Positions 1 to 64,000 of a stretch of 64,000 nucleotides of DNA are shown here, piece after piece. Each line of letters opens with the position of its first letter. Position 1 is the first letter of the stretch. The stretch spans positions 379,501-443,500 of the forward strand of contig NZ_CP124576.1 in the NCBI RefSeq assembly GCF_000281715.2, given 5' to 3'. Both the position numbers and the translations under genes were made by a program. Below the pieces are notes generated by a model that saw nothing but the letters and a program-made list of their open reading frames with translations, searched no databases and had not been told where the DNA came from. The stretch comes from Sphingobium sp. AP49 (GTDB taxonomy: Bacteria > Pseudomonadota > Alphaproteobacteria > Sphingomonadales > Sphingomonadaceae).

Positions 1-719
1 ATGGCCTCCTCTGCCATCAAGGTGCCAGCCATCGTGACCATGGTCGAAAAGGAGAAGCGCGACCGCTTGCCCGATGCCACATCGGCGGCAACCTCCAGGT
101 CGACATATTTGTGCGAACTGCTGTGCGTGAGCACATATTCGATTTCCCGCATTAGGCATTCTACGGCCATGTCGCGGGTGATGGCGGTCCAGGCAATATT
201 GCAGGTGGGATAGCCGAGCCGCTCCTCAAGCCGGGGGTCCTGCGGCCGCACCACCGTGACCGATGGCAGCGGCGACGCATAGGCGTCGATCAAAGTGCGG
301 CCATGATCGCGCGCCTTGCGATAGAGTTGCGCGCCAGCAGCGGCATCGTCCGTGCCGTTGATGGCGACGGTGACACCGGGTAATATCCGATCGAGCGCTT
401 CGGTCCATTCCGCGCCCAGTACCTTGAAATGCGCCTGCGGATTGATCTGCAGCGCCAGGTCCCGCGCTGCCTCTGCCTTGGGGCGGCCGATCGTGTCGGC
501 CCAGCAGAAAAGCTGGCGATTGAGGTTGGAAACCTCGAAGATGTCGATGTCCGCAATGACGAAATGGCCGACGCCCGCCCTGACCAGCGCCGTCAATGCT
601 GCCCCGCCCATGCCGCCGACACCGGGTATGAAGACGCGGGCTTCGCGCAACCGCTCCTGCTCCGCTTCGGTCACGAAGCCCCGGTTGCGCGTCGTCATCT
701 CTGCATAATCAAAGGGCAT
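1..719 (-). CDS. ThiF/E1-like adenylyltransferase (partial, 3' end outside window)
   Basis: The reading frame opens at ATG 719-717 and runs off the left edge (239 codons seen). The N-terminal part shows the ThiF/MoeB/E1 Rossmann nucleotide-binding motif (PGVGGMGGAALTALVRAG, about residues 23-40), followed by the acidic D-I-D pair and the SNLNRQ motif that contacts ATP in this family. ThiF-family enzymes adenylate a C-terminal carboxylate of a carrier protein or peptide. The start overlaps the stop of the upstream acyltransferase gene by 11 bp, so the two are translationally coupled. Because the C-terminus is missing, it cannot be told whether extra domains are fused. Family assignment is firm; the substrate is unknown. 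Confidence 0.85.
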   Translation of the reverse strand, partial: MPFDYAEMTTRNRGFVTEAEQERLREARVFIPGVGGMGGAALTALVRAGVGHFVIADIDIFEVSNLNRQLFCWADTIGRPKAEAARDLALQINPQAHFKVLGAEWTEALDRILPGVTVAINGTDDAAAGAQLYRKARDHGRTLIDAYASPLPSVTVVRPQDPRLEERLGYPTCNIAWTAITRDMAVECLMREIEYVLTHSSSHKYVDLEVAADVASGKRSRFSFSTMVTMAGTLMAEEA

Positions 720-1659
720 CGCGATAAGGCCTCAAGCGTCGGAGGGGTTTGCTGGCGTCCAGCCATTGCAGCAGCGGCGCGACCAGCGTGGCGGTCACGA
801 TCATCATCGCTTGCACCGCCAATTGCGGCAGGGCCGAACGGGGTACGCTGCGCGCCAGAAAGCGCTGACCGGCGGCAAGATCGATCATCCCGATCTGCAG
901 GACATCATCGCCACGCCCATAGTCCAATGCCTTATGGCAATAGGCATTATAGTCATCTTTGCGGTGCTTGGCGGCGACGGCAAAGCTCTTCTTCAGATTG
1001 TCGGAGCCGCCGGTATATGCGTCGGTGATGACTTGCCGGTCGAGATCGAAGCCGGCATCGTCGCCTACGCCAAAGGCGGTACGATGTGTCTGCATGATCT
1101 GATAGGCCAAATGGCGGTGAGTGAAGCTCTGGTCTGTGCCCTCCTGCGCCGGAAATACCTGGCTGAAGGTTTCCGATACCATGCCCACCACGGCGGGGAC
1201 CTGTGTGACGCTACTGATCCAAAGCGGGCGCAGGCGACGTCGCAAAAAAAGGGCAAAGCAGGTCAGGCCATAGAGAATCCAGGACAGGCCGCCGCTCCGT
1301 TCCTGCGGATCGACCATCACGAGCCCCAAATGCAGAACCTGCTCGGTGCGACCTGCCTGGGTCACGGCAAGCAGCGGCATCGCGTTGAAGGCTACGGGCA
1401 TTCCGTCGCTGCGTCGCCGGACCAGGGTGATGACACTGCGGGACCAGGCCTGAGCATCAGGATCGAACAGCCCATAGTCTAGGTCCTGACCGGCCAGGCA
1501 GGCGCGGACGACAGTACGGCACTCGGCGATCAGCAGGGCCAGCGCGTCGTTTGTCATCCATTCGCCGGGGCGATCGACAATCTCGACATGATGGTCTGCG
1601 CTGGCGTTAAAGGCAGTTTTCAGATGCGGATTCTGTAGCGAGCGCAATAGAAACAGCAT
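709..1659 (-). CDS. GNAT-like N-acyltransferase family protein
   Basis: A 316-residue protein. The start at 1659 is preferred over an in-frame start 15 bp upstream because a GGAGG Shine-Dalgarno lies 5 bp before it. The middle section (VLHLGLVMVDPQERSGGLSWILYG in two pieces around residue 120) resembles the beta4/helix3 acyl-CoA-binding part of GNAT acyltransferases, with a hydrophobic stretch after it (LYGLTCFALFL). No signal peptide is seen. It is the first gene of a two-gene operon with a ThiF-like enzyme. Pairing of an acyltransferase-like protein with an E1-like enzyme suggests a small-molecule or peptide modification pathway, but this is inference. GNAT assignment is by pattern only and moderately sure. 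Confidence 0.6.
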   Translation of the reverse strand: MLFLLRSLQNPHLKTAFNASADHHVEIVDRPGEWMTNDALALLIAECRTVVRACLAGQDLDYGLFDPDAQAWSRSVITLVRRRSDGMPVAFNAMPLLAVTQAGRTEQVLHLGLVMVDPQERSGGLSWILYGLTCFALFLRRRLRPLWISSVTQVPAVVGMVSETFSQVFPAQEGTDQSFTHRHLAYQIMQTHRTAFGVGDDAGFDLDRQVITDAYTGGSDNLKKSFAVAAKHRKDDYNAYCHKALDYGRGDDVLQIGMIDLAAGQRFLARSVPRSALPQLAVQAMMIVTATLVAPLLQWLDASKPLRRLRPYRDAL

Positions 1660-2000
1660 CAAACCTCCGATCACCGCAGCTAATCATTAAAATGGTTGAA
1701 GCGCTTCTATCCTGCTAAATATTCACAGTTGGTGATCGGTTAAGATCGTTTGCCTCACAAGGTGATTGTCAAATTTTCTTTCTCATCGGCAATCAGGCTG
1801 CTGTCGCATACTCGTGATCCGCAGACATCGTCGGCTAATCCCCGCCCCGTGAGCGTGTAGGGACCAATTCATGGCAGACAGCTGGCGGGGACAAGGGGCT
1901 GTCACGAGCATAGCCATCAAAATAGCGGACGTTCGGCAATTGGGAATGAAAATTGGGAGGCTGAGTGTCTTGAAAGGGTCGTTCCGAGAAGCTTTCTATA
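1660..2000. other. Intergenic region upstream of the acyltransferase operon
   Basis: About 340 bp without a supportable gene. The part next to 1659 is AT-rich on the minus strand and probably holds the promoter of the acyltransferase-ThiF operon. No hairpin followed by a T-run was seen after the metallo-hydrolase stop at 2001. Confidence 0.5.
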
Positions 2001-3101
2001 TCACGCTGCGAACACGAGTTCCGTCCCGACATAGGGACGGATGACTTTCTGCGGCATTACGCGCAAGGCCTCCTGGATGAAGACCTCGCCGGTACAATGC
2101 ATCGGAACGATGTAGGTTGGGTCTATTGTCACCAGCTCCGCGACGGTCCGTTTTGCCTCCTCCTCAGTTCGCGGGCGGACGAGATGAAAGCCGCCAACAA
2201 TGGCGTGGACCTTCTCGACACCGGAAATCTTCTGCGCCTGCCTTACCGAATTGAGCACCCCGCGATGACTGCAGGACGCGATCACCACCAACCCGAGATC
2301 CTCCACGATGTAGAATGTCGCGAGCTCGTGTTCGCCGTCATCAGGCAATTGCGCGGCCTCTCGTTTTCCCGGCGCCAGAAATGCTTTGTCGCATCCCTTT
2401 CCGGGCCGCATCTGCGTGGGAATGGCCGCACGCTCGAAACCAAGCAGAGGAATATTGCCAGTCGTCAGCGCCTGCCCCGCAACCACCTCTGGCTGTGATG
2501 AGATTTTCAAGTCGAAGCCCGCGTCCAGAAGGGCGCGCCGATCGAGGCTGCCCATGAGCGGCGGGGGATTGCCGATCATCGCCAAGCGTTCGCAGAATGC
2601 TTCCTCGCCGCCTACGTAGAGCGGGATCGCACGCCGTGCGCCTTTCCCAAAAAATCCCGGAAACCCGCCATAATGGTCAAGATGGCCATGGCTCAAAACG
2701 GCAGCGTCGATCTTGGCAGGATCGATCCCCAGCAGCGTCAGGTTGTTCCTGACAGTTTCGGGGGCATAGCCAAAGTCGACAAGCACTACCGCACTCTTGC
2801 CCTCGCGGTGCGACGTTGCAAGAAGCGAAAGCCCGAACTCACCGCTCAAAGCGCGCGGTGCCATTCGCGCCTTACCTTTGTCGCCGGTGTTGCGAACCAC
2901 CTTGAGCCCTGGCAACGTCAGATCGGGTAGGAATGGGCCAAAGGTTGCGTTATCCACTAGGACCTGGATCGTAACGGCGTCGACTTCCGGTTTGGTTGCT
3001 TCGGCAAAGGCCGGAGCGAGCGCAAAAATGGTTGATGAACCGATCGCTCCGCCAAGAAAGCTACGTCGGCTCAGTGCACCAATCCCATTTACATGATCCA
3101 T
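2001..3101 (-). CDS. Tat-exported MBL-fold hydrolase, dihydropteroate-synthase-like (COG1237-type)
   Basis: The 366-residue protein starts at ATG 3101; the frame stays open upstream to 3389 but that extension lacks family features. Residues 10-33 form a twin-arginine signal (SRRSFLGG, then a hydrophobic stretch ending AFA), so the protein is probably exported folded. The metal-binding motif HxHxDH is present (SHGHLDHYGGFPG, His138 to His143), and later histidines (SCSHRG, GGFHL, PMHCTG) complete the binuclear site usual for MBL-fold enzymes. The ordering matches the COG1237 group related to ribofuranosylaminobenzene phosphate synthase. The substrate is unknown, and an exported copy argues against methanopterin chemistry. 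Confidence 0.8.
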   Translation of the reverse strand: MDHVNGIGALSRRSFLGGAIGSSTIFALAPAFAEATKPEVDAVTIQVLVDNATFGPFLPDLTLPGLKVVRNTGDKGKARMAPRALSGEFGLSLLATSHREGKSAVVLVDFGYAPETVRNNLTLLGIDPAKIDAAVLSHGHLDHYGGFPGFFGKGARRAIPLYVGGEEAFCERLAMIGNPPPLMGSLDRRALLDAGFDLKISSQPEVVAGQALTTGNIPLLGFERAAIPTQMRPGKGCDKAFLAPGKREAAQLPDDGEHELATFYIVEDLGLVVIASCSHRGVLNSVRQAQKISGVEKVHAIVGGFHLVRPRTEEEAKRTVAELVTIDPTYIVPMHCTGEVFIQEALRVMPQKVIRPYVGTELVFAA

Positions 3102-3427
3102 CCCGTGCTCCCGTGATCGATATGTACTCGCATAAGCGCAACCCAAGATATGCGGAACGTCCTCTGTGGATGGCTCCCGCGTTGCAAGTGCAATTTGATG
3201 TCTTGGCGAATTGGTCGGGTGCAGTCTTCTGTCCGGCCTGTTGATGCAGTCGATAGAAACTGCTGGCCCTGATGGAGGCCGCGAACAAGGTCCCATTCTG
3301 CTTATCAGGCTATGATGCCTTCGACGTTCCTCTGGTTTTCCTGTTCCCGGTCTGACCGGTATCGCCATCACATCGCGTCGCTCCCACAACCTCGTGAAGC
3401 TGATTCTTCAGCTAATCCCTCGTTCCG
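3102..3427. other. Intergenic region between MBL-fold gene and IS110 remnant
   Basis: About 325 bp with no supportable gene. It must contain the promoter of the minus-strand MBL-fold gene and the end of the IS110-type remnant. No terminal inverted repeat was recognised, as expected for IS110 elements, which usually lack them. Confidence 0.4.
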
Positions 3428-4147
3428 TTACGCTGCCAGCATCGCCTCGGGTGTTCGCCTATAGACGTCACCCCTTACCATGACTGCCCAGACGATGCGT
3501 GCCGTTTTGTTAGCCATGGCCACCGTTGCAACTCTCACGGGTTTTCTGGCTAGCAGCGCGATGAAATGCGGGTTCGCAGTTTCAGGTCTCGATCTGGCAT
3601 AACGGACCAGTGCGGTCGCGCCGATAACGAGCAGCTTTCGGAGATATCGATCGCCCATTTTGCTGATGCGCCCAAGGCGCTCTTTGCCGCCACTCGAATT
3701 CTGGAGTGGCGTCAGCCCGAACCAGGCAGCGAACTGGCGGCCGGATTTGAAATGGCTCGGATCAGCTACCGATGCAGCTAGTGCTGTGGCACCGACCGGA
3801 CCAATGCCGGGAATGGTCGCAAGGCGCCTTGCAACATCATCGCTCCGCGCCAAGGCGGCAAGCGCTCGATCGATCTCGCGCAGTTGCGCATGAATATTGA
3901 GGATTTGCTGCGATAGCATGCCAACGATCCTGACAGCTGCGATCGGTATGTCTGGCGCCTCGCCATCGACGACTTGTCGCGCCATCTGGAGCGCCCGCTC
4001 TATCCCTTCCGGAATGTCGATGCCGAGCTCAACCGCGCTCCTTACGGAGCCGACGCTAGAGCTTGTCGGCGATTCTAATTGTGCGCTGAACCGCATAGCG
4101 GGAAACGACTTGGCTATAAGGTCGTTGGTTCGGGATGGACCTCCCAT
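3428..4147 (-). pseudogene. IS110/IS1111-family transposase, 5'-truncated remnant
   Basis: The frame encodes the C-terminal two thirds of an IS110-type transposase: a helical middle region followed by the Transposase_20 domain, recognisable from ATIPGIGPVGATALAASV, FAAWFGLTP, NSSGGKERLG and MGDRYLRKLLVIGA. The N-terminal DEDD RuvC-like catalytic domain is missing. Recognisable homology begins only after about 40 codons (around 4030), so the first codons are probably flanking DNA. The 5' break lies directly against the antiporter gene on the other strand. It is almost certainly an inactive remnant, left by deletion or by insertion of the neighbouring DNA. Confidence 0.85.
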
Positions 4148-4151
4148 CGTA

Positions 4152-5411
4152 GTGCCGGAACCCTATATCCTTGTCTTGAGCGGAGCCGGGCTGCTTGTCG
4201 CGCTTGTCGCATGGCTCCCGCTGGCGCTTCGCCAGTTGCCACTCTCCCTGCCGATCGTCTGCATCCTGATCGGAGCGGGGCTCTTTTCGCTGCCCGTCAT
4301 TCCTTTTGATGTTTCGCCGCGCTCCTGGCCCGAAGTCACGGAACGGCTTACCGAGTTCGTGGTGATCATCGCGCTGATGGGCGCCGGACTAAAACTCGAC
4401 CGGCCCTTCGAGTGGCGACGCTGGGGCGTGACCTGGCGCCTTCTAGGCATCACGATGCCGCTCGGCATCGCCGCGATCACCCTGCTCGGCTACGCCCTTG
4501 GCCTCGGCTTGATCGCAGCCCTATTGCTCGCCGCGAGTCTGGCCCCGACCGATCCGGTGCTGGCCGCGGACGTCCAAGTTGGGCCACCGCGAACCGGCGA
4601 GGAGGACGAGGTGCGCTTCGGCCTGACATCTGAAGCAGGGCTCAACGACGGCCTCGCCTTTCCTTTCGTGCACCTGGCCCTTGCGATCGCGCTGTCGCAG
4701 ACAAACGGCGAGCCATGGTTGGTCAAATGGCTTAGCTTCAATGTGGCCTGGGAGATCGTGGGCGGGATCGCCGGGGGCTGGCTGGTCGGCCGGCTGTTCG
4801 GATGGCTCACCTTCCATATTCCCGCCAAGACCCAGCTCGCGAAGACGGGCGACGGTCTCATCGCGATCGCGGCGACCTTGCTGTCTTACGGCATTACCGA
4901 GATGCTGCACTGCTACGGCTTCCTCTCCGTGTTCGTCACCGCGCTGACACTGCGTGCGGCACATCGCGACCATGAATTCAACGAGCAGATGCATGACCTG
5001 ACCGAGCAGATCGAACGGCTGGCCATGATGGGACTCCTGTTGCTGTTCGGCGGTGCGCTTGTCGGCGGCCTGCTGTCGCCGCTGACCCTCCCGGACATTT
5101 TTTTCGTTCTGCTGGTCCTGTTGGTCGTGCGCCCGGCAACCGGGCTGATAGGCTTGTGGGGCTTCAACGCGAGTGTCTCGGAGAAGCTGGCAATCGCGTT
5201 CTTCGGCATCCGGGGCGTCGGCTCGCTCTATTATCTGGCCTATGCTTTGAAGCGGAGCGACTTCCCCTTCCCGGATCGACTATGGGCGATTATCGGTCTG
5301 GCCGTGCTCGTGTCGATCCTTCTGCATGGGCTGACCGTGACGCCCGTCATGCGATGGCTCGACCGTAGCCACGGTCGCGATCCCGATACCGGGCACCCCG
5401 TCAATCACTAA
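4152..5411 (+). CDS. CPA1-family cation/proton antiporter (NhaP-type)
   Basis: The polytopic protein of about 419 residues has roughly eleven to twelve hydrophobic segments. Typical features of CPA1 Na+(K+)/H+ antiporters are seen: the opening hydrophobic helix PYILVLSGAGLLVALVAWLP, the APTDPVLAADVQVGPP region carrying the transport aspartate, and TSEAGLNDGLAFPFV. The start is uncertain. Family homology begins at about the GTG at 4152, but there is no good Shine-Dalgarno, and the frame continues upstream into antisense of the IS110 remnant. The first codons may therefore have been altered by the adjacent rearrangement. It should act in the inner membrane in pH or cation homeostasis. Confidence 0.85.
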   Translation: MPEPYILVLSGAGLLVALVAWLPLALRQLPLSLPIVCILIGAGLFSLPVIPFDVSPRSWPEVTERLTEFVVIIALMGAGLKLDRPFEWRRWGVTWRLLGITMPLGIAAITLLGYALGLGLIAALLLAASLAPTDPVLAADVQVGPPRTGEEDEVRFGLTSEAGLNDGLAFPFVHLALAIALSQTNGEPWLVKWLSFNVAWEIVGGIAGGWLVGRLFGWLTFHIPAKTQLAKTGDGLIAIAATLLSYGITEMLHCYGFLSVFVTALTLRAAHRDHEFNEQMHDLTEQIERLAMMGLLLLFGGALVGGLLSPLTLPDIFFVLLVLLVVRPATGLIGLWGFNASVSEKLAIAFFGIRGVGSLYYLAYALKRSDFPFPDRLWAIIGLAVLVSILLHGLTVTPVMRWLDRSHGRDPDTGHPVNH

Positions 5412-5696
5412 TATGACCAACATGCTGGACCAGCGCCGGCGATCGTCGTGCGCTCCCATCGTGGGTCTGAGTTTCAACGGCTTGGCCCAGACGTTTCCGA
5501 CCTTATGCTGGCCGCTTCAATCTCTTCAAACCTGTAGCGTGTATGCGTGGAAACAAGGCGCTCCACCAGTCGCTATCGCAGCAGCGCCTCGGAGCTGGCC
5601 TTTCAGCGGCCGCTCGAGCGGGCAATTCCAATAGCTAACGGTCCGGACCCCGGAGGAAAAATGGGCGCTGAATGGCCGCAGAGGGTCGGCGGAAGG

Positions 5697-7622
5697 CTAT
5701 CCAGCCATCGCCGCGGCAATGGCTTGATCAAGCATTGCCTGCCCAAACGGTTTGCCCAGTCGTACGATCCGCTGCTGGGAACCTGCTGGTACGTCACCAT
5801 ATCCACTAGCAAGAATGATTGGGAGATCGCCCCGTATGTCCGTGATCTGGTCGGCCAGCTGCGTTCCAGTCATCTGCGGCATAGCTTGATCGGTGATGAC
5901 AAGGTCGATGTCCTCATGTTGCCGAACAAGAGCAAGGGCCTCCTCGCCGGAACTAGCTTCCAGAACCTCATGCCCCAGATCCTCAAGCAGTGCCGCCGTG
6001 TTCATCAGGATAAGGAAGTCATCGTCGACCACCAGGATTTTCAGCCGCCCAGTAAAGGATGATATTACTTCGCGTTCAAGGGCCGCCGGTGCAGCATCTT
6101 CCTCGGCCGCTGGCAGCCACAAGGTTGCGGTTGTGCCATGCCCGACAGTGCTATCAAGCGTAAAGCCGCCCTCCAGCTGCCTGGCCAGTCCATGTATCAT
6201 CGAGAGCCCGAGACCAGTGCCCTTGCCGACACCCTTCGTCGTAAAAAAGGGTTCTGTTGCATGGGCAAGAGTCGCTTCATCCATGCCAATGCCGGTATCG
6301 ATGACAGACAGGCCGACATAGGTACCGGGCGAAAGGCCATCGGATGGAATTTCGCTCGCGTCACGACACTGTGCTACCACTCTTATGGCGCCCCCCTCCG
6401 GCATGGCGTCCCGTGCATTGACGGCCAGGTTCAGCAACGCCAGCTCCAACTGGTTGCGGTCTGCCAATACTGGGGGAAGCCGGTCGGGGAATTGCAGATC
6501 AAGAGACCAGGCCGGTCCCAAAGTGCGTTCGATCAGTTCTCGCACGTCATCGACCAGTACCGACACGTCGATGCGCTCCGATGCGAGATCCTGACGGCGG
6601 GCGAATGCAAGCATGCGCTGAGTCAGAGCCGCCCCGCGCTCAGCGCCCTGCTGTGCGTTTTCGATCAGCCTGCTGGTGTGAGGATCGGCCGGAACGCGCT
6701 TCTGCAGAAGCGTCAAGCTGCTGGTGATCGCCATCAGGAGATTGTTGAAGTCGTGCGCGATGCCACCGGTGAGCTGCCCCACCGCCTCCATCTTCTGCGC
6801 CTGCCGCAGGGCGTCTTCAGCCTGCTGCCGGTTTGCGACCTCCTGCGCCACACGACTTTCCAATGTATCATTGAGTTCACGAAGCGCTGCTTCATGTTCC
6901 TTCGCCACCGTGACATCGTAGATGACGCCGATCAGGCGAAAGCCGGCACCCTCACGCATGATTTCCCCGCGCCGGGCGACCCAGCGCATCGCGCCATCGT
7001 CGTTGCGCTGTATATAGAACTCCGCGTCCAGACTTTCCGGAATCGCTCCCTCACGATGGCTGGGAATCAAGAGGGTTTGTCGCCCCCGCAGTACGCCGTT
7101 GATCGTCTGCACTGGCAGGACTGAAGCGGGATGGAGGCCGAGAAGGCGGCAGAATTCGTCGGAGACTACGGCAGTGGCATAGCCATCGACATATTCGAAG
7201 GTACCTACACCGCCTGCGGTCTGGGCAACGCGGAGCCGTTCCTCGGTCCGCTTGCGCTCGGTGACGTCAACAAGAATGCCGGTGAACCGAACGGGCTGAT
7301 CATTATCGTCGAGATGGCATTGCCCTCGAGCATGCATCCACAGCGTGACGCCGGCAGGATCGACGACGCGAAATTCCTTGGAGAACAGTTCCGCGCCGGA
7401 CAGGATGCCTGCCACTGCGATGCGGATGCGGGCACGATCGTCGGGATGGATTGCCAGAAAGAAGCTGCTGGGGGGTAGATTGTCCGCAGAGTGCGGATCG
7501 ATACCGGATAATTCCGCGAAGTGCGCATCAACCGACAATCTATCGGCGACGATATCCCAGTCCCATGTTCCGCTTGCACCCGCCGCCGCAAGAATTGACC
7601 CGATATGCTCTGCTTTGATCAC
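5697..7622 (-). CDS. PAS-domain hybrid histidine kinase with C-terminal receiver
   Basis: The 641-residue protein starts with GTG 2 bp after the cheC-like stop. There is no transmembrane segment. Two PAS domains (about residues 10-120 and 130-240) are joined by a helical linker to a HisKA domain with phosphoacceptor His290 (GGIAHDFNNLL). A HATPase follows (N box NLAVNARDAMP, G boxes DTGIGMD and GKGTGLGLSM), then a receiver domain (about 535-640) with acidic pair DDD, phosphoacceptor Asp in VITDQAMP and Lys in LGKPF. As the last gene of the chemosensory operon it may feed a cytoplasmic signal such as redox or a small ligand into it. Target unknown. Confidence 0.9.
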   Translation of the reverse strand: MIKAEHIGSILAAAGASGTWDWDIVADRLSVDAHFAELSGIDPHSADNLPPSSFFLAIHPDDRARIRIAVAGILSGAELFSKEFRVVDPAGVTLWMHARGQCHLDDNDQPVRFTGILVDVTERKRTEERLRVAQTAGGVGTFEYVDGYATAVVSDEFCRLLGLHPASVLPVQTINGVLRGRQTLLIPSHREGAIPESLDAEFYIQRNDDGAMRWVARRGEIMREGAGFRLIGVIYDVTVAKEHEAALRELNDTLESRVAQEVANRQQAEDALRQAQKMEAVGQLTGGIAHDFNNLLMAITSSLTLLQKRVPADPHTSRLIENAQQGAERGAALTQRMLAFARRQDLASERIDVSVLVDDVRELIERTLGPAWSLDLQFPDRLPPVLADRNQLELALLNLAVNARDAMPEGGAIRVVAQCRDASEIPSDGLSPGTYVGLSVIDTGIGMDEATLAHATEPFFTTKGVGKGTGLGLSMIHGLARQLEGGFTLDSTVGHGTTATLWLPAAEEDAAPAALEREVISSFTGRLKILVVDDDFLILMNTAALLEDLGHEVLEASSGEEALALVRQHEDIDLVITDQAMPQMTGTQLADQITDIRGDLPIILASGYGDVPAGSQQRIVRLGKPFGQAMLDQAIAAAMAG

Positions 7623-7624
7623 GA

Positions 7625-8266
7625 TCAGATGCCGTCCTCGCCGACCACCCGCGCAATGAATTCTCCCAGCAGCTCCTTCAGCATCGCCAGCGACGGCAAG
7701 TCCATGATCATTGCAATATAGCCACGAATGTCCCGGCTGCGTACCGCGAAGTCGATGTATAGGAAGAGCACAAGGCCATCCGTGGCGCCATTCTCATCAA
7801 CTTCAAACAGGCTGGCACCAGATCCGCGCAGAACTTCCGGGATGGTCATTGTGAGCGAGCGGCGAAGCATGTTTGCCATCGTCGCAAGACAGCTGTTCAG
7901 TATGACATTGCCGGTTTCGGCAAGGGCTTCCTGCTCCATATCCACCACATCCTGCGCGGATAGCTCGCCGCCCGTCACAGCCCTCACGAGTTCTAGGCTG
8001 TTCGTCTCCGGAAAGATCAGCAGCGCGCGACCGGAGAACGGCCCGGCGAAATCCTGGCGCACAGCAACAAGATCGCTCACTTCCCGTTCGCTGATCAGGC
8101 GCGCGGCCCGCTTCTGGCTCACAACCTCGATTGAAGGGACCGACAAAAACACCTGGTCGCCGATCATCTTGCGTAGGCTGGAGGCTGCGCGACTGACGCC
8201 GATATTGACGATTTCGGTTAGGGCGTCGCGCTCCAGCTCGGCGAGCACTATGCTTTGTGGGATCAC
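7625..8266 (-). CDS. cheC: CheC-family chemotaxis phosphatase
   Basis: A 213-residue protein with a GTG start that overlaps the CheY stop by 4 bp (GTGA). Two copies of the CheC/FliY signature are visible: ALTEIVNIGVSRAASSL near the N-terminus and ALAETGNVILNSCLATMANML in the middle. In this family each holds a Glu and Asn that attack CheY-phosphate; here E-x-x-N is present in both. The family role is dephosphorylation of CheY-P. No CheD or CheZ gene is found in the window, so CheC is the likely phosphatase of this pathway. Confidence 0.85.
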   Translation of the reverse strand: MIPQSIVLAELERDALTEIVNIGVSRAASSLRKMIGDQVFLSVPSIEVVSQKRAARLISEREVSDLVAVRQDFAGPFSGRALLIFPETNSLELVRAVTGGELSAQDVVDMEQEALAETGNVILNSCLATMANMLRRSLTMTIPEVLRGSGASLFEVDENGATDGLVLFLYIDFAVRSRDIRGYIAMIMDLPSLAMLKELLGEFIARVVGEDGI

Positions 8267-8646
8267 GCGCGCTTCGATCGAAGACGGAGGGCAGCACCCG
8301 AGAGAAAGGGTTCCAGCGCGTCCGTAGTCACTGGCTTGGCGACGAAGCCCGCACCGATCTCACGCGCACGCGCAATGATCTCGTCCTGGATGTTGGCGGT
8401 GATGATGGCGATCGGCATGTCAGGTCGCAGAACGTGCAACTCGGCAGCAAGTTCAAGTCCGTCCTTCTCGGGCATGTTGAAATCAATCAGGGCGACGTCG
8501 ACCGACTGCCCGGAAATGAGTTCCAGCGCCTGATCGGCGCTACCGGCCTCGATTTTCTGCCACTCCGGTTGCAGCTCCGCCAACGCCTTGCCCGCGACGA
8601 TCCTCGCCAGCTTGCTGTCATCAACAATAAGAACCGTGGCAGACAT
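8263..8646 (-). CDS. cheY: Single-domain response regulator, CheY-like
   Basis: The ATG at 8646 is chosen because GGAG lies 7 bp before it; an earlier in-frame ATG at 8664 would put that site inside the gene. The 127-residue protein is a lone receiver domain: VLIVDDSKLAR with the acidic pair, phosphoacceptor Asp in VALIDFNMPEKDG, Thr in IITANIQ, and Lys in FVAKPVT. It lies between the STAS gene and the CheC gene, overlapping the latter by 4 bp. It is the likely output regulator phosphorylated by CheA and dephosphorylated by CheC. No flagellar genes lie in the window, so its target is open. Confidence 0.9.
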   Translation of the reverse strand: MSATVLIVDDSKLARIVAGKALAELQPEWQKIEAGSADQALELISGQSVDVALIDFNMPEKDGLELAAELHVLRPDMPIAIITANIQDEIIARAREIGAGFVAKPVTTDALEPFLSGAALRLRSKRA

Positions 8647-8695
8647 CGCAAACTCCGAAGGCAAGGAACATACCCGCTTTATTTAGCTACGACTG

Positions 8696-8959
8696 CTAGG
8701 CAGTTTTAGGCTGCCTGTCGCTATCTGAAAGGATCGGGCGAAAAATATTTTGCTCCAGAAAAGGTGAATCCGGCATGCTTCGAATGGCCGGGCGGAGCGC
8801 GAACAGAATTTGTGCGACGGCCATATGGAGCTTCTGGACGCCGGCGGCGTCCACCACCGCTCCGGGATGCTCTTGCAACGCCAGCAACAGCCCTTCCGCA
8901 TCCTCGACGCCGCAGCGACCTTCCAGAACGATGGCATCTTCGGTCTGGCGCACCGTCAT
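8696..8959 (-). CDS. STAS-domain protein
   Basis: An 87-residue protein whose start overlaps the CheA stop by 4 bp (ATGA). The pattern (LEGRCGVEDAEGLLLALQEHPGAVVDAAGVQKLHMAVAQILFAL in pieces) fits a short STAS domain: beta strand, helix, then a conserved D-A-A-G-V loop in the position of the phosphorylatable D-S/C loop of anti-anti-sigma factors. The usual Ser/Thr after Asp is Ala here, so phosphorylation control is doubtful. STAS proteins appear in several alternative chemosensory clusters. Its role here is unknown; it may bind the CheA or CheW proteins. Confidence 0.65.
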   Translation of the reverse strand: MTVRQTEDAIVLEGRCGVEDAEGLLLALQEHPGAVVDAAGVQKLHMAVAQILFALRPAIRSMPDSPFLEQNIFRPILSDSDRQPKTA

Positions 8960-10884
8960 GCCGCCAACTCCTGCAGGTCAAGAACAAGCAGAACGCCGCC
9001 ATCGCCCATGAGGGCGGAACCGATGATGCCTCTTGCGGCTGACAATAGGCCCCCAGGCGGACGTACGATCGTCTCGACGCGTTCCGCGAAATTGTCGACA
9101 CGCAGCGCCACTGGCTCGCCACCGCTCTGTGTGACCACCAGCTTGGCATGAGGACTGTCGAACAGACGAGCGTCGAGCAGGGTGGCGAGGTCGAGGACGG
9201 GGACTGTCCGCTCGCGTAAGACGCAGGCGACACCCTTACCGACCGGCAGCAGCGCTGAACGGTCGATGCGAACGGTCTCCACAACCTGATCGAGCGCTAT
9301 GCCATAACGCTCACCGCCCACCTCCACGATCAGCAACCGGGTGATGAGGGCATTGGTAGGCAGGCGCAGGCGGAAAATAGTGCCTCTGCCGACGATGCTG
9401 TCGATCTCAATCGTGCCGCGCAACCTGTCGGTGGCGGCTTGCACGGCATCCATGCCGACACCCCGGCCCGACACTTCGGAAACGGCTGCGGCGGTTGAAA
9501 AGCCGGGTGTGAAGATAAGGCGTAATGCCGTTGCATCGGTCATTTTGTCGGCGACATCCTGAGACAGGAGGCCACGCGTTACGGCAAGCTGCCGGATACG
9601 GACGGGATCAATGCCGGCGCCGTCGTCGCTAAGCGAGGCGATGACCGCCTCCCCATCCCGCTTGAAGCTGAGCGTTATGGCCCCGTCGGCGGGCTTTCCC
9701 GCCGCTCTCCGCATTTCGCCAGCCTCTATGCCGTGGTCGAGGGCATTGCGGACCAGATGAAGCAATGGTTCGAACAGGCCGTCGGCGATCTGCTTGTCGA
9801 CCTCGATCCGATCCCCGGTGATGGTCAGCGCAACCGTCTTGCCCAGACTCTGCGCGATTTCCCGTGTGAGACGGGGGAGGCGTTGGAGCGCCGGACCGAG
9901 GGGGACCAGCCGCACGGCGCTGAGATTGCGATGAAGCGAGCTCGTCGCCCGTTCGATGGTCGCCTGCACCGTTCGCAGGCGCGCTGCAAGAGCGCGATCG
10001 ATGGCCTGTGCCTCTTGAGCGAGTGGGGTAAGTGCGTTGATCGCCACGACAAGATCGCCCAGACCATCCGCCATCGCATCCACCCGCGCGGGTGAGACAC
10101 GGAGCAGGCTCGTCTCGGTTCGGCGCGCGCGCGTTTCATCCGTCTGCGTTTCAGGCGCGACCTCGCCGAACTGTACCTGATCGGGTTGAAGCCGAAAGGC
10201 CTTACGCACAGCATCAAGTGAGGCTGCGCTCAGGCCCTCGATTATGCTGAAACATGAAAATGGCTCTATTGCCAGAGTGTTGGGCCAGGTGCCATTTGCC
10301 GGGAGCAAGCCGATGGTTAGAAGATCGGGAACAGCTTCAACAACCGCTAAGGGATCTTCACCACGGAAGAAACATCCCACATCAGGCGTGTAGCGAAAGG
10401 CGACGAGGCTTCCAGAAGCCTGCGCAATGACGTCTGCTTCCCTGATTGAAAGCTCAGCGATCCACCTTTGTTCCGCGGCCTCCTCGCTGACTGGAACCTC
10501 CCCGATCTTCGGGTTAAGCTGGGCAATCGCCCGTCTACTAACAGCCGGAGCATCCTCTCCCAATCGACCGTCGCGCTCCATGTCGTCGATCCAGCGGTCG
10601 ACGTCGTCAAGGCAGGCGATGAGCGCTGAGATCCGGGCCGCGTCGAGGATGGAACCGCCTCTACGTGCCCCATCCAGAAGGTCCTCTGCTGCATGGAGGA
10701 GCTGTTCGGCTAGGCCGAGGCCGAACACCGCCACAGAACCCTTTAGCGTGTGGACTGCCCTGAAGGCACTATCGATGGCGGCAAGGTCGGTCGGATCGCG
10801 TGACAAGGTCGCAAAATCTTTGCTCGCCTGCGCGACGAGTTCGCGACCCTCGATCAGAAATTGTTCAAGTAGCTCGTCCATCAC
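8956..10884 (-). CDS. cheA: Chemotaxis histidine kinase CheA
   Basis: About 642 residues. GTG at 10884 and ATG at 10881 are both possible starts. Domains in order: N-terminal Hpt with phosphoacceptor His45 (AVHTLKGSVAVFG), a linker, dimerisation helices, the CheA HATPase (LVRNALDHGIE as N box, DDGAGID as G1, GRGVGMDAV as G2), and a C-terminal CheW-like domain (about residues 500-640). No separate CheY-binding P2 domain is obvious. It is flanked by cheR and the STAS gene with stop-start overlaps. It should autophosphorylate under MCP control and pass phosphate to CheY and CheB. Confidence 0.95.
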   Translation of the reverse strand: MMDELLEQFLIEGRELVAQASKDFATLSRDPTDLAAIDSAFRAVHTLKGSVAVFGLGLAEQLLHAAEDLLDGARRGGSILDAARISALIACLDDVDRWIDDMERDGRLGEDAPAVSRRAIAQLNPKIGEVPVSEEAAEQRWIAELSIREADVIAQASGSLVAFRYTPDVGCFFRGEDPLAVVEAVPDLLTIGLLPANGTWPNTLAIEPFSCFSIIEGLSAASLDAVRKAFRLQPDQVQFGEVAPETQTDETRARRTETSLLRVSPARVDAMADGLGDLVVAINALTPLAQEAQAIDRALAARLRTVQATIERATSSLHRNLSAVRLVPLGPALQRLPRLTREIAQSLGKTVALTITGDRIEVDKQIADGLFEPLLHLVRNALDHGIEAGEMRRAAGKPADGAITLSFKRDGEAVIASLSDDGAGIDPVRIRQLAVTRGLLSQDVADKMTDATALRLIFTPGFSTAAAVSEVSGRGVGMDAVQAATDRLRGTIEIDSIVGRGTIFRLRLPTNALITRLLIVEVGGERYGIALDQVVETVRIDRSALLPVGKGVACVLRERTVPVLDLATLLDARLFDSPHAKLVVTQSGGEPVALRVDNFAERVETIVRPPGGLLSAARGIIGSALMGDGGVLLVLDLQELAA

Positions 10885-11731
10885 GGCTTACGATAAACGA
10901 TTGCGTCCGGAAGGCGAGAGAGGGTGAAGCGATCGGAGATGCGCCCCATGGATTCGCTGTGGCCGAGGCATATGGTCCCGCCGGATTTAACGCCTCGAAG
11001 AGGTTGTTCGCCGCGATCAGACGGGAGTTGTCGTCAAAATAGATCAACAGGTTCCGGCACAGAATGACATCGAACAGACCCAGTCCGCTCAGACTGGTTG
11101 CGTCGATGATGTTGGCAGTGGCAAAGCGCACGGACTCCCGCAGATCCTGAATGATGCGACGGCGATGCGCTTGTTCCGGCTCGAAATAGCTTTCGCGTAC
11201 GGTGTCGGGCAGGCGGGAAAGCGCCCGTTCCGCAAAATAGCCTTCCTGCGCCCTGGCAAGAGCGCTCGTATCTATGTCGGATCCAATGATTTCGACATTA
11301 TATGCGTCCACCAGGGGCCAGTTTTCCAGAAGCCAGAGAGCGATGGAGTAGGCTTCCTCGCCTGTCGAGCAGGGCATCGACCAAATGCGTACAAGTTCGC
11401 CCGGCCGCTTGTTCCGGACCAGTTCGGGGAGAATGTCGCGCGAGAGGGCCGCGAGTTGATGCTCCTCACGATAAAAATAGGTCTCGTTGATGGTGAAGGC
11501 GTTGATCAGCGCCTCGCGCTCGGCCAGATGCCCGCCGACATAGCCGAGATAGGCCTTGGCCGTCGTAATATTGGTGCGCTTCATCCGTTCGGTAATGCGG
11601 CGCTCGATGTAATAGCGCTTGTTCTCGCCGAAGATCATGCCCGTCCAGCGGTAGAGCAGCGTGCAGACCGCTGCCAATTCCTCTGGCGCGAGAAAAATCG
11701 GTGTCTTCACGGTTGAGGGGGCATCGCTCAC
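10865..11731 (-). CDS. cheR: CheR methyltransferase, C-terminus altered by a frameshift
   Basis: The protein has the CheR N-terminal helical domain and SAM methyltransferase domain (RIWSMPCSTGEEAYSIA, IIGSDID, DVILCRNLLIYF). From about 10984 the frame changes. The actual frame reads NPAGPYAS, but the -1 frame restores the expected end, GTICLGHSESMGRISDR, ending in IVYRKP and a TGA at 10883-10881 that overlaps the cheA ATG. One G seems to be missing in the CCGGCGGG run at 10977-10984. The break removes the last strand of the SAM domain, so activity may be lost unless the base is a sequencing error. Substrate would be the glutamates of the operon's MCP. Confidence 0.9.
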   Translation of the reverse strand: MSDAPSTVKTPIFLAPEELAAVCTLLYRWTGMIFGENKRYYIERRITERMKRTNITTAKAYLGYVGGHLAEREALINAFTINETYFYREEHQLAALSRDILPELVRNKRPGELVRIWSMPCSTGEEAYSIALWLLENWPLVDAYNVEIIGSDIDTSALARAQEGYFAERALSRLPDTVRESYFEPEQAHRRRIIQDLRESVRFATANIIDATSLSGLGLFDVILCRNLLIYFDDNSRLIAANNLFEALNPAGPYASATANPWGASPIASPSLAFRTQSFIVSRDGRAT

Positions 11732-12831
11732 GCGGGCAGGAGAGCTGCGAGCGCGTCGGCGATTTGGTCGAGTGGCCGGACGATCGCCGCACCATTGGCC
11801 CGCACCAGCGCGCCGGGCATGCCCCAGACCACTGCACTGCTCTCCGCCTCTGCCATGGTGAGGCCACCCGCTGTCTTCAACCTTGTCATTGCTGCCGCTC
11901 CATCCGCGCCCATGCCGGTCATCAACACGCCAAGCAGCTTGTCGGGCGCAACGACACGCATTGCACTGTCGACAAGCCGGTCCACACTGGGGTGCCAGAA
12001 ATAATCTTTACTGCTGGGAGCCGGGAGCGCCACGAGACGGCCGTTGCGGCGCGAGAGGATGAGATCCGCGTCGCCCTTGCCGATATAGGCATGGCCTGGC
12101 AGCAGCGTTGTCGTTCCCACGACCTCCTGAACGGTCAGCGCACTTATCCGGTCGAGCCGGCGCGCAAGCGGCCCGGTGAAGCTGGCAGGCATGTGCTGCG
12201 CAACCAGGATCGGCCAAGGGAAATCTTCTGATAATCCGCCGAGTACTTTATCGAGCGCCGGCGGCCCGCCGGTCGAGCAGCCGACGAGAACGACACCCCT
12301 TTCACCGTCCGTGCGGGAAAGCGGCGGCAGGGGCGCGGTATCATCCCGTATCGCGCGGGCAGCGCGCTTTCTGCGACTGGCCAGATTGCCACTGCTGCGG
12401 GCACGGACGCGTTCCTGAAGGCGCATGGTGCGGGAAATACGCGCTTTCGATGCTGCGCGCACTTTGTCGACCAGATCGTCGGCTATGGCGTCGATTTCGA
12501 GCGACACGGCTCCCTTGGGCTTGGCAATGAAATCGACTGCGCCAAGCGCCATTGCCTCAAGCGTTTCCTCGGCACCATCCTCTGTCAGAGAAGAGACCAT
12601 GACGACAGGGCACGGGCGCATCACCATGATCTGGTCGAGGCAGGCCAGCCCGTCCATTCCTGGCATATTGATGTCGAGGGTTATCACATCCGGTGCGACG
12701 TCGGCCAGCATCGCCAGCGCCTCTACGCCGCTCCGCGCGGCAGTCACTTCGAAATCGCCCGCCGATGAGAATATCTCCGTCAGCAGACGTCGCATCAGCG
12801 CCGAATCGTCAATGATCAGCAATCGGGTCAC
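11728..12831 (-). CDS. cheB: Chemotaxis glutamate methylesterase/deamidase CheB
   Basis: A 367-residue protein with GTG start overlapping the triple-CheW stop by 4 bp. The N-terminal receiver has phosphoacceptor Asp53 (VITLDINMPGMDG) and Lys in FIAKPKG. The C-terminal methylesterase carries the catalytic Ser (GCSTGGPPAL), His (AQHMPASFT) and Asp (MTGMGADGA). It removes methyl groups from the MCP when phosphorylated by CheA, giving adaptation with CheR. Length and order are standard for CheB, and nothing looks damaged. Confidence 0.95.
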   Translation of the reverse strand: MTRLLIIDDSALMRRLLTEIFSSAGDFEVTAARSGVEALAMLADVAPDVITLDINMPGMDGLACLDQIMVMRPCPVVMVSSLTEDGAEETLEAMALGAVDFIAKPKGAVSLEIDAIADDLVDKVRAASKARISRTMRLQERVRARSSGNLASRRKRAARAIRDDTAPLPPLSRTDGERGVVLVGCSTGGPPALDKVLGGLSEDFPWPILVAQHMPASFTGPLARRLDRISALTVQEVVGTTTLLPGHAYIGKGDADLILSRRNGRLVALPAPSSKDYFWHPSVDRLVDSAMRVVAPDKLLGVLMTGMGADGAAAMTRLKTAGGLTMAEAESSAVVWGMPGALVRANGAAIVRPLDQIADALAALLPA

Positions 12832-14225
12832 GGCGTCCTGGTCATGCCCTTCTTGCCCAGCTTTGCCAGCACGTCTTGCTCGGCCCGGTCGAGAAGTTCC
12901 TGCGGACTGATGATCAGAACAAGATCGTCGCCGCCGCCGAGCGCCGCGACACGATCGAAGATTCGTGTGCCCGCCCCCCCCATGTCGGGAGCTTCGCGAA
13001 GGGCGCTTTCGTGCACCAGGGCAACTTCAGATACGGCGTCCACAATGAACCCTGCAATCAGCGCGCCGATACGCACCACGATTACGCGCGGCTTTGCGCT
13101 TTCAACCGCCGTGCCGTTGAACCGTCGTGCCTGGTCGATCACGGGGATGACCTTGCCGCGCACGTTCATGACCCCCTGCACGAAATCGGGCGCCTTTGGC
13201 AGGGGCGTAAGGCGCGATGGCAAGGGAACGACTTCCTCTACCGCATCAATGGGCAAGCCAAAGCTGTCGTCGCCGATGCGGAACAGCAGAAACCGCTCGC
13301 TTCCTTCGCTGGCCGCGCTGCCTGTCATCTCGCCTTGTTCCTTGCCATCGCCCTGCAGCAGCCTCGCCATGATATCCTCGCGCAGCAACTTGTCCGCTGC
13401 AAGGACGGACAGCAGGCCCTGGCCTTCCCCAAGGCGGCAGATCGCCTGGATCCGCGCTTCCGCACCGCCTCTGTTCAGCGCTTGCGGAACGGGGTCGATA
13501 TCGGTTTCAGCTACGTACATGACGGACTGCATCGCTTCGACCAGCAGGCCAACACGGTGCGTCCCGATCCTGACGACCACGACCCTTGCATGGTGGTCGA
13601 CGGCGCGCGGCGGTAGTGCCAACAAGGCCGCGAGCGACAGGAGGGGCAGAACCGCACCTTGCAACAACATGGTGCCCATGACGACCGCGTCGGAGTGCGG
13701 CATCCGGGCAATATCCTCGGGGGCGCGCACGATCTCCTCAACATGGGACACCGGCAGCGCGAAAGCCTGAGAGCCGACGGTGAGGGCGACGAGGGGTACG
13801 GACTCGTGCCGGGCAGTGCGATCAGCCGATGCCACGACACGTTGGCTGGATCGGCGCTGACGTTTTTCGGGCACTGCCCGCGCGACCAGTTCTGCAATGT
13901 CGACAGCGGAGACATCGTCAACGGTGCGATGGTCCGCAAACTGTTCCACGCTCGTAACGGCGAGCCCGACAAGGCCGCCCTCATTGACGACGATCACCCG
14001 CTGGCATTCACTCCTGTCCTGACCGATCAGCCGCCCGACGGAGATCACCGGGATAACCGTGCCGCGCATATTTGCAACGCCCAGCAGTGTATCGGATGCG
14101 TAAGGGACCCGCGAAATCCTCGGCATCGGAAGGACTTCCTGTACCTGCGCGGCTGGCAAGCCCAGACGCCTGTCGCCGACGGTGAACGCCAACAATTGGC
14201 TGGAAGGATGCGGAGCGGCTGGCAA
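12828..14225 (-). CDS. cheW: Triple CheW-domain coupling protein
   Basis: A 465-residue protein containing three consecutive CheW domains instead of the usual single domain of about 150 residues. Domain 1 spans about residues 8-125 (LPMPRISRVP, GVANMRGTVIPVI), domain 2 about 140-295 (diverged, GTMLLQGAVLPLL), and domain 3 about 305-450 (VVPLPSRLTPLP, GVMNVRGKVIPVID). Start is probably TTG at 14225, 2 bp after the MCP stop with GAGGG upstream. CheW domains bridge MCP tips and CheA. Three domains in one chain may match the two-hairpin MCP encoded just upstream. Domains 1 and 3 keep the N-x-R-G motif. Confidence 0.88.
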   Translation of the reverse strand: MPAAPHPSSQLLAFTVGDRRLGLPAAQVQEVLPMPRISRVPYASDTLLGVANMRGTVIPVISVGRLIGQDRSECQRVIVVNEGGLVGLAVTSVEQFADHRTVDDVSAVDIAELVARAVPEKRQRRSSQRVVASADRTARHESVPLVALTVGSQAFALPVSHVEEIVRAPEDIARMPHSDAVVMGTMLLQGAVLPLLSLAALLALPPRAVDHHARVVVVRIGTHRVGLLVEAMQSVMYVAETDIDPVPQALNRGGAEARIQAICRLGEGQGLLSVLAADKLLREDIMARLLQGDGKEQGEMTGSAASEGSERFLLFRIGDDSFGLPIDAVEEVVPLPSRLTPLPKAPDFVQGVMNVRGKVIPVIDQARRFNGTAVESAKPRVIVVRIGALIAGFIVDAVSEVALVHESALREAPDMGGAGTRIFDRVAALGGGDDLVLIISPQELLDRAEQDVLAKLGKKGMTRTP

Positions 14226-14227
14226 GC

Positions 14228-16147
14228 TCAGCCCTCTTGCACGGCAAGGACGGTGGCGATGGACGCAATTTCCTCGATTGCCGCCGCCAGCGCTTCCGCC
14301 CCCTGCGCCTGCTGGCGCGCTGCCGCGCTCGCTTCCCGCACGGCCGCCGCCGCAAGGTCGGCTGCTTCGGCGATCTGGCTGGTGCCGCTATGCACCTCCC
14401 GGACCGACCGCAACATGGTATCGGCATTCGCCAAGATAACCCCGTTGGAGGCCTGCGCGCCCTCCAGTTCTGCCATCACCAGTGCAAAGCGCTCCACCAT
14501 GGCGCGGTTGCGAACAATTTCTGCCTCTGCGGCTCCGACGACCTGATCGAGATCGCGGCGGACGGACACCATCTGGTCCTGGATCGTGCGGACAATATCC
14601 TTGGTCCGCTCGGCACTGTCTGCAGCATCACGCGACAGCTTACGGATATCGCCTGCGACTGTTGCAAAACCCGCCCCGGCGTCCCCGGCACGGGTCGCCT
14701 CGACCGCTCCGCTTACCGCTAGCATATTTGTCTGCACAGAGATCAGGGCGAGTCCATCGGCGATCTTCTCGATCTTGCGCGAGGTATCGTTGAGAACCGC
14801 GAGAAGTCGCAGCACGCCATTGATCTCTTGCAGCGCGGCGCCGACGCCGTCGACTAGGCGCTCCATCATTGCACGGCCTTCCGTCACCGACATCACGATC
14901 GCGACGATCCGGGCATTGGCGTCTTCGGCTCTCGTCTGGGCAAGGCGAGCGGATTTTTCGATCTGGCTCATGGCAGCGTTGGCCTGAAGCGTCGCGGATG
15001 CCTGAACCTGCGTTCCCCGGCTGATCTGTTCGAGAGCGACAAGAATCTGGCCGGACGCGCCAGACAGTTCCTGCACCGTTGCGGACAGTTCCTCCGCTGC
15101 GGCCGCGACCTGCTCGACGATCATTTCACCGGTGTTGTCTTGTAATTGCTCGGTGAGGTCGCCCAGCGCCTCTGCCGTCTGCTGGCTTTCCTCCAGCGAG
15201 GAACCTTGTTGTTCAATGGCCTGTTGGGCCTCCGCAGCTGCTGCGGACTGTTCCTCCGCGGCGCTCGCCACCTGCTCCGCGCTGCGCTCCGCCTCACGGG
15301 TGGCGCTATCCGCCTCTACCGCTGTCTGCAGGATATCCTGCATATTTAGCCCCAGCGCGGCGAGATCATCGCGGGCAGCCTTCAGTCGCGCCACGACCTC
15401 ATGGCCGAGGCTCGCTTCGCTCGTCGCCTGCATCGACGCCGCGCGAATCTTCTCCGCGATATGTTTGACTTCGCTGCCAATATTGGCGGAGAGGCGCCGA
15501 ATGTCGCTCGCGCTGCTTTCTGAATTCTCAGCTAGCGCGCGTACCTCGTCCGATACGATTGAAAAGCCGGCACCGCTGTCGCCGGCCCGAGCCGCTTCGA
15601 TGGAGGCATTGAGAGCGAGCAGGCTGGTCTGATCCGAAACATCCGCGACATAGACGCCTATTTCGTCGATGGTAACGGCTGCCTCTTCCAGAGTGACCAT
15701 CAAGTCGACGGTGGAAAGCTGCCGCTGTGCGCTCAGTTCGATAGCGGCGACGGAGCCCTCGATCTGCGTACTGATTTCAGCGAAGCTGGTTTGAACCGCC
15801 TCTGTCTGACGACGGGATTCTTCAGCACGGCTTCGCGCATCACGGAAATTTGTGCCAAGCGCGGCGATCAGGCCAAGCGATTCCTGCGCCGCGCCTGCCG
15901 CCTCCTCGGCTCCACTCGAAATCTGGTCCATCGTCCGCTGCAACTCAGCCGCCGCGGCCGATGCCTCACCCAATCCGCTCGCCAACTCCTGTGTCGCCTG
16001 GTCGATGCGCTCTGTAGGGGAGAGCGATTTGCGCTTCACGGCCTGCCGGCGAGAAGGCTTGGGTTTGACCGATGGTGTTTCGTCTGCTGGAGCTTGCGTC
16101 GTGGCCTTCGCACGAGAGCCAAGGGTCGATTTCTTTACCAGCGCCAT
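14228..16147 (-). CDS. Soluble methyl-accepting chemotaxis protein with two signalling hairpins
   Basis: About 639 residues from ATG 16147, preferred for the GAGAGAGC site 5 bp upstream; in-frame ATGs at 16159 and 16177 are alternatives. There is no transmembrane helix and no ligand domain is recognised. Two MCP hairpin tips are present: first around residue 195 (QTSLLALNASIEAARAGDSG), second around residue 480 (QTNMLAVSGAVEATRAGDAG). The rest is Ala/Glu/Gln-rich coiled coil with many QE pairs that could be methylated. It is the first gene of the operon. Two tips in one chain is unusual and would let a single molecule form two CheW/CheA contacts, or one may be regulatory. Confidence 0.88.
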   Translation of the reverse strand: MALVKKSTLGSRAKATTQAPADETPSVKPKPSRRQAVKRKSLSPTERIDQATQELASGLGEASAAAAELQRTMDQISSGAEEAAGAAQESLGLIAALGTNFRDARSRAEESRRQTEAVQTSFAEISTQIEGSVAAIELSAQRQLSTVDLMVTLEEAAVTIDEIGVYVADVSDQTSLLALNASIEAARAGDSGAGFSIVSDEVRALAENSESSASDIRRLSANIGSEVKHIAEKIRAASMQATSEASLGHEVVARLKAARDDLAALGLNMQDILQTAVEADSATREAERSAEQVASAAEEQSAAAAEAQQAIEQQGSSLEESQQTAEALGDLTEQLQDNTGEMIVEQVAAAAEELSATVQELSGASGQILVALEQISRGTQVQASATLQANAAMSQIEKSARLAQTRAEDANARIVAIVMSVTEGRAMMERLVDGVGAALQEINGVLRLLAVLNDTSRKIEKIADGLALISVQTNMLAVSGAVEATRAGDAGAGFATVAGDIRKLSRDAADSAERTKDIVRTIQDQMVSVRRDLDQVVGAAEAEIVRNRAMVERFALVMAELEGAQASNGVILANADTMLRSVREVHSGTSQIAEAADLAAAAVREASAAARQQAQGAEALAAAIEEIASIATVLAVQEG

Positions 16148-16272
16148 AAGCTCTCTCATTATGCATGCAGAACGCATTGGCTTACGCCAACAAAGGCGGC
16201 GCTACCAGAGTTGGATTGAGACGTCAGACATCGCAAGCGCAGGCACGCAGGCGCCAGCACTTTGAAGAGCTA

Positions 16273-17111
16273 GGGTCAGGACCCATTGATATAACCGGCT
16301 CGATCTGATTCAGGCTCCGCGAGGAGATTGAAGATGAGCGACCTGTATTGGCTCACGGACGAGCAGATGGCTCGGCTTGAGCCCTATTTTCCGAAGAGCC
16401 ATGGCAAACCGCGTGTCGACGATCGCCGGGTGTTGAGCGGGATCATTTTCGTCAACCGGAATGGGTTGCGCTGGCGGGATGCACCAAAGGACTATGGGCC
16501 GCACAAGACGCTTTACAACCGCTGGAAGCGGTGGGGTGACAAGGGCGTTTTCCTTCGGATGATGGAAGGTCTGGCAGCGCCTCAGGCTTCCGAACGCAGG
16601 ACGGTTATGATCGACGCAACCTATCTCAAGGCCCACCGTACGGCATCGAGCCTTGCGGTAAAAAAGGGGGCGCGGGACGCCTGATCGGACGCACGAAAGG
16701 TGGTATGAACACCAAGCTCCATGCCGTTACCGATGCGAACGGTCGTCCGATCAGTTTCTTCATGACCGCAGGGCAGGTCAGCGATTATATCGGTGCCGCT
16801 GCCCTGTTGGACGAACTGCCCAAAGCCCAATGGTTGCTCGCTGATCGCGGCTACGATGCCGACTTGTTCCGCGATGCTTTGCAGGAAAAGGGTATCACCC
16901 CCTGCATCCCCGGTCGCAAATCCCGGAACAAGGCCGTCAAACACGACAAGCGCCGCTACAAACGGCGCAACCGCATCGAGATCATGTTCGGCCGCCTCAA
17001 AGACTGGCGACGGGTCGCGACGCGCTACGACCGATGCGCCAACGCCTTCTTCTCGGCAATCGCCCTCGCTGCCACCGTCATCTTCTGGCTTTGATCAGTG
17101 AGTCCTGAGCC
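16273..17111 (+). mobile_element. Complete IS5-family (IS427-group-like) insertion sequence
   Basis: An 839-bp element bounded by imperfect 18-bp terminal inverted repeats: GGGTCAGGACCCATTGAT at 16273-16290, and at 17094-17111 the complement reads GGCTCAGGACTCACTGAT (4 mismatches). Both ends are flanked by TA (16271-16272 and 17112-17113), the target duplication expected for this group. It carries one transposase gene split over two frames. The element sits 125 bp upstream of the MCP start and 133 bp upstream of the MscS-type gene, between divergent transcription units, so it may have displaced their promoters. Confidence 0.9.
16334..17094 (+). CDS. IS5-family transposase (two frames joined by -1 frameshift)
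   Basis: Frame 1 (start ATG 16334, GAGGAG upstream) encodes the N-terminal DUF4096-type domain (WLTDEQMARLEPYFP, GLRWRDAPKDYGP) and the first catalytic Asp region (VMIDATYLKAHRTASS), stopping at 16684. Frame 2 continues with GRTKGGMNTKLHAV, LADRGYDADLFRD and the C-terminal Glu region RIEIMFGRLKDW, ending 17094. The join is at the slippery heptamer A AAA AAG (16660-16666), where a -1 slip gives VKKGGAGRLIGRTKGG. This is the standard expression mode in this IS group. All DDE motifs seem present, so the element could be active. Confidence 0.9.
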
Positions 17112-17244
17112 TAGCGTCCGGCCTGATTTCTGTCTGTGCGCTGTGGACCTGAACCACCGCCGACCATAGAGAGGGCGGCAACGTCGCGCAGAAAATGGGT
17201 GGTCCTTGTTTCGACACGATCAGGCAATTGATCCAATCCGGCAT

Positions 17245-19605
17245 ATGTATGCCCTGCTGATGGCCATGCTGCTGGTCCTGAGCCTTGGCCTGGCCAGCCC
17301 GGTGTGGGCACAGGCGGACCTGGCGACGGATACAGCAACCCGGCTGGCACAAGCGGAAAAGGATGTGCGCTCGGCCGACCAGAGCCTCGACACGCGCATG
17401 GATGCCGATGATCGCAAGCTGCTGCTGGCAAAAGTGTTGGCGGCCAAGACGGCCGCATCAGACGTTGCTGGCGATTTGCAGGATCAACTTGCCCTGCTCG
17501 ATGCCAAGCTGACGGGGCTGGGCACCGTCGCGGCGGAGAGTAGCGAAGCGCCCGATATCAAGCGCCAGCGTGCGGCCCTGACGCGGCAGCGGTCCGCGAT
17601 CGATTCCGCGATCAAGCGCGGCAATCTGATCGGTGTCGAGGCGCAGCAACTGGCCGACGAGATCGAACGGAGCGAGGCGGAGCAGTTTAGCGAGAAAATC
17701 ACGACCCGCTCGCCATCGCCCTTGTCGCCGGGATTCTGGTTCGGGCTTGGCCATGCCTTTCCCCGCGACTTGCGGCGCGTGGCCACTTTTCTGGAGACGG
17801 GCCGGATGCAGGCCGCAGAGGCGCTGCGCGATCATAGGCCCTGGCATGCGCTGGCGGGCCTGCTGCTGGGCCTGCTGATCGTCGGGCCAGGACAGGTCGC
17901 CGCGCGGCATATGGGGCAGCGCATGCTGACCGAGGGTGTGCCGGGGCGGCGGGTGCGGCGCTCCACATATGCGCTGTGGCGGGTGGCGGTCGGCACTTTT
18001 GCGCCGTTGCTGGCGGCGCTTTCAATCGCGCAGGGATTGCGCTGGTCCGGACTGGTTGCGGATCGGTGGGAGCCATTGCTCGGCGCGTTCGTAGGCGGCT
18101 GCGCCTTTAGCGGCTTCACCTTCTCCGTGCTCGGTGCGCTGTTGATGCGTAGCCGGCCATCCTGGCGGATCGCGGCAATCAGCGACAATGGCGCGACCAG
18201 ACTGCGACCCTACAGTCTCCTGCTGGCGCTGCTCGCCTTCCTCGGCGTGATCTACGCGCAATTCAATGTGTCCGTCGGCGTGAGCAAGGCGGCGCAGGAA
18301 GCGACGCAGGCGGTCTTCGCCCTGCTCCACATCCTGCTGGTCAGCGCGGTCCTCGTCACCGTGGCGCGTCTGCGGGCAGCCAAGATGGAGGCCGAGGACG
18401 CCGATCGTAATGAGAGCGTCAGCGGCCTTGTGAGCCTGGTCGCGTGGATCGTCGTCGCGGTGGCGACGATCGCCCTGCTGCTCGGCTATTTCAGCCTCAG
18501 TCTCTTCCTGTTGCAGATGGTGAGTTGGGCGACGGTGCTGGGATCGGCGGTTTATCTGCTGATGGCGGCGATCGACGATCTGGCGACGACGATATTCGAC
18601 CGGTCCAGCCGCTTCGGCATGGCGTTGGTCCGCAGCCTTGGCCTGCGCGGGAGCGCGGTCGAGCAGTTCGGCGTCCTGTTGTCGGGGCTGTTGCGGCTGG
18701 CGGTGCTGTTGATGGGCTGCTCGTTGCTATTGTCGCCATTTGGCGCGGGCAACGTCGCCAGCCTGTTCAGCCGGCTCGGCGCGCTGGCGCAGGGCTTCGA
18801 GGTCGGCGGCGTCGCGGTCTCGCCCGGCGCCATCCTGCGCGGCATATTGGTACTGCTGATCGGTCTGGCCCTGGTGCGCGGGTTCATGCGCTGGCTGGAG
18901 CGACGCTATCTGCCGGTCACTGACCTTGATGGCAGTGGTCGCAATTCGGTCAGTCTGGTCGCGCGCTATGTCGGCACTGCACTGGCGGTGATCTGGGGGC
19001 TGGCCTCACTCGGGATCGGGATAGAACGCATCGCTATCCTGCTGTCGGCCTTGTCCGTCGGCATCGGCTTTGGTCTTCAGGCGATCACGCAGAATTTCGT
19101 GTCTGGGCTGATCCTGCTTGCCGAACGGCCGATCAAGATTGGCGACCTGGTTCGCGTTGGCCAGGATGAGGGCGATGTGAAGCGGATCAGCGTGCGATCA
19201 ACCGAAATCGAGCTACCCGACCATTCGACCCTGATCGTGCCCAATTCAGAACTCATCACCAAGACTGTGCTCAACAAGACGCTGGCCAGCCCGCTCGGCC
19301 GGATGCAGATCCAGTTTTCGGTGCCGATCGAAACGGATGCGGACAAGGTGCGGGATATTGTGCTGGCGACCTATGCCGACGAGCCGGCGGTGCTGGCCGA
19401 GCCCGCCTATTCCCTATTCATCGATTCGATCGCGGACGGCCGCATCTTCTTCAACAGCTTCGCCCATGTCGCCAGCCCGCGGGCGGCCTATGGCGCCCGC
19501 AGCAATGTCTTCACCGTCCTGCTGCGCCGGTTCCGCGAGGAGGGGATCGAGATCGGCACGGTGCCCCAGCGCATGGAACTGATCAACATGGACCGCCTGG
19601 ACTGA
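17245..19605 (+). CDS. Large MscS-family mechanosensitive channel (DUF3772, MscK/MscM-like)
   Basis: About 786 residues from ATG 17245, whose first codons form a signal peptide (hydrophobic core MLLVLSLGLASP, cleavage near WAQA). A TTG at 17206 is an alternative. The periplasmic N-terminal part (about 25-180) is a coiled DUF3772-like domain. Around ten membrane helices follow, then the MscS pore helix and beta domain near the C-terminus (LSVGIGFGLQAITQNFVSGL, ERPIKIGDLVRVG, VPNSELITK). Such channels protect against osmotic downshock. The IS5 element ends 133 bp upstream, so native promoter sequences may be lost. Confidence 0.88.
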   Translation: MYALLMAMLLVLSLGLASPVWAQADLATDTATRLAQAEKDVRSADQSLDTRMDADDRKLLLAKVLAAKTAASDVAGDLQDQLALLDAKLTGLGTVAAESSEAPDIKRQRAALTRQRSAIDSAIKRGNLIGVEAQQLADEIERSEAEQFSEKITTRSPSPLSPGFWFGLGHAFPRDLRRVATFLETGRMQAAEALRDHRPWHALAGLLLGLLIVGPGQVAARHMGQRMLTEGVPGRRVRRSTYALWRVAVGTFAPLLAALSIAQGLRWSGLVADRWEPLLGAFVGGCAFSGFTFSVLGALLMRSRPSWRIAAISDNGATRLRPYSLLLALLAFLGVIYAQFNVSVGVSKAAQEATQAVFALLHILLVSAVLVTVARLRAAKMEAEDADRNESVSGLVSLVAWIVVAVATIALLLGYFSLSLFLLQMVSWATVLGSAVYLLMAAIDDLATTIFDRSSRFGMALVRSLGLRGSAVEQFGVLLSGLLRLAVLLMGCSLLLSPFGAGNVASLFSRLGALAQGFEVGGVAVSPGAILRGILVLLIGLALVRGFMRWLERRYLPVTDLDGSGRNSVSLVARYVGTALAVIWGLASLGIGIERIAILLSALSVGIGFGLQAITQNFVSGLILLAERPIKIGDLVRVGQDEGDVKRISVRSTEIELPDHSTLIVPNSELITKTVLNKTLASPLGRMQIQFSVPIETDADKVRDIVLATYADEPAVLAEPAYSLFIDSIADGRIFFNSFAHVASPRAAYGARSNVFTVLLRRFREEGIEIGTVPQRMELINMDRLD

Positions 19606-19618
19606 GGCTTGACCTGCT

Positions 19619-19831
19619 TCAGACTGGCGTGGTGGCGCCATTCTCTCCAATATCCTGCATGCGTATGGCGACCTGATAGGCAGCTTCATAGGCGAGCGTT
19701 GCGAACATCAAAGTCAGTGCCAATGGCAGGATGCCGTCGTCTACTATGATCGCGGTCAGAAGCAGGCTGGCAGCTGCCGCCATGAAGCTGATGCGCACCA
19801 GCCGGGACCGCATGGGCATATTCGGTCGCAT
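19619..19831 (-). CDS. Small two-helix membrane protein downstream of mntH
   Basis: A 70-residue protein with two hydrophobic segments (SFMAAAASLLLTAIIV and LPLALTLMFATLAYEAAY) after a basic N-terminus (MRPNMPMRSRLVR). A good GGGAGG site lies 7 bp before the ATG, and the gene follows mntH by 14 bp on the same strand, so it is very probably translated and belongs to that operon. No family is recognised. It may be a small accessory subunit of the transporter, but nothing in the sequence proves that. Confidence 0.65.
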   Translation of the reverse strand: MRPNMPMRSRLVRISFMAAAASLLLTAIIVDDGILPLALTLMFATLAYEAAYQVAIRMQDIGENGATTPV

Positions 19832-19845
19832 GTTTCATCCTCCCT

Positions 19846-21192
19846 TCAAAAGAAGAAGTCGAACAGAAGCTTGATGTTGAGGCTGATGATGATGGCGGAG
19901 ATCACCCATGCCATGAGCTTCAGCCAGGATGGATTGACGAAGTCACCCATCAGCTTGCGATCGCTGGTAAATCTGACGAGCGGGACGACCGCAAAGGGCA
20001 GTTGCAGGCTGAGCACGACCTGGCTGAGGACCAGCAAGCGTGTCGTGCCCTCGGATCCATAAAATATGGCAACGATCACGGCCGGGACGATCGCGATCAG
20101 GCGGGTGATCAGCCGACGCGCCCAGGCTGGAACGCGCAGATTGACGAAGCCTTCCATCACGATCTGGCCAGCCAATGTGGCAGTAATCGTCGAGTTCTGC
20201 CCCGAAGCCAGCAAGGCCAAGGCAAACAGGGTGCTGGCGATACCCGCGCCGAGCATGGGCGCGAGAAGTCGATGAGCGTCCTGGATCTCGGCCACGCCGG
20301 TCATCCCGGCCACATGAAAGGTGGATGCCGCGAGGACCAGGATCGCGCCATTGACGAACATCGCCAGCATCAGCGCGATCGTGCTGTCGATCGTTGCGAA
20401 GGTGACGGCTTCGCGCTTGCCTGTTGCGTTGCGCTCGAAACTGCGGGTCTGAACGATGGCGGAGTGGAGATAGAGATTATGCGGCATCACGGTCGCGCCG
20501 ATGATGCCGATCGCGATATACAGCATGGCCGGGTTGGTGACAACGCTGGCGCTGGGCACAAGGCCTGCGCCAATTGCGGCTATATCGGGTCGGGACAGCA
20601 GCAACTCCACTGCAAAACAGCCTGCAATGACGATCAGGAGCGCGATGATGAACGCTTCGAGCTGGCGAAATCCGCGTTGCTGCAGGAACAGGATGAGCAA
20701 TACGTCAGCCGCAGTGAGACACACGCCCATGACCAGCGGTATGCCGAACAGCAGTTGCAGGGCGATAGCCGTCCCCACCACTTCTGCCAGATCGCAGGCG
20801 ATGATCGCCACTTCGCACAGAACCCACAAAGCAGCGCGGACCGGCGGGCTATATTCGGCGCGACAGGCCTGGGCCAGGTCCATGCCGGTGACGATGCCGA
20901 GTTTTGCCGCCAGCGATTGCAGCACCATTGCCATGATGCTCGACAGAAGGATGACCGACAGCAGCGTGTAGCCGAAGGCCGATCCCCCCGCGAGGTCGGT
21001 TGCCCAATTACCCGGGTCCATATAGCCGACGGCGACGATATAGCCGGGGCCGGCAAAGGCGCCGATCTTCTTCCAGATGCTGCCGCCAGCCCGCGGCACC
21101 GCAACCGTGCGATAGGAGCCAGGCAGGCTGGGCCTGATCTCCGGCATCTGCGTGAACGGTAACGCAATGTCGGCGGGTGGCGGCGGCGTCAT
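19846..21192 (-). CDS. mntH: NRAMP-type divalent metal (Mn2+) transporter MntH
   Basis: A 448-residue, eleven-helix membrane protein. The two NRAMP signatures are clear: [13 protein letters not shown] in helix 1 and [13 protein letters not shown] in helix 6, which together bind the metal in proton-coupled Mn2+ uptake. It lies 38 bp downstream of two ferritin-like genes on the same strand and is followed by a small membrane protein gene. The context suggests regulated uptake of Mn2+ (or Fe2+) linked to stress protection. No Mn or MntR riboswitch-like element was recognised upstream, and the operon promoter probably lies before 23192. Confidence 0.93.
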
Positions 21193-21230
21193 CGATCTTC
21201 CCCTTTTCTTTTTGAACGCAAGGCCCTTCG

Positions 21231-22220
21231 CTATTGAGCAGTGCTCATGTTGAGGGTCCCGTTGAGACCGTTGGGGAAGAAACCGCCCTTCTGCGCGGCG
21301 AGCTTCGTCAGATAGACGATGTTGAGCACCTCACCCGTCGAGCGGCTGTAGGCGATGCCATCGGCGTCGGTGGGCACGATGTTCGATGCGCCGCCCGTCG
21401 GGCTGATGCCTTGATCCTTGTCAGCCGAACCATCCAGGCTATCGCGTGCGTCGGATATCTTGTCGGCCGATGTCCGAAGCGAAGGCGTATCCACGCCCTT
21501 GCCATAAAGCACCGTTCTGACCAGGCCGGCATGATAGGCTTCCGCCGCCAGGATACCGGCGGCCGCCTCCAGGAAGGTCTTGTTGGTGATGAGCGGCGAT
21601 GCGCCTTTATAAGCCGTGACCCCGACATCCTCGAAGATGAAGGCGCCGAGCAGGAAATTCTCGTCGCTCGCATAGGGATCGAAGCTTTGCCCGGCGGAAA
21701 TCAGGCCTGCCGCCTGTGCCGCAGCGGAGAAGGCGCCGGTTGCGCTGGCGCTGATGTCGATGGCGGGCTGAGCAACCGCTGTCGAGCCGATGGCCGAGCG
21801 CAGAAATTCGACATGGGCGCGTTCGTCGGCCGCGATTTCCCGCGCATAGCGGGCGATCAACGGATCGACGAACGCGACCTGCCGCCCGCCGGTAACCGCG
21901 CCCGGAGTGCCCGCGCCGCCCAATATGGTGCTGGGCAGGCCCGATCCGAAGGCTGCAAAATAATAGAATTGCGCCTCGAGATATTCGAGGTTGAGGGCAA
22001 AGTTCAGGACATCGCCGTCCGTCACGCTCGGTGTTGGCGTGGGAGTCGGCGTTGGCGTGGGAGTTGGCGTGGTCGTGGCATGATCGTCGTCACAGGCGGA
22101 CAACATGCTGGAGCCGGCCGCCAGCACGGCCGCCGATCCCGCCATGCGCAGGAAGTTGCGCCGTTGATCGCGGCGCTGCGCGCGCGCGGCAAAGGCTTCG
22201 AGCATCAGATCGTCTTTCAT
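21231..22220 (-). CDS. Exported ferritin-like domain protein with Pro-Thr linker
   Basis: A 329-residue protein. The N-terminus has a twin-arginine-like signal ([13 protein letters not shown]) followed by [14 protein letters not shown], so it may become a lipoprotein (Cys at about residue 43). After it comes a Thr-Pro repeat linker and a ferritin-like helical domain: [21 protein letters not shown] and [14 protein letters not shown] carry the E and ExxH residues expected for a di-metal site. The family is often called desiccation-associated. It is paralogous to the next upstream gene (22245-23192), with matching motifs through the whole domain, including the C-terminal NGTLNMS/NGSINMS ending. 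Confidence 0.85.
22028..22078 (-). repeat. Short tandem repeat encoding a Thr-Pro linker
   Basis: Roughly four tandem copies of a degenerate 12-bp unit (ggcgttggcgtg / ggagtcggcgtt on the plus strand) encode alternating Thr-Pro pairs of the linker between the lipidated N-terminus and ferritin-like domain. Such repeats can change length by slippage without breaking the frame. Confidence 0.75.
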
Positions 22221-22244
22221 GGGATGTCTCCGTCGGAAAGGGGC

Positions 22245-23192
22245 TCAGTTCGCCGCGCTCATGTTGATGCTGCCGTTGACGCCGTTGGGGAAAAAGCCGC
22301 CCCGGGCCGTCGCCATGTTGGTGAGATAGGCAATGTTGAGGACCTGCCCGGTGGTCCGGCTGTAGGCGAGGCCATTGGAATCGAGCGGCACGATGTTCGA
22401 CGCGTCGCCGATATTGGCGATGCCCTGGTCCAGATCGCTGGAGCCATCCAGGCTATCGCGAGCCTTGGAAATGGCCTCGGTCGCGTCGATCAGCGCGGGT
22501 GTCGCGATGCCCTTGCGATAGAGCGAGGTTCGCACCAGCCCTGCATGATAGGCTTCGACAGCCAGGATGCCGGCTGCCGCTTCCAGATAGGTCTTGCTGG
22601 TGATGAGCGGCGCCGCGCCCTTGTAGGCGGTGACGCCGACATCCTCGAAGATGAAGGCGCCGAGCAGGAAATTCTCGTCGCTGGAATAGGGATCGAAGCT
22701 TGCGCCACCGCTGATCAGGCCTGCGGCGCGCGCGGCTGAGGAGAAGGCGCCATTAGGATCCGTGCCGACATCGATCGCAGGCTGGGCCACGACTGCCGTG
22801 CCCAGATTTTTGCGGAGGAAATCGACATGCGCGATCTCATCCTGCGCGATTTCCTTGGCATATTGGGCGACGACCGGGTCCGTGAAATTGACCTTGCGCC
22901 CGCCCGTCGCCGTCCCGGCATTGCCGCTGCCGCTTGTATATTTGGTGTCGATCGGGGTGCCGAACACCGCGTAGGAATAGAAATTCGCCTCGAGATATTC
23001 GAGGTTCAGGGCGAAGTTCAGTATGTCGCCATCCGACGGCGCGCTCTGTGCCATGGCCGACTGGCTGCTTGCCGCAAATCCGGCACTCCCAAATGCTGCC
23101 ATTGCCCCGAGGGTACGGAAGAAGTCGCGTCTCTCTTCGCGCCGCGTCGCCCGCCGCTCCAATGCCTCGATTGCCAGAATATCATCGGTCAT
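22245..23192 (-). CDS. Tat-exported ferritin-like domain protein
   Basis: About 315 residues from ATG 23192, chosen for the GGAGG site upstream; an in-frame start at 23285 has no support. The signal is twin-arginine-like ([13 protein letters not shown], then [20 protein letters not shown]). The mature domain has the ferritin-like helices [21 protein letters not shown] and [15 protein letters not shown] with the metal-binding Glu and His pattern. It is the first gene of a probable operon with a paralogue, mntH and a small membrane protein (gaps 24, 38 and 14 bp). Role is likely in metal handling or oxidative and desiccation stress outside the cytoplasm. Confidence 0.87.
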
Positions 23193-23304
23193 CCCTTGAT
23201 CCTCCGCTGCCTGATGGTCGTGAAGCGCAGAGCGCGCGTCATCGGCGGGCAAAGACGATCGCCCCTCGTGAGGTTCCTTTTTCATGCCGAGAAAAATTAT
23301 CTGC

Positions 23305-23351
23305 GTACGCCGACGTACAAGAATGCATCCAGGGCAATCATACGACCGTAT
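23305..23351. promoter_or_regulatory. Two TACG/CGTA palindromes between divergent genes
   Basis: Two short inverted repeats lie between the ferritin-like operon and the Crp/Fnr gene: GTACG-ccga-CGTAC at 23305-23318 and ATACG-ac-CGTAT at 23340-23351. They share the half-site TACG/CGTA and are centred about 34 bp apart, roughly three helical turns. They could be operators for the adjacent regulator. This is pattern-based only. Confidence 0.35.
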
Positions 23352-23386
23352 CTGCGGGCTTGGTCATTGCAGATTGCGAGGCGCGC

Positions 23387-24070
23387 TTGGTCGCAGGCAT
23401 TCAAAGAGAAAACGCGAACATCTTTTTGCGATCCTTGTCGGCGCCGGACTATGCCAGCATCAGGCCGCATCTCTCGCGCGCGACATTTCCCGCGCGATCC
23501 CTGATCGTGCCAGCGCGATCACGGATAGAATATCTCGACTTTCCCGAGCATGGCATCCTGACGCTGAACGCAGAGGCAAACAGGAAACTAGCCTGTTTGA
23601 CCGCCCTTGTAGGGCGGGAGGGTTTTGTCGGCTGGCCAGCTCTGATGGACCATGGCGCGTCGCCCTATGACGTTCGGGCCGGTGGGCAAGGCGTGACGCT
23701 CCTGCGGCTTGCTGTTGCGCCAATGGCCGCACGCGTCGAGGAACGCAGCACATTACGATCCAGCATCCTGCGGTTCGTCCATATGGTGATGCTGCAGATG
23801 CACGCGACCATTTTGTCGAGCAAGACTGATCCGGTAGAAAGGCGGCTCGCGCGCCTGATCCTGATGCATCATGACCGCGCCAGTGGCGATGATCTCTTCA
23901 TGACCCATCAGGATATGGCCGAAATGCTCGTTGTTCGCCGTGCCAGCGTTACGGATGCCCTCCATGTCATGGAGGGGCACCGACTGATTGCCAGCATTCG
24001 CAACCATATCATCATGCGTGATCGCCCTGGCCTGTGCCAGATCGCCGGCCAGGCTTACACTCCGCCTTAG
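23387..24070 (+). CDS. Crp/Fnr-family transcriptional regulator
   Basis: About 227 residues. There is no ATG at the right place; TTG 23387 has GAGG 5 bp upstream and gives a normal family length, while TTG 23360 is the alternative. The N-terminal half is a cNMP-binding-like beta barrel (FPARSLIVPARSRIEYLDFPEHGILTL in pieces) and the C-terminal half a winged HTH (MTHQDMAEMLVVRRASVTDALHVME). No cysteine cluster for an Fe-S site is seen, so it is not a typical Fnr. It is divergent from the ferritin-like/mntH operon and may control it, though that is inference. Confidence 0.82.
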   Translation: MVAGIQRENANIFLRSLSAPDYASIRPHLSRATFPARSLIVPARSRIEYLDFPEHGILTLNAEANRKLACLTALVGREGFVGWPALMDHGASPYDVRAGGQGVTLLRLAVAPMAARVEERSTLRSSILRFVHMVMLQMHATILSSKTDPVERRLARLILMHHDRASGDDLFMTHQDMAEMLVVRRASVTDALHVMEGHRLIASIRNHIIMRDRPGLCQIAGQAYTPP

Positions 24071-24113
24071 GCGCGCCATGCCTGCAAGGACGGGCTGAGC
24101 TCTGATCCAAAGT

Positions 24114-24147
24114 GAAGGCCGCCGATCAGGCATGATCGGCGGCCTTC
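24114..24147. terminator. Bidirectional hairpin terminator between convergent genes
   Basis: A perfect 15-bp stem with a 4-base loop (GAAGGCCGCCGATCA, ggca, complement) lies between the Crp/Fnr stop and the fasciclin stop, which converge. There is no long T-run, so efficiency is uncertain, but stem strength and position fit a shared terminator. Confidence 0.75.
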
Positions 24148-24175
24148 TGCAATCCAACTCACGCGGTTGATCGGG

Positions 24176-24745
24176 TCAGGGCATCAGCACCGTATCGACC
24201 ACATGAATGACACCGTTGGATTGCATGACATCGGCGATGGTGATCCTGGACATGCCGCCCTTGGCGTCGGTCAGATACCAGGCCCCGTCCTTTTCCCAGG
24301 CGGTCAGATTTTCGCCTTCGACCGTCTTGAGCATGGCCTTGCCGCCATTCATCCTGGCCTTGGCCGCAATGTCCTTCGCGGTCATGCGGCCGGCGACCAC
24401 ATGATAGGTCAGGATCTTCGTCAGCATGGGCTTGTGTTCAGGCTTGAGCAGCGTGTCGACCGTGCCGGCCGGCAGCTTTGCGAAGGCGGCATTGGTTGGC
24501 GCAAAGACAGTGAAAGGGCCTTTCCCCTTCAGCGTTTCGACAAGTCCCGCAGCCTTCACCGCCGCGACCAGCGTGGTGTGATCCTTCGAATTGACTGCGT
24601 TGTCGATAATGTCCTTGGTTGGATACATTGCCGCGCCGCCAACCATCGGGTTCGCGCTCATGCTTTTCGCCATGATAGGTGCACCGGCCACCAGCAGTGC
24701 GGCGCTCGCAAGCGAAAGCGAGAGCTTCGTCAGGTTGATTGTCAT
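24176..24745 (-). CDS. Secreted fasciclin (FAS1) domain protein
   Basis: About 189 residues from ATG 24745 (GGAAGGAAG upstream). A Sec signal peptide (LSLASAALLVAGAPIMA) precedes a single FAS1 domain of about 140 residues, with the H1 motif (GPFTVFAPTNAAFAKLP), the central YHVVAGRM motif and the C-terminal H2 motif (NGVIHVVDTVLMP). FAS1 proteins act in adhesion or as exported surface proteins. It lies downstream of an ECF sigma and RskA-like anti-sigma gene, the same arrangement of partners as SigK-RskA and the FAS1 proteins MPB70/83 in mycobacteria, so it is a likely target of that sigma factor. Confidence 0.92.
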   Translation of the reverse strand: MTINLTKLSLSLASAALLVAGAPIMAKSMSANPMVGGAAMYPTKDIIDNAVNSKDHTTLVAAVKAAGLVETLKGKGPFTVFAPTNAAFAKLPAGTVDTLLKPEHKPMLTKILTYHVVAGRMTAKDIAAKARMNGGKAMLKTVEGENLTAWEKDGAWYLTDAKGGMSRITIADVMQSNGVIHVVDTVLMP

Positions 24746-24825
24746 CCAAACTTCCTTCCTATGTCGCGCGTCCCTTCGGCGGGCGTGCGACATAGCTACG
24801 GGATGGGAAGGTCAACGGACGCAGA

Positions 24826-25539
24826 TCAGATCAAAGATATTTTGCCTGCAGCGATCGGCGCTGAACTGGGCGCATCATGTGGCGCGCCGGCGGCTGTCTC
24901 CATCGTGACGGCAAGGGTTGCACCTTCGGTGATGAAAAGACGGTGCGCGGGATCGACAAGGATATCACTGCCCGCGCTGGCCGGTATCAGGCCCAGAGAC
25001 CGCGGCTTGCCATCAGCAGGGATCACCCACAGTTCCGGCACGAGCGTGCCGGCCTTCACGCCCGATGGTCGCACAATGAGCCGGTTGGTCGTTGGATCGA
25101 AACGGGCCAGGACCGTTGGTCCACCGGGCTCGCCGGTCATTTGAGCAATGGCCATCTGTGCTGCTGGCATTGGTACGATTGGTGCGGGGGTTGGACGCAG
25201 CAGCAGAACCAAAGCCAGCGCAGCCGCCAGCGCACTGGCCGCTACCGCTCCGCCCCGCCAGAAACGAAGGCTTCGCACCAATGGATCGGGCGAAGTGACT
25301 GGAGTGTCGAGGCGAGACTCGATCCCTGCCCACAGACTATCAGGCGGCCCAACGGGTACGTAATCGTCGAAGATCGGCGCCAGCCGCTGATGCCAGGCAT
25401 CGATCATGTCCGGCCTGAAATCAGGGTCGGCCATCAGTCGGCGCAAGGCGATGGACCGCTCCTCACTTTCGAGCAGTCCCAAAGCCAACTCAGCGGTGAG
25501 CGCATCGCGTTCCTCAGGGGACAGTGGAGGCTCAGCCAT
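24826..25539 (-). CDS. RskA-like anti-sigma factor
   Basis: A 237-residue single-pass membrane protein. The cytoplasmic N-terminal part (about 1-90) resembles the anti-sigma domain (LTAELALGLLESEERSIALRRL). One membrane helix follows (about 95-113, AAASALAAALALVLLL region), and the periplasmic part fits the RskA/anti-sigma-K domain (LPVLARFDPTTNRLIV-like, PELWVIPADGKPRSLG). Its start overlaps the end of the sigma gene by 8 bp, so the pair is coupled. It should hold the ECF sigma factor at the membrane until cleaved by regulated proteolysis. Confidence 0.87.
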   Translation of the reverse strand: MAEPPLSPEERDALTAELALGLLESEERSIALRRLMADPDFRPDMIDAWHQRLAPIFDDYVPVGPPDSLWAGIESRLDTPVTSPDPLVRSLRFWRGGAVAASALAAALALVLLLRPTPAPIVPMPAAQMAIAQMTGEPGGPTVLARFDPTTNRLIVRPSGVKAGTLVPELWVIPADGKPRSLGLIPASAGSDILVDPAHRLFITEGATLAVTMETAAGAPHDAPSSAPIAAGKISLI

Positions 25540-26092
25540 CGCCGATACACTCCTTGAGCCTCTGCATTCCCCGCCGTATCCAGCTTTTCATCGTGCCCAA
25601 TGGCACCGCCATGCGATCCGCCAATTGCGCATAGGTCAATCCGTCGAGAAAGGCCGCGCGGATCGAAGCATTTTGCTGCTGGTCGAGTTGATCCAGGCAA
25701 TCAAACAGGCGCCGCCTATCCTGCTCAATTTCGATAATCATGTCTGCAGATCGCGCCTCATCGGGAATGTCTTCAGCGGCCTCCTGCGGCAGCGTTCTTG
25801 GACGATGGGTAGAGCGACACCAGTCGATCGCGCTGTTGCGGGCGATCGTGCACAGCCAGGTGATCGGACTGGCCCGTGTGGCGTCGAACCTGTCGGCTCG
25901 CTTCCACACCTTGATGTACACGTCCTGCAAAATATCCTCCGCCGCTTCCCGGTCAGCGCAGATACGGAGGCAGATGCCGAATAGTTTCGCGGACGTCATG
26001 TCATAGACAAGATGGAGAGCTGCGCGATCACGAACCGCTACCTGCCGGAGCGCCTCGATCAATTTCCTGCGCTCGGTGTCCTCGTCTCCCAC
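25532..26092 (-). CDS. ECF sigma factor (SigK-like)
   Basis: A 186-residue sigma-70 family protein with region 2 (AEDILQDVYIKVWKRADRF and ITWLCTIARNSAIDWCR) and region 4 HTH (AFLDGLTYAQLADRMAVPLGTMKSWIRRG). Downstream and overlapping is the RskA-like anti-sigma gene, then a fasciclin gene. This order is a recognised ECF19/SigK-like module. The sigma factor probably transcribes its own operon, but no matching promoter motif was identified with confidence in the 188 bp upstream. Confidence 0.92.
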   Translation of the reverse strand: MGDEDTERRKLIEALRQVAVRDRAALHLVYDMTSAKLFGICLRICADREAAEDILQDVYIKVWKRADRFDATRASPITWLCTIARNSAIDWCRSTHRPRTLPQEAAEDIPDEARSADMIIEIEQDRRRLFDCLDQLDQQQNASIRAAFLDGLTYAQLADRMAVPLGTMKSWIRRGMQRLKECIGDG

Positions 26093-26280
26093 ATGGACAG
26101 CCTAACAGGCTGGCGACGCAATTCAATAATCTGCTTTAAGCATGCACCAGGATTTGATCGCAACATCACAAATTATGAGCAATCATCGGTGCAATCCGTC
26201 AGTCCACGCAAATCCTGCCGGTCGCAAATGACTGAAAACATCTTGCGAATATCTCGCCGGCCTTCGTAACTTCATTAGTG

Positions 26281-27446
26281 ATGAAGATAGAGAAGATCGG
26301 ACTACCGCTGGCGCGAGGTATTGCGCTGGCCGCCCAGGGTTTTGCCGCCCCTCGCCCCGCAACGCCCGGCATCAGCCATCTGCGCCGTACGGTCGAGCGC
26401 GTGCAACTGCATCAGATCGACAGCGTCAATGTCCTGGCGCGGGCACATTATCTCCGGCATTTTCGCGATTGGGGGCCTATGACCGCAGCGATCTTGATCG
26501 ACTTGCCTGGGGGCCAAGGCGCCAGCGCCGGCTATTTGAATATTGGGCGCACGAAGCCTCGCTGCTGCCGATCGACCTGCAACCGTTGCTGCGCTGGCGG
26601 ATGGAGAGTGCGGATCGCGGCGAAACCGGATGGACCGGCATGCGCCCCTTCGCTACCGAACGCCGCGCCCAAGCCATGGCGCTCCTGGCGCGTATCCGTT
26701 CGGAAGGCCCGATGGCGACATCGGACTTCGAAAGTCACAAGGGGCAGTCGGGCTGGTGGGAATGGAGCGATACCAAGCGCGCATTGGAATGGCTCTTCTG
26801 GGCCGGGCACATCACGACGGCAACACGGCGCGGCAGTTTCGAGCGGGTATATGATGTGCCCGACCATGTCCTGCCACCTGACATATTGGCCATCCCGACC
26901 CCCGCGGCGCCGGACGCGCATCGGGCCTTGATCGAGCGGGCTGCGCGATCCCATGGCATCGCGACTGAAAGGCAGCTTCGCGACTATTTTCGACAGCCCC
27001 CTGCACAGGCGCGCGCCGCGATAGAGGAACTGGCGCAGGAAGGCATATTGATCCCGGTCGCAGTGGAAGGATGGCGACATGCCTGGCTCCACCGCGAGGC
27101 GAGGCAGCCCCGTCGCATCGATGCGCGGGCGCTGCTGGCGCCGTTCGACCCGCTCATCTGGGAACGCGACCGGACTGAGCATTTGTTCGGCTTGCGCTAT
27201 CGCATCGAGATATATGTGCCTGCCGAAAAACGGACATATGGCTATTATGTATTGCCGTTCCTCCTGGGCGACCGCCTGGTTGCCCGCGTCGATCTGAAGG
27301 CGGATCGAGCGGCCTCGGTACTGCTCGCGCGTTCGGTGCATCTGGAGCCCGATGCCCCTCCGGATGCCCATGACGCCCTGCTCGAAGAGCTCAGCATCAT
27401 GGCGACCTGGCTGGGTCTTGCCTCGGTCCGCGTGGGTCAGCCCTAG
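26281..27446 (+). pseudogene. YcaQ-like DNA glycosylase (HTH_42), broken by a one-base frameshift
   Basis: The N-terminal part from ATG 26281 reads LARGIALAAQGF, then LHQIDSVNVLARAHYLRHF and loses homology at about 26463. A second frame takes over with GAYDRSDLDRLAWGPRRQRRLFEYWAHEASLLP and continues to 27446. Adding one T to the TTTT run near 26463 joins both into a normal protein of about 388 residues. The family repairs crosslinks and alkylated bases; its Q-I-D catalytic motif is present (HQIDSV). The rest looks well conserved, so this is either a very recent mutation or an assembly indel. Confidence 0.85.
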
Positions 27447-27523
27447 CGCATTGTCAGCCCGCTGCCGCCACGCCTGGGGCACAGGCTCGCCCACGGTCTG
27501 CGCGCGTCCGCCGCGGCAGCCCA

Positions 27524-28969
27524 TCAGGGTCCGACATCATCGCCGCCGGCCCGAAGGCGGGAGCCCTGCCGCTGGCCAAAGCCAAGCGCCTCTGCCACAC
27601 GATCATTCCAGCCATAAGGGTCTGCCCGGATCACGGGCGCCCCTTCATCGTCGAACAATATCGTCGAATAGAACAGGCGAACCGGGATTTCCCGCGGCAG
27701 TTCGACAAAGCCTTCCTTGCCCGTCGCGCGCGCCTTGTTCCATTGATCGAGCATGCCTTCGTCCCGGGCGATCTTCTCGGCAAAACCCACCGCATCCTCC
27801 ACCCGGACACAGCCATGGCTGCGCTGGCGCTGAACCTCGGCGAACAACTGCTTGGCCGGCGTATCATGAAGATAGATTTCATGGTCGTTCTTCATGTCGA
27901 ACTTGACCAGCCCCAGCGAGTTTCTGGGGCCGGGCTGCTGCACGATCCAGCCATCCTTCCAGACCATGTTGTTGCGCTTCATGTAGCCAGCGCCCTTGCC
28001 CGCGATCTCCTTGTTCTGGATCGATCGAGGAACCGTCCAGGTCGGATTGGCGACCAGCCGATAGATGGGCGACCCCAGTTGGGGCGTTTCGGTGTCCGGT
28101 TCGCCCACCACCACCTTGCGCGTGTCGGCAATCTTCCCGTCCCGCCAATAAGTGAGGCGCGCGGCGGCGAGGTTGACGTCGATCCGCGTTCCGGGCGGCG
28201 CCCGGTCAAGCCACCGCATCCGCTCCATGGCAACGGCGATTTCCCGCGCCCGATCGGCATCCGACAGGTTGAGGATTTCGAGGGCCTTTTCGCCGATCAC
28301 GCCGTCGGGCTTGATCCCATAATCGACCTGCATATGCTTGACGGCGCGCACCAGCGGCTCGGCGTAGCGATCGCCGGCATTGTCAGCCCGATCCAGATAG
28401 CCGGACGCCACCAGCTGCCGTTCGATCGCGGGCATGCGGCTGTCGGATGTTCCAGGATCGATCGGCTTTCCTGCGTCCGGGATGGGTTTTGCGGTATCGC
28501 TTCGCTGCTTCCCAAGCGCCAGATAGGCCCGGGAAAGATTGCGATAGTCTTCCTCCTGCGGCGCAAGGCCATCGAGCCAGCCGCGCAGCTTGCCCGATGC
28601 CAGCGCGTCTTTCAGCCCGCGTTCGAGATCCGGCTTGCGCGCCCCCAGTGTGTAGACCTCATAGAGCTTTTTGGGGTCGCTCGCGCCGCCAGCCAGCGCC
28701 CTGGCATAGCGCAGGGCGCTACGGGTAAGCGCGTCTTGACCGGCGCCTGTTCCTGGCTCGCCTTCAACGGCGAAGGAGAGATGGTCGAGGCCATGCGCGG
28801 CGCGACTCTCAATGGCCTGCTTGAGATCACGGACTGCGTCCTCGTTCCACTGCGCTTGCCGCTGCGCCGACGCCGTGTCGGCCCGGTTTCCGCTGCCCGA
28901 CTGAATGCCGCAGGCCGCCAGGGTCAGGGCAATGGCGACCACCGGAAGGGCGACAAGGGACTTGGGCAC
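27524..28969 (-). CDS. L,D-transpeptidase lipoprotein, LdtD (YcbB)-like
   Basis: About 481 residues from GTG 28969, which has AAGGAG 8 bp upstream and opens a lipoprotein signal (VALPVVAIALTLAAC with lipobox Cys). A helical region and a peptidoglycan-binding domain (about 195-240, ADNAGDRYAEPLVRAVKHMQ) are followed by a YkuD catalytic domain with the active-site motif HGCVRVEDAVGFAEK. It would form 3-3 crosslinks in peptidoglycan or attach outer-membrane proteins. A second L,D-transpeptidase gene lies 108 bp upstream and a YcbK-like gene beyond it on the other strand, recalling the E. coli ycbB-ycbK neighbourhood. Confidence 0.9.
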   Translation of the reverse strand: MPKSLVALPVVAIALTLAACGIQSGSGNRADTASAQRQAQWNEDAVRDLKQAIESRAAHGLDHLSFAVEGEPGTGAGQDALTRSALRYARALAGGASDPKKLYEVYTLGARKPDLERGLKDALASGKLRGWLDGLAPQEEDYRNLSRAYLALGKQRSDTAKPIPDAGKPIDPGTSDSRMPAIERQLVASGYLDRADNAGDRYAEPLVRAVKHMQVDYGIKPDGVIGEKALEILNLSDADRAREIAVAMERMRWLDRAPPGTRIDVNLAAARLTYWRDGKIADTRKVVVGEPDTETPQLGSPIYRLVANPTWTVPRSIQNKEIAGKGAGYMKRNNMVWKDGWIVQQPGPRNSLGLVKFDMKNDHEIYLHDTPAKQLFAEVQRQRSHGCVRVEDAVGFAEKIARDEGMLDQWNKARATGKEGFVELPREIPVRLFYSTILFDDEGAPVIRADPYGWNDRVAEALGFGQRQGSRLRAGGDDVGP

Positions 28970-29077
28970 GCATTTCTCCTTACAAGTTCTTTCCTGCAAC
29001 GCGCGGCCCCGGTCGAGGCTCCGGCGCATCGGCGCGGCCTTGCCATTGATCGGACGCCACAGGCACGACGACGCCCC

Positions 29078-30115
29078 TCAAGCGACAAATCCGGCGGGTG
29101 TGTCGGCCTGCAGCATCTGGGCGAGACGGGCTGCGTCCCAATTGCTCAGGCGAATGCAGCCATGACTTTGCGAACGGCCGATCAGGCTGGGTTCGGGGGT
29201 TCCGTGGATGCCATAATGGGGCTTGTCGAGATCGATCCAGACGACCCCCACGGGATTGTTGGGCCCTGCGCTCAGCTGCGCCTTCTGGTCGCTGCTGTCC
29301 GCGTCCCAGAAGAGATCGGGGTTATAATGATAGGTGGGCATGAAGGCGGTTGTCCGGACCTTCCATTGCCCCAGCGGCAGTGGATCATGATCGCTGCCCG
29401 TCGTCGCGGCGAATTGCGCAATGAGCCGGCCTTGTGCGTCATGGACCCTGAGCACGCTTTGCGATTTGCTGACGATGATCCTGGCTGCGCGGGGCGGGCT
29501 CGCACTTATATTGAGATCCGACAGCATGTCCCGCCACCGGGCCGGGAGGCCCGGATCATAGGCCCGATCAGAGGGGATAAGTCCCGGCAGCAGCAATTCC
29601 ATCCCCGCTCTGGGCGTCTTGAGGCCGGGATTGAGCAGCAGGAGGGTATCGCTGCTTGTATGGAAACGCTCGGACAGCTTCTCGAGCAGGTTGCGATAAC
29701 CAAGAAAGGGAAGCGAGGCCTGATCGACGATCCTTGAGGGAATGTCGGGCGTGAAAGACGCTTCCAGCGCTTGCGCTCTTAGAACCATGCGAATGAGCGT
29801 CGGCGCCCGCTCGCTCGCCAATGACTTGCGGCTCGCGGCATCCAGCACGCCGCTTTGTTCGAGGCCCCGCGCCTCCTGAAAGGCCTTAAGGGCGGCTACG
29901 AAGAAGCGGCCATGTTTTCCATCGATGATGCCCGGCGCAAAGCCCGCTCGGTCAAGCTGGACCTGGGCCTGGAATATGGCCGGGTCGATGCCTGCCGGAA
30001 GGCTGGCCGGAGCGCCTGTCTGATCCCTGGCAGGTGCGGCGGCCTGCACGGACGCCGCAAAAATGAGACCAACCGAGGCCAGAATCCGAGATTGCCATGG
30101 AACCGATCTTTTCAC
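29078..30115 (-). CDS. L,D-transpeptidase with N-terminal peptidoglycan-binding domain
   Basis: A 345-residue protein with GTG start at 30115. A Sec signal peptide (ILASVGLIFAASVQAAA) is followed by a PG_binding_1-like domain (FQAQVQLDRAGFAPGIIDGKHG) and a C-terminal YkuD catalytic domain (TTGSDHDPLPLGQWKV, HGTPEPSLIGRSQSHGCIRL) with catalytic Cys in SHGCIRLSN. It works on peptidoglycan stem peptides in the periplasm. It is the upstream neighbour of the LdtD-like lipoprotein gene on the same strand. Confidence 0.92.
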   Translation of the reverse strand: MKRSVPWQSRILASVGLIFAASVQAAAPARDQTGAPASLPAGIDPAIFQAQVQLDRAGFAPGIIDGKHGRFFVAALKAFQEARGLEQSGVLDAASRKSLASERAPTLIRMVLRAQALEASFTPDIPSRIVDQASLPFLGYRNLLEKLSERFHTSSDTLLLLNPGLKTPRAGMELLLPGLIPSDRAYDPGLPARWRDMLSDLNISASPPRAARIIVSKSQSVLRVHDAQGRLIAQFAATTGSDHDPLPLGQWKVRTTAFMPTYHYNPDLFWDADSSDQKAQLSAGPNNPVGVVWIDLDKPHYGIHGTPEPSLIGRSQSHGCIRLSNWDAARLAQMLQADTPAGFVA

Positions 30116-30206
30116 ATCGCCAGAAACACCTTATATGACAGGAACATAGGCAACGCTTGCGAGCGGCCTTTATCTCCCTGAAACATGTTCGGGACCAACG
30201 ACATTT

Positions 30207-30743
30207 ATGATATTCGATCGACGGTCGGTGCTGTTTGGCACCGCGGCCTGCGGCATGGCGCAGTTGTTTCCAGCCGCCGCCTGGGCAGCCATTCCGGAAA
30301 GACGGCTTGCCTTTCGCAACCTGCATGATTCCGAGCATATCGACATCTGCTATTTTTCCGGCGGGCGTTTCCGCCGGGACGGCATCGCCGAGCTCAATCA
30401 TTTCATGCGCGACTGGCGTACGGGCGACACGATCAGGATGGATACGAGCCTGCTCGATACGCTGGTCCACCTCCAGGCAGCGACCGGCGCAGACAAACGC
30501 GCCTATTTCACCCTGATTTCGGGCTATCGCTCGCCCAGGACCAATGGCAGGCTGCATCGCAGTTCATCGGGCGTTGCGTCCAAAAGCCAGCATATGCTTG
30601 GCAAGGCCGTGGACATAAGGCTCAAGAATGTGCGCCTCGCCAACCTTCACAAGGCGGCCCTCTCACTGCGCGCAGGCGGCGTAGGCTATTATCCCGAAAG
30701 CAATTTCGTCCATGTCGATACCGGACGGGTTCGTCATTGGTAG
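30207..30743 (+). CDS. YcbK-like DUF882 (peptidase M15_3) protein with Tat signal
   Basis: A 178-residue protein. It begins with FDRRSVLFGTAACG, a twin-arginine-like signal. The M15/DUF882 domain has the expected zinc-site pattern: SGYRSPRTN, SKSQHMLGKAVDIRL (His and Asp), and FVHVDTGRVRHW (His). Related proteins are murein endopeptidases or D,D-carboxypeptidases. It is divergent from two L,D-transpeptidase genes, so a joint cell-wall role is likely. Confidence 0.88.
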   Translation: MIFDRRSVLFGTAACGMAQLFPAAAWAAIPERRLAFRNLHDSEHIDICYFSGGRFRRDGIAELNHFMRDWRTGDTIRMDTSLLDTLVHLQAATGADKRAYFTLISGYRSPRTNGRLHRSSSGVASKSQHMLGKAVDIRLKNVRLANLHKAALSLRAGGVGYYPESNFVHVDTGRVRHW

Positions 30744-30819
30744 GAAGCGCGTTATGCCGACCTAACCACCACCGCGCTCGTCCCGAGTGGAGCGAACTCA
30801 CTGAACGATGTGTTAGACG

Positions 30820-31190
30820 GTGCCATTCGCTCCCGGGGAGAGATGGAGATGGCCAACGCGTATCCTCATCAAAGAAGACGACGCGATGCTCGTTATGAAT
30901 CTTCCAGTGTTTCGGGAGGAACTGGGCGACGAATGTTGCCCCGTAGCTACCACGCAAGCCGAGGCCGTCCGTGAGGCGCTTGATCACAATCCCGATCTCA
31001 CCGAATACGACGTCAATCAGTCGGAGAGAAGCGGGCCGGGCGCGGTGATCCGTTCTCGCCTTGGCGATATTCCGGTCATTTGCATGGCCGGCTCCCCCCT
31101 GAAGAGGCGAAGATCGCAGACCCTGGCTCACCTGGCATTGCCAAGTCTATCCGGTGGCTCAACCTGCTCGAAGTGACGCGAGAGCACGGC
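30820..31190 (+). pseudogene. Decayed single-domain response regulator
   Basis: From a GTG at 30820 the frame shows a receiver-like start (RILIKEDDAMLVMN), a middle with VREALDHNPDLTEYDVNQS (the usual phosphoacceptor Asp position), and VIRSRLGDIPVICMAGSP. It then needs a shift to the frame at 31080 to continue with PEEAKIADPGSPGIAKSIRWLNLLEV, where a receiver would have VAKPF. The conserved VEDD has become KEDD. It looks like a pseudogene. It is convergent with the EcfG-like gene, so it may have belonged to the same stress circuit. Confidence 0.65.
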
Positions 31191-31247
31191 GTACCATCTA
31201 ATCTGCGTACCGAATCGAAATGGCGGACTGTCGTTCAACGCCCCAAA

Positions 31248-31910
31248 TCAGGCCGCATTCGCGCGCTGGGAGATGTCGACCGGCTTCGCATCGAGCCCAT
31301 GCCGGGCACGGATCGACTCCAGATAATCGAATATGCTGACAACGACATTGTCCTGCGTGTTGATGTCTGCGCGATTATTTTCGAGACTGCCGCCATTGAG
31401 CAGTTCTTCAAGGGCGATCCGCGCTCTTGCGACGCGACTCTTGATCGTCCCGACAGCAACCCCAATAATCTCGGCCGTCTCCTCATAGGAGATGCCGCCA
31501 GCCCCAACCAGGATCAGTGCCTCTCGCTGCGGCACGGGCAATTGTATCAATGCGCGCATCATGTCGCGCAGCTCGACGCTCTTTTCCTGGCCGGCGGGCG
31601 CTGCAAGGACGCGATCGGCGACGAGCTCGTCCCATTCGCCGACGAACCGCTTGCGCCGCATCTCGCTCAGAAAATGGTTGCGCAGGATAACGAAGGCCCA
31701 GGCCCGGAAATTGGTGCCCGCGACATAACGCTCGCGCGCGCGCCAGACCTTGAGCATCGTCTCTTGGACGAGATCGTCCGCCGTATCCCGGTTGCCCGCC
31801 AGGCTGCGCGCAAAGGCGCGAAGCTGGGGAAGAACGGCGGCAAGCTGTGTCTTGAAATCCGTGTCCGAAAGACGCGACACTTCAGTTGAGGCCGATATCT
31901 CATTCTGCAT
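31248..31910 (-). CDS. EcfG-type ECF sigma factor (general stress response)
   Basis: About 220 residues from ATG 31910, with GGAGGGA 6 bp upstream. Region 2 (LVQETMLKVWRARERYVAGTNFRAWAFVILRNHFL in pieces) and region 4 (ISYEETAEIIGVAVGTIKSRVARAR) are typical of EcfG-like sigma factors of Alphaproteobacteria. A candidate EcfG-type promoter (GGAAC, 17 bp, GTTC) lies 28-53 bp upstream, which suggests autoregulation. No phyR or nepR gene is in the window, so it may be a second EcfG paralogue. The C-terminal tail after region 4 (about 45 residues) is longer than usual. Confidence 0.85.
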   Translation of the reverse strand: MQNEISASTEVSRLSDTDFKTQLAAVLPQLRAFARSLAGNRDTADDLVQETMLKVWRARERYVAGTNFRAWAFVILRNHFLSEMRRKRFVGEWDELVADRVLAAPAGQEKSVELRDMMRALIQLPVPQREALILVGAGGISYEETAEIIGVAVGTIKSRVARARIALEELLNGGSLENNRADINTQDNVVVSIFDYLESIRARHGLDAKPVDISQRANAA

Positions 31911-31937
31911 GCTGCGTCCCTCCATCATTGGTAAAGA

Positions 31938-31963
31938 GAACATTCCGCCAGCGTATCTGTTCC
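31938..31963 (-). promoter_or_regulatory. Candidate EcfG-type promoter of the sigma gene
   Basis: On the minus strand GGAAC (31963-31959) is followed after 17 bp by GTTC (31941-31938), close to the alphaproteobacterial EcfG consensus GGAAC-N16/17-CGTT. The -10 lies 27 bp upstream of the ATG, leaving room for the ribosome site. This supports autoregulation of the sigma factor. Confidence 0.55.
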
Positions 31964-32133
31964 CGAAGCTCCCCGGGGCATGACCAAAAGCATCAGCAAA
32001 AGGCAGAAAGTCGAGGTTGAGCACCTGGTGCCACTTCTTATTGGAAGGAGGAACGATCTAGCGTCTGCCGGATTAGGTTTGTGGACGGCCTGTCTCCGAC
32101 GCCCGTCTTAAACAAGCGAGGCAGGACCCCGGC

Positions 32134-32892
32134 ATGAAGAAGCTTGCGGACGACTTTTGGAATTTCCGCGGCAGATTTAAAATCGCCGGACTTATCGATG
32201 TCGGAACGCAGATGTCCCTCGTCCGTCGGCGAACAGGACGCTTCCTGCTGATCGACAGCTATGGCGTATCCGGTGCTGACCGCGATGCGCTCCTGAAGCT
32301 GACCGACAATGGTGCAGCGATCGACGCAATTATCAATGTTCACCCGTTCCACACGCTGCATTGTCGAGCCGCCCACGAACTGGCTCCCGGTGCGCGGCTG
32401 TTCGGCACGCAGCGGCACCGCGATCAGGCGCCCGAGCTACCGTGGGAAAAGGACCGTATCGAGGACGGCGCAACGCAGACCCAGTTCGACGAACTTGCGT
32501 TTTCGGTTCCGGATGGTCTCGATCTGGTGACCAGCGATGACAGCGTTCACGCGGCATCGGTGCTGGTCCGTCACCGGCCGAGCGGCATCGTCCATGTCGA
32601 CGACACGTTGATGGTGCTCGCGGCGCCGGGGCTATTACGGCATGTCCTGCCGCAGTCACGGCTGCGCTTCCATCCCAAGCTGGCCAAGGCGCTACAGCCT
32701 CGTGCAGGCGCTGCCGACGATTTTACCAGCTGGGCACGCGGGCTTGCCGAAAGCTGGTCAGGAACACGGATCGTCTGCGCGGCGCACTCAGCCGTGCGCC
32801 TGCTCACGCCGAATGGCTGGCATGACGAAATGACACGGGCTCTATCCGACCTCCAAAAGACGCTCGACCAGCATCGCTCGCGCCACGGCTGA
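32134..32892 (+). CDS. Metallo-beta-lactamase-like hypothetical protein
   Basis: A 252-residue protein without signal peptide. The order of strands (MSLVRRRTGRFLLIDSYGV, AAIDAIINVHPFHTLHCRAAHEL, SGIVHVDDTLMVL, TRIVCAAHSAVRLL) looks like an MBL fold with a reduced metal motif: HxxH (HPFHTLH) replaces HxHxDH. A conserved Asp-Asp and a C-terminal His could still bind metal. It precedes an aldehyde dehydrogenase gene by 40 bp on the same strand. Function unknown; the assignment is by pattern only. Confidence 0.6.
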   Translation: MKKLADDFWNFRGRFKIAGLIDVGTQMSLVRRRTGRFLLIDSYGVSGADRDALLKLTDNGAAIDAIINVHPFHTLHCRAAHELAPGARLFGTQRHRDQAPELPWEKDRIEDGATQTQFDELAFSVPDGLDLVTSDDSVHAASVLVRHRPSGIVHVDDTLMVLAAPGLLRHVLPQSRLRFHPKLAKALQPRAGAADDFTSWARGLAESWSGTRIVCAAHSAVRLLTPNGWHDEMTRALSDLQKTLDQHRSRHG

Positions 32893-32932
32893 GGCCGTTT
32901 CCCTTTCCCCTTGCAAGCAGGAACCCACAATC

Positions 32933-34309
32933 ATGAGCAACGCTGAGGCCCGCACGATCAACCCTCTCACTGAGGAAGTGATCGCCACCTACCCCTATAT
33001 GTCGGACGACGAGGCCATGGCGACGGTCCAGGCAAGCCATGAGGCATTCCTGCAATGGCGCCTGCGCAGTCTCGAAGAGCGCGCCGCCGTCATGACCGCG
33101 ATTGCGCAAGCGCTGCGCGATGCGAAGGAAGAATTCGCGCAGCTCATGACGCGCGAGGTCGGCAAGCTGATCGGCGACAGTCGCAGCGAAGTCGATCTGG
33201 TCGCTGCGATCTGTGATTATACCGCTAAGCACGGCCCGACAGTGCTCGCCGACGAGGAACGCGCTGCCGAGGGGGCGACTGCCTATATCACCCATGCGCC
33301 GATCGGGGTTATCTATGGCATCCAGCCATGGAACTTCCCCGCCTATCAGGCGGTGCGCTATTCGATCGCAAGCCTGATGGCCGGTAACGGTGTGCTGCTC
33401 AAACATGCCGAGAGTTGCACCGGCAGCGGCCTGTTCCTGCGCGATCTGTACGAGCGCGCCGGGTTGCCCAAGGGCCTGTTCGGCGTACTCGTCATTTCGC
33501 ACGAACAGTCGGACAAGATCATAGAGAATGATCTCGTGCGCGGTGTCACATTGACGGGCAGTGATCGCGCGGGCCGTGCAGTGGCTGCGAAGGCGGGTGA
33601 ACTGGTCAAGAAGACCGTACTCGAACTCGGCTCTAACGACGCCTATCTGGTGCTCGACGATGCCGATCTCGACCTGGCGATCAGGACCTGTGTGGCTGGG
33701 CGAATCTACAACAATGGCCAGACCTGCGTGAACGCCAAGCGCTTCATCGTCACCGAGAAGAATCACGACGCCTTTGTCGAGGGCTATGTCGAAAAGTTTC
33801 GCGCTATCGAGATGGGCGATCCCACCGATGATGCCACCAAGCTTGGCCCGCTGGTCAGCAAGGCGCAGCGCGATCAGCTTCACAGCCAAGTGGAGGAAAG
33901 CATCGCCAAGGGCGCGCGCGTCCTGGCCGGTGGTGAGGTGCCTGATCGCACGGGGTGGTTCTATCCCGCGACCGTGCTCGTGGATGTGGCCCCCGGGCAG
34001 CCTGCCTATGACGACGAGCTGTTCGGTCCGGCCGCATCGATCATCCGCGCGAACGATGACGAGGATGCCATGCGCATCGCCAATGACAGCCGCTACGGTC
34101 TTGGCGGCGGCATCTTCAGCCGCAATGTCGAGCGCGCGCGCGCGCTGGCGGCGAAGCATTTCGATACCGGCATGATCTTCATCAACACCTTCGACGTGGC
34201 GTCGCCCGACCTGCCGTTCGGCGGCGTCAAGACGTCGGGCTATGGCCGCGAACATGGCCCGGAAGGCCTGAAGGAATTCGTCAACGTCAAGTCGATCAAG
34301 ATCGGCTGA
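32933..34309 (+). CDS. NAD(P)-dependent aldehyde dehydrogenase, succinate-semialdehyde type
   Basis: A 458-residue ALDH-superfamily enzyme. Seen are the substrate/NAD region (GIQPWNFPAYQAVRYS), the glycine motif (LTGSDRAGRAVAAKAG), the catalytic Glu (LELGSNDAYLV) and the catalytic Cys (NNGQTCVNAKRF). The closest remembered pattern is the short succinate-semialdehyde dehydrogenase group (GabD2/Sad-like). It is followed after 5 bp by a flavin disulfide reductase-like gene and probably shares an operon with it. Exact substrate cannot be told. Confidence 0.88.
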   Translation: MSNAEARTINPLTEEVIATYPYMSDDEAMATVQASHEAFLQWRLRSLEERAAVMTAIAQALRDAKEEFAQLMTREVGKLIGDSRSEVDLVAAICDYTAKHGPTVLADEERAAEGATAYITHAPIGVIYGIQPWNFPAYQAVRYSIASLMAGNGVLLKHAESCTGSGLFLRDLYERAGLPKGLFGVLVISHEQSDKIIENDLVRGVTLTGSDRAGRAVAAKAGELVKKTVLELGSNDAYLVLDDADLDLAIRTCVAGRIYNNGQTCVNAKRFIVTEKNHDAFVEGYVEKFRAIEMGDPTDDATKLGPLVSKAQRDQLHSQVEESIAKGARVLAGGEVPDRTGWFYPATVLVDVAPGQPAYDDELFGPAASIIRANDDEDAMRIANDSRYGLGGGIFSRNVERARALAAKHFDTGMIFINTFDVASPDLPFGGVKTSGYGREHGPEGLKEFVNVKSIKIG

Positions 34310-34314
34310 TCGAG

Positions 34315-35727
34315 ATGGCGGAGCCTCTTCAATGCGACGTCGCGGTGATCGGGGCCGGCACCGCCGGTCTCGCCGCCGAAAGGGCCGCGCGCAAGAACGG
34401 CGCCTCGACGCTGTTGATCGATCCCGATTTCAACGGGACAACCTGCGCCACGGTTGGCTGCATGCCGTCCAAGCTGCTCATCGCCGCCGGGCGCGAAGCG
34501 GTGCAGATCGGCCGGGCCGGGTTGTTCGGAATCGAAGTGGATGGGGTGCGGATTGACGGCCCGGCTGTCCTGCGAAGGGTGCGCGCGGAACGCGACAGAT
34601 TTGCGGCTGGCACCCGCAAATCGATTGCCCGCCTGCCTGAACATGTCACCATTCGCGCTCGCGCCCGGTTCTCGGGGCCGGGGCGGCTGCTTCTCGACGA
34701 CGGTCGCAGCGTGGAGGCGAGAGCGATCGTCATCGCCACCGGATCGGCACCGATTCTGCCAGAGCCTTTCGCCGCGCTTGGCGATGCGGCGCTCACGAGT
34801 GACAGCATATTCGAGCTGGCGGACCTGCCTCGACGGCTTGCTGTCGTCGGTTCGGGCGCGATCGGGCTCGAACTGGCGCAGGCATTCGCCCATCTGGGCG
34901 TGAAGGTTGTGCTTTTCGACAAGGGCGAGCGCATGGCGAAGCTGCGCTGTCCCAAGGTCCATGCCCATTTGCGCGAGGCTCTCGAGGATGATCTCGATCT
35001 TCATCTCGGCGTGGAGGTCACTCCGGCATTGGAAGGGGAAGGCGTGCGGCTGCACTGGAGCGGTGCGAGCAAGGGCGACGCCTTGTTCGACAAACTGCTC
35101 GTTGCGGTAGGGCGCAAGCCGCAGCTTGATGCGCTCGACCTCGATAGGGTGGGCCTGGAACTGGGTGATCATGGCGTTCCCATCCACGATCGAAAGACGA
35201 TGCGCTGCGGCGACAGCGCGGTCTTCCTCGCCGGTGATGTGGCGGCGGACCTGGCGCTCCTCCACGAAGCCTCGCACGATGGCGCGATAGCCGGACGCAA
35301 TGCGGCCGCCTTTCCCGCACCCATTCCGGTCGAACGCAGCACTGCCTTAAGCATCACCTTTACCGAGCCGGTGCTGGCCACGATCGGTGAGGCGGAGGAG
35401 GATGGTGCAATTACCGGCACCACCGATTTTGCTGATCAAGGTCGGGCGCGGGTCGATGGAGTCAATCGCGGCGCGCTCACCCTCTATGCTGCGGCTCCGC
35501 ACGGCCGGCTGATTGGCGCTGACCTGATCGCGCCCGCCGGCGAGCATCTGGCGCACATGCTGGCTTGGGCGATCCAGAGCAGGATGACGGCAACGCAGTT
35601 GCTGAAAATGCCCTTTTATCATCCTACGATCGAGGAAGGGCTCAAACAGGCGCTGCGAACGATATGTGCTGCAACGCCCATCGACTTGCCACCGGATCAG
35701 GACAGCGGCACACCGTCCGGCGCCTGA
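34315..35727 (+). CDS. Dihydrolipoyl dehydrogenase-like flavin disulfide reductase
   Basis: A 470-residue class I pyridine nucleotide-disulfide oxidoreductase. It shows the FAD motif (VAVIGAGTAGLAAERAA), the redox CxxxxC motif (CATVGCMPSKLLIAAG), the NAD motif (RLAVVGSGAIGLELAQAF) and the C-terminal His-Glu pair (HPTIEEG). It lies directly behind an aldehyde dehydrogenase gene rather than a 2-oxoacid dehydrogenase operon. It may therefore reduce another disulfide or act in detoxification. Family is certain, substrate not. Confidence 0.88.
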   Translation: MAEPLQCDVAVIGAGTAGLAAERAARKNGASTLLIDPDFNGTTCATVGCMPSKLLIAAGREAVQIGRAGLFGIEVDGVRIDGPAVLRRVRAERDRFAAGTRKSIARLPEHVTIRARARFSGPGRLLLDDGRSVEARAIVIATGSAPILPEPFAALGDAALTSDSIFELADLPRRLAVVGSGAIGLELAQAFAHLGVKVVLFDKGERMAKLRCPKVHAHLREALEDDLDLHLGVEVTPALEGEGVRLHWSGASKGDALFDKLLVAVGRKPQLDALDLDRVGLELGDHGVPIHDRKTMRCGDSAVFLAGDVAADLALLHEASHDGAIAGRNAAAFPAPIPVERSTALSITFTEPVLATIGEAEEDGAITGTTDFADQGRARVDGVNRGALTLYAAAPHGRLIGADLIAPAGEHLAHMLAWAIQSRMTATQLLKMPFYHPTIEEGLKQALRTICAATPIDLPPDQDSGTPSGA

Positions 35728-35942
35728 GCCTGAATGGATCGAACGATTGGCCTGATTACGGTCAACCACGTCAGTCGCATTCGCTTGGATTGTCGCATCT
35801 GCGCTCAAAATCTCGATGGCTTCATCTCGATCCACGGCTTCCGGCACGCGAAAAGCACGATCATCGAAGAAGTCCATGAAGTCATGGCGCGACTACCTAG
35901 CTGCGATGACCTTCACCGAGAGTCCATTATGATGCCGAGGAA

Positions 35943-35967
35943 GGAACCGATAAGCATATCATTCGTC
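35943..35967 (+). promoter_or_regulatory. Candidate EcfG-type promoter before the SHOCT gene
   Basis: GGAAC (35943-35947), 16 bp, CGTC (35964-35967) resembles the EcfG consensus. The -10 is only 8 bp before the ATG at 35976, and no Shine-Dalgarno is seen, so the transcript would be leaderless, or the true start is further in. Confidence 0.4.
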
Positions 35968-35975
35968 CCAGTCGC

Positions 35976-36815
35976 ATGAATTCCCAGAACCAACAGCAAG
36001 TTGTTCCGATACCCCGCCGGCTGACGAAAGCAGGTGGGCATCTCGTGACTGAAGTCTCCGCACGTCACGACATGAGCATCGACGCGACACACGCTCTGCT
36101 TCAGGCGATAATCGCGGGCAATGGCCACCAGGCACAGTTCAGTCATCCAGAACTTGGAGGCATGGGCCAATGGTCGAGCGGAGGCATGCTCATGATCGGC
36201 GACATGTTCAATAATCGCCTTAAAGTGAAAATCGGTGCTCTCGCCGATGACCTTGCCCGTGCTGCCGCGCAGGAAGATAATCTTTTCGAACCGGTTAGGT
36301 TGGATTACCGTTCCGACACTAGCGCTTTATCTCATTGGCCCGAAGAGCTCGGCACACCTTCCGCCACCGGTTCACAGAATGACATGCACTATGCCGTGTT
36401 TCCGGCAAGCCGACGGCTCGCAATCATCATCGACGGTCACATGACCATTTACGACACGCACGATCATGTCATTTCCGGCCTCTCACAGCAGCGAGGAAGC
36501 GATCAGAGCCTGACTCTAAAAAGCCAGCATGGTCCAGTACCATTGGCCATCCTCGAGCCGGTCGGCCATCAGGAAATCAAGCCGCGTACGCCGAAACCGT
36601 CTCCGATGAGGCATGACGGCACTGTTAAGGAGGCGGGCAGCAGCGAGGTCTCCACCGCAGGCCCGGCGCAGAATCGGTCGTCGCAAGATCGAGCAGAAGA
36701 TGACCATGCAGGCATCTTCGCCAAGATCGAGGGTCTCGCGAACCTTCACGACAAGAAGATAATCACCGCCGAAGAATATTCGGCCAAGAAGGCCGAACTG
36801 CTCGGCCGACTGTAG
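35976..36815 (+). CDS. SHOCT-domain protein
   Basis: A 279-residue protein. The N-terminal part (about 25-95) has a conserved-looking block (HALLQAIIAGNGHQAQFSHP, GGMGQWSSGGMLMIGDMFN) shared with other SHOCT proteins. The middle is variable and polar, and the last 33 residues form a SHOCT motif (IFAKIEGLANLHDKKIITAEEY). SHOCT is a short C-terminal oligomerisation or targeting motif. An EcfG-like promoter lies upstream, suggesting stress control. The 248 bp between it and the preceding reductase gene have no convincing gene. Confidence 0.75.
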   Translation: MNSQNQQQVVPIPRRLTKAGGHLVTEVSARHDMSIDATHALLQAIIAGNGHQAQFSHPELGGMGQWSSGGMLMIGDMFNNRLKVKIGALADDLARAAAQEDNLFEPVRLDYRSDTSALSHWPEELGTPSATGSQNDMHYAVFPASRRLAIIIDGHMTIYDTHDHVISGLSQQRGSDQSLTLKSQHGPVPLAILEPVGHQEIKPRTPKPSPMRHDGTVKEAGSSEVSTAGPAQNRSSQDRAEDDHAGIFAKIEGLANLHDKKIITAEEYSAKKAELLGRL

Positions 36816-37021
36816 ATATGCCAGGAACGTGCCTCATATGGGTGGGAGGCAGCTGACGATACTGTAACAAAGGCCATCGAACCAGCTGCAGAGGCATCTC
36901 CGTACCTTCCTCAACGCACTGGGCGAGCCGCCGAGCTCATCATGACCTACGGGATCCCCTCGTCAATCACCGCCCTGATCATAATCCAGTCTGTCATTTC
37001 GACCACAAAGGTTCGTCCGTC

Positions 37022-37804
37022 ATGAAACTGAATGTCCATGCGCATCTTGACTATGAATTGGACGAGCCCACCGACGTGCTTTTGCAGGTCGAGGCGGCCG
37101 CCATCCCCGAGCAGACCGTAGAGTGGTCAGATCTCGTCCTGCCCAATGCCGAGCACGTCGCACGCGTGCCTGCCCAGGACTGCATCGGCGAGCGCATATG
37201 GTTGCGTCTTTCCGGCAAGATGGTGGTCGACTATCGCGCTACCGTGACCGTGAACCGCCTGCTGGCCGACTGCAGAACGCTTCCCAAAGTGCCACCGCAC
37301 CAGCTCCCAGGCGAGACGGTGCCCTACCTTCTGTCGTCGCGATATTGTGAATCCGACCGCTTTCATACGTTCGTCGATGCTGAATTTGGAAAGATCGAAG
37401 GCGGCGAGCTCATCATGGCGATGCGGGACTGGGTCCACGGACATCTGAGCTATGTACCAGGATCGAGCGGCGTCATGACGACGGCGGGTGACACATTCAT
37501 TTCGCGGCAGGGAGTATGTCGCGACTATGCCCATCTGCTAATCTGCCTGTCGCGTGCCGCCGGCGTCCCTGCCCGGATCGCAAGCGTGTACGCTTTAGGT
37601 GTCAATCCTCCGGACTTCCACGCGGTGGCAGAGATATTTCTGGCCGGAGAGTGGCACCTGGTAGATCCGACAGGAATGGCAAAGGAAGCCGCAATGGTTA
37701 AGATCGGGGTCGGAAGGGACGCAGCGGATGTCGCTTTCCTAACCGCCTTCGGCAATACGCGGCTGATCACACAATCGGTTTCGGTGGAGCCAAATCTGGA
37801 CTGA
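37022..37804 (+). CDS. Transglutaminase-like cysteine protease family protein
   Basis: A 260-residue protein with an N-terminal beta domain (about 1-105) and a transglutaminase-like core. The catalytic triad is visible: Cys in SRQGVCRDYAHLLICLSRAA, His in NPPDFHAVAEIF, and Asp in GEWHLVDPTG. No signal peptide is seen, so it is probably cytoplasmic. Such proteins act as proteases or peptide-modifying enzymes; some stand near stress genes in sphingomonads. The 206 bp before it hold no visible gene. Confidence 0.88.
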   Translation: MKLNVHAHLDYELDEPTDVLLQVEAAAIPEQTVEWSDLVLPNAEHVARVPAQDCIGERIWLRLSGKMVVDYRATVTVNRLLADCRTLPKVPPHQLPGETVPYLLSSRYCESDRFHTFVDAEFGKIEGGELIMAMRDWVHGHLSYVPGSSGVMTTAGDTFISRQGVCRDYAHLLICLSRAAGVPARIASVYALGVNPPDFHAVAEIFLAGEWHLVDPTGMAKEAAMVKIGVGRDAADVAFLTAFGNTRLITQSVSVEPNLD

Positions 37805-37927
37805 GCAGCCGAAAATGCCAGCCAATTGGTCCGATCGTTTAGCAGAACGTCCGGGATGCGCTGGATGACCGGTCTTCCGGCTTCCTGAGTGACGGTCGCG
37901 ACTCAAACGATATCGCCCCTGGACGAA

Positions 37928-37953
37928 GGAACGAGCGCTAATCCCAAAAGTTG
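37928..37953 (+). promoter_or_regulatory. Candidate EcfG-type promoter before a lipoprotein gene
   Basis: GGAAC (37928-37932), 17 bp, GTTG (37950-37953) resembles the EcfG promoter pattern. The putative -10 lies 7 bp before the ATG at 37961, so the message would be leaderless, as proposed for the SHOCT gene. Confidence 0.4.
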
Positions 37954-37960
37954 ATGCAGC

Positions 37961-38326
37961 ATGAAAATGACGACGATACCTATGGCAGCCGCGGTTCTTA
38001 CCTGCACGATTGCAGCCTGCGATGGCCCGAAGGAAAAGGCGGGCGCCGCACGGGACGAGGCTGCGGCCAATGCTTCAGGCGTACCCTATGAGGGGGATGG
38101 CCCTGCTGAGCGCGCTGGCCGAGCCGCAGATCGTGTAGATCGGGCCGCGGCGAAGGCGCGCGACTCCAAGGCTGATGCGCTTGAGGATCAGGGTGACGCT
38201 ATCGAAGCTCAAGCGGATGCAGAAGCCGACAAGTTGGAACAGCAAGCAAAATCCATTCGCGATGCAGCCAAAGCGAAAGCCAGGGAACTGGACCAACAGG
38301 CAGAAGGGCTCAAAGCGCCTTCCTGA
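37961..38326 (+). CDS. Small coiled-coil lipoprotein
   Basis: A 121-residue protein. The N-terminus is a lipoprotein signal (AAVLTCTIAAC, Cys at about residue 20). The mature part is almost entirely charged, Ala-rich helix (DRVDRAAAKARDSKADALEDQ, EADKLEQQAKSIRDAAKAK) and should form a long amphipathic coiled coil, like envelope stress or LEA-like proteins. An EcfG-type promoter pattern lies just upstream. Function not known. Confidence 0.78.
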   Translation: MKMTTIPMAAAVLTCTIAACDGPKEKAGAARDEAAANASGVPYEGDGPAERAGRAADRVDRAAAKARDSKADALEDQGDAIEAQADAEADKLEQQAKSIRDAAKAKARELDQQAEGLKAPS

Positions 38327-38744
38327 TTGGCCTATTGTTGCTAGGTCATCACCCATTGAATGCTTCGATTTGTCCGGCTGCGGAAGACAAATGTACCGCC
38401 GGTCGTAGCCCTTATCCGTCGCCGCTGCTCATCAACGCAATCTGTCCATAGCGTCACTCAACTGTCCGTCGCCTCGCGAGGGAATCCATTCGCCTGCCCG
38501 TCCTGAATGACCAGATGTCCGATGGGTGCCGTCACTCCATGGAGGTATCAAGGCCTGACGCTCGGAGGCAAGGCACATCGCCATTCTCATCGCGCCTCTG
38601 TCGCATGCGTCATCAGCAACTCCCGGAGACACATGAGAAATCATGTTGGGGATTGATCTTATTAAGCGTGATTTTTGCCGCGGGCGCTGAAACTACACAT
38701 GTCTCGGGAGGCTTTTAGAGCAAAGACAATGTTGAGGAGCAGAT
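38327..38744. other. Intergenic region before the methyltransferase gene
   Basis: About 420 bp with no supportable gene on either strand. A frame of 67 codons at 38515 has a short hydrophobic segment but no ribosome site or family likeness. The last 90 bp are AT-richer and probably hold the promoter of the methyltransferase gene, which has GAGGAGC before its ATG. Confidence 0.45.
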
Positions 38745-39386
38745 ATGGCCGATGTGCAAGAAGCCGCCCTTTACCCCGCTTCCAGATCTCATGGACGAAC
38801 AAGCGATCTGAAGGCCCGGCTTGTCGCCACCGCTGAATTCTTGAAAAGCCCGACCATGGTGGGCTCATCATTTCCCGCGTCGCATTGGCTGATAAACCGG
38901 ATGCTGCACGGCATCGACTGGTCTCGTGTGACGACGATGCTGGAATATGGGCCCGGGACTGGCGCGTTCACCGCTGCCATTCTCACTCGCCTCCCACCCC
39001 ATGCCAGGCTGATCGCCATCGACACCAGCGCGTCTTTCACCGACCATCTGACATCGGCAATCCCGGATCAACGATTGCATGTCGTCACGGGATCGGCGGC
39101 AGATGTGCAGCATATCATGGCCAGTCACGGCCTTTCTCAGGCCGATTGCATCATTTCCGGGCTGCCCTTTTCGACCCTCGAGCCAGAAGTCGCAACGCAG
39201 ATCATTGATCGCAGCGCTCAACTCCTGTGCCCAGATGGACTCTTCATGGCTTATCAGATGCGGACCGCCGTGCGCCCGCTGCTCGAAGACCGATTTGGGT
39301 CGGTGCGGGCCGCATATGAATGGCGCAATATACCTCCCTGTCACCTGTTCTGGGCATCGGAACCCAAACAAGCCATCGCGCAGTGA
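38745..39386 (+). CDS. Class I SAM-dependent methyltransferase (phospholipid N-methyltransferase-like)
   Basis: A 213-residue protein. SAM-binding motif I is MLEYGPGTGAFTAAIL, followed by motif II LIAIDTS and the DCIISGLPFSTL segment, which has the pattern of rRNA adenine / PmtA phospholipid methyltransferases. An N-terminal helix (FLKSPTMVGSSFPAS) is typical of the PmtA-like group. It may methylate phosphatidylethanolamine, but rRNA or other targets cannot be excluded. Confidence 0.82.
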   Translation: MADVQEAALYPASRSHGRTSDLKARLVATAEFLKSPTMVGSSFPASHWLINRMLHGIDWSRVTTMLEYGPGTGAFTAAILTRLPPHARLIAIDTSASFTDHLTSAIPDQRLHVVTGSAADVQHIMASHGLSQADCIISGLPFSTLEPEVATQIIDRSAQLLCPDGLFMAYQMRTAVRPLLEDRFGSVRAAYEWRNIPPCHLFWASEPKQAIAQ

Positions 39387-39420
39387 GCGGCCGGCGCGGC
39401 TTTCCGCTGCCCGTCTCGCC

Positions 39421-39621
39421 TCAGGGCCGCTGATTATAGGATGGGCCGGTATGCTCGGTGGCGACATTATTGCCGGCCGCCTGATCCTGCTCCAGCTCCT
39501 CGCCATGCCACAGGTTTCTGCCGACAAATATGACGATGAAAATGGCGATTATGATGCCGACGATGAAGGCGCCGGCTTTTCCCAGCCGTCGCGCGGACGG
39601 CTTTTCGTCAGGGGCCATCAA
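39421..39621 (-). CDS. Small single-pass membrane protein
   Basis: A 66-residue protein with one strong hydrophobic helix (AFIVGIIIAIFIVIFVG) after a basic N-terminus, and a polar tail. Its ATG overlaps the stop of the PNPOx-like gene by 4 bp (ATGA), so translation is coupled. No family is recognised. Confidence 0.65.
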   Translation of the reverse strand: MMAPDEKPSARRLGKAGAFIVGIIIAIFIVIFVGRNLWHGEELEQDQAAGNNVATEHTGPSYNQRP

Positions 39622-40061
39622 TTGTCACCCTCAAGCAGGATTTCACCTTCCTCCTCGCCATCCCAATAATGGGCGCGCTTGCCGATTACCTGGATCAGGA
39701 CAAGTCCGGGGGTCTGGGTGCCCTGCGGCCACCAGCGTTCCAGCCCCTTCGTCCAATGCGCGTCGAATTGAGCCTGATCCCTGATCAAGACGCCTCGCCC
39801 CTCGACCGCAACGAACAAAGGTCGATGGCCGAGCAAGCCAGACTTGCCCTGATAGCTCAGGTTGACAGCGGGATTGGTCTCGATTTCCGAGACCATCAAT
39901 GCAGTTTCGTCAGTGAAGAACCACGCAGTGCCATCATAATCGACTTCGCGATTGTTGCTCATCGGGCGCGATCCGATCGCGCCGTCTTTGGCATGGGTGG
40001 CAAGCATCGCGAAATCGATTTCCTTCATCTTCCGCGACAGATCTTCAAGCGACAATGACAT
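39618..40061 (-). CDS. Pyridoxamine 5'-phosphate oxidase-family general stress protein
   Basis: A 147-residue split-beta-barrel flavin-binding protein (FAMLATHAKDGAIGSRPMSN, TAWFFTDETALMVSEIETNPAVNLSYQ in pieces). It resembles general stress protein 26-type proteins, which bind FMN or F420. Ribosome site GGAGAGAG precedes the ATG. A small membrane protein is coupled downstream. The context of stress genes supports the general-stress label; biochemical role unknown. Confidence 0.85.
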   Translation of the reverse strand: MSLSLEDLSRKMKEIDFAMLATHAKDGAIGSRPMSNNREVDYDGTAWFFTDETALMVSEIETNPAVNLSYQGKSGLLGHRPLFVAVEGRGVLIRDQAQFDAHWTKGLERWWPQGTQTPGLVLIQVIGKRAHYWDGEEEGEILLEGDN

Positions 40062-40123
40062 GGCTCTCTCCTTTGCACCCTCAACGCATGACAGGACCTA
40101 TCGGGCCAAGGCGTCTGACGATG

Positions 40124-40921
40124 TTATCGGTCCGCCAGCTTGTAAGCCTGGACCGGCAGTTGCCCGGCATCCTGCTGACTGCTTGTCGATGTCCGGCGAC
40201 CGCCACGGACCATTTCCTCGATCCACGTCAGCAGCAACTGGTTGTAGGCGCGCCGACACCCTTCGTCCCGCAACGAGTGATCAGCGCCTTTGAGGATGCG
40301 GTAGCTCAAGGAATTACTGTTGTGGAACGCGGACATGTAGGAACTGATTGTCGCGTGCGGCACATAGTCGTCTTGCTCTGATTCGACGATCAGCACATCG
40401 CCCGCAAATTGCTCGCAAGCCGCCAGAGCCTTGTCTTCGCGGCCCGAGCGGAAGCGGGCCCGATAGGCGTTGATAAGATCGCGGTCGAGCATCGCCTTGG
40501 GGACATCCCAATGCTCGTCAGGATAGAGAGCAGGCACGCGCAAGGCGAGCCAGTTGACCGGGCGGACGGCAGTGAGGAGCGCGGCGAGATATCCGCCATA
40601 GCTTGTGCCGACGACCGCAATGGCAGATGGATCGACCTGGTCCTGACCGACGAGATAATCATAGGCAGCCACGACATCGGCAAGACCATGGGATCGCGTC
40701 ACCCGGTTGCGCTCTTCGGCGTGCCGGGCATGGCCCCGCAGATCAAAGGTGAAGCAGATACAGCCCAGCTGCGCGATCTCTTCGGCCCGAACCATGTCCT
40801 GATCGCGCGAACCGCCCCATCCGTGGATGAAGAGAATGCCAGGAACGAGCTTGTCCGGTGACAGGATGGTCGCGTCCAGACTTTCCCCCTCGACGTCAAA
40901 ACATATCTGGCTGCCCGTCAT
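40124..40921 (-). CDS. Alpha/beta hydrolase
   Basis: A 265-residue hydrolase. The oxyanion motif is HGWGGSRDQD, the nucleophile elbow GTSYGGY, and the C-terminal part supplies Asp (VESEQDDYVPH) and His (GADHSLRDEG). It resembles dienelactone hydrolase / acyl-peptidase-type enzymes. Its start overlaps the DUF3182 stop by 4 bp, so both are cotranscribed. Substrate unknown. Confidence 0.87.
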   Translation of the reverse strand: MTGSQICFDVEGESLDATILSPDKLVPGILFIHGWGGSRDQDMVRAEEIAQLGCICFTFDLRGHARHAEERNRVTRSHGLADVVAAYDYLVGQDQVDPSAIAVVGTSYGGYLAALLTAVRPVNWLALRVPALYPDEHWDVPKAMLDRDLINAYRARFRSGREDKALAACEQFAGDVLIVESEQDDYVPHATISSYMSAFHNSNSLSYRILKGADHSLRDEGCRRAYNQLLLTWIEEMVRGGRRTSTSSQQDAGQLPVQAYKLADR

Positions 40922-42036
40922 TCCAGCTCCATTGCATATTTTGTGATCGGTCCCGCGACCGCATCGATACCGCTATAATAGAGGATGCTACCCTCCGGCG
41001 CGGCGTCAAGATGACCATAAATTTCCATCGTGGCGCATGTCACCGCTGACAACTCGCGATCGCGTGCAAAGGCTTCGAAGGCCGCAATCTCGGCGCCGCT
41101 TGCACCGCCCGCCCGCCAGCTTTGCTCAAGAACACCGATGCGCATTTCACCGGAAGAATTCATGCCTGCGGCGACGTCATAATTGCGACGAGAGGCCATC
41201 AGATCCGGGTAGAATTTCGAGACGGTCGCATCATATGCGATCGCCTTCTCGATCCCCTGCTGCAGATCGTCGGCCAGGCTGAGGCCTGCCAGCTGTTCAA
41301 AGCCACCCCTCACCACATGCAGGGTCGAGCCTCCATAGACGGTGGCGCCTTCGTTGTTGGTGGCAAGGCGCTGGGTGCCCCAGTAGGAGATGACCTCTCC
41401 AAAAAGGCATGCCATGCCCACGCTGTAAGTGATGACATTGTCGAGATTCTCTTCGATCACGACGCCGTGACGCGCAATGGCATCCGCATCAAGCTGCGCG
41501 ATCGCTTCTTCCAGCTCTCCTGGCGAAGTGACGACAAATTGTCCGAGCCCCGCCGTCGCCTCGACCTCCTTCAGACGGATCGAACAATAGCGAAGCATGT
41601 CGAGACTCGCTTCGCGCACAGCATCAACGCTGAACGCCGACCAGCCAGTAAGAACATAAGGCGCAAGAGCGGCGCCCAGTTCGGGCCGCCATCCCTCAGG
41701 AACTTCGTTGTTGGCTGGAAAAACCGGATGCGTGATGACCTTGCTTCCGACGAAGCCATGCGGAACCACGCCCCCGTAAATCTGGCTTTCGTTGCGGATG
41801 CCCAGTTGCCGCGCCATTGCCAGGTCAATCGTGCCGGTCGGAATGAAGAGCGTGTCCTGCGCATCACCATCCGGCTCGGAGACTGGCGAAGGGTCGTGAT
41901 CGACGAATGTCGCCTGACCAAGCCGGGCTATCCGTCGCGCAAGCTCGGCTCTTGCGACCCTGTCATGTTCATTGTTCATGGCCCCGGACCGGGTGGGATA
42001 GATCTTCACAAGACGGGTCAGATGCGAACTGGCCAT
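40918..42036 (-). CDS. DUF3182 family protein (ATP-grasp-like)
   Basis: A 372-residue protein. The start at 42036 has GAGAGG 5 bp upstream; an in-frame ATG at 41979 has only a weak site. The sequence matches what I recall of DUF3182 (HPVFPANNEVPEGWRPELG, YCSIRLKEVEATAGLGQ, VVIEENLDNVITYSVG), a group related to ATP-grasp carboxylate ligases with a K-x-x-x-G-x-G-like strand. It is coupled to an alpha/beta hydrolase gene, a pairing that may indicate synthesis and trimming of a small molecule. Function unknown. Confidence 0.75.
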   Translation of the reverse strand: MASSHLTRLVKIYPTRSGAMNNEHDRVARAELARRIARLGQATFVDHDPSPVSEPDGDAQDTLFIPTGTIDLAMARQLGIRNESQIYGGVVPHGFVGSKVITHPVFPANNEVPEGWRPELGAALAPYVLTGWSAFSVDAVREASLDMLRYCSIRLKEVEATAGLGQFVVTSPGELEEAIAQLDADAIARHGVVIEENLDNVITYSVGMACLFGEVISYWGTQRLATNNEGATVYGGSTLHVVRGGFEQLAGLSLADDLQQGIEKAIAYDATVSKFYPDLMASRRNYDVAAGMNSSGEMRIGVLEQSWRAGGASGAEIAAFEAFARDRELSAVTCATMEIYGHLDAAPEGSILYYSGIDAVAGPITKYAMELE

Positions 42037-42309
42037 TGAACCTCTCAGATCCTGGAGCAGCTGCCGCGAGGCAGATATTTCAACAACCCGGCGTCACAGG
42101 TTTATATCCATTTGCCTTGCGCACCGAATGCGCGCCTTGAGCCTGGTGTCGCTCCACCGCCGGCAACGGCCTCTCGCCTTGCATCAGACGGCGTCGACAA
42201 GCGGCGGGGACGGAGGATGGAGAGCCCACTTTCTATCGAGAAAGGTATCGCCTTCTCATTGCCGTCCGACATCGAGCGCCCCTTTTGATCTCCCGATCCT
42301 GAGGCGACT

Positions 42310-43290
42310 TCATCTGGACGGTCCCTTCTCCGGACGCGACAGGGCCGGCTTCAACTCATGTTCGAAGAAATCGATGAATCCTGCCTGGTCGTCGCCAGGA
42401 CAGGTCAGCACAATATGGTCGAAGCCAGCATCAACATATTGCGAGATCAAATGGACGTGGGCCTGGACATCCGGGCCAGCCGAAACCTTCGACGCCAGGT
42501 CCTCAGGCCGGACATACTGGCTTGCGGCTTCGAAGCCCTGGACTGAAGGAACCTCGCTGTTGACCGACCAGTCGAAGGCAGAGAAGCGAAACCTGTCATG
42601 AACGATGTCCAGCCCTTGCTGGGCGCTCGGCGCATAGCCAATGACTGCCTCGGCATATCGAGGCCCCGGGTTGCCGGCCTTCGCTTCATAACTCTTCACA
42701 AGCTCGCCATCGGGTGCGGTCGTCATGATACCATCGCCCTTTTCAGCGGCGAGTGTGACGGAGGATGGACCACTCACGCCCAGGACGACCGGTATAGGCT
42801 GGGTCGGAAGATCATAAAGCTGGGCGTGGTCGACAACAAAATGCGCGCCATTCCAGCTATGAACGCCGCCCTTCCACAGAAGGCGAAAAATGTCGATCGC
42901 CTCACCCAGCATTTCGTGGCGCTCGGGCACCGACGGCCACCGGGCGCCTGTGACATGTTCGTTCAGACGTTCACCCGCGCCGACCGCCAGGGCGAAACGA
43001 TTGTCACTCATAACCGCGATAGTGGCGGCCGCCTGCGCGACGATGACAGGATGATAACGCAGGATCGGGCAGGTAAGGCCGGTCGCGATGCCGATGCGAT
43101 CCGTAGCATGGGCGATGGCGCCAAGGACGCTCCAGGCAAAGGGGGCGTGGCCCTGTGACTCCAGCCAGGGGTGGAAATGGTCCGAAATGGACAGGAAATC
43201 GAACCCCGCTTTCTCTGCGCGAACAGCATTCTCCACGAGCACCTTCGGCCCGTGCTCCTCCGTCATCAGCTTGTACCCGAACTTCGGCAT
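42310..43290 (-). CDS. LLM-class F420-type oxidoreductase (TIGR03557-like)
   Basis: A 326-residue luciferase-like TIM-barrel protein. It has FDFLSISDHFHPWLESQGH and RIGIATGLTCPILRYHPVIVAQAAAT, with LAVGAGERLNEHV, the arrangement of F420-dependent glucose-6-phosphate dehydrogenase-like proteins. Whether this host makes F420 is not known, so FMN or another flavin is possible. It has no close partner gene; the hemerythrin gene lies 106 bp upstream on the same strand. Confidence 0.85.
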   Translation of the reverse strand: MPKFGYKLMTEEHGPKVLVENAVRAEKAGFDFLSISDHFHPWLESQGHAPFAWSVLGAIAHATDRIGIATGLTCPILRYHPVIVAQAAATIAVMSDNRFALAVGAGERLNEHVTGARWPSVPERHEMLGEAIDIFRLLWKGGVHSWNGAHFVVDHAQLYDLPTQPIPVVLGVSGPSSVTLAAEKGDGIMTTAPDGELVKSYEAKAGNPGPRYAEAVIGYAPSAQQGLDIVHDRFRFSAFDWSVNSEVPSVQGFEAASQYVRPEDLASKVSAGPDVQAHVHLISQYVDAGFDHIVLTCPGDDQAGFIDFFEHELKPALSRPEKGPSR

Positions 43291-43380
43291 GGGCTTTTCC
43301 TTGTAGTGCTCGAGATGTTGCCGCCGCCCCTGTGCGAACCCCGATATCGGTCGGCGCCGCTTTCCAACGTCGGCTGCTCG

Positions 43381-43416
43381 TCAACCTGAACCCTGCTCAG
43401 GCAGGGATCAGGTTGA
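43381..43416 (-). terminator. Hairpin at the end of the hemerythrin gene
   Basis: A long stem (TCAACCTGA, one mismatch, CCCTGC, loop tcag, and complements) spans the last codons and stop of the hemerythrin gene. It has about 15 paired bases but no T-run. It may be a Rho-independent-like terminator or an mRNA-stabilising stem. Confidence 0.55.
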
Positions 43417-43909
43417 CGGCGGTTAGCTTGGCGGCGGGCAGGCCTCCGGCTTTCGCCTGGGCGGTCAATGCTTCTTTGCGTGCAAGCATCAGATCCCGAA
43501 GCGCCACCAGGTCGACATCCGTCTCGCGACACTGCGCAAACATGCCTTCGCCGCGCATTTCTTCCTCATGGACGTGGTGCTTGATCTCTTCGGACAGAAC
43601 GTTGACCTTGGCGTCGAAGAATCTGTCCTGCGTCGATCCAGCCTCGATGTCATTGATCAGCACCTTGGCACCATCATGCTCGACATAGGCCTCTTCAAGC
43701 GTGTCTGCCTCGATCCTGCCTTCAAACGCGGGATAGAAAATCTCTTCCTCGATCAGCGTATGGATATTGAGCTCGGTGCAAATCTGGTGAGCGATATCAC
43801 CCTTCTTCTTTGCTGAAGCGGCTTTCTCATATTGTTCGAAAAGCTCTTCGACCGTGCGATGATCGGCCTTCAGAAGGGCGATGGCATCACTATATTCGGC
43901 CTTGGCCAT
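43397..43909 (-). CDS. Hemerythrin HHE domain protein
   Basis: A 170-residue four-helix protein. The metal ligands are in LLKADHRTVEELFEQYE, HTLIEEEIFYPAFE, VEHDGAKVLI and EEIKHHVHEEE. GGAG stands before the ATG. Such proteins sense or bind oxygen, NO or iron, and many belong to the general stress set. A GGAAC element lies about 60 bp upstream, but no matching -10 was found at the right distance. Confidence 0.9.
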   Translation of the reverse strand: MAKAEYSDAIALLKADHRTVEELFEQYEKAASAKKKGDIAHQICTELNIHTLIEEEIFYPAFEGRIEADTLEEAYVEHDGAKVLINDIEAGSTQDRFFDAKVNVLSEEIKHHVHEEEMRGEGMFAQCRETDVDLVALRDLMLARKEALTAQAKAGGLPAAKLTAVNLIPA

Positions 43910-44347
43910 GACAGATCTCCTCAGTGGTTTTATCCGCTAAGGAAGCCGCAAACAGACGATCGGTTCCGGCAGCCGCTTAACCTGATCCATCTCAATAATC
44001 TGCATCAGGGACGAACGCTTTAGCCTGCGCTTCGTGGGGAAAATCTCGATGAATACGGGCCGATCGTCACGCAATTGCCTTGGTGCCCCAAGACAGATTT
44101 GTTCGCCGATCGGCGCAACAGCGTTACAGAAGGCTGTAAAGGCCAGCGGCCGACGATCCGATCATCATGGCTGCCAGAAGTGCGGCTTCAATCTTGAGGA
44201 TCAGGTTCGATCCATCACGGTCATTTTGTGCGTCAGGTTTCAAATATCTGCCTTAAAAAAATACCCCACCAACGCCGGCGGGGTAGTGTCGTCCTGAATA
44301 TCAGAGGAACGAGAAGAACGAGGCCCCTCACGCATTTGTTCCGGACC
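43910..44347. other. Intergenic region between the small-protein row and hemerythrin
   Basis: About 440 bp. It holds the hemerythrin promoter side and the terminator at 44255-44285. No protein or RNA gene was recognised. Confidence 0.4.
44255..44285 (-). terminator. Rho-independent terminator after the small-protein genes
   Basis: On the minus strand TACCCC (44285-44280), a GC-rich loop and GGGGTA (44267-44262) are followed by a run of seven T (44261-44255). It sits 63 bp downstream of the 40-residue reading frame and fits the end of the small-protein transcript. Confidence 0.75.
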
Positions 44348-44470
44348 TTATCGAATCAAGCCCACGAGGGCGGCGAACAGCGCCCCGCACAGGATGCCCA
44401 GCGCCAGGACACCATCTACCTCGAAAAAGGATGTTGCGCGGGCGGTGGGGTCAGTTTCTGGGCGGCGCAA
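44348..44470 (-). CDS. Very small single-pass membrane protein (40 aa)
   Basis: A 40-residue frame starting with TTG at 44470, with GGAGA 7 bp before it, and ending TAA at 44348. The C-terminal half is one hydrophobic helix (VLALGILCGALFAALVGLI). It follows the 33-residue protein gene by 61 bp on the same strand, before a terminator. Its size, ribosome site and helix support it as a real gene, but the TTG start and lack of known relatives make it tentative. Confidence 0.45.
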   Translation of the reverse strand: MRRPETDPTARATSFFEVDGVLALGILCGALFAALVGLIR

Positions 44471-44531
44471 CGTTCGTCTCTCCAATGGGCGTTTGGAATG
44501 AAACGACCATTCTCGTCGATAGTTGCGCGGG

Positions 44532-44633
44532 TCAGTCGATCAGGCTGACAATCCCGGCAGCGGCGCTGATGATCATCATCGCAGCGAGCACAATGGCCTC
44601 GATGGTCAGGATCATGTCGGGACCGCTGCGCAT
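44532..44633 (-). CDS. Very small hydrophobic protein (33 aa), translationally coupled
   Basis: A 33-residue frame whose ATG (44633-44631) overlaps the stop TGA of the upstream poly-Ala gene by one base (TGATG), the standard coupling pattern. It is a single hydrophobic helix (MILTIEAIVLAAMMIISAAA, then GIVSLID) after six residues. It may form a small membrane protein or toxin-like peptide. No known family was recognised. Confidence 0.5.
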   Translation of the reverse strand: MRSGPDMILTIEAIVLAAMMIISAAAGIVSLID

Positions 44634-44794
44634 CAGATATCGATCTCGCGGCGCTCCATCTCGTCCTCGATTGCCATTTCCTGTCTGGTCAACTCGTCCC
44701 GATCCTCGATTCTGTTGCAGACCGCGATCAGTTCCATGTCGGTCATTGCAGCGGCGGCAGCGGCGGCAGCGGCGGCTTTGAGGTGATCATCCAT
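44633..44794 (-). CDS. Small acidic protein with a poly-alanine tract (53 aa)
   Basis: The ATG at 44794 has AAAGGAG 9 bp upstream. The 53-residue protein reads MDDHLK, ten Ala, then MTDMELIAVCNRIEDRDELTRQ, an acidic helix ending in REIDI. The Ala run is coded by a 9-bp tandem repeat. The gene is coupled to a 33-residue hydrophobic protein downstream. No family is known; the alternating acidic helix could bind another protein. Confidence 0.6.
   Translation of the reverse strand: MDDHLKAAAAAAAAAAMTDMELIAVCNRIEDRDELTRQEMAIEDEMERREIDI
44748..44776 (-). repeat. 9-bp tandem repeat encoding poly-alanine
   Basis: Three perfect copies of CAGCGGCGG (plus strand, 44749-44775) encode the Ala tract of the 53-residue protein. 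A gain or loss of a unit would change the tract by three Ala without a frameshift. Confidence 0.8.
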
Positions 44795-44892
44795 GATGAT
44801 GGCTCCTTTCAGCAAGCAACCTAGCACTGATCGAGTTGGCGATCGCGTGCAAATCGAGCGGCGTGGGAATGGCACTGGCGCGACACGGCACC

Positions 44893-44937
44893 GTTCACGA
44901 AGAAAAGACCCTGCCGTTTCTGGCAGGGTCAGTGAAC
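44893..44937 (-). terminator. Nested hairpin upstream of the small-protein genes
   Basis: A 9-bp stem GACCCTGCC / GGCAGGGTC (44907-44915, 44922-44930) with 6-base loop is enclosed by a second inverted repeat GTTCAC / GTGAAC (44893-44898, 44932-44937). On the minus strand the inner stem is followed by TTTTCTTC, like an intrinsic terminator. It may end transcription coming from beyond 45 kb or act as an attenuator in the leader of the small-protein genes. Confidence 0.6.
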
Positions 44938-45538
44938 GATCGATCGTGAAGACAATCGTCGGGTCGCTCGAGTGAGATAGCAGCTTGATCAACGGGCGAA
45001 ATCACCCGAACGGGGTATCATAGCGGGCAGATATCAGAATCTGCGGTAAGCCGCTCACATCAGCTCATTGGTCGTTAGCGTAACTCTGCCGCGACCTGCC
45101 CAAACGGCGGAAAGGGGTGGGTAGCGGACATGGATCTAGCTGCCGCGCAAAGTCAGCAACGCGCCCATTGTCGCCGTCCGGCGCTTCAATTCCGTTTCTC
45201 GGAAGCGGTCATTCATTCAGATATGCGCTGCCCATCTGGGGGGGGGAAGCTGTCGGTCGGCCGTCGACCTTCCCGGTCGTTCAGCACCCAATTTTACGCT
45301 CACAGGAGCGCCCCGGCAGCTTTCGAGCACGGAGCCCGACAAAGCAGCCGCCAAGTCGTTGCCCTCCCGCAGTAAAACGAGATGCGCGGGGAGTGGGCGT
45401 TTGTGGAAAGGCGATAGAACCGCTGAATCTCAGCCTAGACCAGTCCAGTATCCTTCTTCCCGGATTGCAAGGGTTTTCCCCAATAGCTGGCCACAAAGTT
45501 CCCCGGGATAACTTGCATGCATCAGCAGGAGGCGCACC
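44938..45538. other. Intergenic region before the arylsulfatase gene
   Basis: About 600 bp without a supportable gene. The 3' part should hold the arylsulfatase promoter. The sequence looks like mixed, decayed DNA; no family likeness was recognised. Confidence 0.4.
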
Positions 45539-47866
45539 GTGTCGCGAAAGTTCCAAGGAAAGATCGAACTCGACATCCGCGATTCCAAGCCGGACTGGGA
45601 TGCCTTCCTCGACACCAAGGCCCCGGAAGGCGCGCCCAACGTCCTCGTCATCCTCTACGATGATACCGGCCAAGCGGCGTGGTCACCTTATGGCGGACGG
45701 ATCGAGATGCCGACTCTCGATCGTCTGGCCAAGCACGGGCTGACCTACACCCAATGGCACACCACCGCGGTCTGCTCGCCCACGCGCTCCTGCTTCCTCA
45801 CCGGCCGCAACCACCACGCCAACGGCTTCGGCTCGATCGCCGAGGCGGCGACGGGTTTTCCCGGCTATAACGGCCACATCCCACCCGAGAACGGCACGAT
45901 CGCGCATATCCTCCGCAACGCCGGCTACAGCACTTTCTGGATCGGCAAGAACCACAACGTCCCCGTCGACGCGTTCAGCATCGGCGCGAGCAAGAAGGCT
46001 TGGCCGCTCGGGCTCGGCTATGACCGGTTCTACGGCTTCATCGGCGGCGAAACCAACCAATGGTATCCCGAGCTGATCGAGGACAACCACTTCATCGACC
46101 AGCCCAGCCAGCCCGAGGACGGCTATCATTTCTCGAAGGACATCGCCGACAAGGCGATCAGCTTCATCCGCGACACCAAGCAGTCCGAACCGGCCAAGCC
46201 CTGGTATATGTGGTACTGCCCCGGCGCCAACCACGCCCCGCACCATGCGCCGCAGGAATATATCGACAAGTACAAGGGCCAGTTCGACGACGGCTACGAA
46301 GCGTACCGTGGCTGGGTGCTCGAGCGGATGAAGGAACGCAGCATCCTGCCCGAGGATACCGAGCTTACCCCGATCAATCCGCTGCCCGACGACGTGCTCC
46401 CCGAAGGCGACCGCGTGCGGCCCTGGGACAGCCTCAGCGCCGACGAGAAGCGGTTGTTCAGCCGGATGGCTGAAGTCTATGCCGGCTTCTCCGAATATAC
46501 CGACGTCCAGATCGGCCGGGTGATCGACTATCTCGAGGAATCGGGCCAGCTCGACAACACGCTGATCTTGTACTGCGCCGACAACGGCGCTTCGGGCGAG
46601 GGTTCGCCGAACGGCTCGGTCAACGAGAACAAGTTCTTCAACGGCGTGCCCGACGACATGGCCGACAATCTCGCGCTGATCGATAAGCTCGGCTCGGCCG
46701 ACACCTACAACCACTACCCGACCGGCTGGGCGGTGGCGTTCTCGACGCCGTACAAGATGTTCAAGCGCTACGGTTCCTATGCCGGCGGCACCTGCGATCC
46801 AATGGTGATCCACTGGCCCGCCGGCATCAAGGCGGCAGGCGAGGTCCGCCACCAATATCACCACTGCACGGATATCGTGCCGACGATCCTCGAATGCTGC
46901 GGAATCGCTGTCCCCGACGAAGTCGACGGCATCAAGCAGGCCCCGTTCCCCGGGGTGTCGATGAAGTACAGCTTCGATGCCGCCGACGCGCCGACGACCA
47001 AGGAAACGCAGTACTACGAAATGGCTGGCACGCGCGGCATCTGGCACAAGGGCTGGAAGGGATCGACGCTGCATGGCCCGATGCCGTCAGACCAGGGCCA
47101 TTTCGACGAAGACGTCTGGCAGCTGTTCGACACCACCAAGGACCGTGCCGAGGCCCGCGACCTCGCCGGCGAGCACCCCGAGAAGGTTGAGGAGCTCGAG
47201 GCGCTATGGCTCGCGGAGGCCAAGAAGAACAACGTCCTGCCGCTCAACGACAGCAGCGTCCAGGTCATGCACGCCGAGCTCGAATATCATGCCGCCGCGC
47301 CCAAGAGCGGGCGCTACGTCTTCTATCCCGACACCACCGAAGTGCCCGAGGCGACCGCGCCCCGCACGCTCGGTGCCTCGTTCAAGGCGCTCGCCGAGAT
47401 CGAGTTCACCGGCGCCACCGAAGGAGTGATCTTCGCGCAGGGCTCGCGTTTCGGCGGCTTCTCGTTGTTCGTGAAGGAGGGCAAGCTGGTCTTCACCTAC
47501 AACTTCCTCGGCATCCCACCCGAACAGCGGCTGTCGAGCGAGGCGCCCACCTCCGGCCGTCATGTCGTCGGGGTCGAATACGAAAAGCAACGCGTCGGCG
47601 AATACGGCGAAACCCATGGCACGATGAAACTTTATGTCGGCGACAAGGCGGTTGCGGACGGGGAGTTCCGCACCCAGTCCGGCCATTATGCGCTGTGCGG
47701 CGAGGGGCTGTGCATCGGCTATGACGGCGGCGACGCGGTGAGCAGCGAATACGGCTCCGCGTTCAGGTTCAGCGGCGGCAAGCTCGAAAAGGTGATCTTC
47801 GACGTCGCCGACGACCATTACATCGACGTCGAGCGCAAGATGGCCGCGGCGCTGGCGCGGGATTGA
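45539..47866 (+). CDS. Arylsulfatase (formylglycine-dependent, type I)
   Basis: A 775-residue sulfatase with GTG start and AGGAGG upstream. The alkaline-phosphatase-fold N-terminal half shows metal ligands DD (LVILYDDTG), the formylglycine site Cys79 in CSPTRSCFLTGR, and later IGKNHNVP and LYCADNGASGEG. The C-terminal 200 residues form a beta-rich domain (FIAQGSRFGGFSLFVKEGKL-like). There is no signal peptide, so it acts in the cytoplasm or is exported in another way. No maturase (FGE) gene lies in the window. It overlaps the frame before the DUF1254 gene and probably shares its operon. Confidence 0.9.
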   Translation: MSRKFQGKIELDIRDSKPDWDAFLDTKAPEGAPNVLVILYDDTGQAAWSPYGGRIEMPTLDRLAKHGLTYTQWHTTAVCSPTRSCFLTGRNHHANGFGSIAEAATGFPGYNGHIPPENGTIAHILRNAGYSTFWIGKNHNVPVDAFSIGASKKAWPLGLGYDRFYGFIGGETNQWYPELIEDNHFIDQPSQPEDGYHFSKDIADKAISFIRDTKQSEPAKPWYMWYCPGANHAPHHAPQEYIDKYKGQFDDGYEAYRGWVLERMKERSILPEDTELTPINPLPDDVLPEGDRVRPWDSLSADEKRLFSRMAEVYAGFSEYTDVQIGRVIDYLEESGQLDNTLILYCADNGASGEGSPNGSVNENKFFNGVPDDMADNLALIDKLGSADTYNHYPTGWAVAFSTPYKMFKRYGSYAGGTCDPMVIHWPAGIKAAGEVRHQYHHCTDIVPTILECCGIAVPDEVDGIKQAPFPGVSMKYSFDAADAPTTKETQYYEMAGTRGIWHKGWKGSTLHGPMPSDQGHFDEDVWQLFDTTKDRAEARDLAGEHPEKVEELEALWLAEAKKNNVLPLNDSSVQVMHAELEYHAAAPKSGRYVFYPDTTEVPEATAPRTLGASFKALAEIEFTGATEGVIFAQGSRFGGFSLFVKEGKLVFTYNFLGIPPEQRLSSEAPTSGRHVVGVEYEKQRVGEYGETHGTMKLYVGDKAVADGEFRTQSGHYALCGEGLCIGYDGGDAVSSEYGSAFRFSGGKLEKVIFDVADDHYIDVERKMAAALARD

Positions 47867-47892
47867 GGCCACCAACGCACAAGGAGGTCGTG

Positions 47893-49347
47893 ATGACCGA
47901 CACGCAAGCGCTAGAACAACAAGCGCCGTCTTTAGCGGCGGAAAACGGTGGCTCGACGGCGTCGCTGTCCGGCGTTGATTACACCTTCGACGGCGGCTGG
48001 CCGACGGGCGACACCGCACAGCGCGCGTACGACGATCTCGACCTGGTCCGCGCTCTCCAGATGTACCGGACCTTCTATCCCACCGTGTCGTGCTGGGCGA
48101 TGTTCCACGGCAATGCGGAGATCGGCGTCTTCCCCAACCGGACCTGGGGCAGCATGAGCACGCTCCCCCGGCATGTCGGATTTACGCTCAATTCCGACAC
48201 GCCCTACGGCGGCTTCCTGCTCGATCTTAGCATCGGACCGATCGTCATCGAGTTGCCGCCCGGCCCGCTGCTCGGCGCCGGGATGGACCTCAACCAGCGC
48301 TGGGTCGCCGATCTCGGGCTGCCAGGCCCCGACGCCGGCAAGGGCGGCAAGCATCTCTTCGTGCCGCCGGGCTATCAGGGCGAAATACCCGACGGCTATT
48401 ATCTCTGCCATAGCACTACCTTCAAGGTGCTGACCGGCGTCCGCGCCATCCCGGAACACGGCGACCTCGACGGCGCCGTCGCGCGGCTCCGGTCGGTGAA
48501 CGTGCACCCGCTCGAGCCTGCCGCCGTATGGGAGGGGCTGAAATGGATCGACATGTCTCCGGACCCGCAGGACACCACGCCGCTCAAGGTGGAGGACACT
48601 CTCGATTATTGGCGCGCGCTCCACGAAGTCGTCGACAGCGAACCCCCGTTCGAAGGCTATCGCGAGCATTATGGCGAGCTCGCCACGCTCGGCATCGCCA
48701 AGGGCCAGCCCTTCGCGCCCGACGAGCGGATGCGCGGCATCCTGGAGAAAGCAGCCAGGCTCGGCTGCCAGCAAATGCGGGTGCAGTCCTTCGCTGATCG
48801 CCGGCCGGACCGCGTCGTCTGGCCCGATCGACAATGGCAATGGGCCGGCCTACGCTACGAGAACGGCTCGTTCGACACCGAGAACTACACCGATACCTAT
48901 GCACGCGAGAAATGGTTTTTCCAGGCGATCGCGACCTCGCCGGCGATGTTTCGGCGCGATACCCAAGCGGGCTCGCTCTATTGGCTTGGCCTGCGCGACG
49001 CGAGCGGTGCCTATCTTGAAGGCAGCAAGTCGTATCGGCTCAAGGTACCGCTGCCGGTGCCCGCGCGCCTGTTCTGGTCGGTGACCGTCTACGATACCGA
49101 GACCCGCAGCCAGATCGACACCGAACAGGGTAAGGCCGCGCTGCGCTCGCTGTTCGAGCTCGGCGATCTCCCAGGCGATGCCGCCGAGCTGTTCTTCTCC
49201 CCCGAGCCGCCCGAAGGTGACGCCGCGAAGCGCTGGATTCAAACGATCCCTGGCAAGGGTTGGTTCGTCTATTTCCGCATCTACGGCCCCGAGGGACCGG
49301 CGTTCGACGGGAGCTGGAAGCCCGGCGACTTCGAGATTTCGGACTGA
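47893..49347 (+). CDS. DUF1254/DUF1214 domain protein
   Basis: About 484 residues from ATG 47893, with AAGGAGG 6 bp upstream. The N-terminal DUF1254 part (AYDDLDLVRALQMYRTFYPTV and the NSDTPYGGFLLDL segment) and C-terminal DUF1214 part (LFWSVTVYDTETRSQID, GKGWFVYFRIYGPEG) are both complete. No signal peptide is seen. These proteins often stand beside arylsulfatase genes in sphingomonads and Pseudomonadota; the function of the pair is unknown. It begins 26 bp after the sulfatase stop. Confidence 0.87.
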   Translation: MTDTQALEQQAPSLAAENGGSTASLSGVDYTFDGGWPTGDTAQRAYDDLDLVRALQMYRTFYPTVSCWAMFHGNAEIGVFPNRTWGSMSTLPRHVGFTLNSDTPYGGFLLDLSIGPIVIELPPGPLLGAGMDLNQRWVADLGLPGPDAGKGGKHLFVPPGYQGEIPDGYYLCHSTTFKVLTGVRAIPEHGDLDGAVARLRSVNVHPLEPAAVWEGLKWIDMSPDPQDTTPLKVEDTLDYWRALHEVVDSEPPFEGYREHYGELATLGIAKGQPFAPDERMRGILEKAARLGCQQMRVQSFADRRPDRVVWPDRQWQWAGLRYENGSFDTENYTDTYAREKWFFQAIATSPAMFRRDTQAGSLYWLGLRDASGAYLEGSKSYRLKVPLPVPARLFWSVTVYDTETRSQIDTEQGKAALRSLFELGDLPGDAAELFFSPEPPEGDAAKRWIQTIPGKGWFVYFRIYGPEGPAFDGSWKPGDFEISD

Positions 49348-49760
49348 TACTGTTTCAAATCCAGGCACGCGGCCTCGAACATGATCACATTTTGGGCAAT
49401 AGACGCTATCTATAGGCCTGCTGAACGGACGACCGGTTTCGCGTTTGCGTGAGCTCTCTGACTGCTATCCCGGCAACCCGGCTCTAAACCGGACAGTGGC
49501 CTACCGGCCAGTCTAGGGCATTCAGAATGGGCAAGTTGCCGGTCCGCACCCTGGGGGCGTGAATTGGGTGCTGGACGACCTGAAGGGTTGCGGGCCGAAG
49601 CTGCCTGCTGTGGGCTCCACGAGGATGTCGAGGGTTCAAAATCCCATAGATCAAAGCCGAAAGATAGAGCGCTGCCAGCTTTCTCCAGGATACTCAGGTC
49701 TATCCCCGATATCCCAAACCCTCCGACGGTGTAGCTTTGAGCAAACTTCGGAGGATTTTT
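49348..49760. other. Intergenic region between DUF1254 and SphA-like genes
   Basis: About 410 bp, no gene. It contains one copy of a degenerate repeat (49464-49526). A GGGTTCAAAATCCC stem-loop at about 49626 recalls a tRNA T-arm, but no acceptor or anticodon stem is present. Confidence 0.45.
49464..49526. repeat. Degenerate intergenic repeat, copy 1
   Basis: Begins GCTATCCC, contains AACCGGA and TACCGGCCA about 8-12 bp apart, and ends GGCATTC. The same landmarks in the same order occur at 51855-51929. The two are clearly related but diverged. Such decayed repeats are common between sphingomonad genes. Confidence 0.5.
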
Positions 49761-50765
49761 ATGCTGATCTTTCGGCTCAGAGTGTCGGCGATTCAACAGC
49801 TATGCGCGATTACTGCGCTTGGGAGTTGCCTGTGGACCGCGCCTTGCCATGCTTCGGAAGGCGGGGCTTCATTCTATCTGCTGGGCGGCAGCGGACCTGG
49901 GGCTGCGGTAATGCCACCCGTGGAGGGAGTGTTCTTCGATGACACTGTCTATATCTATGATGGCAAGGCGCAGGCAGATCGCGAATTCGTAATCGGCGGA
50001 AACGTTGTTGCAGGAGCACATGCGACACTCGTGGCGGATTTCGGCACTATCATGTGGGTGCCGACCACAAATTTTCTCGGCGGAACCTTGGCGCTGAGCG
50101 CCTCGCTGCCCGTTGGCGCCCCAATGGTCGGCGTCACTGCGGTGGTTAGCGGTCCAGGCGGTGGCAGCGCGTCCATCAGTCGACACGATTCGGCCCTTCT
50201 TGTTGGCGATCCTGTAGGCGCCGTTCTACTAGGCTGGAAAGCTGGGAAACTTCATTTCCAGGGTTCGGCGACCGTAAACGTCCCGGTCGGCAATTACCGC
50301 GATGGTCAACTCGCCAACGTCTCGTTCAACCGCTGGATCGTCGACTCATCTTTCGCGGCAACATGGAACGATCCCAAGGCGGGTTGGGATATCTCCGCAA
50401 AAGCCGGTTTCACATTCAACGGCGAAAATCCTGCAACTGATTACAAGACCGGAACTGAATTTCACCTCGAAGGCGCGGTCGAGAAGACACTCTCGCCCGC
50501 ATTTTCGGCCGGCATCCAGAGCTATTATTTTAAGCAGGTGAGCGGAGACAGCGGCGCGGGAGCTGCGTTGGGTCCCTTCAAGGGAGAGGCGGCCGCGCTC
50601 GGCGCAACCGCTGCACTCAACGTCAAGATGGGAGGAGTGCCTGCAACCTTCCGGGTCCGCGCATTCAAAGAGTTCGACGTGACGAACCGATTGAAGGGGG
50701 AGGCATATTTTCTCAGCCTCACGCTACCACTCTCCCTGAATATTCCAGAAAGTGCCGCCGAGTGA
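49761..50765 (+). CDS. SphA-like outer-membrane protein (phenol MetA-pathway transporter family)
   Basis: About 334 residues from ATG 49761 with GGAGG 5 bp before it. A signal peptide (LCAITALGSCLWTAPCHA) precedes a protein made mostly of amphipathic strands (GWKAGKLHFQGSATVNVPVG, KAGWDISAKAGFTFNG), ending in an aromatic-poor strand. This is the COG4313 pattern of presumed channels for aromatic or organic compounds. It lies behind the sulfatase and DUF1254 genes and may bring their substrate in. Confidence 0.8.
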   Translation: MLIFRLRVSAIQQLCAITALGSCLWTAPCHASEGGASFYLLGGSGPGAAVMPPVEGVFFDDTVYIYDGKAQADREFVIGGNVVAGAHATLVADFGTIMWVPTTNFLGGTLALSASLPVGAPMVGVTAVVSGPGGGSASISRHDSALLVGDPVGAVLLGWKAGKLHFQGSATVNVPVGNYRDGQLANVSFNRWIVDSSFAATWNDPKAGWDISAKAGFTFNGENPATDYKTGTEFHLEGAVEKTLSPAFSAGIQSYYFKQVSGDSGAGAALGPFKGEAAALGATAALNVKMGGVPATFRVRAFKEFDVTNRLKGEAYFLSLTLPLSLNIPESAAE

Positions 50766-51355
50766 CGCAAAACACGTAATGTCGACGCTAGCCTTCAGCG
50801 TGAAGACCGGGCGGCTTTGCTACACAACCATACTTCAATACTGCGTTCTTAAGGTCATTGTGCCGAGAACCAGTAGGCTGACAAGCAGGTCCAAACGTCC
50901 CCGCGTGCGAAAGGGTTTGAAGGTCGTCATCATCAATATGCGTTGTGACCAGCAATATCAATTTCGTGATCGCCCAGATTTCTATTCCTACTAGCGGATG
51001 GATATTCGCACACTGATTGGGACGTTCACAACATGCAGCGGCCGCAGCGAATGTTTAGGCTGCATATTTTCTACGCCGCCGTGGCAGAAAGTGACGATCT
51101 GCTCGACTACCGCGCGCGCCAGGACAAGGCGCCAGAGCATAAGACTGAACTCCCAGCTCTTTTCGATCAACGCATAGCGCCGATCGCCGACCTCAACCGC
51201 CTTGCGATTACGCCCTTCACCCGCTCGTCGGTGCGCAGGGAGTTGTGCCGCAGGCCAGTCTCTTGCTCCGTTCGTGCAACAGCGCGATCAAAGTCTCGCT
51301 GTTGCAACTGGACAAGCATGTTCGCCCGAAAGCATAGGCTTACACTTCTGACGAC
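50766..51355. other. Decayed intergenic DNA after the SphA-like gene
   Basis: About 590 bp. Reading frames of 60-108 codons exist on both strands but show no family pattern and no ribosome site. The last part may be the lost N-terminal half (AraC-type HTH) of the pseudogene that follows, but I could not recognise it. Confidence 0.4.
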
Positions 51356-51745
51356 GTGACGATCCGCGACGTAGCGCCAACGCCCGTTGCGATCATGGGG
51401 AATCGCGGCGATCCGGTGACGATCGGCGCGATGCTCCCGCGGTTCATCGACTGGCGAAAAGCAACCGGGCCATCGCCGAAGGCTAGTCCGATTTTCAACA
51501 TCTCCCACTCCGATCCACGCACGTCACCCCGGCCGAATATCGCATAGACCTGTCCGTCGGAACTGATCGACCAATAGAGGCGAGCGGTGAGCGGATCCTG
51601 AATGGTATCATCCCCGGCGGACGCTGTGCAGTGCTACGTGTTGTCGGCAATACCGACAATCTCGAGCCTGCCGCCCTGTAGCTCTACAGCGATTAGTTGC
51701 CTGCCAGCGGGGAGGAGGCGCGCGATTTCCCATTAGCCCAAAATG
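51356..51745 (+). pseudogene. AraC-family regulator remnant with GyrI-like effector domain
   Basis: The frame reads VTIRDVAPTPVAIMGNRGDP, then FIDWRKATGPSPKAS and FNISHSDPRTSP, as in GyrI-like effector domains of AraC regulators. At 51545 a frameshift occurs, after which DLSVGTDRPIEASGE, IPGGRCAVLRVVGN and LPASGEEARDFPL follow. In the shifted frame two TAG stops replace the Tyr and Trp codons expected (LYLYxDW). A frameshift and two nonsense codons make this a clear pseudogene. The DNA-binding half is not recognisable. Confidence 0.75.
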
Positions 51746-52278
51746 ACAGAAATCAGATAGTAGCCGCTATTTCGGGACCTGATGTAAACGGTCGTCCACG
51801 CATCAGTGCCGGAACGGCTTAGGTTGGTCGAGATCCGACGCCGCGCGAATGTCGGCTATCCCCAAGGCGCAGCCCTGAACCGGAATTCGCGTACCGGCCA
51901 ATCGCGGTCGCTCGAACACCAGGCATTCGACGGCAACAAATGGTCGCTTCCAGATCTCCCGAACTGCCCACGCGCCCAAGTAGGATGATCCCGGCCCACC
52001 ATATTCGGGGGAATATTAGAGGGTGTTTGTGGCCGAGATCGTCAGCAGCCTAGCGGGCTGAGCGGTAGGGTCAATTAGCATAAACACGAGCATGATGATC
52101 AGGCGTGCGCATGTGGTCGTTTCCAGATTGACCGGTTTTCGCCAGCGCCTGGGCGATTCGTTCCCTGAGCCAATCTCCAGATATCCTGTATCACTTCAGA
52201 ATAACTGATTTTCGCTGCTGAGCAGATGTTCGCGACCAAACATTGCATCGACAGCGATGACCCCCCATAGGCGATCGC
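51746..52278. other. Intergenic DNA before the DUF6771-like gene
   Basis: About 530 bp with no supportable gene. It contains the second copy of the degenerate repeat (51855-51929). It marks the passage from the sulfatase module to accessory DNA. Confidence 0.4.
51855..51929. repeat. Degenerate intergenic repeat, copy 2
   Basis: Shares GCTATCCC, AACCGGA, TACCGGCCA and GGCATTC with the copy at 49464-49526, in the same order and orientation, with insertions between. Confidence 0.5.
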
Positions 52279-52446
52279 ATGCGTGAACCGATGCAAGCCG
52301 CCATTCTCGCCGTGATAGAACGCGCGCCGATCTGGATCAGGCAGGATCTGACATCGAAGGATCCGCTGGCCCGCACGCGCGCGGAAGAGTCGCTGGCGAT
52401 GATCATCGCCGACGCCCTCCAGAGGCAATCAGCACAAGCCGATTGA
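52279..52446 (+). CDS. DUF6771-like small protein
   Basis: A 55-residue protein (or 51 from the second ATG at 52291). The sequence MQAAILAVIERAPIWIRQDL and DPLARTRAEESLAMIIADAL matches my memory of the small DUF6771 family found on sphingomonad chromosomes and plasmids. It converges with the MNT-HEPN gene, the two stops being adjacent. No function is known. Confidence 0.65.
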   Translation: MREPMQAAILAVIERAPIWIRQDLTSKDPLARTRAEESLAMIIADALQRQSAQAD

Positions 52447-53376
52447 TCAGGCGGCAACACCAGCGGTGCGCCTGAGTTCAGCGATGCGCTCGGCGCAGAC
52501 TTCATGCACGACGCGGCCGAGCTCCTCGATCTGTTTGCCAAGCCAGCCGAGTTCCGCCTCGCTTATCTTGTAATGCTTTGAATAGCGGGCCTTCACATAG
52601 GCCTCCTTGAGCTTCTCCCAACGCGCCTGGTCGATGCGGCGCTCACGCGGCCAGATGTCGACCAGGCGGCGATCGAGGCGCTCGGCCTGGGTGCGCAGAA
52701 AGCCGATATTATGAACATGAGGAGTGTAGAAGGTCGTGACCAGAAGAACGCAATGATAGAGCCGCTCGGTCGCCTGATGTAGGTCGAAAGCGGCATCCTT
52801 TGTGTAGCCTTTCTCGATATCGAACTTCGCGATGTCGAACCGCTTCATTGCAGCAGGAAACCACTCCTCGAAATATTCCTGGGCCATGGCCAGCGCCTGG
52901 TCCGGCGTCTTGGGCTTGGGGACGTGGAGCTCCGTGTCCTCGACCTGATAGAGCGCAATGCCGTCTTCGCGCACGTCCATGAAGAAATAGCGGCCATGGG
53001 CAAGGCCATCATTCACCTCCTGGAGAGTGTGGACGATGAAGTTGACCGGCGTGCGGATTGCGTGGGTGATCGCAAGCTCGCGATTGAACCGGTCCTCGAG
53101 CTTCAGCCAATAATCGACCCGTTCGGTCAGGCGCTTGTCGTTGACGATGATGAGGATGTCATAGTCGGACTGATAGCCCTTGGCCGTGTGCGGTTCATCG
53201 ACCCAGCCGCCCCTGGCATAGCTGCCATAGAGTATGATCTTTTCGATCCGGCCGCGCTTCTTCCAGCCATGGTTGGCGAGCGCCAGCGCATCCTCGAATT
53301 CCTCGAAGATGATCCGCACGACCCGCTCGAGTTCGCGCTGCTTGTCGCCGGGCAAATGATCCAGATCGGTCCGCAT
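52447..53376 (-). CDS. Fused MNT nucleotidyltransferase-HEPN protein
   Basis: About 309 residues; ATG 53376 or GTG 53379. The N-terminal half is a minimal nucleotidyltransferase domain (KIILYGSYARGGWVDEP, with Asp pair in QSDYDILII). The C-terminal half (about 165-290) is HEPN-like (AAFDLHQATERLYHCVLLVTTFYTPHVHNI), with the R-x4-6-H core not obvious. Separate MNT and HEPN proteins form toxin-antitoxin pairs in which MNT AMPylates the HEPN RNase; a fusion of both in one chain is usual for the larger plasmid-borne type. Likely a defence or stabilisation protein. Confidence 0.82.
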   Translation of the reverse strand: MRTDLDHLPGDKQRELERVVRIIFEEFEDALALANHGWKKRGRIEKIILYGSYARGGWVDEPHTAKGYQSDYDILIIVNDKRLTERVDYWLKLEDRFNRELAITHAIRTPVNFIVHTLQEVNDGLAHGRYFFMDVREDGIALYQVEDTELHVPKPKTPDQALAMAQEYFEEWFPAAMKRFDIAKFDIEKGYTKDAAFDLHQATERLYHCVLLVTTFYTPHVHNIGFLRTQAERLDRRLVDIWPRERRIDQARWEKLKEAYVKARYSKHYKISEAELGWLGKQIEELGRVVHEVCAERIAELRRTAGVAA

Positions 53377-53430
53377 CACCCTATCCTAGCTTAGACCGCG
53401 TGGCGGCCGCAATGATGGGTCGGCCGATCA

Positions 53431-53916
53431 TCAGTGCCTGTCTTCATTCTGCGCCGCAGGCTGCATCGCGGCGCGCGCTTCGGCATGCCACAGGCGCATG
53501 GCCGTCAGCGCGGCTGGAGTGAGCCTGACCAATATGCGGCGGCGATCGCGGGGATCGGCCACGCGTCTGACCACGTCCAGCGCCGCCAGCTTCTTGATCC
53601 ATCGCTGTGTCGTTGCCGGCGCCAGGCCTGCGGCAATGCCGACCGCCGTGATCGGAAGATCGACGTCCTCGACCATGCAGGCATAGATATCGAGCATCAC
53701 ATCCCATGCCGGCTCGACGGACTGGACCAGCTCGGGAAGATCGGCGCGGCGGCGGCGCATCCGGATGATGGAGCGGATGAACGCTGCGTCATTATCGACC
53801 TGCGAGCCGTGGGCAGGATCCTCGCAAATGTTCCGGGGTTGGGCGCTTTCGGGCCGCGGGCTGCTTGCTGGCAGGATCATCGCAGGCCCGAGCCGCTGGC
53901 GCGGTTGCTCGGTCAT
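53431..53916 (-). CDS. MarR-type winged-helix regulator
   Basis: About 161 residues from ATG 53916. The N-terminal 60 residues are polar and poorly conserved; the rest is a wHTH (VMLDIYACMVEDVDLPITAVGIAAGLAPATTQRWIKKL in pieces, then RRVADPRDRRRILVRLTP). The wing R-D-P-R-D-R-R is typical of MarR proteins. The start is uncertain because no good ribosome site is seen. Targets unknown. Confidence 0.7.
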   Translation of the reverse strand: MTEQPRQRLGPAMILPASSPRPESAQPRNICEDPAHGSQVDNDAAFIRSIIRMRRRRADLPELVQSVEPAWDVMLDIYACMVEDVDLPITAVGIAAGLAPATTQRWIKKLAALDVVRRVADPRDRRRILVRLTPAALTAMRLWHAEARAAMQPAAQNEDRH

Positions 53917-54052
53917 CGCGCTCTGGTCCCGGAGTGGCTGTGGAAAAGCCTGTGGATAAGTCTGTGGACAAATCCAGCTTGCGAGGCGCCTTGCTGGTCT
54001 TCCCTTGATCTTGGATGAAAATGTGCGGGCCGGTTTTTCGGAATGCGCGCGT

Positions 54053-54514
54053 TCAACCACCATGGTCGCCGGCTGGCGGCGGCGACCAGGCCGGATCCGA
54101 GCCATGGCGCCTGACCCGATTGCAATGGCGGATGGTGGCGACAGCCAGAAATAGCATCTGCGGCACCGCCCAGAACACATTGCTGATCCAGTAGAGGACC
54201 GGGACGATCTGCGGATTGAGCAGCCGGATGACATGGCCCATGACGGCCAGCAGCTGACATGCCGTGATCGCCATCGGCCAGTAGCGGCGCGCGAACAGCA
54301 TGATCGCGCCCAGCGCGAGCAGCATGGCGAGATCGACCGCGAAGATCGCCGACTGGAAGCCGTCTGGCGGGGGCGGCGCATGGATGGAAATCATGATCGA
54401 GGCGAAGATGCCGGCCAGGAAAATCGTGGCGGTGAGCCGTTCGGGGCTGCCGCCCCGGATAAGGGCATAGAAGCAGCAGACAGCCGAGAGGATCAGGAAG
54501 GCCAGAAGGATCAT
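54053..54514 (-). CDS. Four-helix membrane protein
   Basis: A 153-residue protein with four or five hydrophobic helices (ILLAFLILSAVCCFYALI, LTATIFLAGIFASIMISI, AIFAVDLAMLLALGAIMLF, YWISNVFWAVPQMLFLAVA). The short tail is basic and Pro-rich. No family is known. It lies 49 bp downstream of the next small gene and 136 bp upstream of the MarR-like gene on the same strand. Confidence 0.65.
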   Translation of the reverse strand: MILLAFLILSAVCCFYALIRGGSPERLTATIFLAGIFASIMISIHAPPPPDGFQSAIFAVDLAMLLALGAIMLFARRYWPMAITACQLLAVMGHVIRLLNPQIVPVLYWISNVFWAVPQMLFLAVATIRHCNRVRRHGSDPAWSPPPAGDHGG

Positions 54515-54563
54515 GGTTGCTTGTCCGCATTAGAGCTGGCCTTCCCCCTTTTTGCAATCGGGC

Positions 54564-54926
54564 TCAGGCGGCCGCCACGAGCGTGGCGACGGGTGCCGGC
54601 TGCGCCTTCGCCTGCTGGCAGGGCCAGGTGGGACCGAAGCTTTCGGGCGTCGCGCCGAAGCGCCGTGCGATCCGGCCATATTCTGCATGGGCTTCGACGA
54701 TCGCGGTGCGGCTTTCCATATGCGCGTCGATCGCCCGCCGCAGCTTTGCGAGCGCCGGCTCGGCAATGCCCGCCGGCAACCCATGATCTTCCTGCACCCT
54801 GATCGTCGCGATGATGAGCTCTGCCGTCGAGACGATGCCGCTACCGGCGGATTTCTCGGCGAGCTGGACTGCGGCGGCGACAGTCATGATGCCGCCATGG
54901 AGCGGATGGTCGGTCGGCTTGGACAT
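54564..54926 (-). CDS. Conserved hypothetical protein of sphingomonad accessory DNA
   Basis: About 120 residues from ATG 54926, which has GGGAG 8 bp upstream; the ATG 6 bp earlier is too close to it. The protein is helical and soluble (HGGIMTVAAAVQLAEKSAGS, ALAKLRRAIDAHMESRTAIV), with a Pro/Ala-rich end. I recognise no domain. Its position between HTH and membrane protein genes on one strand suggests a conserved accessory block. Confidence 0.6.
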   Translation of the reverse strand: MSKPTDHPLHGGIMTVAAAVQLAEKSAGSGIVSTAELIIATIRVQEDHGLPAGIAEPALAKLRRAIDAHMESRTAIVEAHAEYGRIARRFGATPESFGPTWPCQQAKAQPAPVATLVAAA

Positions 54927-54986
54927 GCGCATTCTCCCTGCGCCACACCTGATGGCGCAACTGCTGTGATGCCGGTGCGGGAGATT

Positions 54987-55568
54987 TCAGTGGGAGAGGC
55001 TACGGAGAAAATCCGCGATGCTGAAGAGCATGCCAAGGCCAGCGCTGATCGCGAAGAAGCAGAAGCCGATCGCGATTGCGACCGCCAGCGTCAGCAGCGA
55101 CCGCGTGGCCAGCGTCATTCCATCCGGTCTCGTTCCATCGAAAATTTCCTGCACGAGCAGGCCAAGGCTGACCTGCCCGCGAGGCGGGGTGACGGACCGC
55201 CTCTCACCCTGATGTCCATCCTCCGGTTCGGACGGCTCGATGGTGTTCAGGGCGTGGGGCAGAGATGCGGCAGGGGCGGTGGTTTCGGCTAGACCTAGCA
55301 AATCGCCCCCCATTTTCTCGGGGGTGTCGGCAATGACATGACCTGGGGCTTGCGAAACGACCTGGGCCAGATGATCGGCATAGAGAAGTGCCGCGTGGCG
55401 GCGATCGCGCGCGCCGATCTTGGTGACCGCGTCACGAATATAGGTATTGACGGTGCCCGGTCGGATATCGAGTGCGCGGGCGATATCCTCCGAACTTTTG
55501 AGGTCGCGTACCATCAGCAGGCATTCGCACTCTCGAGGCGTCAGGCGATCAAATGGCGTCTCGGTCAT
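54987..55568 (-). CDS. LuxR-type HTH protein with C-terminal membrane anchor
   Basis: About 193 residues from ATG 55568. Residues 1-70 are a LuxR/GerE-type HTH (LTPRECECLLMVRDLKSSEDIARALDIRPGTVNTYIRDAVTKIGARDR in pieces). The linker is polar. The C-terminus has two closely spaced hydrophobic stretches (SLLTLAVAIAIGFCFFAISAG and LGMLFSIADFL), so the regulator would be tied to the inner membrane. There is no receiver or autoinducer domain. It is a one-component membrane-bound regulator, perhaps controlling the neighbouring quorum-sensing genes. Confidence 0.75.
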   Translation of the reverse strand: MTETPFDRLTPRECECLLMVRDLKSSEDIARALDIRPGTVNTYIRDAVTKIGARDRRHAALLYADHLAQVVSQAPGHVIADTPEKMGGDLLGLAETTAPAASLPHALNTIEPSEPEDGHQGERRSVTPPRGQVSLGLLVQEIFDGTRPDGMTLATRSLLTLAVAIAIGFCFFAISAGLGMLFSIADFLRSLSH

Positions 55569-55735
55569 GCGCGGGTCTGGAACCTCTTGGCCTTTTCGGA
55601 ACGATGTCCTTTTAGGCAATATTGGGTTGCAAATCTCAACGCATTATGACCGTCGATGGCAGTGCGATCTATCGCCGCACAGCCCTGCCCTTGCGCTGCG
55701 CGCCGTCTGCGCACGCCGGATGCTTGTTTGCGCTT

Positions 55736-56335
55736 TTAGTTTTCGCGGACCGCATGGGCCAGGTGCGGGGCAATGGCGCGGCGTCGTGCATGATATTGCT
55801 GCAACAGATGGGTAAGCGATTCCCAGCTCCCGGCGCGCGCGGTCTGGTCGATCTCGTCGATTTCGGCGGCGGCGCCGGCCAGCAAGTCCGCTTCCATGCG
55901 ACGATAGGGACCCAGACGCGCCGCGGCATTGGCGATCGCCCGGTCGAGTTCGCCATTCCCGGCCGCCATGCCGATCGAACCGAACAGGATCGCGCTATGA
56001 TCGGCGATGCCATTATGGCCATGGGGAATGTCGAGTTGCGCCTCCCCTGTCTCGATCCGTCGCAGCCCGACGCTAAGCAGCATCTCGTGCCAGTCGAGCA
56101 GCTGGTTGATGTCCGCTGCATCGAGCCGGGGCACATGGAAGCCTATCCCTGCCGTGGCCTGGACAAGGCGCTCACCACTGAGCCGATTGAGGCTGTCGCG
56201 CACCGGCGTGATGCTGACCCCGAGGTCCAGCGCCAGCTTGGTGGCCTCGAGGCGGAAGCCCGATGGCCAGGTCCCGGCAATCAGCCGCCGGCGGAGCGCG
56301 TCATAGGTGGGCTCGAGCACATGGGCCGGGCTCAT
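55736..56335 (-). CDS. GntR-family regulator, FCD-like
   Basis: About 199 residues from ATG 56335, which overlaps the phyH stop by 4 bp (ATGA). The N-terminal winged helix (TYDALRRRLIAGTWPSGFRL, LALDLGVSITPVRDSLNRL) is a clear GntR HTH. The C-terminal half is helical and FCD-like with His residues that could bind metal or ligand. It is the third gene of the luxI-phyH-gntR operon and may respond to the PhyH product or to a degraded signal. Confidence 0.82.
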   Translation of the reverse strand: MSPAHVLEPTYDALRRRLIAGTWPSGFRLEATKLALDLGVSITPVRDSLNRLSGERLVQATAGIGFHVPRLDAADINQLLDWHEMLLSVGLRRIETGEAQLDIPHGHNGIADHSAILFGSIGMAAGNGELDRAIANAAARLGPYRRMEADLLAGAAAEIDEIDQTARAGSWESLTHLLQQYHARRRAIAPHLAHAVREN

Positions 56336-57204
56336 CGCCCTTCTCCGGCGCGCTCGAGATACTGGGCGAGCATCGCCTCCTGGTCGGGCCGCAGCGCATC
56401 GATCGCGCCGACATGGTCCGGGATGCCGTCGCGGAGCAGGATCGAAGGACACTGGCCCTCATAATTGCCCAGATTGGGGCGATGCTGGGCATAGCCGGCC
56501 AAGGCGGCGAGTTCGGGACTGAAATTCCTGGCAATATCGGGTGGATAGGCGAGCCACTGATTCTCATAGGGTTTGAGCCAGCCCAGGCAGTAGCCGACCA
56601 CGACCGCGCGCCTGCTGTCATGGCTTCTATTGGCGCCTGCGCCATGGGCCGTGGAGCCCAGGAAGACGATAGCACCGCCCGGCGGGCATTGCGCCACAAT
56701 GGGTGCGCCCGGATCCGCCCTGGCCATGCCGGTCTCGCCATGGCTGCCCGGGTAGATCAGTGTCGCGCCATTCTCGCGCGTGAAGGGATCGAGCGGCCAT
56801 ATCACATTGACCAGATATTCATGGGCGCCCTTGGCGCCCTGCCACATGTCATGGTCACGATGCGGCAGCTGTTGCGCCTCGCCCGGCAATATCTCGATCG
56901 CCTGCATGACATTGAGCTGGATCCGGTCGCAGGCCGGCCTCAGCACCGTTTCGACCAGGTCCATTATGAGGGGGGTGAGGACGAGGGCTTGCGCATGGCG
57001 CGAGCGCTTGAGCAGCGCGCCAAAGCGCCTGGTCTTCTCGCCATAGAAGCGCCCCTGGCAGAGCGGCGTGGCGGCAAAGCTCGGTTCAAGATCTGCGGTA
57101 AGGGCGTGGATGATCCCTGGCGGCAACACGTTCTCGATGATGCAATAGCCCTGGCGCAGCAGCTTTTCCGTCGCGTCATCGGTGCTGGTCTGGGCGGCGA
57201 TCAT
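56332..57204 (-). CDS. Phytanoyl-CoA dioxygenase-family (PhyH) oxygenase linked to luxI
   Basis: A 290-residue Fe(II)/2-oxoglutarate oxygenase. The HxD motif is HRDHDMW, the distal His is in TAHGAGAN and the 2OG-binding Arg in SHDSRRAVVVGYC. Its ATG overlaps the luxI stop by 4 bp and its stop overlaps the gntR start. PhyH genes beside luxI are a recurring arrangement in Sphingomonadaceae. It may hydroxylate the acyl chain of the signal, though this is inference. Confidence 0.88.
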   Translation of the reverse strand: MIAAQTSTDDATEKLLRQGYCIIENVLPPGIIHALTADLEPSFAATPLCQGRFYGEKTRRFGALLKRSRHAQALVLTPLIMDLVETVLRPACDRIQLNVMQAIEILPGEAQQLPHRDHDMWQGAKGAHEYLVNVIWPLDPFTRENGATLIYPGSHGETGMARADPGAPIVAQCPPGGAIVFLGSTAHGAGANRSHDSRRAVVVGYCLGWLKPYENQWLAYPPDIARNFSPELAALAGYAQHRPNLGNYEGQCPSILLRDGIPDHVGAIDALRPDQEAMLAQYLERAGEGR

Positions 57205-57827
57205 GCGCGCCGCCCCTGATGCGGCGCACTCAGGCGATAGCGAAGCGGCGCATGGATGCCGGCCCGCTCAAGCCCGATCAGTGTCTGTGCATCGACGTGG
57301 ATGTGGAGAGCGACGAGCTCGTTGCGGCCGTGCTGGTACGGCTGGCCCAGGGCCTCGCACTGCCAGCCGAAGGTGCGGATCTGGTCGAACCAGGGACGCT
57401 CGGCAACACCGGTATAGGCGTGGATGTCGTTTGCCAGCGCATGATCGACAAGGGCTGTCACAAGCTGGTTGCGGGCGCTGCGCCGTTCGGGGGCATCAAG
57501 GTCGCGATCGAGGCAGAAGCGGGTAATCTCCCTGACATGCTTGCCCATGGGCACCGGTCCCGCACACAGATGCGGATAGAGATCGGCAAGAATATGGGGC
57601 CGGTCGGTGCGCAGCAGTCGCGCGGAGGCGCGGTGACGACCGTCCATATCGGTCAGCACGAGATAATGCGCATCGGGCGTGTCGAAATGATCGACCTCAT
57701 AGCGGTCGGCAAGGACCGGCAGATCCCATTTGAGGAGGTCGATGAAGACTCGCTTGCGCGCTTCGAACATGGCGCGAAGCACCGCGTCCTCGTCGATGTT
57801 CGGGCTCTGGATGATCGGGGCTGCCAT
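57201..57827 (-). CDS. luxI: LuxI-family acyl-homoserine lactone synthase
   Basis: About 208 residues from ATG 57827 with AGGAG 6 bp upstream. Conserved LuxI residues are visible: R and F in MFEARKRVFIDLLKWDLP, W, then DRYEVDHFDTPDAHYLVL (Glu/Asp pair), RASARLLRTDRPHIL (R-x-R-L-L), and EITRFCLDRD (E and R). The family joins an acyl-ACP-borne chain to SAM to give an AHL. The chain type cannot be told. It is followed by phyH and gntR in one operon and lies downstream of luxR. Confidence 0.93.
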   Translation of the reverse strand: MAAPIIQSPNIDEDAVLRAMFEARKRVFIDLLKWDLPVLADRYEVDHFDTPDAHYLVLTDMDGRHRASARLLRTDRPHILADLYPHLCAGPVPMGKHVREITRFCLDRDLDAPERRSARNQLVTALVDHALANDIHAYTGVAERPWFDQIRTFGWQCEALGQPYQHGRNELVALHIHVDAQTLIGLERAGIHAPLRYRLSAPHQGRRA

Positions 57828-57906
57828 GCGCTGCTCCTGTCGCGGTTGAAGATGCGCGCATGACATCATCACCGCCTGGTCCCGCCTATACCCAGAAAGG
57901 GGGATG

Positions 57907-57935
57907 GCACCGCCGCGCGCATGGTGCGGCGGTGC
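57907..57935 (-). terminator. GC-rich hairpin between luxR and luxI
   Basis: A perfect 10-bp stem GCACCGCCGC / GCGGCGGTGC with a 9-base loop lies directly after the luxR stop. No T-run follows, so it may be a weak terminator or a processing site that separates luxR from the luxI operon. Confidence 0.5.
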
Positions 57936-57941
57936 GCAGGA

Positions 57942-58694
57942 TCACAGCCGCTCGCGCCAGCGGAAGACGTCGGAGAAGCTGATGAGCCCGTCGAAGAGCG
58001 CATAGAGGATGAGCGAGGCGCGGTTGCTCGTGTCGTAGCGGTCGCGCGCTTCCTTCAGATGCTGGATCACCGTTTCCTTGCTGATGCCCAGGATCCTGGC
58101 GATCTCCCAATTGGTCTTGCCGCGCGCTGCCCAGAGCACGCAGTCGCGCTGCCGGTCGGTGAGTCGGGGCTTCTTTGCCGTGCGGCACCATCCGGACAGC
58201 CGGCTCGCCTGGGCGATCGCGATGGCGCCCAATATGTCGGCGATGGCGAGCATCCGCTCGGGGAGCGGGCGATCGGCACCCGTGACGAATGTGCAGCTGC
58301 CGGTGACTGTGCCAGGCAGGTGACGCGGGACCGTAAAGCCATCGACCATGCCATGTCTGCGCCCGGTCTCGAACGTGACCCGCTCGATCGGCGTCATGGG
58401 TATGAGCGCTTCGATATCGCGCCACCGAAAGCCCGACAGGCTGCTCTCGCCAGCCCTTCGGACCGGGTCGGTATGAGCGAGGTTGAAACCGATATAAACG
58501 TCCGCCCAGCTGGGCGGATAGCTGTGGAGAAGCATCGATGTCCCGCTAGGACCGCCAAGGCCGACCTCGACGCTGAGGGCGAAGCGATCGAACCCCAGCG
58601 CGAGGGCGATCCTGTCCATTGCCTCGTGGAGGGCGTCTGCCGACAGGGCACGAATGATGGTCTGACTGAGCGTCTCTATCTGTTCATGGTACAT
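57942..58694 (-). CDS. luxR: LuxR-family AHL-responsive regulator
   Basis: About 250 residues from ATG 58694; the frame is open further upstream without homology. The N-terminal autoinducer-binding domain has the usual W, Y and D positions (YPPSWADVYIGFNLAHTDPV, PVRRAGESSLSGFRWRDIE). The C-terminal LuxR/GerE HTH is LTDRQRDCVLWAARGKTNWE, IARILGISKETVIQHLKEAR. It is encoded just upstream of luxI in the same direction, the classical partner layout. The region upstream has an 18-bp palindrome that may be an operator. Confidence 0.92.
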   Translation of the reverse strand: MYHEQIETLSQTIIRALSADALHEAMDRIALALGFDRFALSVEVGLGGPSGTSMLLHSYPPSWADVYIGFNLAHTDPVRRAGESSLSGFRWRDIEALIPMTPIERVTFETGRRHGMVDGFTVPRHLPGTVTGSCTFVTGADRPLPERMLAIADILGAIAIAQASRLSGWCRTAKKPRLTDRQRDCVLWAARGKTNWEIARILGISKETVIQHLKEARDRYDTSNRASLILYALFDGLISFSDVFRWRERL

Positions 58695-59282
58695 GACTTC
58701 GGATCTGCGTCCATGGCGGCGGGCCCAACCCGTTCCGCCATGAAGGCGCCCTTTCCCTGGCTCGGGCCGTTGGCGATGTCCCTCACGCCGCGCCGCAAGC
58801 GTTTCTGTCTGCCTCTGGCTGCAACCTTCTCCCTGCTCGCTGAAGGACTCTTCCGGTCTGCGGCGCAACTCTGCCCGAATGACCGGGGGTTTCAAGACAG
58901 ATTTGTGACAGTCGCCGATTGAGGGGAGGTCTGCCGGCCCGGCCATGCCCGGCCGCGCTCTATCCCGATCCTGATCGGGACCCAGCCCCCTTTGGTCTGG
59001 GCCTGCCGGTGACGATCCCTTCCGCAGGATGAGGGGGGCTGCGGTCGCCGCGCGAGCGCGGCGGCGTCGGTCTGGCCGCTTCCTCTCAAAATCGGGAGTG
59101 GCCGGCGCTCCCTGCTAGGCGCGTCGCGGCCGGCGGCAAGCTGCTGCGCAGCTGCTCCATTGCCATTTCGCCCTGACGGTGCCGCCGCCCGCTCGAGCGC
59201 GCCTCTCCGCTCGCACGCTGCCGCCCACCCCCGCTTTTGCGCGGAAGCGGCTGTTGTGAGGTTCAAGAGCAGGAGGTTAATC
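58695..59282. other. Divergent region between luxR and ardC with strong hairpins
   Basis: About 590 bp between luxR (minus) and ardC (plus) without gene. It holds three inverted repeats: TCCCGATC-ct-GATCGGGA at 58963-58980, CGCCGCGC-ga-GCGCGGCG at 59046-59063, and AGCTGC-tgc-GCAGCT at 59139-59153. ardC has AGGAGG before its ATG. Leading-region antirestriction genes of conjugative plasmids can use folded single-strand promoters, so these stems deserve attention. Confidence 0.5.
58963..58980. promoter_or_regulatory. 18-bp palindrome, candidate operator
   Basis: TCCCGATC-ct-GATCGGGA is a perfect inverted repeat of the size of a lux box, 268 bp upstream of luxR. It does not match the classical lux-box sequence closely. 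It could serve luxR, ardC or neither. Confidence 0.35.
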
Positions 59283-59942
59283 ATGCGTGGCAAGACCAGC
59301 GCTGATGCGCGCGGCGCAAGGAACATGTCGGATCGGGCCAGCCTCTATGATGAGGTGACCAGCCGGATCATCGGGGAACTGGAAGAGGGGCGTCTGCCAT
59401 GGGTCCAGCCTTGGGGGAACGGGGCGGACCTTGCCCCCGGCCTGCCATGCAATGCCCTTACCGGCCGCGCCTATTCGGGCGTCAATATCCTCATTCTCTG
59501 GTCCACCGTGATCGAGCGGGAATATCCCTCGCAGGGCTGGCTGACCTTCAGGCAGGCGTTGAGCGCAGGCGGTCAGGTGAAGAAGGGCGAGAAGGGCACC
59601 ACCGTCGTTTATGCCGATCGTTTCATCCCACAGGCCGAGCGGGACAAGGCGCGGGCCGGCGAGGAGGCCAAGGCCATTCCCTTCCTCAAGCGCTTTACCG
59701 TCTTCAATGTCGCGCAGTGCGAGGGACTACGACCGGGGCTGCTGCCTGATGTTGTGCCCGTGCCCGAGCGCGAGGCCATCCCCTTTGCCGAGGCGGTGAT
59801 TGCAGCCAGTGGCGTCGAATTCCGGATCGGGGGCGACAAGGCCTATTATGCGCCTGCGGCTGACTTTGTCGCGGTGCCGCCGCAACAGGCCTTTTTCGAG
59901 CAGATCAACTATTATCGGACCTGCCTGCACGAACTGACCCAT
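59283..59942 (+). pseudogene. ardC antirestriction gene, 5' part (interrupted by RIT element)
   Basis: The first 220 codons of an ArdC-like protein. The N-terminal DUF1738 ssDNA-binding domain is recognisable (SLYDEVTSRIIGELEEGRLPWVQPW, then NALTGRAYSGVNILIL, GGQVKKGEKGTTVVY). The zincin motif begins (YYRTCLHELTH) and is cut after the second His. The frame then runs into the inserted element and ends at 60257. Joining codon 220 to 63314 gives HELTH-ATGHSSRLARN, a normal ArdC zinc site. ArdC protects incoming plasmid DNA from restriction. Confidence 0.9.
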
Positions 59943-59969
59943 AATGCCGTGATCCGGATTATGCCGCAT
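59939..59969 (+). repeat. Left inverted repeat of the RIT element
   Basis: 31 bp, identical in inverted orientation to 63253-63283. It starts CCATAATGCCG and ends TTATGCCGCAT, and overlaps the duplicated GACCCAT by four bases. A further CGGCATAA lies at 60017-60024. Confidence 0.9.
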
Positions 59970-60024
59970 GGCTTCCGCTGGAAGCCGGTTTTCCGGGCAT
60001 CGGCCATGCGGCTATTCGGCATAA

Positions 60025-61017
60025 TCAGAGCCCTTCCAAGAACGCGAGGAGTTGATCGTCGGGCCGGAACCGGCCTGACGGAGTGGGCGGAGCCGCGACG
60101 CGAGCGAGCGCTTTCTCCTTCATCCGCATGTCGGCGTGGATGTAGATCTGGGTGGTCTCGACGTTCTCGTGACCAAGCCAGAGCGCGATCACCGCTGGAT
60201 CGACGCCGTGGTGAAGCAGGTCCATCGCCGTGCTGTGGCGCAGCGTATGCGGCGTGACCCGCTTCGTGCCGATGCTCGGACACGCGCGCGATGCCGTGAG
60301 GCAGTGCTTACGCACCAGATGTTCGAGCGCATCGCGGCTCAGCCGTTCGCCCCGGATCGACGGGAACAGCGGTCTGCTCTCATCCTTGTCGTTGCCGATC
60401 CACGCCGCCAGCATCTTGCCCGTCTCGCGGCGAAGAGGGGTGGCGCGCTCCTTCCGCCCCTTGCCCATGCAGCGGATGTGCGCGCCGTTTCCGAGCACGA
60501 CATCGCCGCGCGTGAGGCCGACCAGTTCGGATGCCCGGAGGCCGGTCTGAACCGCGAGCAGCAGCAGCGCATGATCGCGCCGCCCCGCCCATGTCGTGCG
60601 GTCCGGCGCTGCCAGCAATGCCGCCATTTCGTCGGCGTCGAGGAACGTCACCGTGCGCTTCACATAGCGCTTGTTCGGCATGGCGAGGATGCGCTGGCAG
60701 TGCAGCAGCCAGGTCGGATCGCTCATCGCCACGTAGCGGAAGAACGAGCGGATCGCGGCGAGCCGGGTGTTGCGGCTGCGCGCGCTGTTGCCACGCGTCG
60801 TCTCGGTATGGACGAGGAAGTCGGCGACCAGATCGGCGTCGATATCCTCGACCGTGAGCCTGACCGGCGGCTTGCCGTGGCGAGCGCTCGCATATCGGAG
60901 CAACAGCCGGAACGTGTCGCGATAGCCTGCGACCGTATGACGGCTCGCCTCCATCTGGACGCACAGCCGGTCGGTGAAGAAGCGCTGGATCAGCGCGGGC
61001 AAGGCAACCGCGCTCAT
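60025..61017 (-). CDS. ritC: Tyrosine recombinase RitC of the RIT element
   Basis: A 330-residue tyrosine recombinase with SAM-like N-terminal DNA-binding domain and complete catalytic set: Arg in TGLRASELVGL, Lys in GKGRKERATPLR, HxxR in HTLRHSTAMD, His in LGHENVETT and Tyr in TTQIYIHAD. Third gene of the trio; start overlaps the ritB stop by 4 bp. Gene name follows the RIT convention by position and size. Confidence 0.88.
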   Translation of the reverse strand: MSAVALPALIQRFFTDRLCVQMEASRHTVAGYRDTFRLLLRYASARHGKPPVRLTVEDIDADLVADFLVHTETTRGNSARSRNTRLAAIRSFFRYVAMSDPTWLLHCQRILAMPNKRYVKRTVTFLDADEMAALLAAPDRTTWAGRRDHALLLLAVQTGLRASELVGLTRGDVVLGNGAHIRCMGKGRKERATPLRRETGKMLAAWIGNDKDESRPLFPSIRGERLSRDALEHLVRKHCLTASRACPSIGTKRVTPHTLRHSTAMDLLHHGVDPAVIALWLGHENVETTQIYIHADMRMKEKALARVAAPPTPSGRFRPDDQLLAFLEGL

Positions 61018-61955
61018 TGGACTGCCTCCCGGCCATCGGCTGTTGCTCGCGCCATCGCCAGATCGAGCAGTTCCGGGACCGCTTCCAGATACCAGTATGT
61101 GTTGGAGGGATCGCTATGGCCCAGATAGGTCGTCAGCCGGATCATCTCGCGAGCCGGGTCTTTGCCCGTGCGATACCAACCGATCATCGTCTTCACCGCG
61201 AAGGTGTGGCGAAGGTCGTGGATGCGCGGCCCGCGACCATGCTTGCAGTATGGCTGATGAGCCCGAAGCCCGATCTGCTGGCAAGCCCGCGCGAAGTTGT
61301 AGCGGGCCGCGCAGTCGGTGAGCCTCGTCCCCTTGTCTGTGACGAACAGCGGCTTGGCCAGATGGCCGAGCAGCCGGTCGCGTTCGGCAAGATAGTCGAT
61401 CAACGTCGCGACGACGCTCGGATCGAGCGGCAACAACCGCTCTTTGCCGAGCTTGCCCTGCCGGACGCGCAGCACGCCATGATCGGTATCGAGGTCATCA
61501 CGATCGAGCCCGAGCGCCTCGTTGATCCTCAGGCCCGTGACCGCTATCAGCCCGAACAACGTCGAGCAGGTCAGCCCGCGCAGGCCGTAGATCGATGGCA
61601 GCGTTTCGGCCGCTGCGATGATCGACCCGATCTCGGCATCAGTGTAGATATGCGGGCGCGACCGCTGGAAGCCTCCCGGCAAGAGGCCGCGCGGCGGCGG
61701 TTCGTGCCCCGGATCGAAGCTGCTCAGCCACTGCGCGAACAGCCGCACGACGCTGAGCCTCGCCGCTCGCGTCGATGGGCAGGCTTCGGCCAGTGTGGCG
61801 TGCCAGCGCAGGAACAGCGCCGTATCGATATGAACGGCACCTTCGCGGTCGGCGAACCGGGTGAAGCGACGCAAGATGCGCTCGCTGGTGCCAAGGTCGT
61901 AACCGAGGCTGCGGCGAACGCTCAGATAGCGGTCGAGCTGGGAGGCGAGGCTCAT
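61014..61955 (-). CDS. ritB: Tyrosine recombinase RitB of the RIT element
   Basis: A 313-residue tyrosine recombinase: Arg in TGLRINEALGLD, Lys in GKLGKERLLPL, HxxR in HDLRHTFAVK, His in LGHSDPSNT and Tyr in YWYLEAVPE. All catalytic positions are present. Second gene of the trio; ATGA overlaps at both ends couple it to ritA and ritC. Confidence 0.88.
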   Translation of the reverse strand: MSLASQLDRYLSVRRSLGYDLGTSERILRRFTRFADREGAVHIDTALFLRWHATLAEACPSTRAARLSVVRLFAQWLSSFDPGHEPPPRGLLPGGFQRSRPHIYTDAEIGSIIAAAETLPSIYGLRGLTCSTLFGLIAVTGLRINEALGLDRDDLDTDHGVLRVRQGKLGKERLLPLDPSVVATLIDYLAERDRLLGHLAKPLFVTDKGTRLTDCAARYNFARACQQIGLRAHQPYCKHGRGPRIHDLRHTFAVKTMIGWYRTGKDPAREMIRLTTYLGHSDPSNTYWYLEAVPELLDLAMARATADGREAVQ

Positions 61956-63163
61956 TGCGCGCCTCCCGCCACCGGCCAGGGCTGCGCGACCGACCGCAGT
62001 CCGTCGATGTCGAGCCGGGCATATATCATTGTCGATGATCGGGAGCGGTGCCGCAGCACGTCGCCCACTTCGTCGAGCGACGCGCCCGTATTCACGAGCT
62101 GGGTGGCAAGGCTATGACGCAGAAGGTGCGATCCCACATAGGGCGTCGCCGGCTTCTTGCCGGTCGCCTTGAGGGCATCCTTGAGGATGGCGTTGACGAT
62201 CTGCCCATCCTTGAACGGGCGATGCGGCGCGCGATGGGCGACGAACATCGTGCGGCAAGCCGCCGGTCCTCGCTCCTCGCGAAGATAGCGGCTCAGCGCG
62301 TCGCCGACCTCCACCGTGATCGGCAGGCGGTCGTGCAGCTTGCCCTTGCCGCGCACCGTAAGCTCGCCCGAGCGCCAGTCGATGTCGTCGAGCTGGATCG
62401 CAATGACCTCGGCCGCGCGCAGGCCAAGCCGGGCCATGAGCAACAGCATCGCATAGTCCCGCGCGCCGTGACGGGGATTGTCGCGCACGCAAGCCAGCAC
62501 TGCCTCGACGCCTTCCGGCGACAGGTGGCGCGGCAATCGCGCTCCCCAGACCTTCGCCGTCTTCGGCACGCTCAGCGCCAGATTGGTCGCCGTGGCCCCG
62601 CAGCCGAACAGATATTGAAGGAAGATACGGACATGGGTGGCGACCGTCTTGTCGCGACGGGCGGTGGTCAGCACATGTTCCATGAAGCCGATCACGTCGG
62701 CGGGACGCAGGCTGCCCGGATCGATTATCGTCTCGCCGAAGCGATCGTCGAGGAAGCGGCGCGCGAAGCCTATCGTATGGGGGATGCTCCGCGGACTGAG
62801 GCCGCGCTGTTTGACGAGATAGGTCTCGAAGTCCGCCAGCAGTGTCGCGCGCGCCTGCTGCACCTCGGTCAATGGCACCGGCTGCGTCACGCCGATATCG
62901 AGCAGATGCTGCGCGAAGCGACGGGCCAACTTATACGGCCATGCCGTGCCCGCATGCTTGCGCGGCACTTTGCGGCCCACCTGCTCGGCCATGTCGAGGG
63001 TCAACGCCGGAGGGTCGATCCCCTCAGCATCCATCACGTGGCCCACTTTCCGCAGGATCCATCGATAGGCATTGATCGTGGCGGGTGTGTAGTTCTCCGC
63101 CGCAAAACTCTCGGCGAACGAGTCCAGATAAGGCTCGATGCTGGTCTGCAAATATTGAGGCAT
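61952..63163 (-). CDS. ritA: Tyrosine recombinase RitA of the RIT element
   Basis: About 403 residues from ATG 63163 (GGAG 10 bp upstream); an earlier in-frame start at 63226 would lie close to the element's end repeats. A SAM-like N-terminal domain (about 75-170) precedes the catalytic domain with Arg in LGLRAAEVIAI, Lys in GKGKLHDRLP, HxxR in HLLRHSLATQ, His in VLRHRSRSS and Tyr in TMIYARLD. First and largest gene of the trio. Confidence 0.87.
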   Translation of the reverse strand: MPQYLQTSIEPYLDSFAESFAAENYTPATINAYRWILRKVGHVMDAEGIDPPALTLDMAEQVGRKVPRKHAGTAWPYKLARRFAQHLLDIGVTQPVPLTEVQQARATLLADFETYLVKQRGLSPRSIPHTIGFARRFLDDRFGETIIDPGSLRPADVIGFMEHVLTTARRDKTVATHVRIFLQYLFGCGATATNLALSVPKTAKVWGARLPRHLSPEGVEAVLACVRDNPRHGARDYAMLLLMARLGLRAAEVIAIQLDDIDWRSGELTVRGKGKLHDRLPITVEVGDALSRYLREERGPAACRTMFVAHRAPHRPFKDGQIVNAILKDALKATGKKPATPYVGSHLLRHSLATQLVNTGASLDEVGDVLRHRSRSSTMIYARLDIDGLRSVAQPWPVAGGAQ

Positions 63164-63252
63164 GATCGTCGTGCTCCATGTCGTTGGAGCGACGAAGATT
63201 ATGCCGAATGGGATTGGCGCGATCATACTGCCAACCGCGCGCTGCCGATCAG

Positions 63253-63283
63253 ATGCGGCATAATCCGGATCACGGCATTATGG
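63253..63283 (-). repeat. Right inverted repeat of the RIT element
   Basis: Perfect inverted copy of 59939-59969. It lies 23 bp inside the right junction copy of GACCCAT, unlike the left copy, which abuts it; the extra DNA is a palindrome at 63286-63307. Confidence 0.9.
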
Positions 63284-63285
63284 CC

Positions 63286-63307
63286 CTTATGCCGATATCG
63301 GCATAAG
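63286..63307. repeat. 22-bp palindrome at the right end of the RIT element
   Basis: Perfect palindrome built of CTTATGCCGAT and its complement, so TTATGCCG and CGGCATAA face each other. The last G is the first base of the right GACCCAT. It probably is a recombinase-binding site. The left end has no equivalent palindrome. Confidence 0.8.
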
Positions 63308-63313
63308 ACCCAT

Positions 63314-63619
63314 GCGACCGGCCATTCCTCCCGGCTGGCGCGCAATCTGGTGACCCAGTTCGGCAGCCGCGATTATGCGCGGGAGGAACTGATCGCCGAA
63401 ATGGGGTCCGCCTTCCTTTGCGCGGCGCTGGGCATCGTGCCGACCGTGCGTCATGCCGACTATATCGGGTCATGGCTCGAGGTGCTGCGCGAGGATAATC
63501 GGGCCATCTTCCGCGCCGCCAGCGCCGCAAGCAAGGCGGCCGACTGGTTGCTTGCCCGGCACGAGGAAGCAGGCGCCGACGCGATCGATGCCACGGCGCA
63601 GGGGAGGATCGCAGCATGA
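63314..63619 (+). pseudogene. ardC antirestriction gene, 3' part
   Basis: The remaining 101 codons of ardC: ATGHSSRLARN completes the zinc motif, followed by YAREELIAEMGSAFLCAALG and DYIGSWLEVLREDNRAIFRA as in ArdC zincin domains. It has no start of its own. With the 5' part it would make a protein of 321 residues, a normal ArdC length. Its stop overlaps the next gene by 4 bp. Confidence 0.9.
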
Positions 63620-63996
63620 GCCTCCTCCCCGACACGCTGCGCGAGGCCCTGCGCGCCAACGCCATCGCCGCCTGCGCGGCCGAGCAGGATGCGGTCGTCA
63701 TCGATCACCGTCCCCTCGTCAAATTCTTCAATCCGATGGGCGCCGCGACATGGATCGCGAGCGAGCTCTACCCCGATGGCGATAGCCTGTTCGGTCTTGC
63801 TGATCTGGGTTTCGGCTGTCCCGAGGTCGGATGCTTCTCGCTTCGCGAGATCGCTGCGATCCACCTGCCCTTCGGGCTGCGGATCGAACGCGACCTGTGT
63901 TTCGTGACCCGGCACCCGCTCTCCCGCTGGGCACAGGCCGCGCGGCAATGCGGCTCCCTCATCCATGCCGAACAGCTTTTGCGCGAGGCCCCCTAG
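63616..63996 (+). CDS. DUF2958 family protein
   Basis: A 126-residue protein whose ATG overlaps the ardC stop (ATGA). It shows the DUF2958 pattern: PLVKFFNPMGAATWIASEL, DSLFGLADLGFGCPEVG and LPFGLRIERDLCF. DUF2958 genes regularly follow ardC on sphingomonad conjugative elements. With ardC split, its translation may suffer because coupling is lost. Function unknown. Confidence 0.88.
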   Translation: MSLLPDTLREALRANAIAACAAEQDAVVIDHRPLVKFFNPMGAATWIASELYPDGDSLFGLADLGFGCPEVGCFSLREIAAIHLPFGLRIERDLCFVTRHPLSRWAQAARQCGSLIHAEQLLREAP

Positions 63997-64000
63997 GGTG

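Follow-up and report, generated by a model that had tools for sequence, protein, structure and literature searches.

RIT elements have been known since 2009, and to our knowledge there is no established account of how they move. The RITs of C. metallidurans CH34 and C. necator pHG1 are elements of about 3.5 kb with three recombinase genes that overlap by four to eight bp, and their ends consist of a 28-9 bp inverted repeat and a palindrome (PMC3414803). The CH34 elements are inserted in genes of mobile elements, i.e., radC and IS66 tnpA (PMC2864759). RitA has two core-binding domains and RitC an extra C-terminal helix (PMC8138268). RIT mobility has been described as something that "remains to be experimentally demonstrated", with "sequence variation at the ends", and the 2012 RIT paper raises the puzzle of three recombinases sharing a four-strand reaction (PMC3414803). 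In the table of a review on SEs, target specificity, empty site and movement of RITs are entered as "not tested" (PMC10214605).

Several other systems invite comparison. SEs contain IntA, Tfp (which has no catalytic motif), IntB and Srap, and form a single joint, attS; their criteria also include strand bias and the lack of an empty site on circularisation. The SE circle takes along the 6 bp beside its left end, and after insertion these 6 bp lie at the right junction and the 6 bp of attB at the left (PMC10214605). In the integron attC, a folded single strand whose central spacer is left unpaired acts as the site, and recombination is confined to the bottom strand (PMC2727003). GInt islands and Tn554 resemble RITs in that several tyrosine recombinases act jointly, but their gene content is different. 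A 6-bp footprint of Tn554 is mentioned in the SE paper (PMC10214605). A palindromic two-joint design was seen for neither in the literature searched, where GInt appeared only as an entry in the reference list of PMC5385486. In this study, an element of Sphingobium sp. AP49 was analyzed in a stretch of 64,000 nucleotides (the window), together with its relatives. Compared with the described RITs, it adds an ardC HExxH target, a spacer relay and a reversal of orientation. None of the three was seen for RITs in the literature searched; Ricker 2013 and Nielsen 2017 may cover part of them.

The element in ardC and its second copy

The preliminary description of this DNA had placed a RIT element inside ardC, and this is borne out (Table 1). 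Three recombinase genes lie on the minus strand with overlaps of 4 bp, PF00589 is matched in all three products (Pfam), and the two flanking parts of ardC match ArdcN and MPTase-PolyVal. The catalytic residues claimed for the trio (R, K, HxLRH, H and Y) were recovered by a pattern search, the tyrosine of RitC by eye. Annotated homologues of ritA (e.g., in L011) are 1,212 bp long, which would put the start of ritA near 63163. The gene is broken at HELTH/ATGH, in its zinc-binding motif. When positions 59943-63313, one circle length of 3,371 bp, were deleted in a script, the ardC frame was restored with a terminal stop only, reading HELTHATGHSSRLARN, just as had been predicted. The uninterrupted ardC of relatives likewise has HELTHATGH, and in some relatives even the letters are almost unchanged, as in L050, CATGAACTGACCCATGCGACCGGCCAT.

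Table 1. Parts of the element and of its target gene, in positions of the window
Feature	Position	Strand	Basis
ardC1, N-terminal part, to the spacer	59283..59935	+	Pfam ArdcN 2.7e-40, MPTase-PolyVal 1.3e-15 on 59283-60257
Spacer N, GACCCA, taken to be 6 bp native to the target (footprint)	59936..59941	+	Sequence; native relatives
Terminal inverted repeat at the left end of E, next to ritC; invariant T (59942) before it	59943..59969	+	
Core E, 3,337 bp	59943..63279	.	0 mismatches to the second copy
ritC, tyrosine recombinase, 330 aa	60025..61017	-	PF00589 1.2e-37 and PF02899
ritB, tyrosine recombinase, 313 aa	61014..61955	-	PF00589 1.4e-18
ritA, at most 424 aa, start uncertain	61952..63226	-	PF00589 5.5e-26
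Terminal inverted repeat at the right end of E, next to ritA; invariant A (63280) after it	63253..63279	+	
Inner spacer I, TGGCCC (reads GGGCCA in the sense of ardC); the second copy has the same 6 bp as its outer spacers	63281..63286	+	
Palindrome P, 20 bp, TTATGCCGATATCGGCATAA	63287..63306	.	
Spacer C, GACCCA, taken to come from the donor (fingerprint)	63307..63312	+	
ardC1, C-terminal part	63313..63619	+	Pfam MPTase-PolyVal 4.5e-31 on 63302-63619

The ends called for some correction. GACCCAT occurs at 59936-59942 and again at 63307-63313, as had been noted. The perfect 31-bp inverted repeat (59939-59969 and 63253-63283) is present as well, but only 27 bp and an invariant T/A belong to the element, and its outer CCAT/ATGG are spacer letters that agree by coincidence. 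The palindrome at the right end measures 20 bp and not 22, since the longer count takes in one spacer base on each side. Thus, the 4-bp gene overlaps, the catalytic motif in all three proteins, the repeat of 27 bp plus T/A (where RITs have about 28-34 bp) with the 20-bp P, and identical copies (n=2) are all found here, and by every feature tested the element is a RIT. A fourth conserved gene is absent from the 3.3-kb core E, which does not hold the gene set of an SE, and NCBIfam integron models scored far below their cut-offs against the three Rit proteins, which do not place the element among integron cassettes, the type that IntI mobilises at attC/attI.

The genome is a single contig of 4,506,188 bp, and a search for the same element elsewhere, as the preliminary description had proposed, found one second copy at C1:4308885-4312235, with 0 mismatches between the cores over 3,337 bp. 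This copy splits another ardC at the same motif (HELGH), and this gene is the only other ardC found in the genome with the ardC N-terminal protein as query. Relative to ardC, its E is reversed and its P lies on the opposite side compared with the window copy. On the plus strand of the genome, the first copy reads CTGACCCAT-E-ATGGCCC-P-GACCCATGCGACC and the second CCAGTGGCCC-P-GACCCAT-E-ATGGCCCAGCTCATG, i.e., the inner spacer of either copy is the outer spacer of the other. Judged by these letters, both copies are a single circle, E-ATGGCCC-P-GACCCAT, opened at alternative spacers. The unequal ends of the preliminary description are real, but they are no fixed asymmetric pair, because the side of P swaps between identical copies. 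Different ends in another copy had been named as evidence against the proposed boundary; such ends do occur in the literal sense, but as a permutation of the circle and not through a wrong boundary.

Related loci and the origin of the 6-bp spacers

Relatives were collected from plasmids, from genomes of the genus and family, and by a scan of genome contigs with RitC (56 loci). RitA was matched in 12 of 94 genus genomes, 397 family genomes gave no addition to those already found, and among 242 genomes of the genus Bradyrhizobium four had one copy each, with no new multi-copy genome. A script parsed 102 RIT loci for both ends and P, and 72 of them, in which both ends could be read along with 40 bp or more of flank, were kept; an end was not found in 22 loci, and 8 were cut at the element end. 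A single 20-nt P is present in 67 of the 72, to the left of E in 34 and to the right in 33. By this 20-nt test, P stands on both sides in two of the remaining five and on neither side in three. Among the irregular loci, L137 has one 19-nt palindrome, L113 and L116 (metagenome contigs) are arranged as N-E-N, L021 is flanked by P on both sides, and in L134 the second palindrome differs from the first. After removal of 11 duplicate records, 56 distinct single-P insertions were left, 54 of which have an N-side flank ending in HExxH and are ardC-type by this motif; Pfam was run on the window ardC and one other target, and several others are annotated so. The exceptions, L150 and L151, come from a group with another target, for which four ORFs tried gave no Pfam match.

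The two orientations are found 29 and 28 times among 57 insertions (three later plasmid copies added), a set that includes L148, with an irregular P boundary and a misread C 6-mer. Regardless of the direction of E, P lies on the C-terminal side of ardC, and along the target ardC-N is always followed by spacer N, E, spacer I, P, spacer C and then ardC-C. The two terminal repeats of one element resemble each other more closely than do repeats of different elements (25.2 vs 22.1 of 27). More distant RITs of Sinorhizobium (beside an IS66 gene), Phaeobacter and Rhodococcus show, by eye only, one palindrome adjoining one terminal repeat, and the flank in Phaeobacter, also by eye, is of HExxH type. 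The RIT of G657 carries 6-bp repeats, GCCGCG, and its host gene presumably resembles an IS66 transposase. The distant plasmid RITs of Aromatoleum and Cupriavidus (L199, L200) were set aside because their ends are too rearranged for parsing, the best repeat in L200 being a 401-bp duplication. PADLOC matches (mad3/mad8) of the ABC transporter carried as cargo in G208 were discounted as generic hits to ATPases.

Comparison of different insertions that share a target gene reveals where the spacers come from. N is equal in 10 of 11 such pairs and C in none of the 11 (with duplicate records removed, 8 of 9 and 0 of 9); N differs in the pair L094/L157. For three such targets, uninterrupted alleles agree with N. 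CGGCCA is both N and the 6-mer of the uninterrupted alleles on Sphingobium pCHQ1 and 2pYBL2-2 (L236, L237), and the insertions in this target have ATGTCA and GGGGCA as C; GGCGCA is both N and the 6-mer of the uninterrupted alleles in Bradyrhizobium CW1 and 187 (L238, L239), and the insertions have CGTGCA and CGTACA as C. GATTCA is N and is also found in an uninterrupted allele in G683 (L205), 95% identical to the G208 target, in which C is GACCCA. A counter-case is the 93% identical ardC2 ortholog in G216, which has GGGTCA against GGGCCA in the second copy of AP49, one base off. GACCCA, the N of the window copy, occupies this place in 16 of 36 uninterrupted sites of native ardC relatives. The pair comparison and the uninterrupted alleles together identify spacer N as the target's own 6 bp and spacer C as 6 bp brought by the element from its donor, and on the same reading of the letters spacer I is the record of an earlier target.

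The flanking 6-mers N and C are identical in only 15 of the 57 distinct insertions and differ in 42, because N is the target's and C is the donor's; the GACCCAT repeats thus do not stand as an ordinary target duplication. N and C agree at 2.26 of 4 variable positions against 1.5 under the null, and some homology preference between them is therefore likely. Full identity is not needed, which rules out matching through required homology as a strict rule.

Spacer relay and orientation reversal

The relay can be written as a rule. A circle leaving a copy carries the N of that copy (the side used) together with its I; since N is taken along and I is kept, a recipient must show these two spacers as its own C and I. 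The rule was applied, in the ardC group only, to 9 genomes or strains with 2-4 copies of one element each (23 copies, 20 pairs). Thirteen of the 20 pairs are linked, and a tree of hops permits at most 14; the one missing link is in S. baderi, where two chains are unconnected. When copies were reassigned among genomes, the mean was 1.11 links (maximum 7), and when spacers were shuffled within genomes it was 2.03 (maximum 8), with 0 of 20,000 trials reaching 13 in either case. The alternative rule, in which C is carried, links only the symmetric pair of AP49. N differs from C in 12 of the 13 donors. Because N equals C in both AP49 copies, this pair gives no direction.

Reversal of orientation accompanies all 13 directly read links, which would be expected by chance about once in 8,000 at a probability of one half. 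With orientation randomized and spacers kept, the mean was 7.01 links and 13 were reached in 4 of 20,000 trials. The reversal is not a trivial product of the link rule, because same-side links were permitted and none was found among the 20 pairs. The cores are free of mismatches in 18 of the 20 pairs and differ by one base in length in the other two, and for every link the donor copy is still in place. Three-step chains were read in Sphingobium MI1205 (L098 to L066 to L097), Tardibacter (L069 to L071 to L070) and G208 (L165 to L166 to L167), and another chain spans two Acidiphilium strains (L012, L249, L013); L012 and L014 of A. cryptum are different elements, and no pair was counted for them. 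A. tumefaciens CFBP6625 has one copy arranged as C-P-E-P-C and another as N-E-N. Taken as an exchange between opposed copies, its inferred parents add a link (14 of at most 15). Outside the link test stand several plasmid records with more than one RitC place and the genomes G718, G720, G729 and G733, in which the second RitC matches are 51-66% identical and therefore belong to other element types. Taken together, these spacers argue with good confidence for a two-spacer circle with spacer relay and orientation reversal.

Possible routes of movement

On this basis, a RIT would move as a circle with two recombination sites, E-I-P-N-E, in which the ends of E would meet across the 20-bp P, itself bordered by two 6-bp spacers. 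Comparison of the copies shows that an element hopping on carries off spacer N as its new inner spacer and integrates via the old I site, leaves the old I behind as spacer C and so takes the opposite orientation. In the tyrosine recombinase family, cleavage of each strand falls at the spacer's 5' edge. A single-strand exchange at excision, joining the strand from ardC-N to ardC-C with the circle carrying N, as proposed for SEs, and an exchange of the opposite strand at integration would leave N as the target's sequence and C as the donor's. On a single-stranded circle, only the I site would have the polarity for the second exchange, and therefore the orientation would have to alternate; every rule of the relay would follow from this. 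The terminal repeats may pair and P may form a hairpin, creating a folded double-stranded site in which I and N would face each other like the unpaired central spacer of the integron attC.

The joined 88-nt junction is predicted to fold into a 31-bp stem, a small internal loop and the P hairpin at -50.0 kcal/mol, and mononucleotide shuffles of it give -8.6 kcal/mol (sd 2.5). This fold is no proof of folding in the cell, because a perfect inverted repeat with a palindrome folds in any single strand. Since the fold and the likeness of the repeats within an element also fit plain binding sites, the chance of a folded single-stranded step stays at about one half. The fuller reading, that RITs are single-stranded-circle transposons with a self-made attC-like site, forced turning, and spacers that record targets so that sequence alone identifies donor and recipient, may hold, with a probability that we place just short of even.

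The main rival keeps the circle and the relay but makes the circle double-stranded, with a fresh junction (heteroduplex, nicked or protein-bound) that is temporarily unusable, so that the older site is used next. It accounts for the same relay, and SE circles are reported to be double-stranded (PMC10214605). An extra rule is needed, however, for 13 reversals in 13 links and for the carriage of N only, as a double-stranded circle with free choice of site would be expected to give reversals in about half of the cases; we regard it as a serious possibility, somewhat below an even chance. GACCCAT on either side of the window copy suggests an ordinary insertion that duplicated 7 bp of the target and has fixed asymmetric ends, but P swaps sides between identical copies, the flanking 6-mers are unlike in 42 of the 57 insertions, and native alleles match only the N side where N differs from C. 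The second copy refutes it unless a later rearrangement moved P in each other locus, which makes it highly improbable. It is just as improbable that homologous recombination or gene conversion among resident elements, and not the recombinases, spread and permuted the copies. Homologous exchange does occur, as in CFBP6625 (C-P-E-P-C with N-E-N) and in the N-E-N loci L113 and L116, but it can neither place new insertions at one and the same base of different ardC genes nor yield a directed relay of 6-mers outside an identical core.

Returning to the two-spacer circle, its 6-bp footprint and fingerprint rule are the same as in SEs. RITs differ from SEs in their three catalytic recombinases, in two joints around a palindrome and in alternating orientation, so that RIT movement is SE-like in the 6-bp rule, yet the element is not an SE. 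In contrast to integron cassettes, RITs have no integron platform, carry their own recombinases and use a motif in a chromosomal or plasmid gene as target. Among RITs, the two-joint circle with alternating orientation is new, and the relay of spacers would explain the reported variation at RIT ends. The value that the preliminary description saw in this target and boundary for the mechanism of RITs is upheld. As its target the element uses the codons for a zinc-binding motif that is essential and hard for the host gene to alter. From sequence, the relay yields the direction of movement, a target rule and an orientation rule; it also predicts the junctions exactly and provides a first testable rule for the movement of a poorly understood class of mobile elements. 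If the folded single-strand site is right, integrons would not be alone in using attC-like chemistry.

Interrupted ardC genes of strain AP49

Both ardC genes detected in the Sphingobium sp. AP49 genome are interrupted by RIT elements, and a search with the ardC N-terminal protein found no intact ardC in this genome. The ORF adjoining ardC1 looks, by eye, like a gene for a LuxR-type regulator.

Other targets and cargo

A group of RITs (L149-L154) sits in a different target, and its palindrome, seen in L149-L151, is TTATGCCGAATTCGGCATAA. In genome G657, the RIT host gene looks like an IS66 transposase gene (L108); the 6-bp repeats are GCCGCG and the palindrome is slightly imperfect. An ATPase-like gene of Rhodococcus opacus pLPS8 carries a further RIT (L201), in which a 26-bp palindrome adjoins only one terminal repeat.

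Several RITs carry additional genes. The element core of the three copies in genome G208 (L165-L167) is 13,398 bp, including approximately 10 kb of cargo. Smaller cargo is found in Sphingobium MI1205 (L066, L097, and L098), as ORFs beyond ritA, and in Rhizobium anhuiense T24 (L251 and L252).

Features of the ardC loci and RIT cargo (C1, AP49 genome contig)
Locus	Position	Strand	Feature
ardC1	window 59283-63619		interrupted ardC
ardC2	C1:4308859-4312840		interrupted ardC
Adjoining ardC1	window 57942-58946	minus	resembles LuxR-type regulator, by eye
L165-L167 (G208)			C39-type ABC transporter
L165-L167 (G208)			HlyD-type protein
L165-L167 (G208)			1,481-aa protein with RTX calcium-binding repeats
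L165-L167 (G208)			protein with EryCIII-like C-terminal domain
R. anhuiense T24 (annotated on L251)			3-methyladenine glycosylase
R. anhuiense T24 (annotated on L251)			TetR-type regulator
R. anhuiense T24 (annotated on L251)			alkene reductase

Apparently rearranged copies

Two metagenome contigs (L113 and L116) have the N-side ardC flank on both sides of the element, which may reflect rearrangement or assembly; the two flanks of L116 look almost identical. The A. tumefaciens CFBP6625 plasmid contains two RIT copies (L021 and L250), one with the palindrome and the ardC C-half on each side, and the other with the ardC N-half on each side and without the palindrome. These structures are apparently the products of exchange between two opposed copies, that is, of an inversion.
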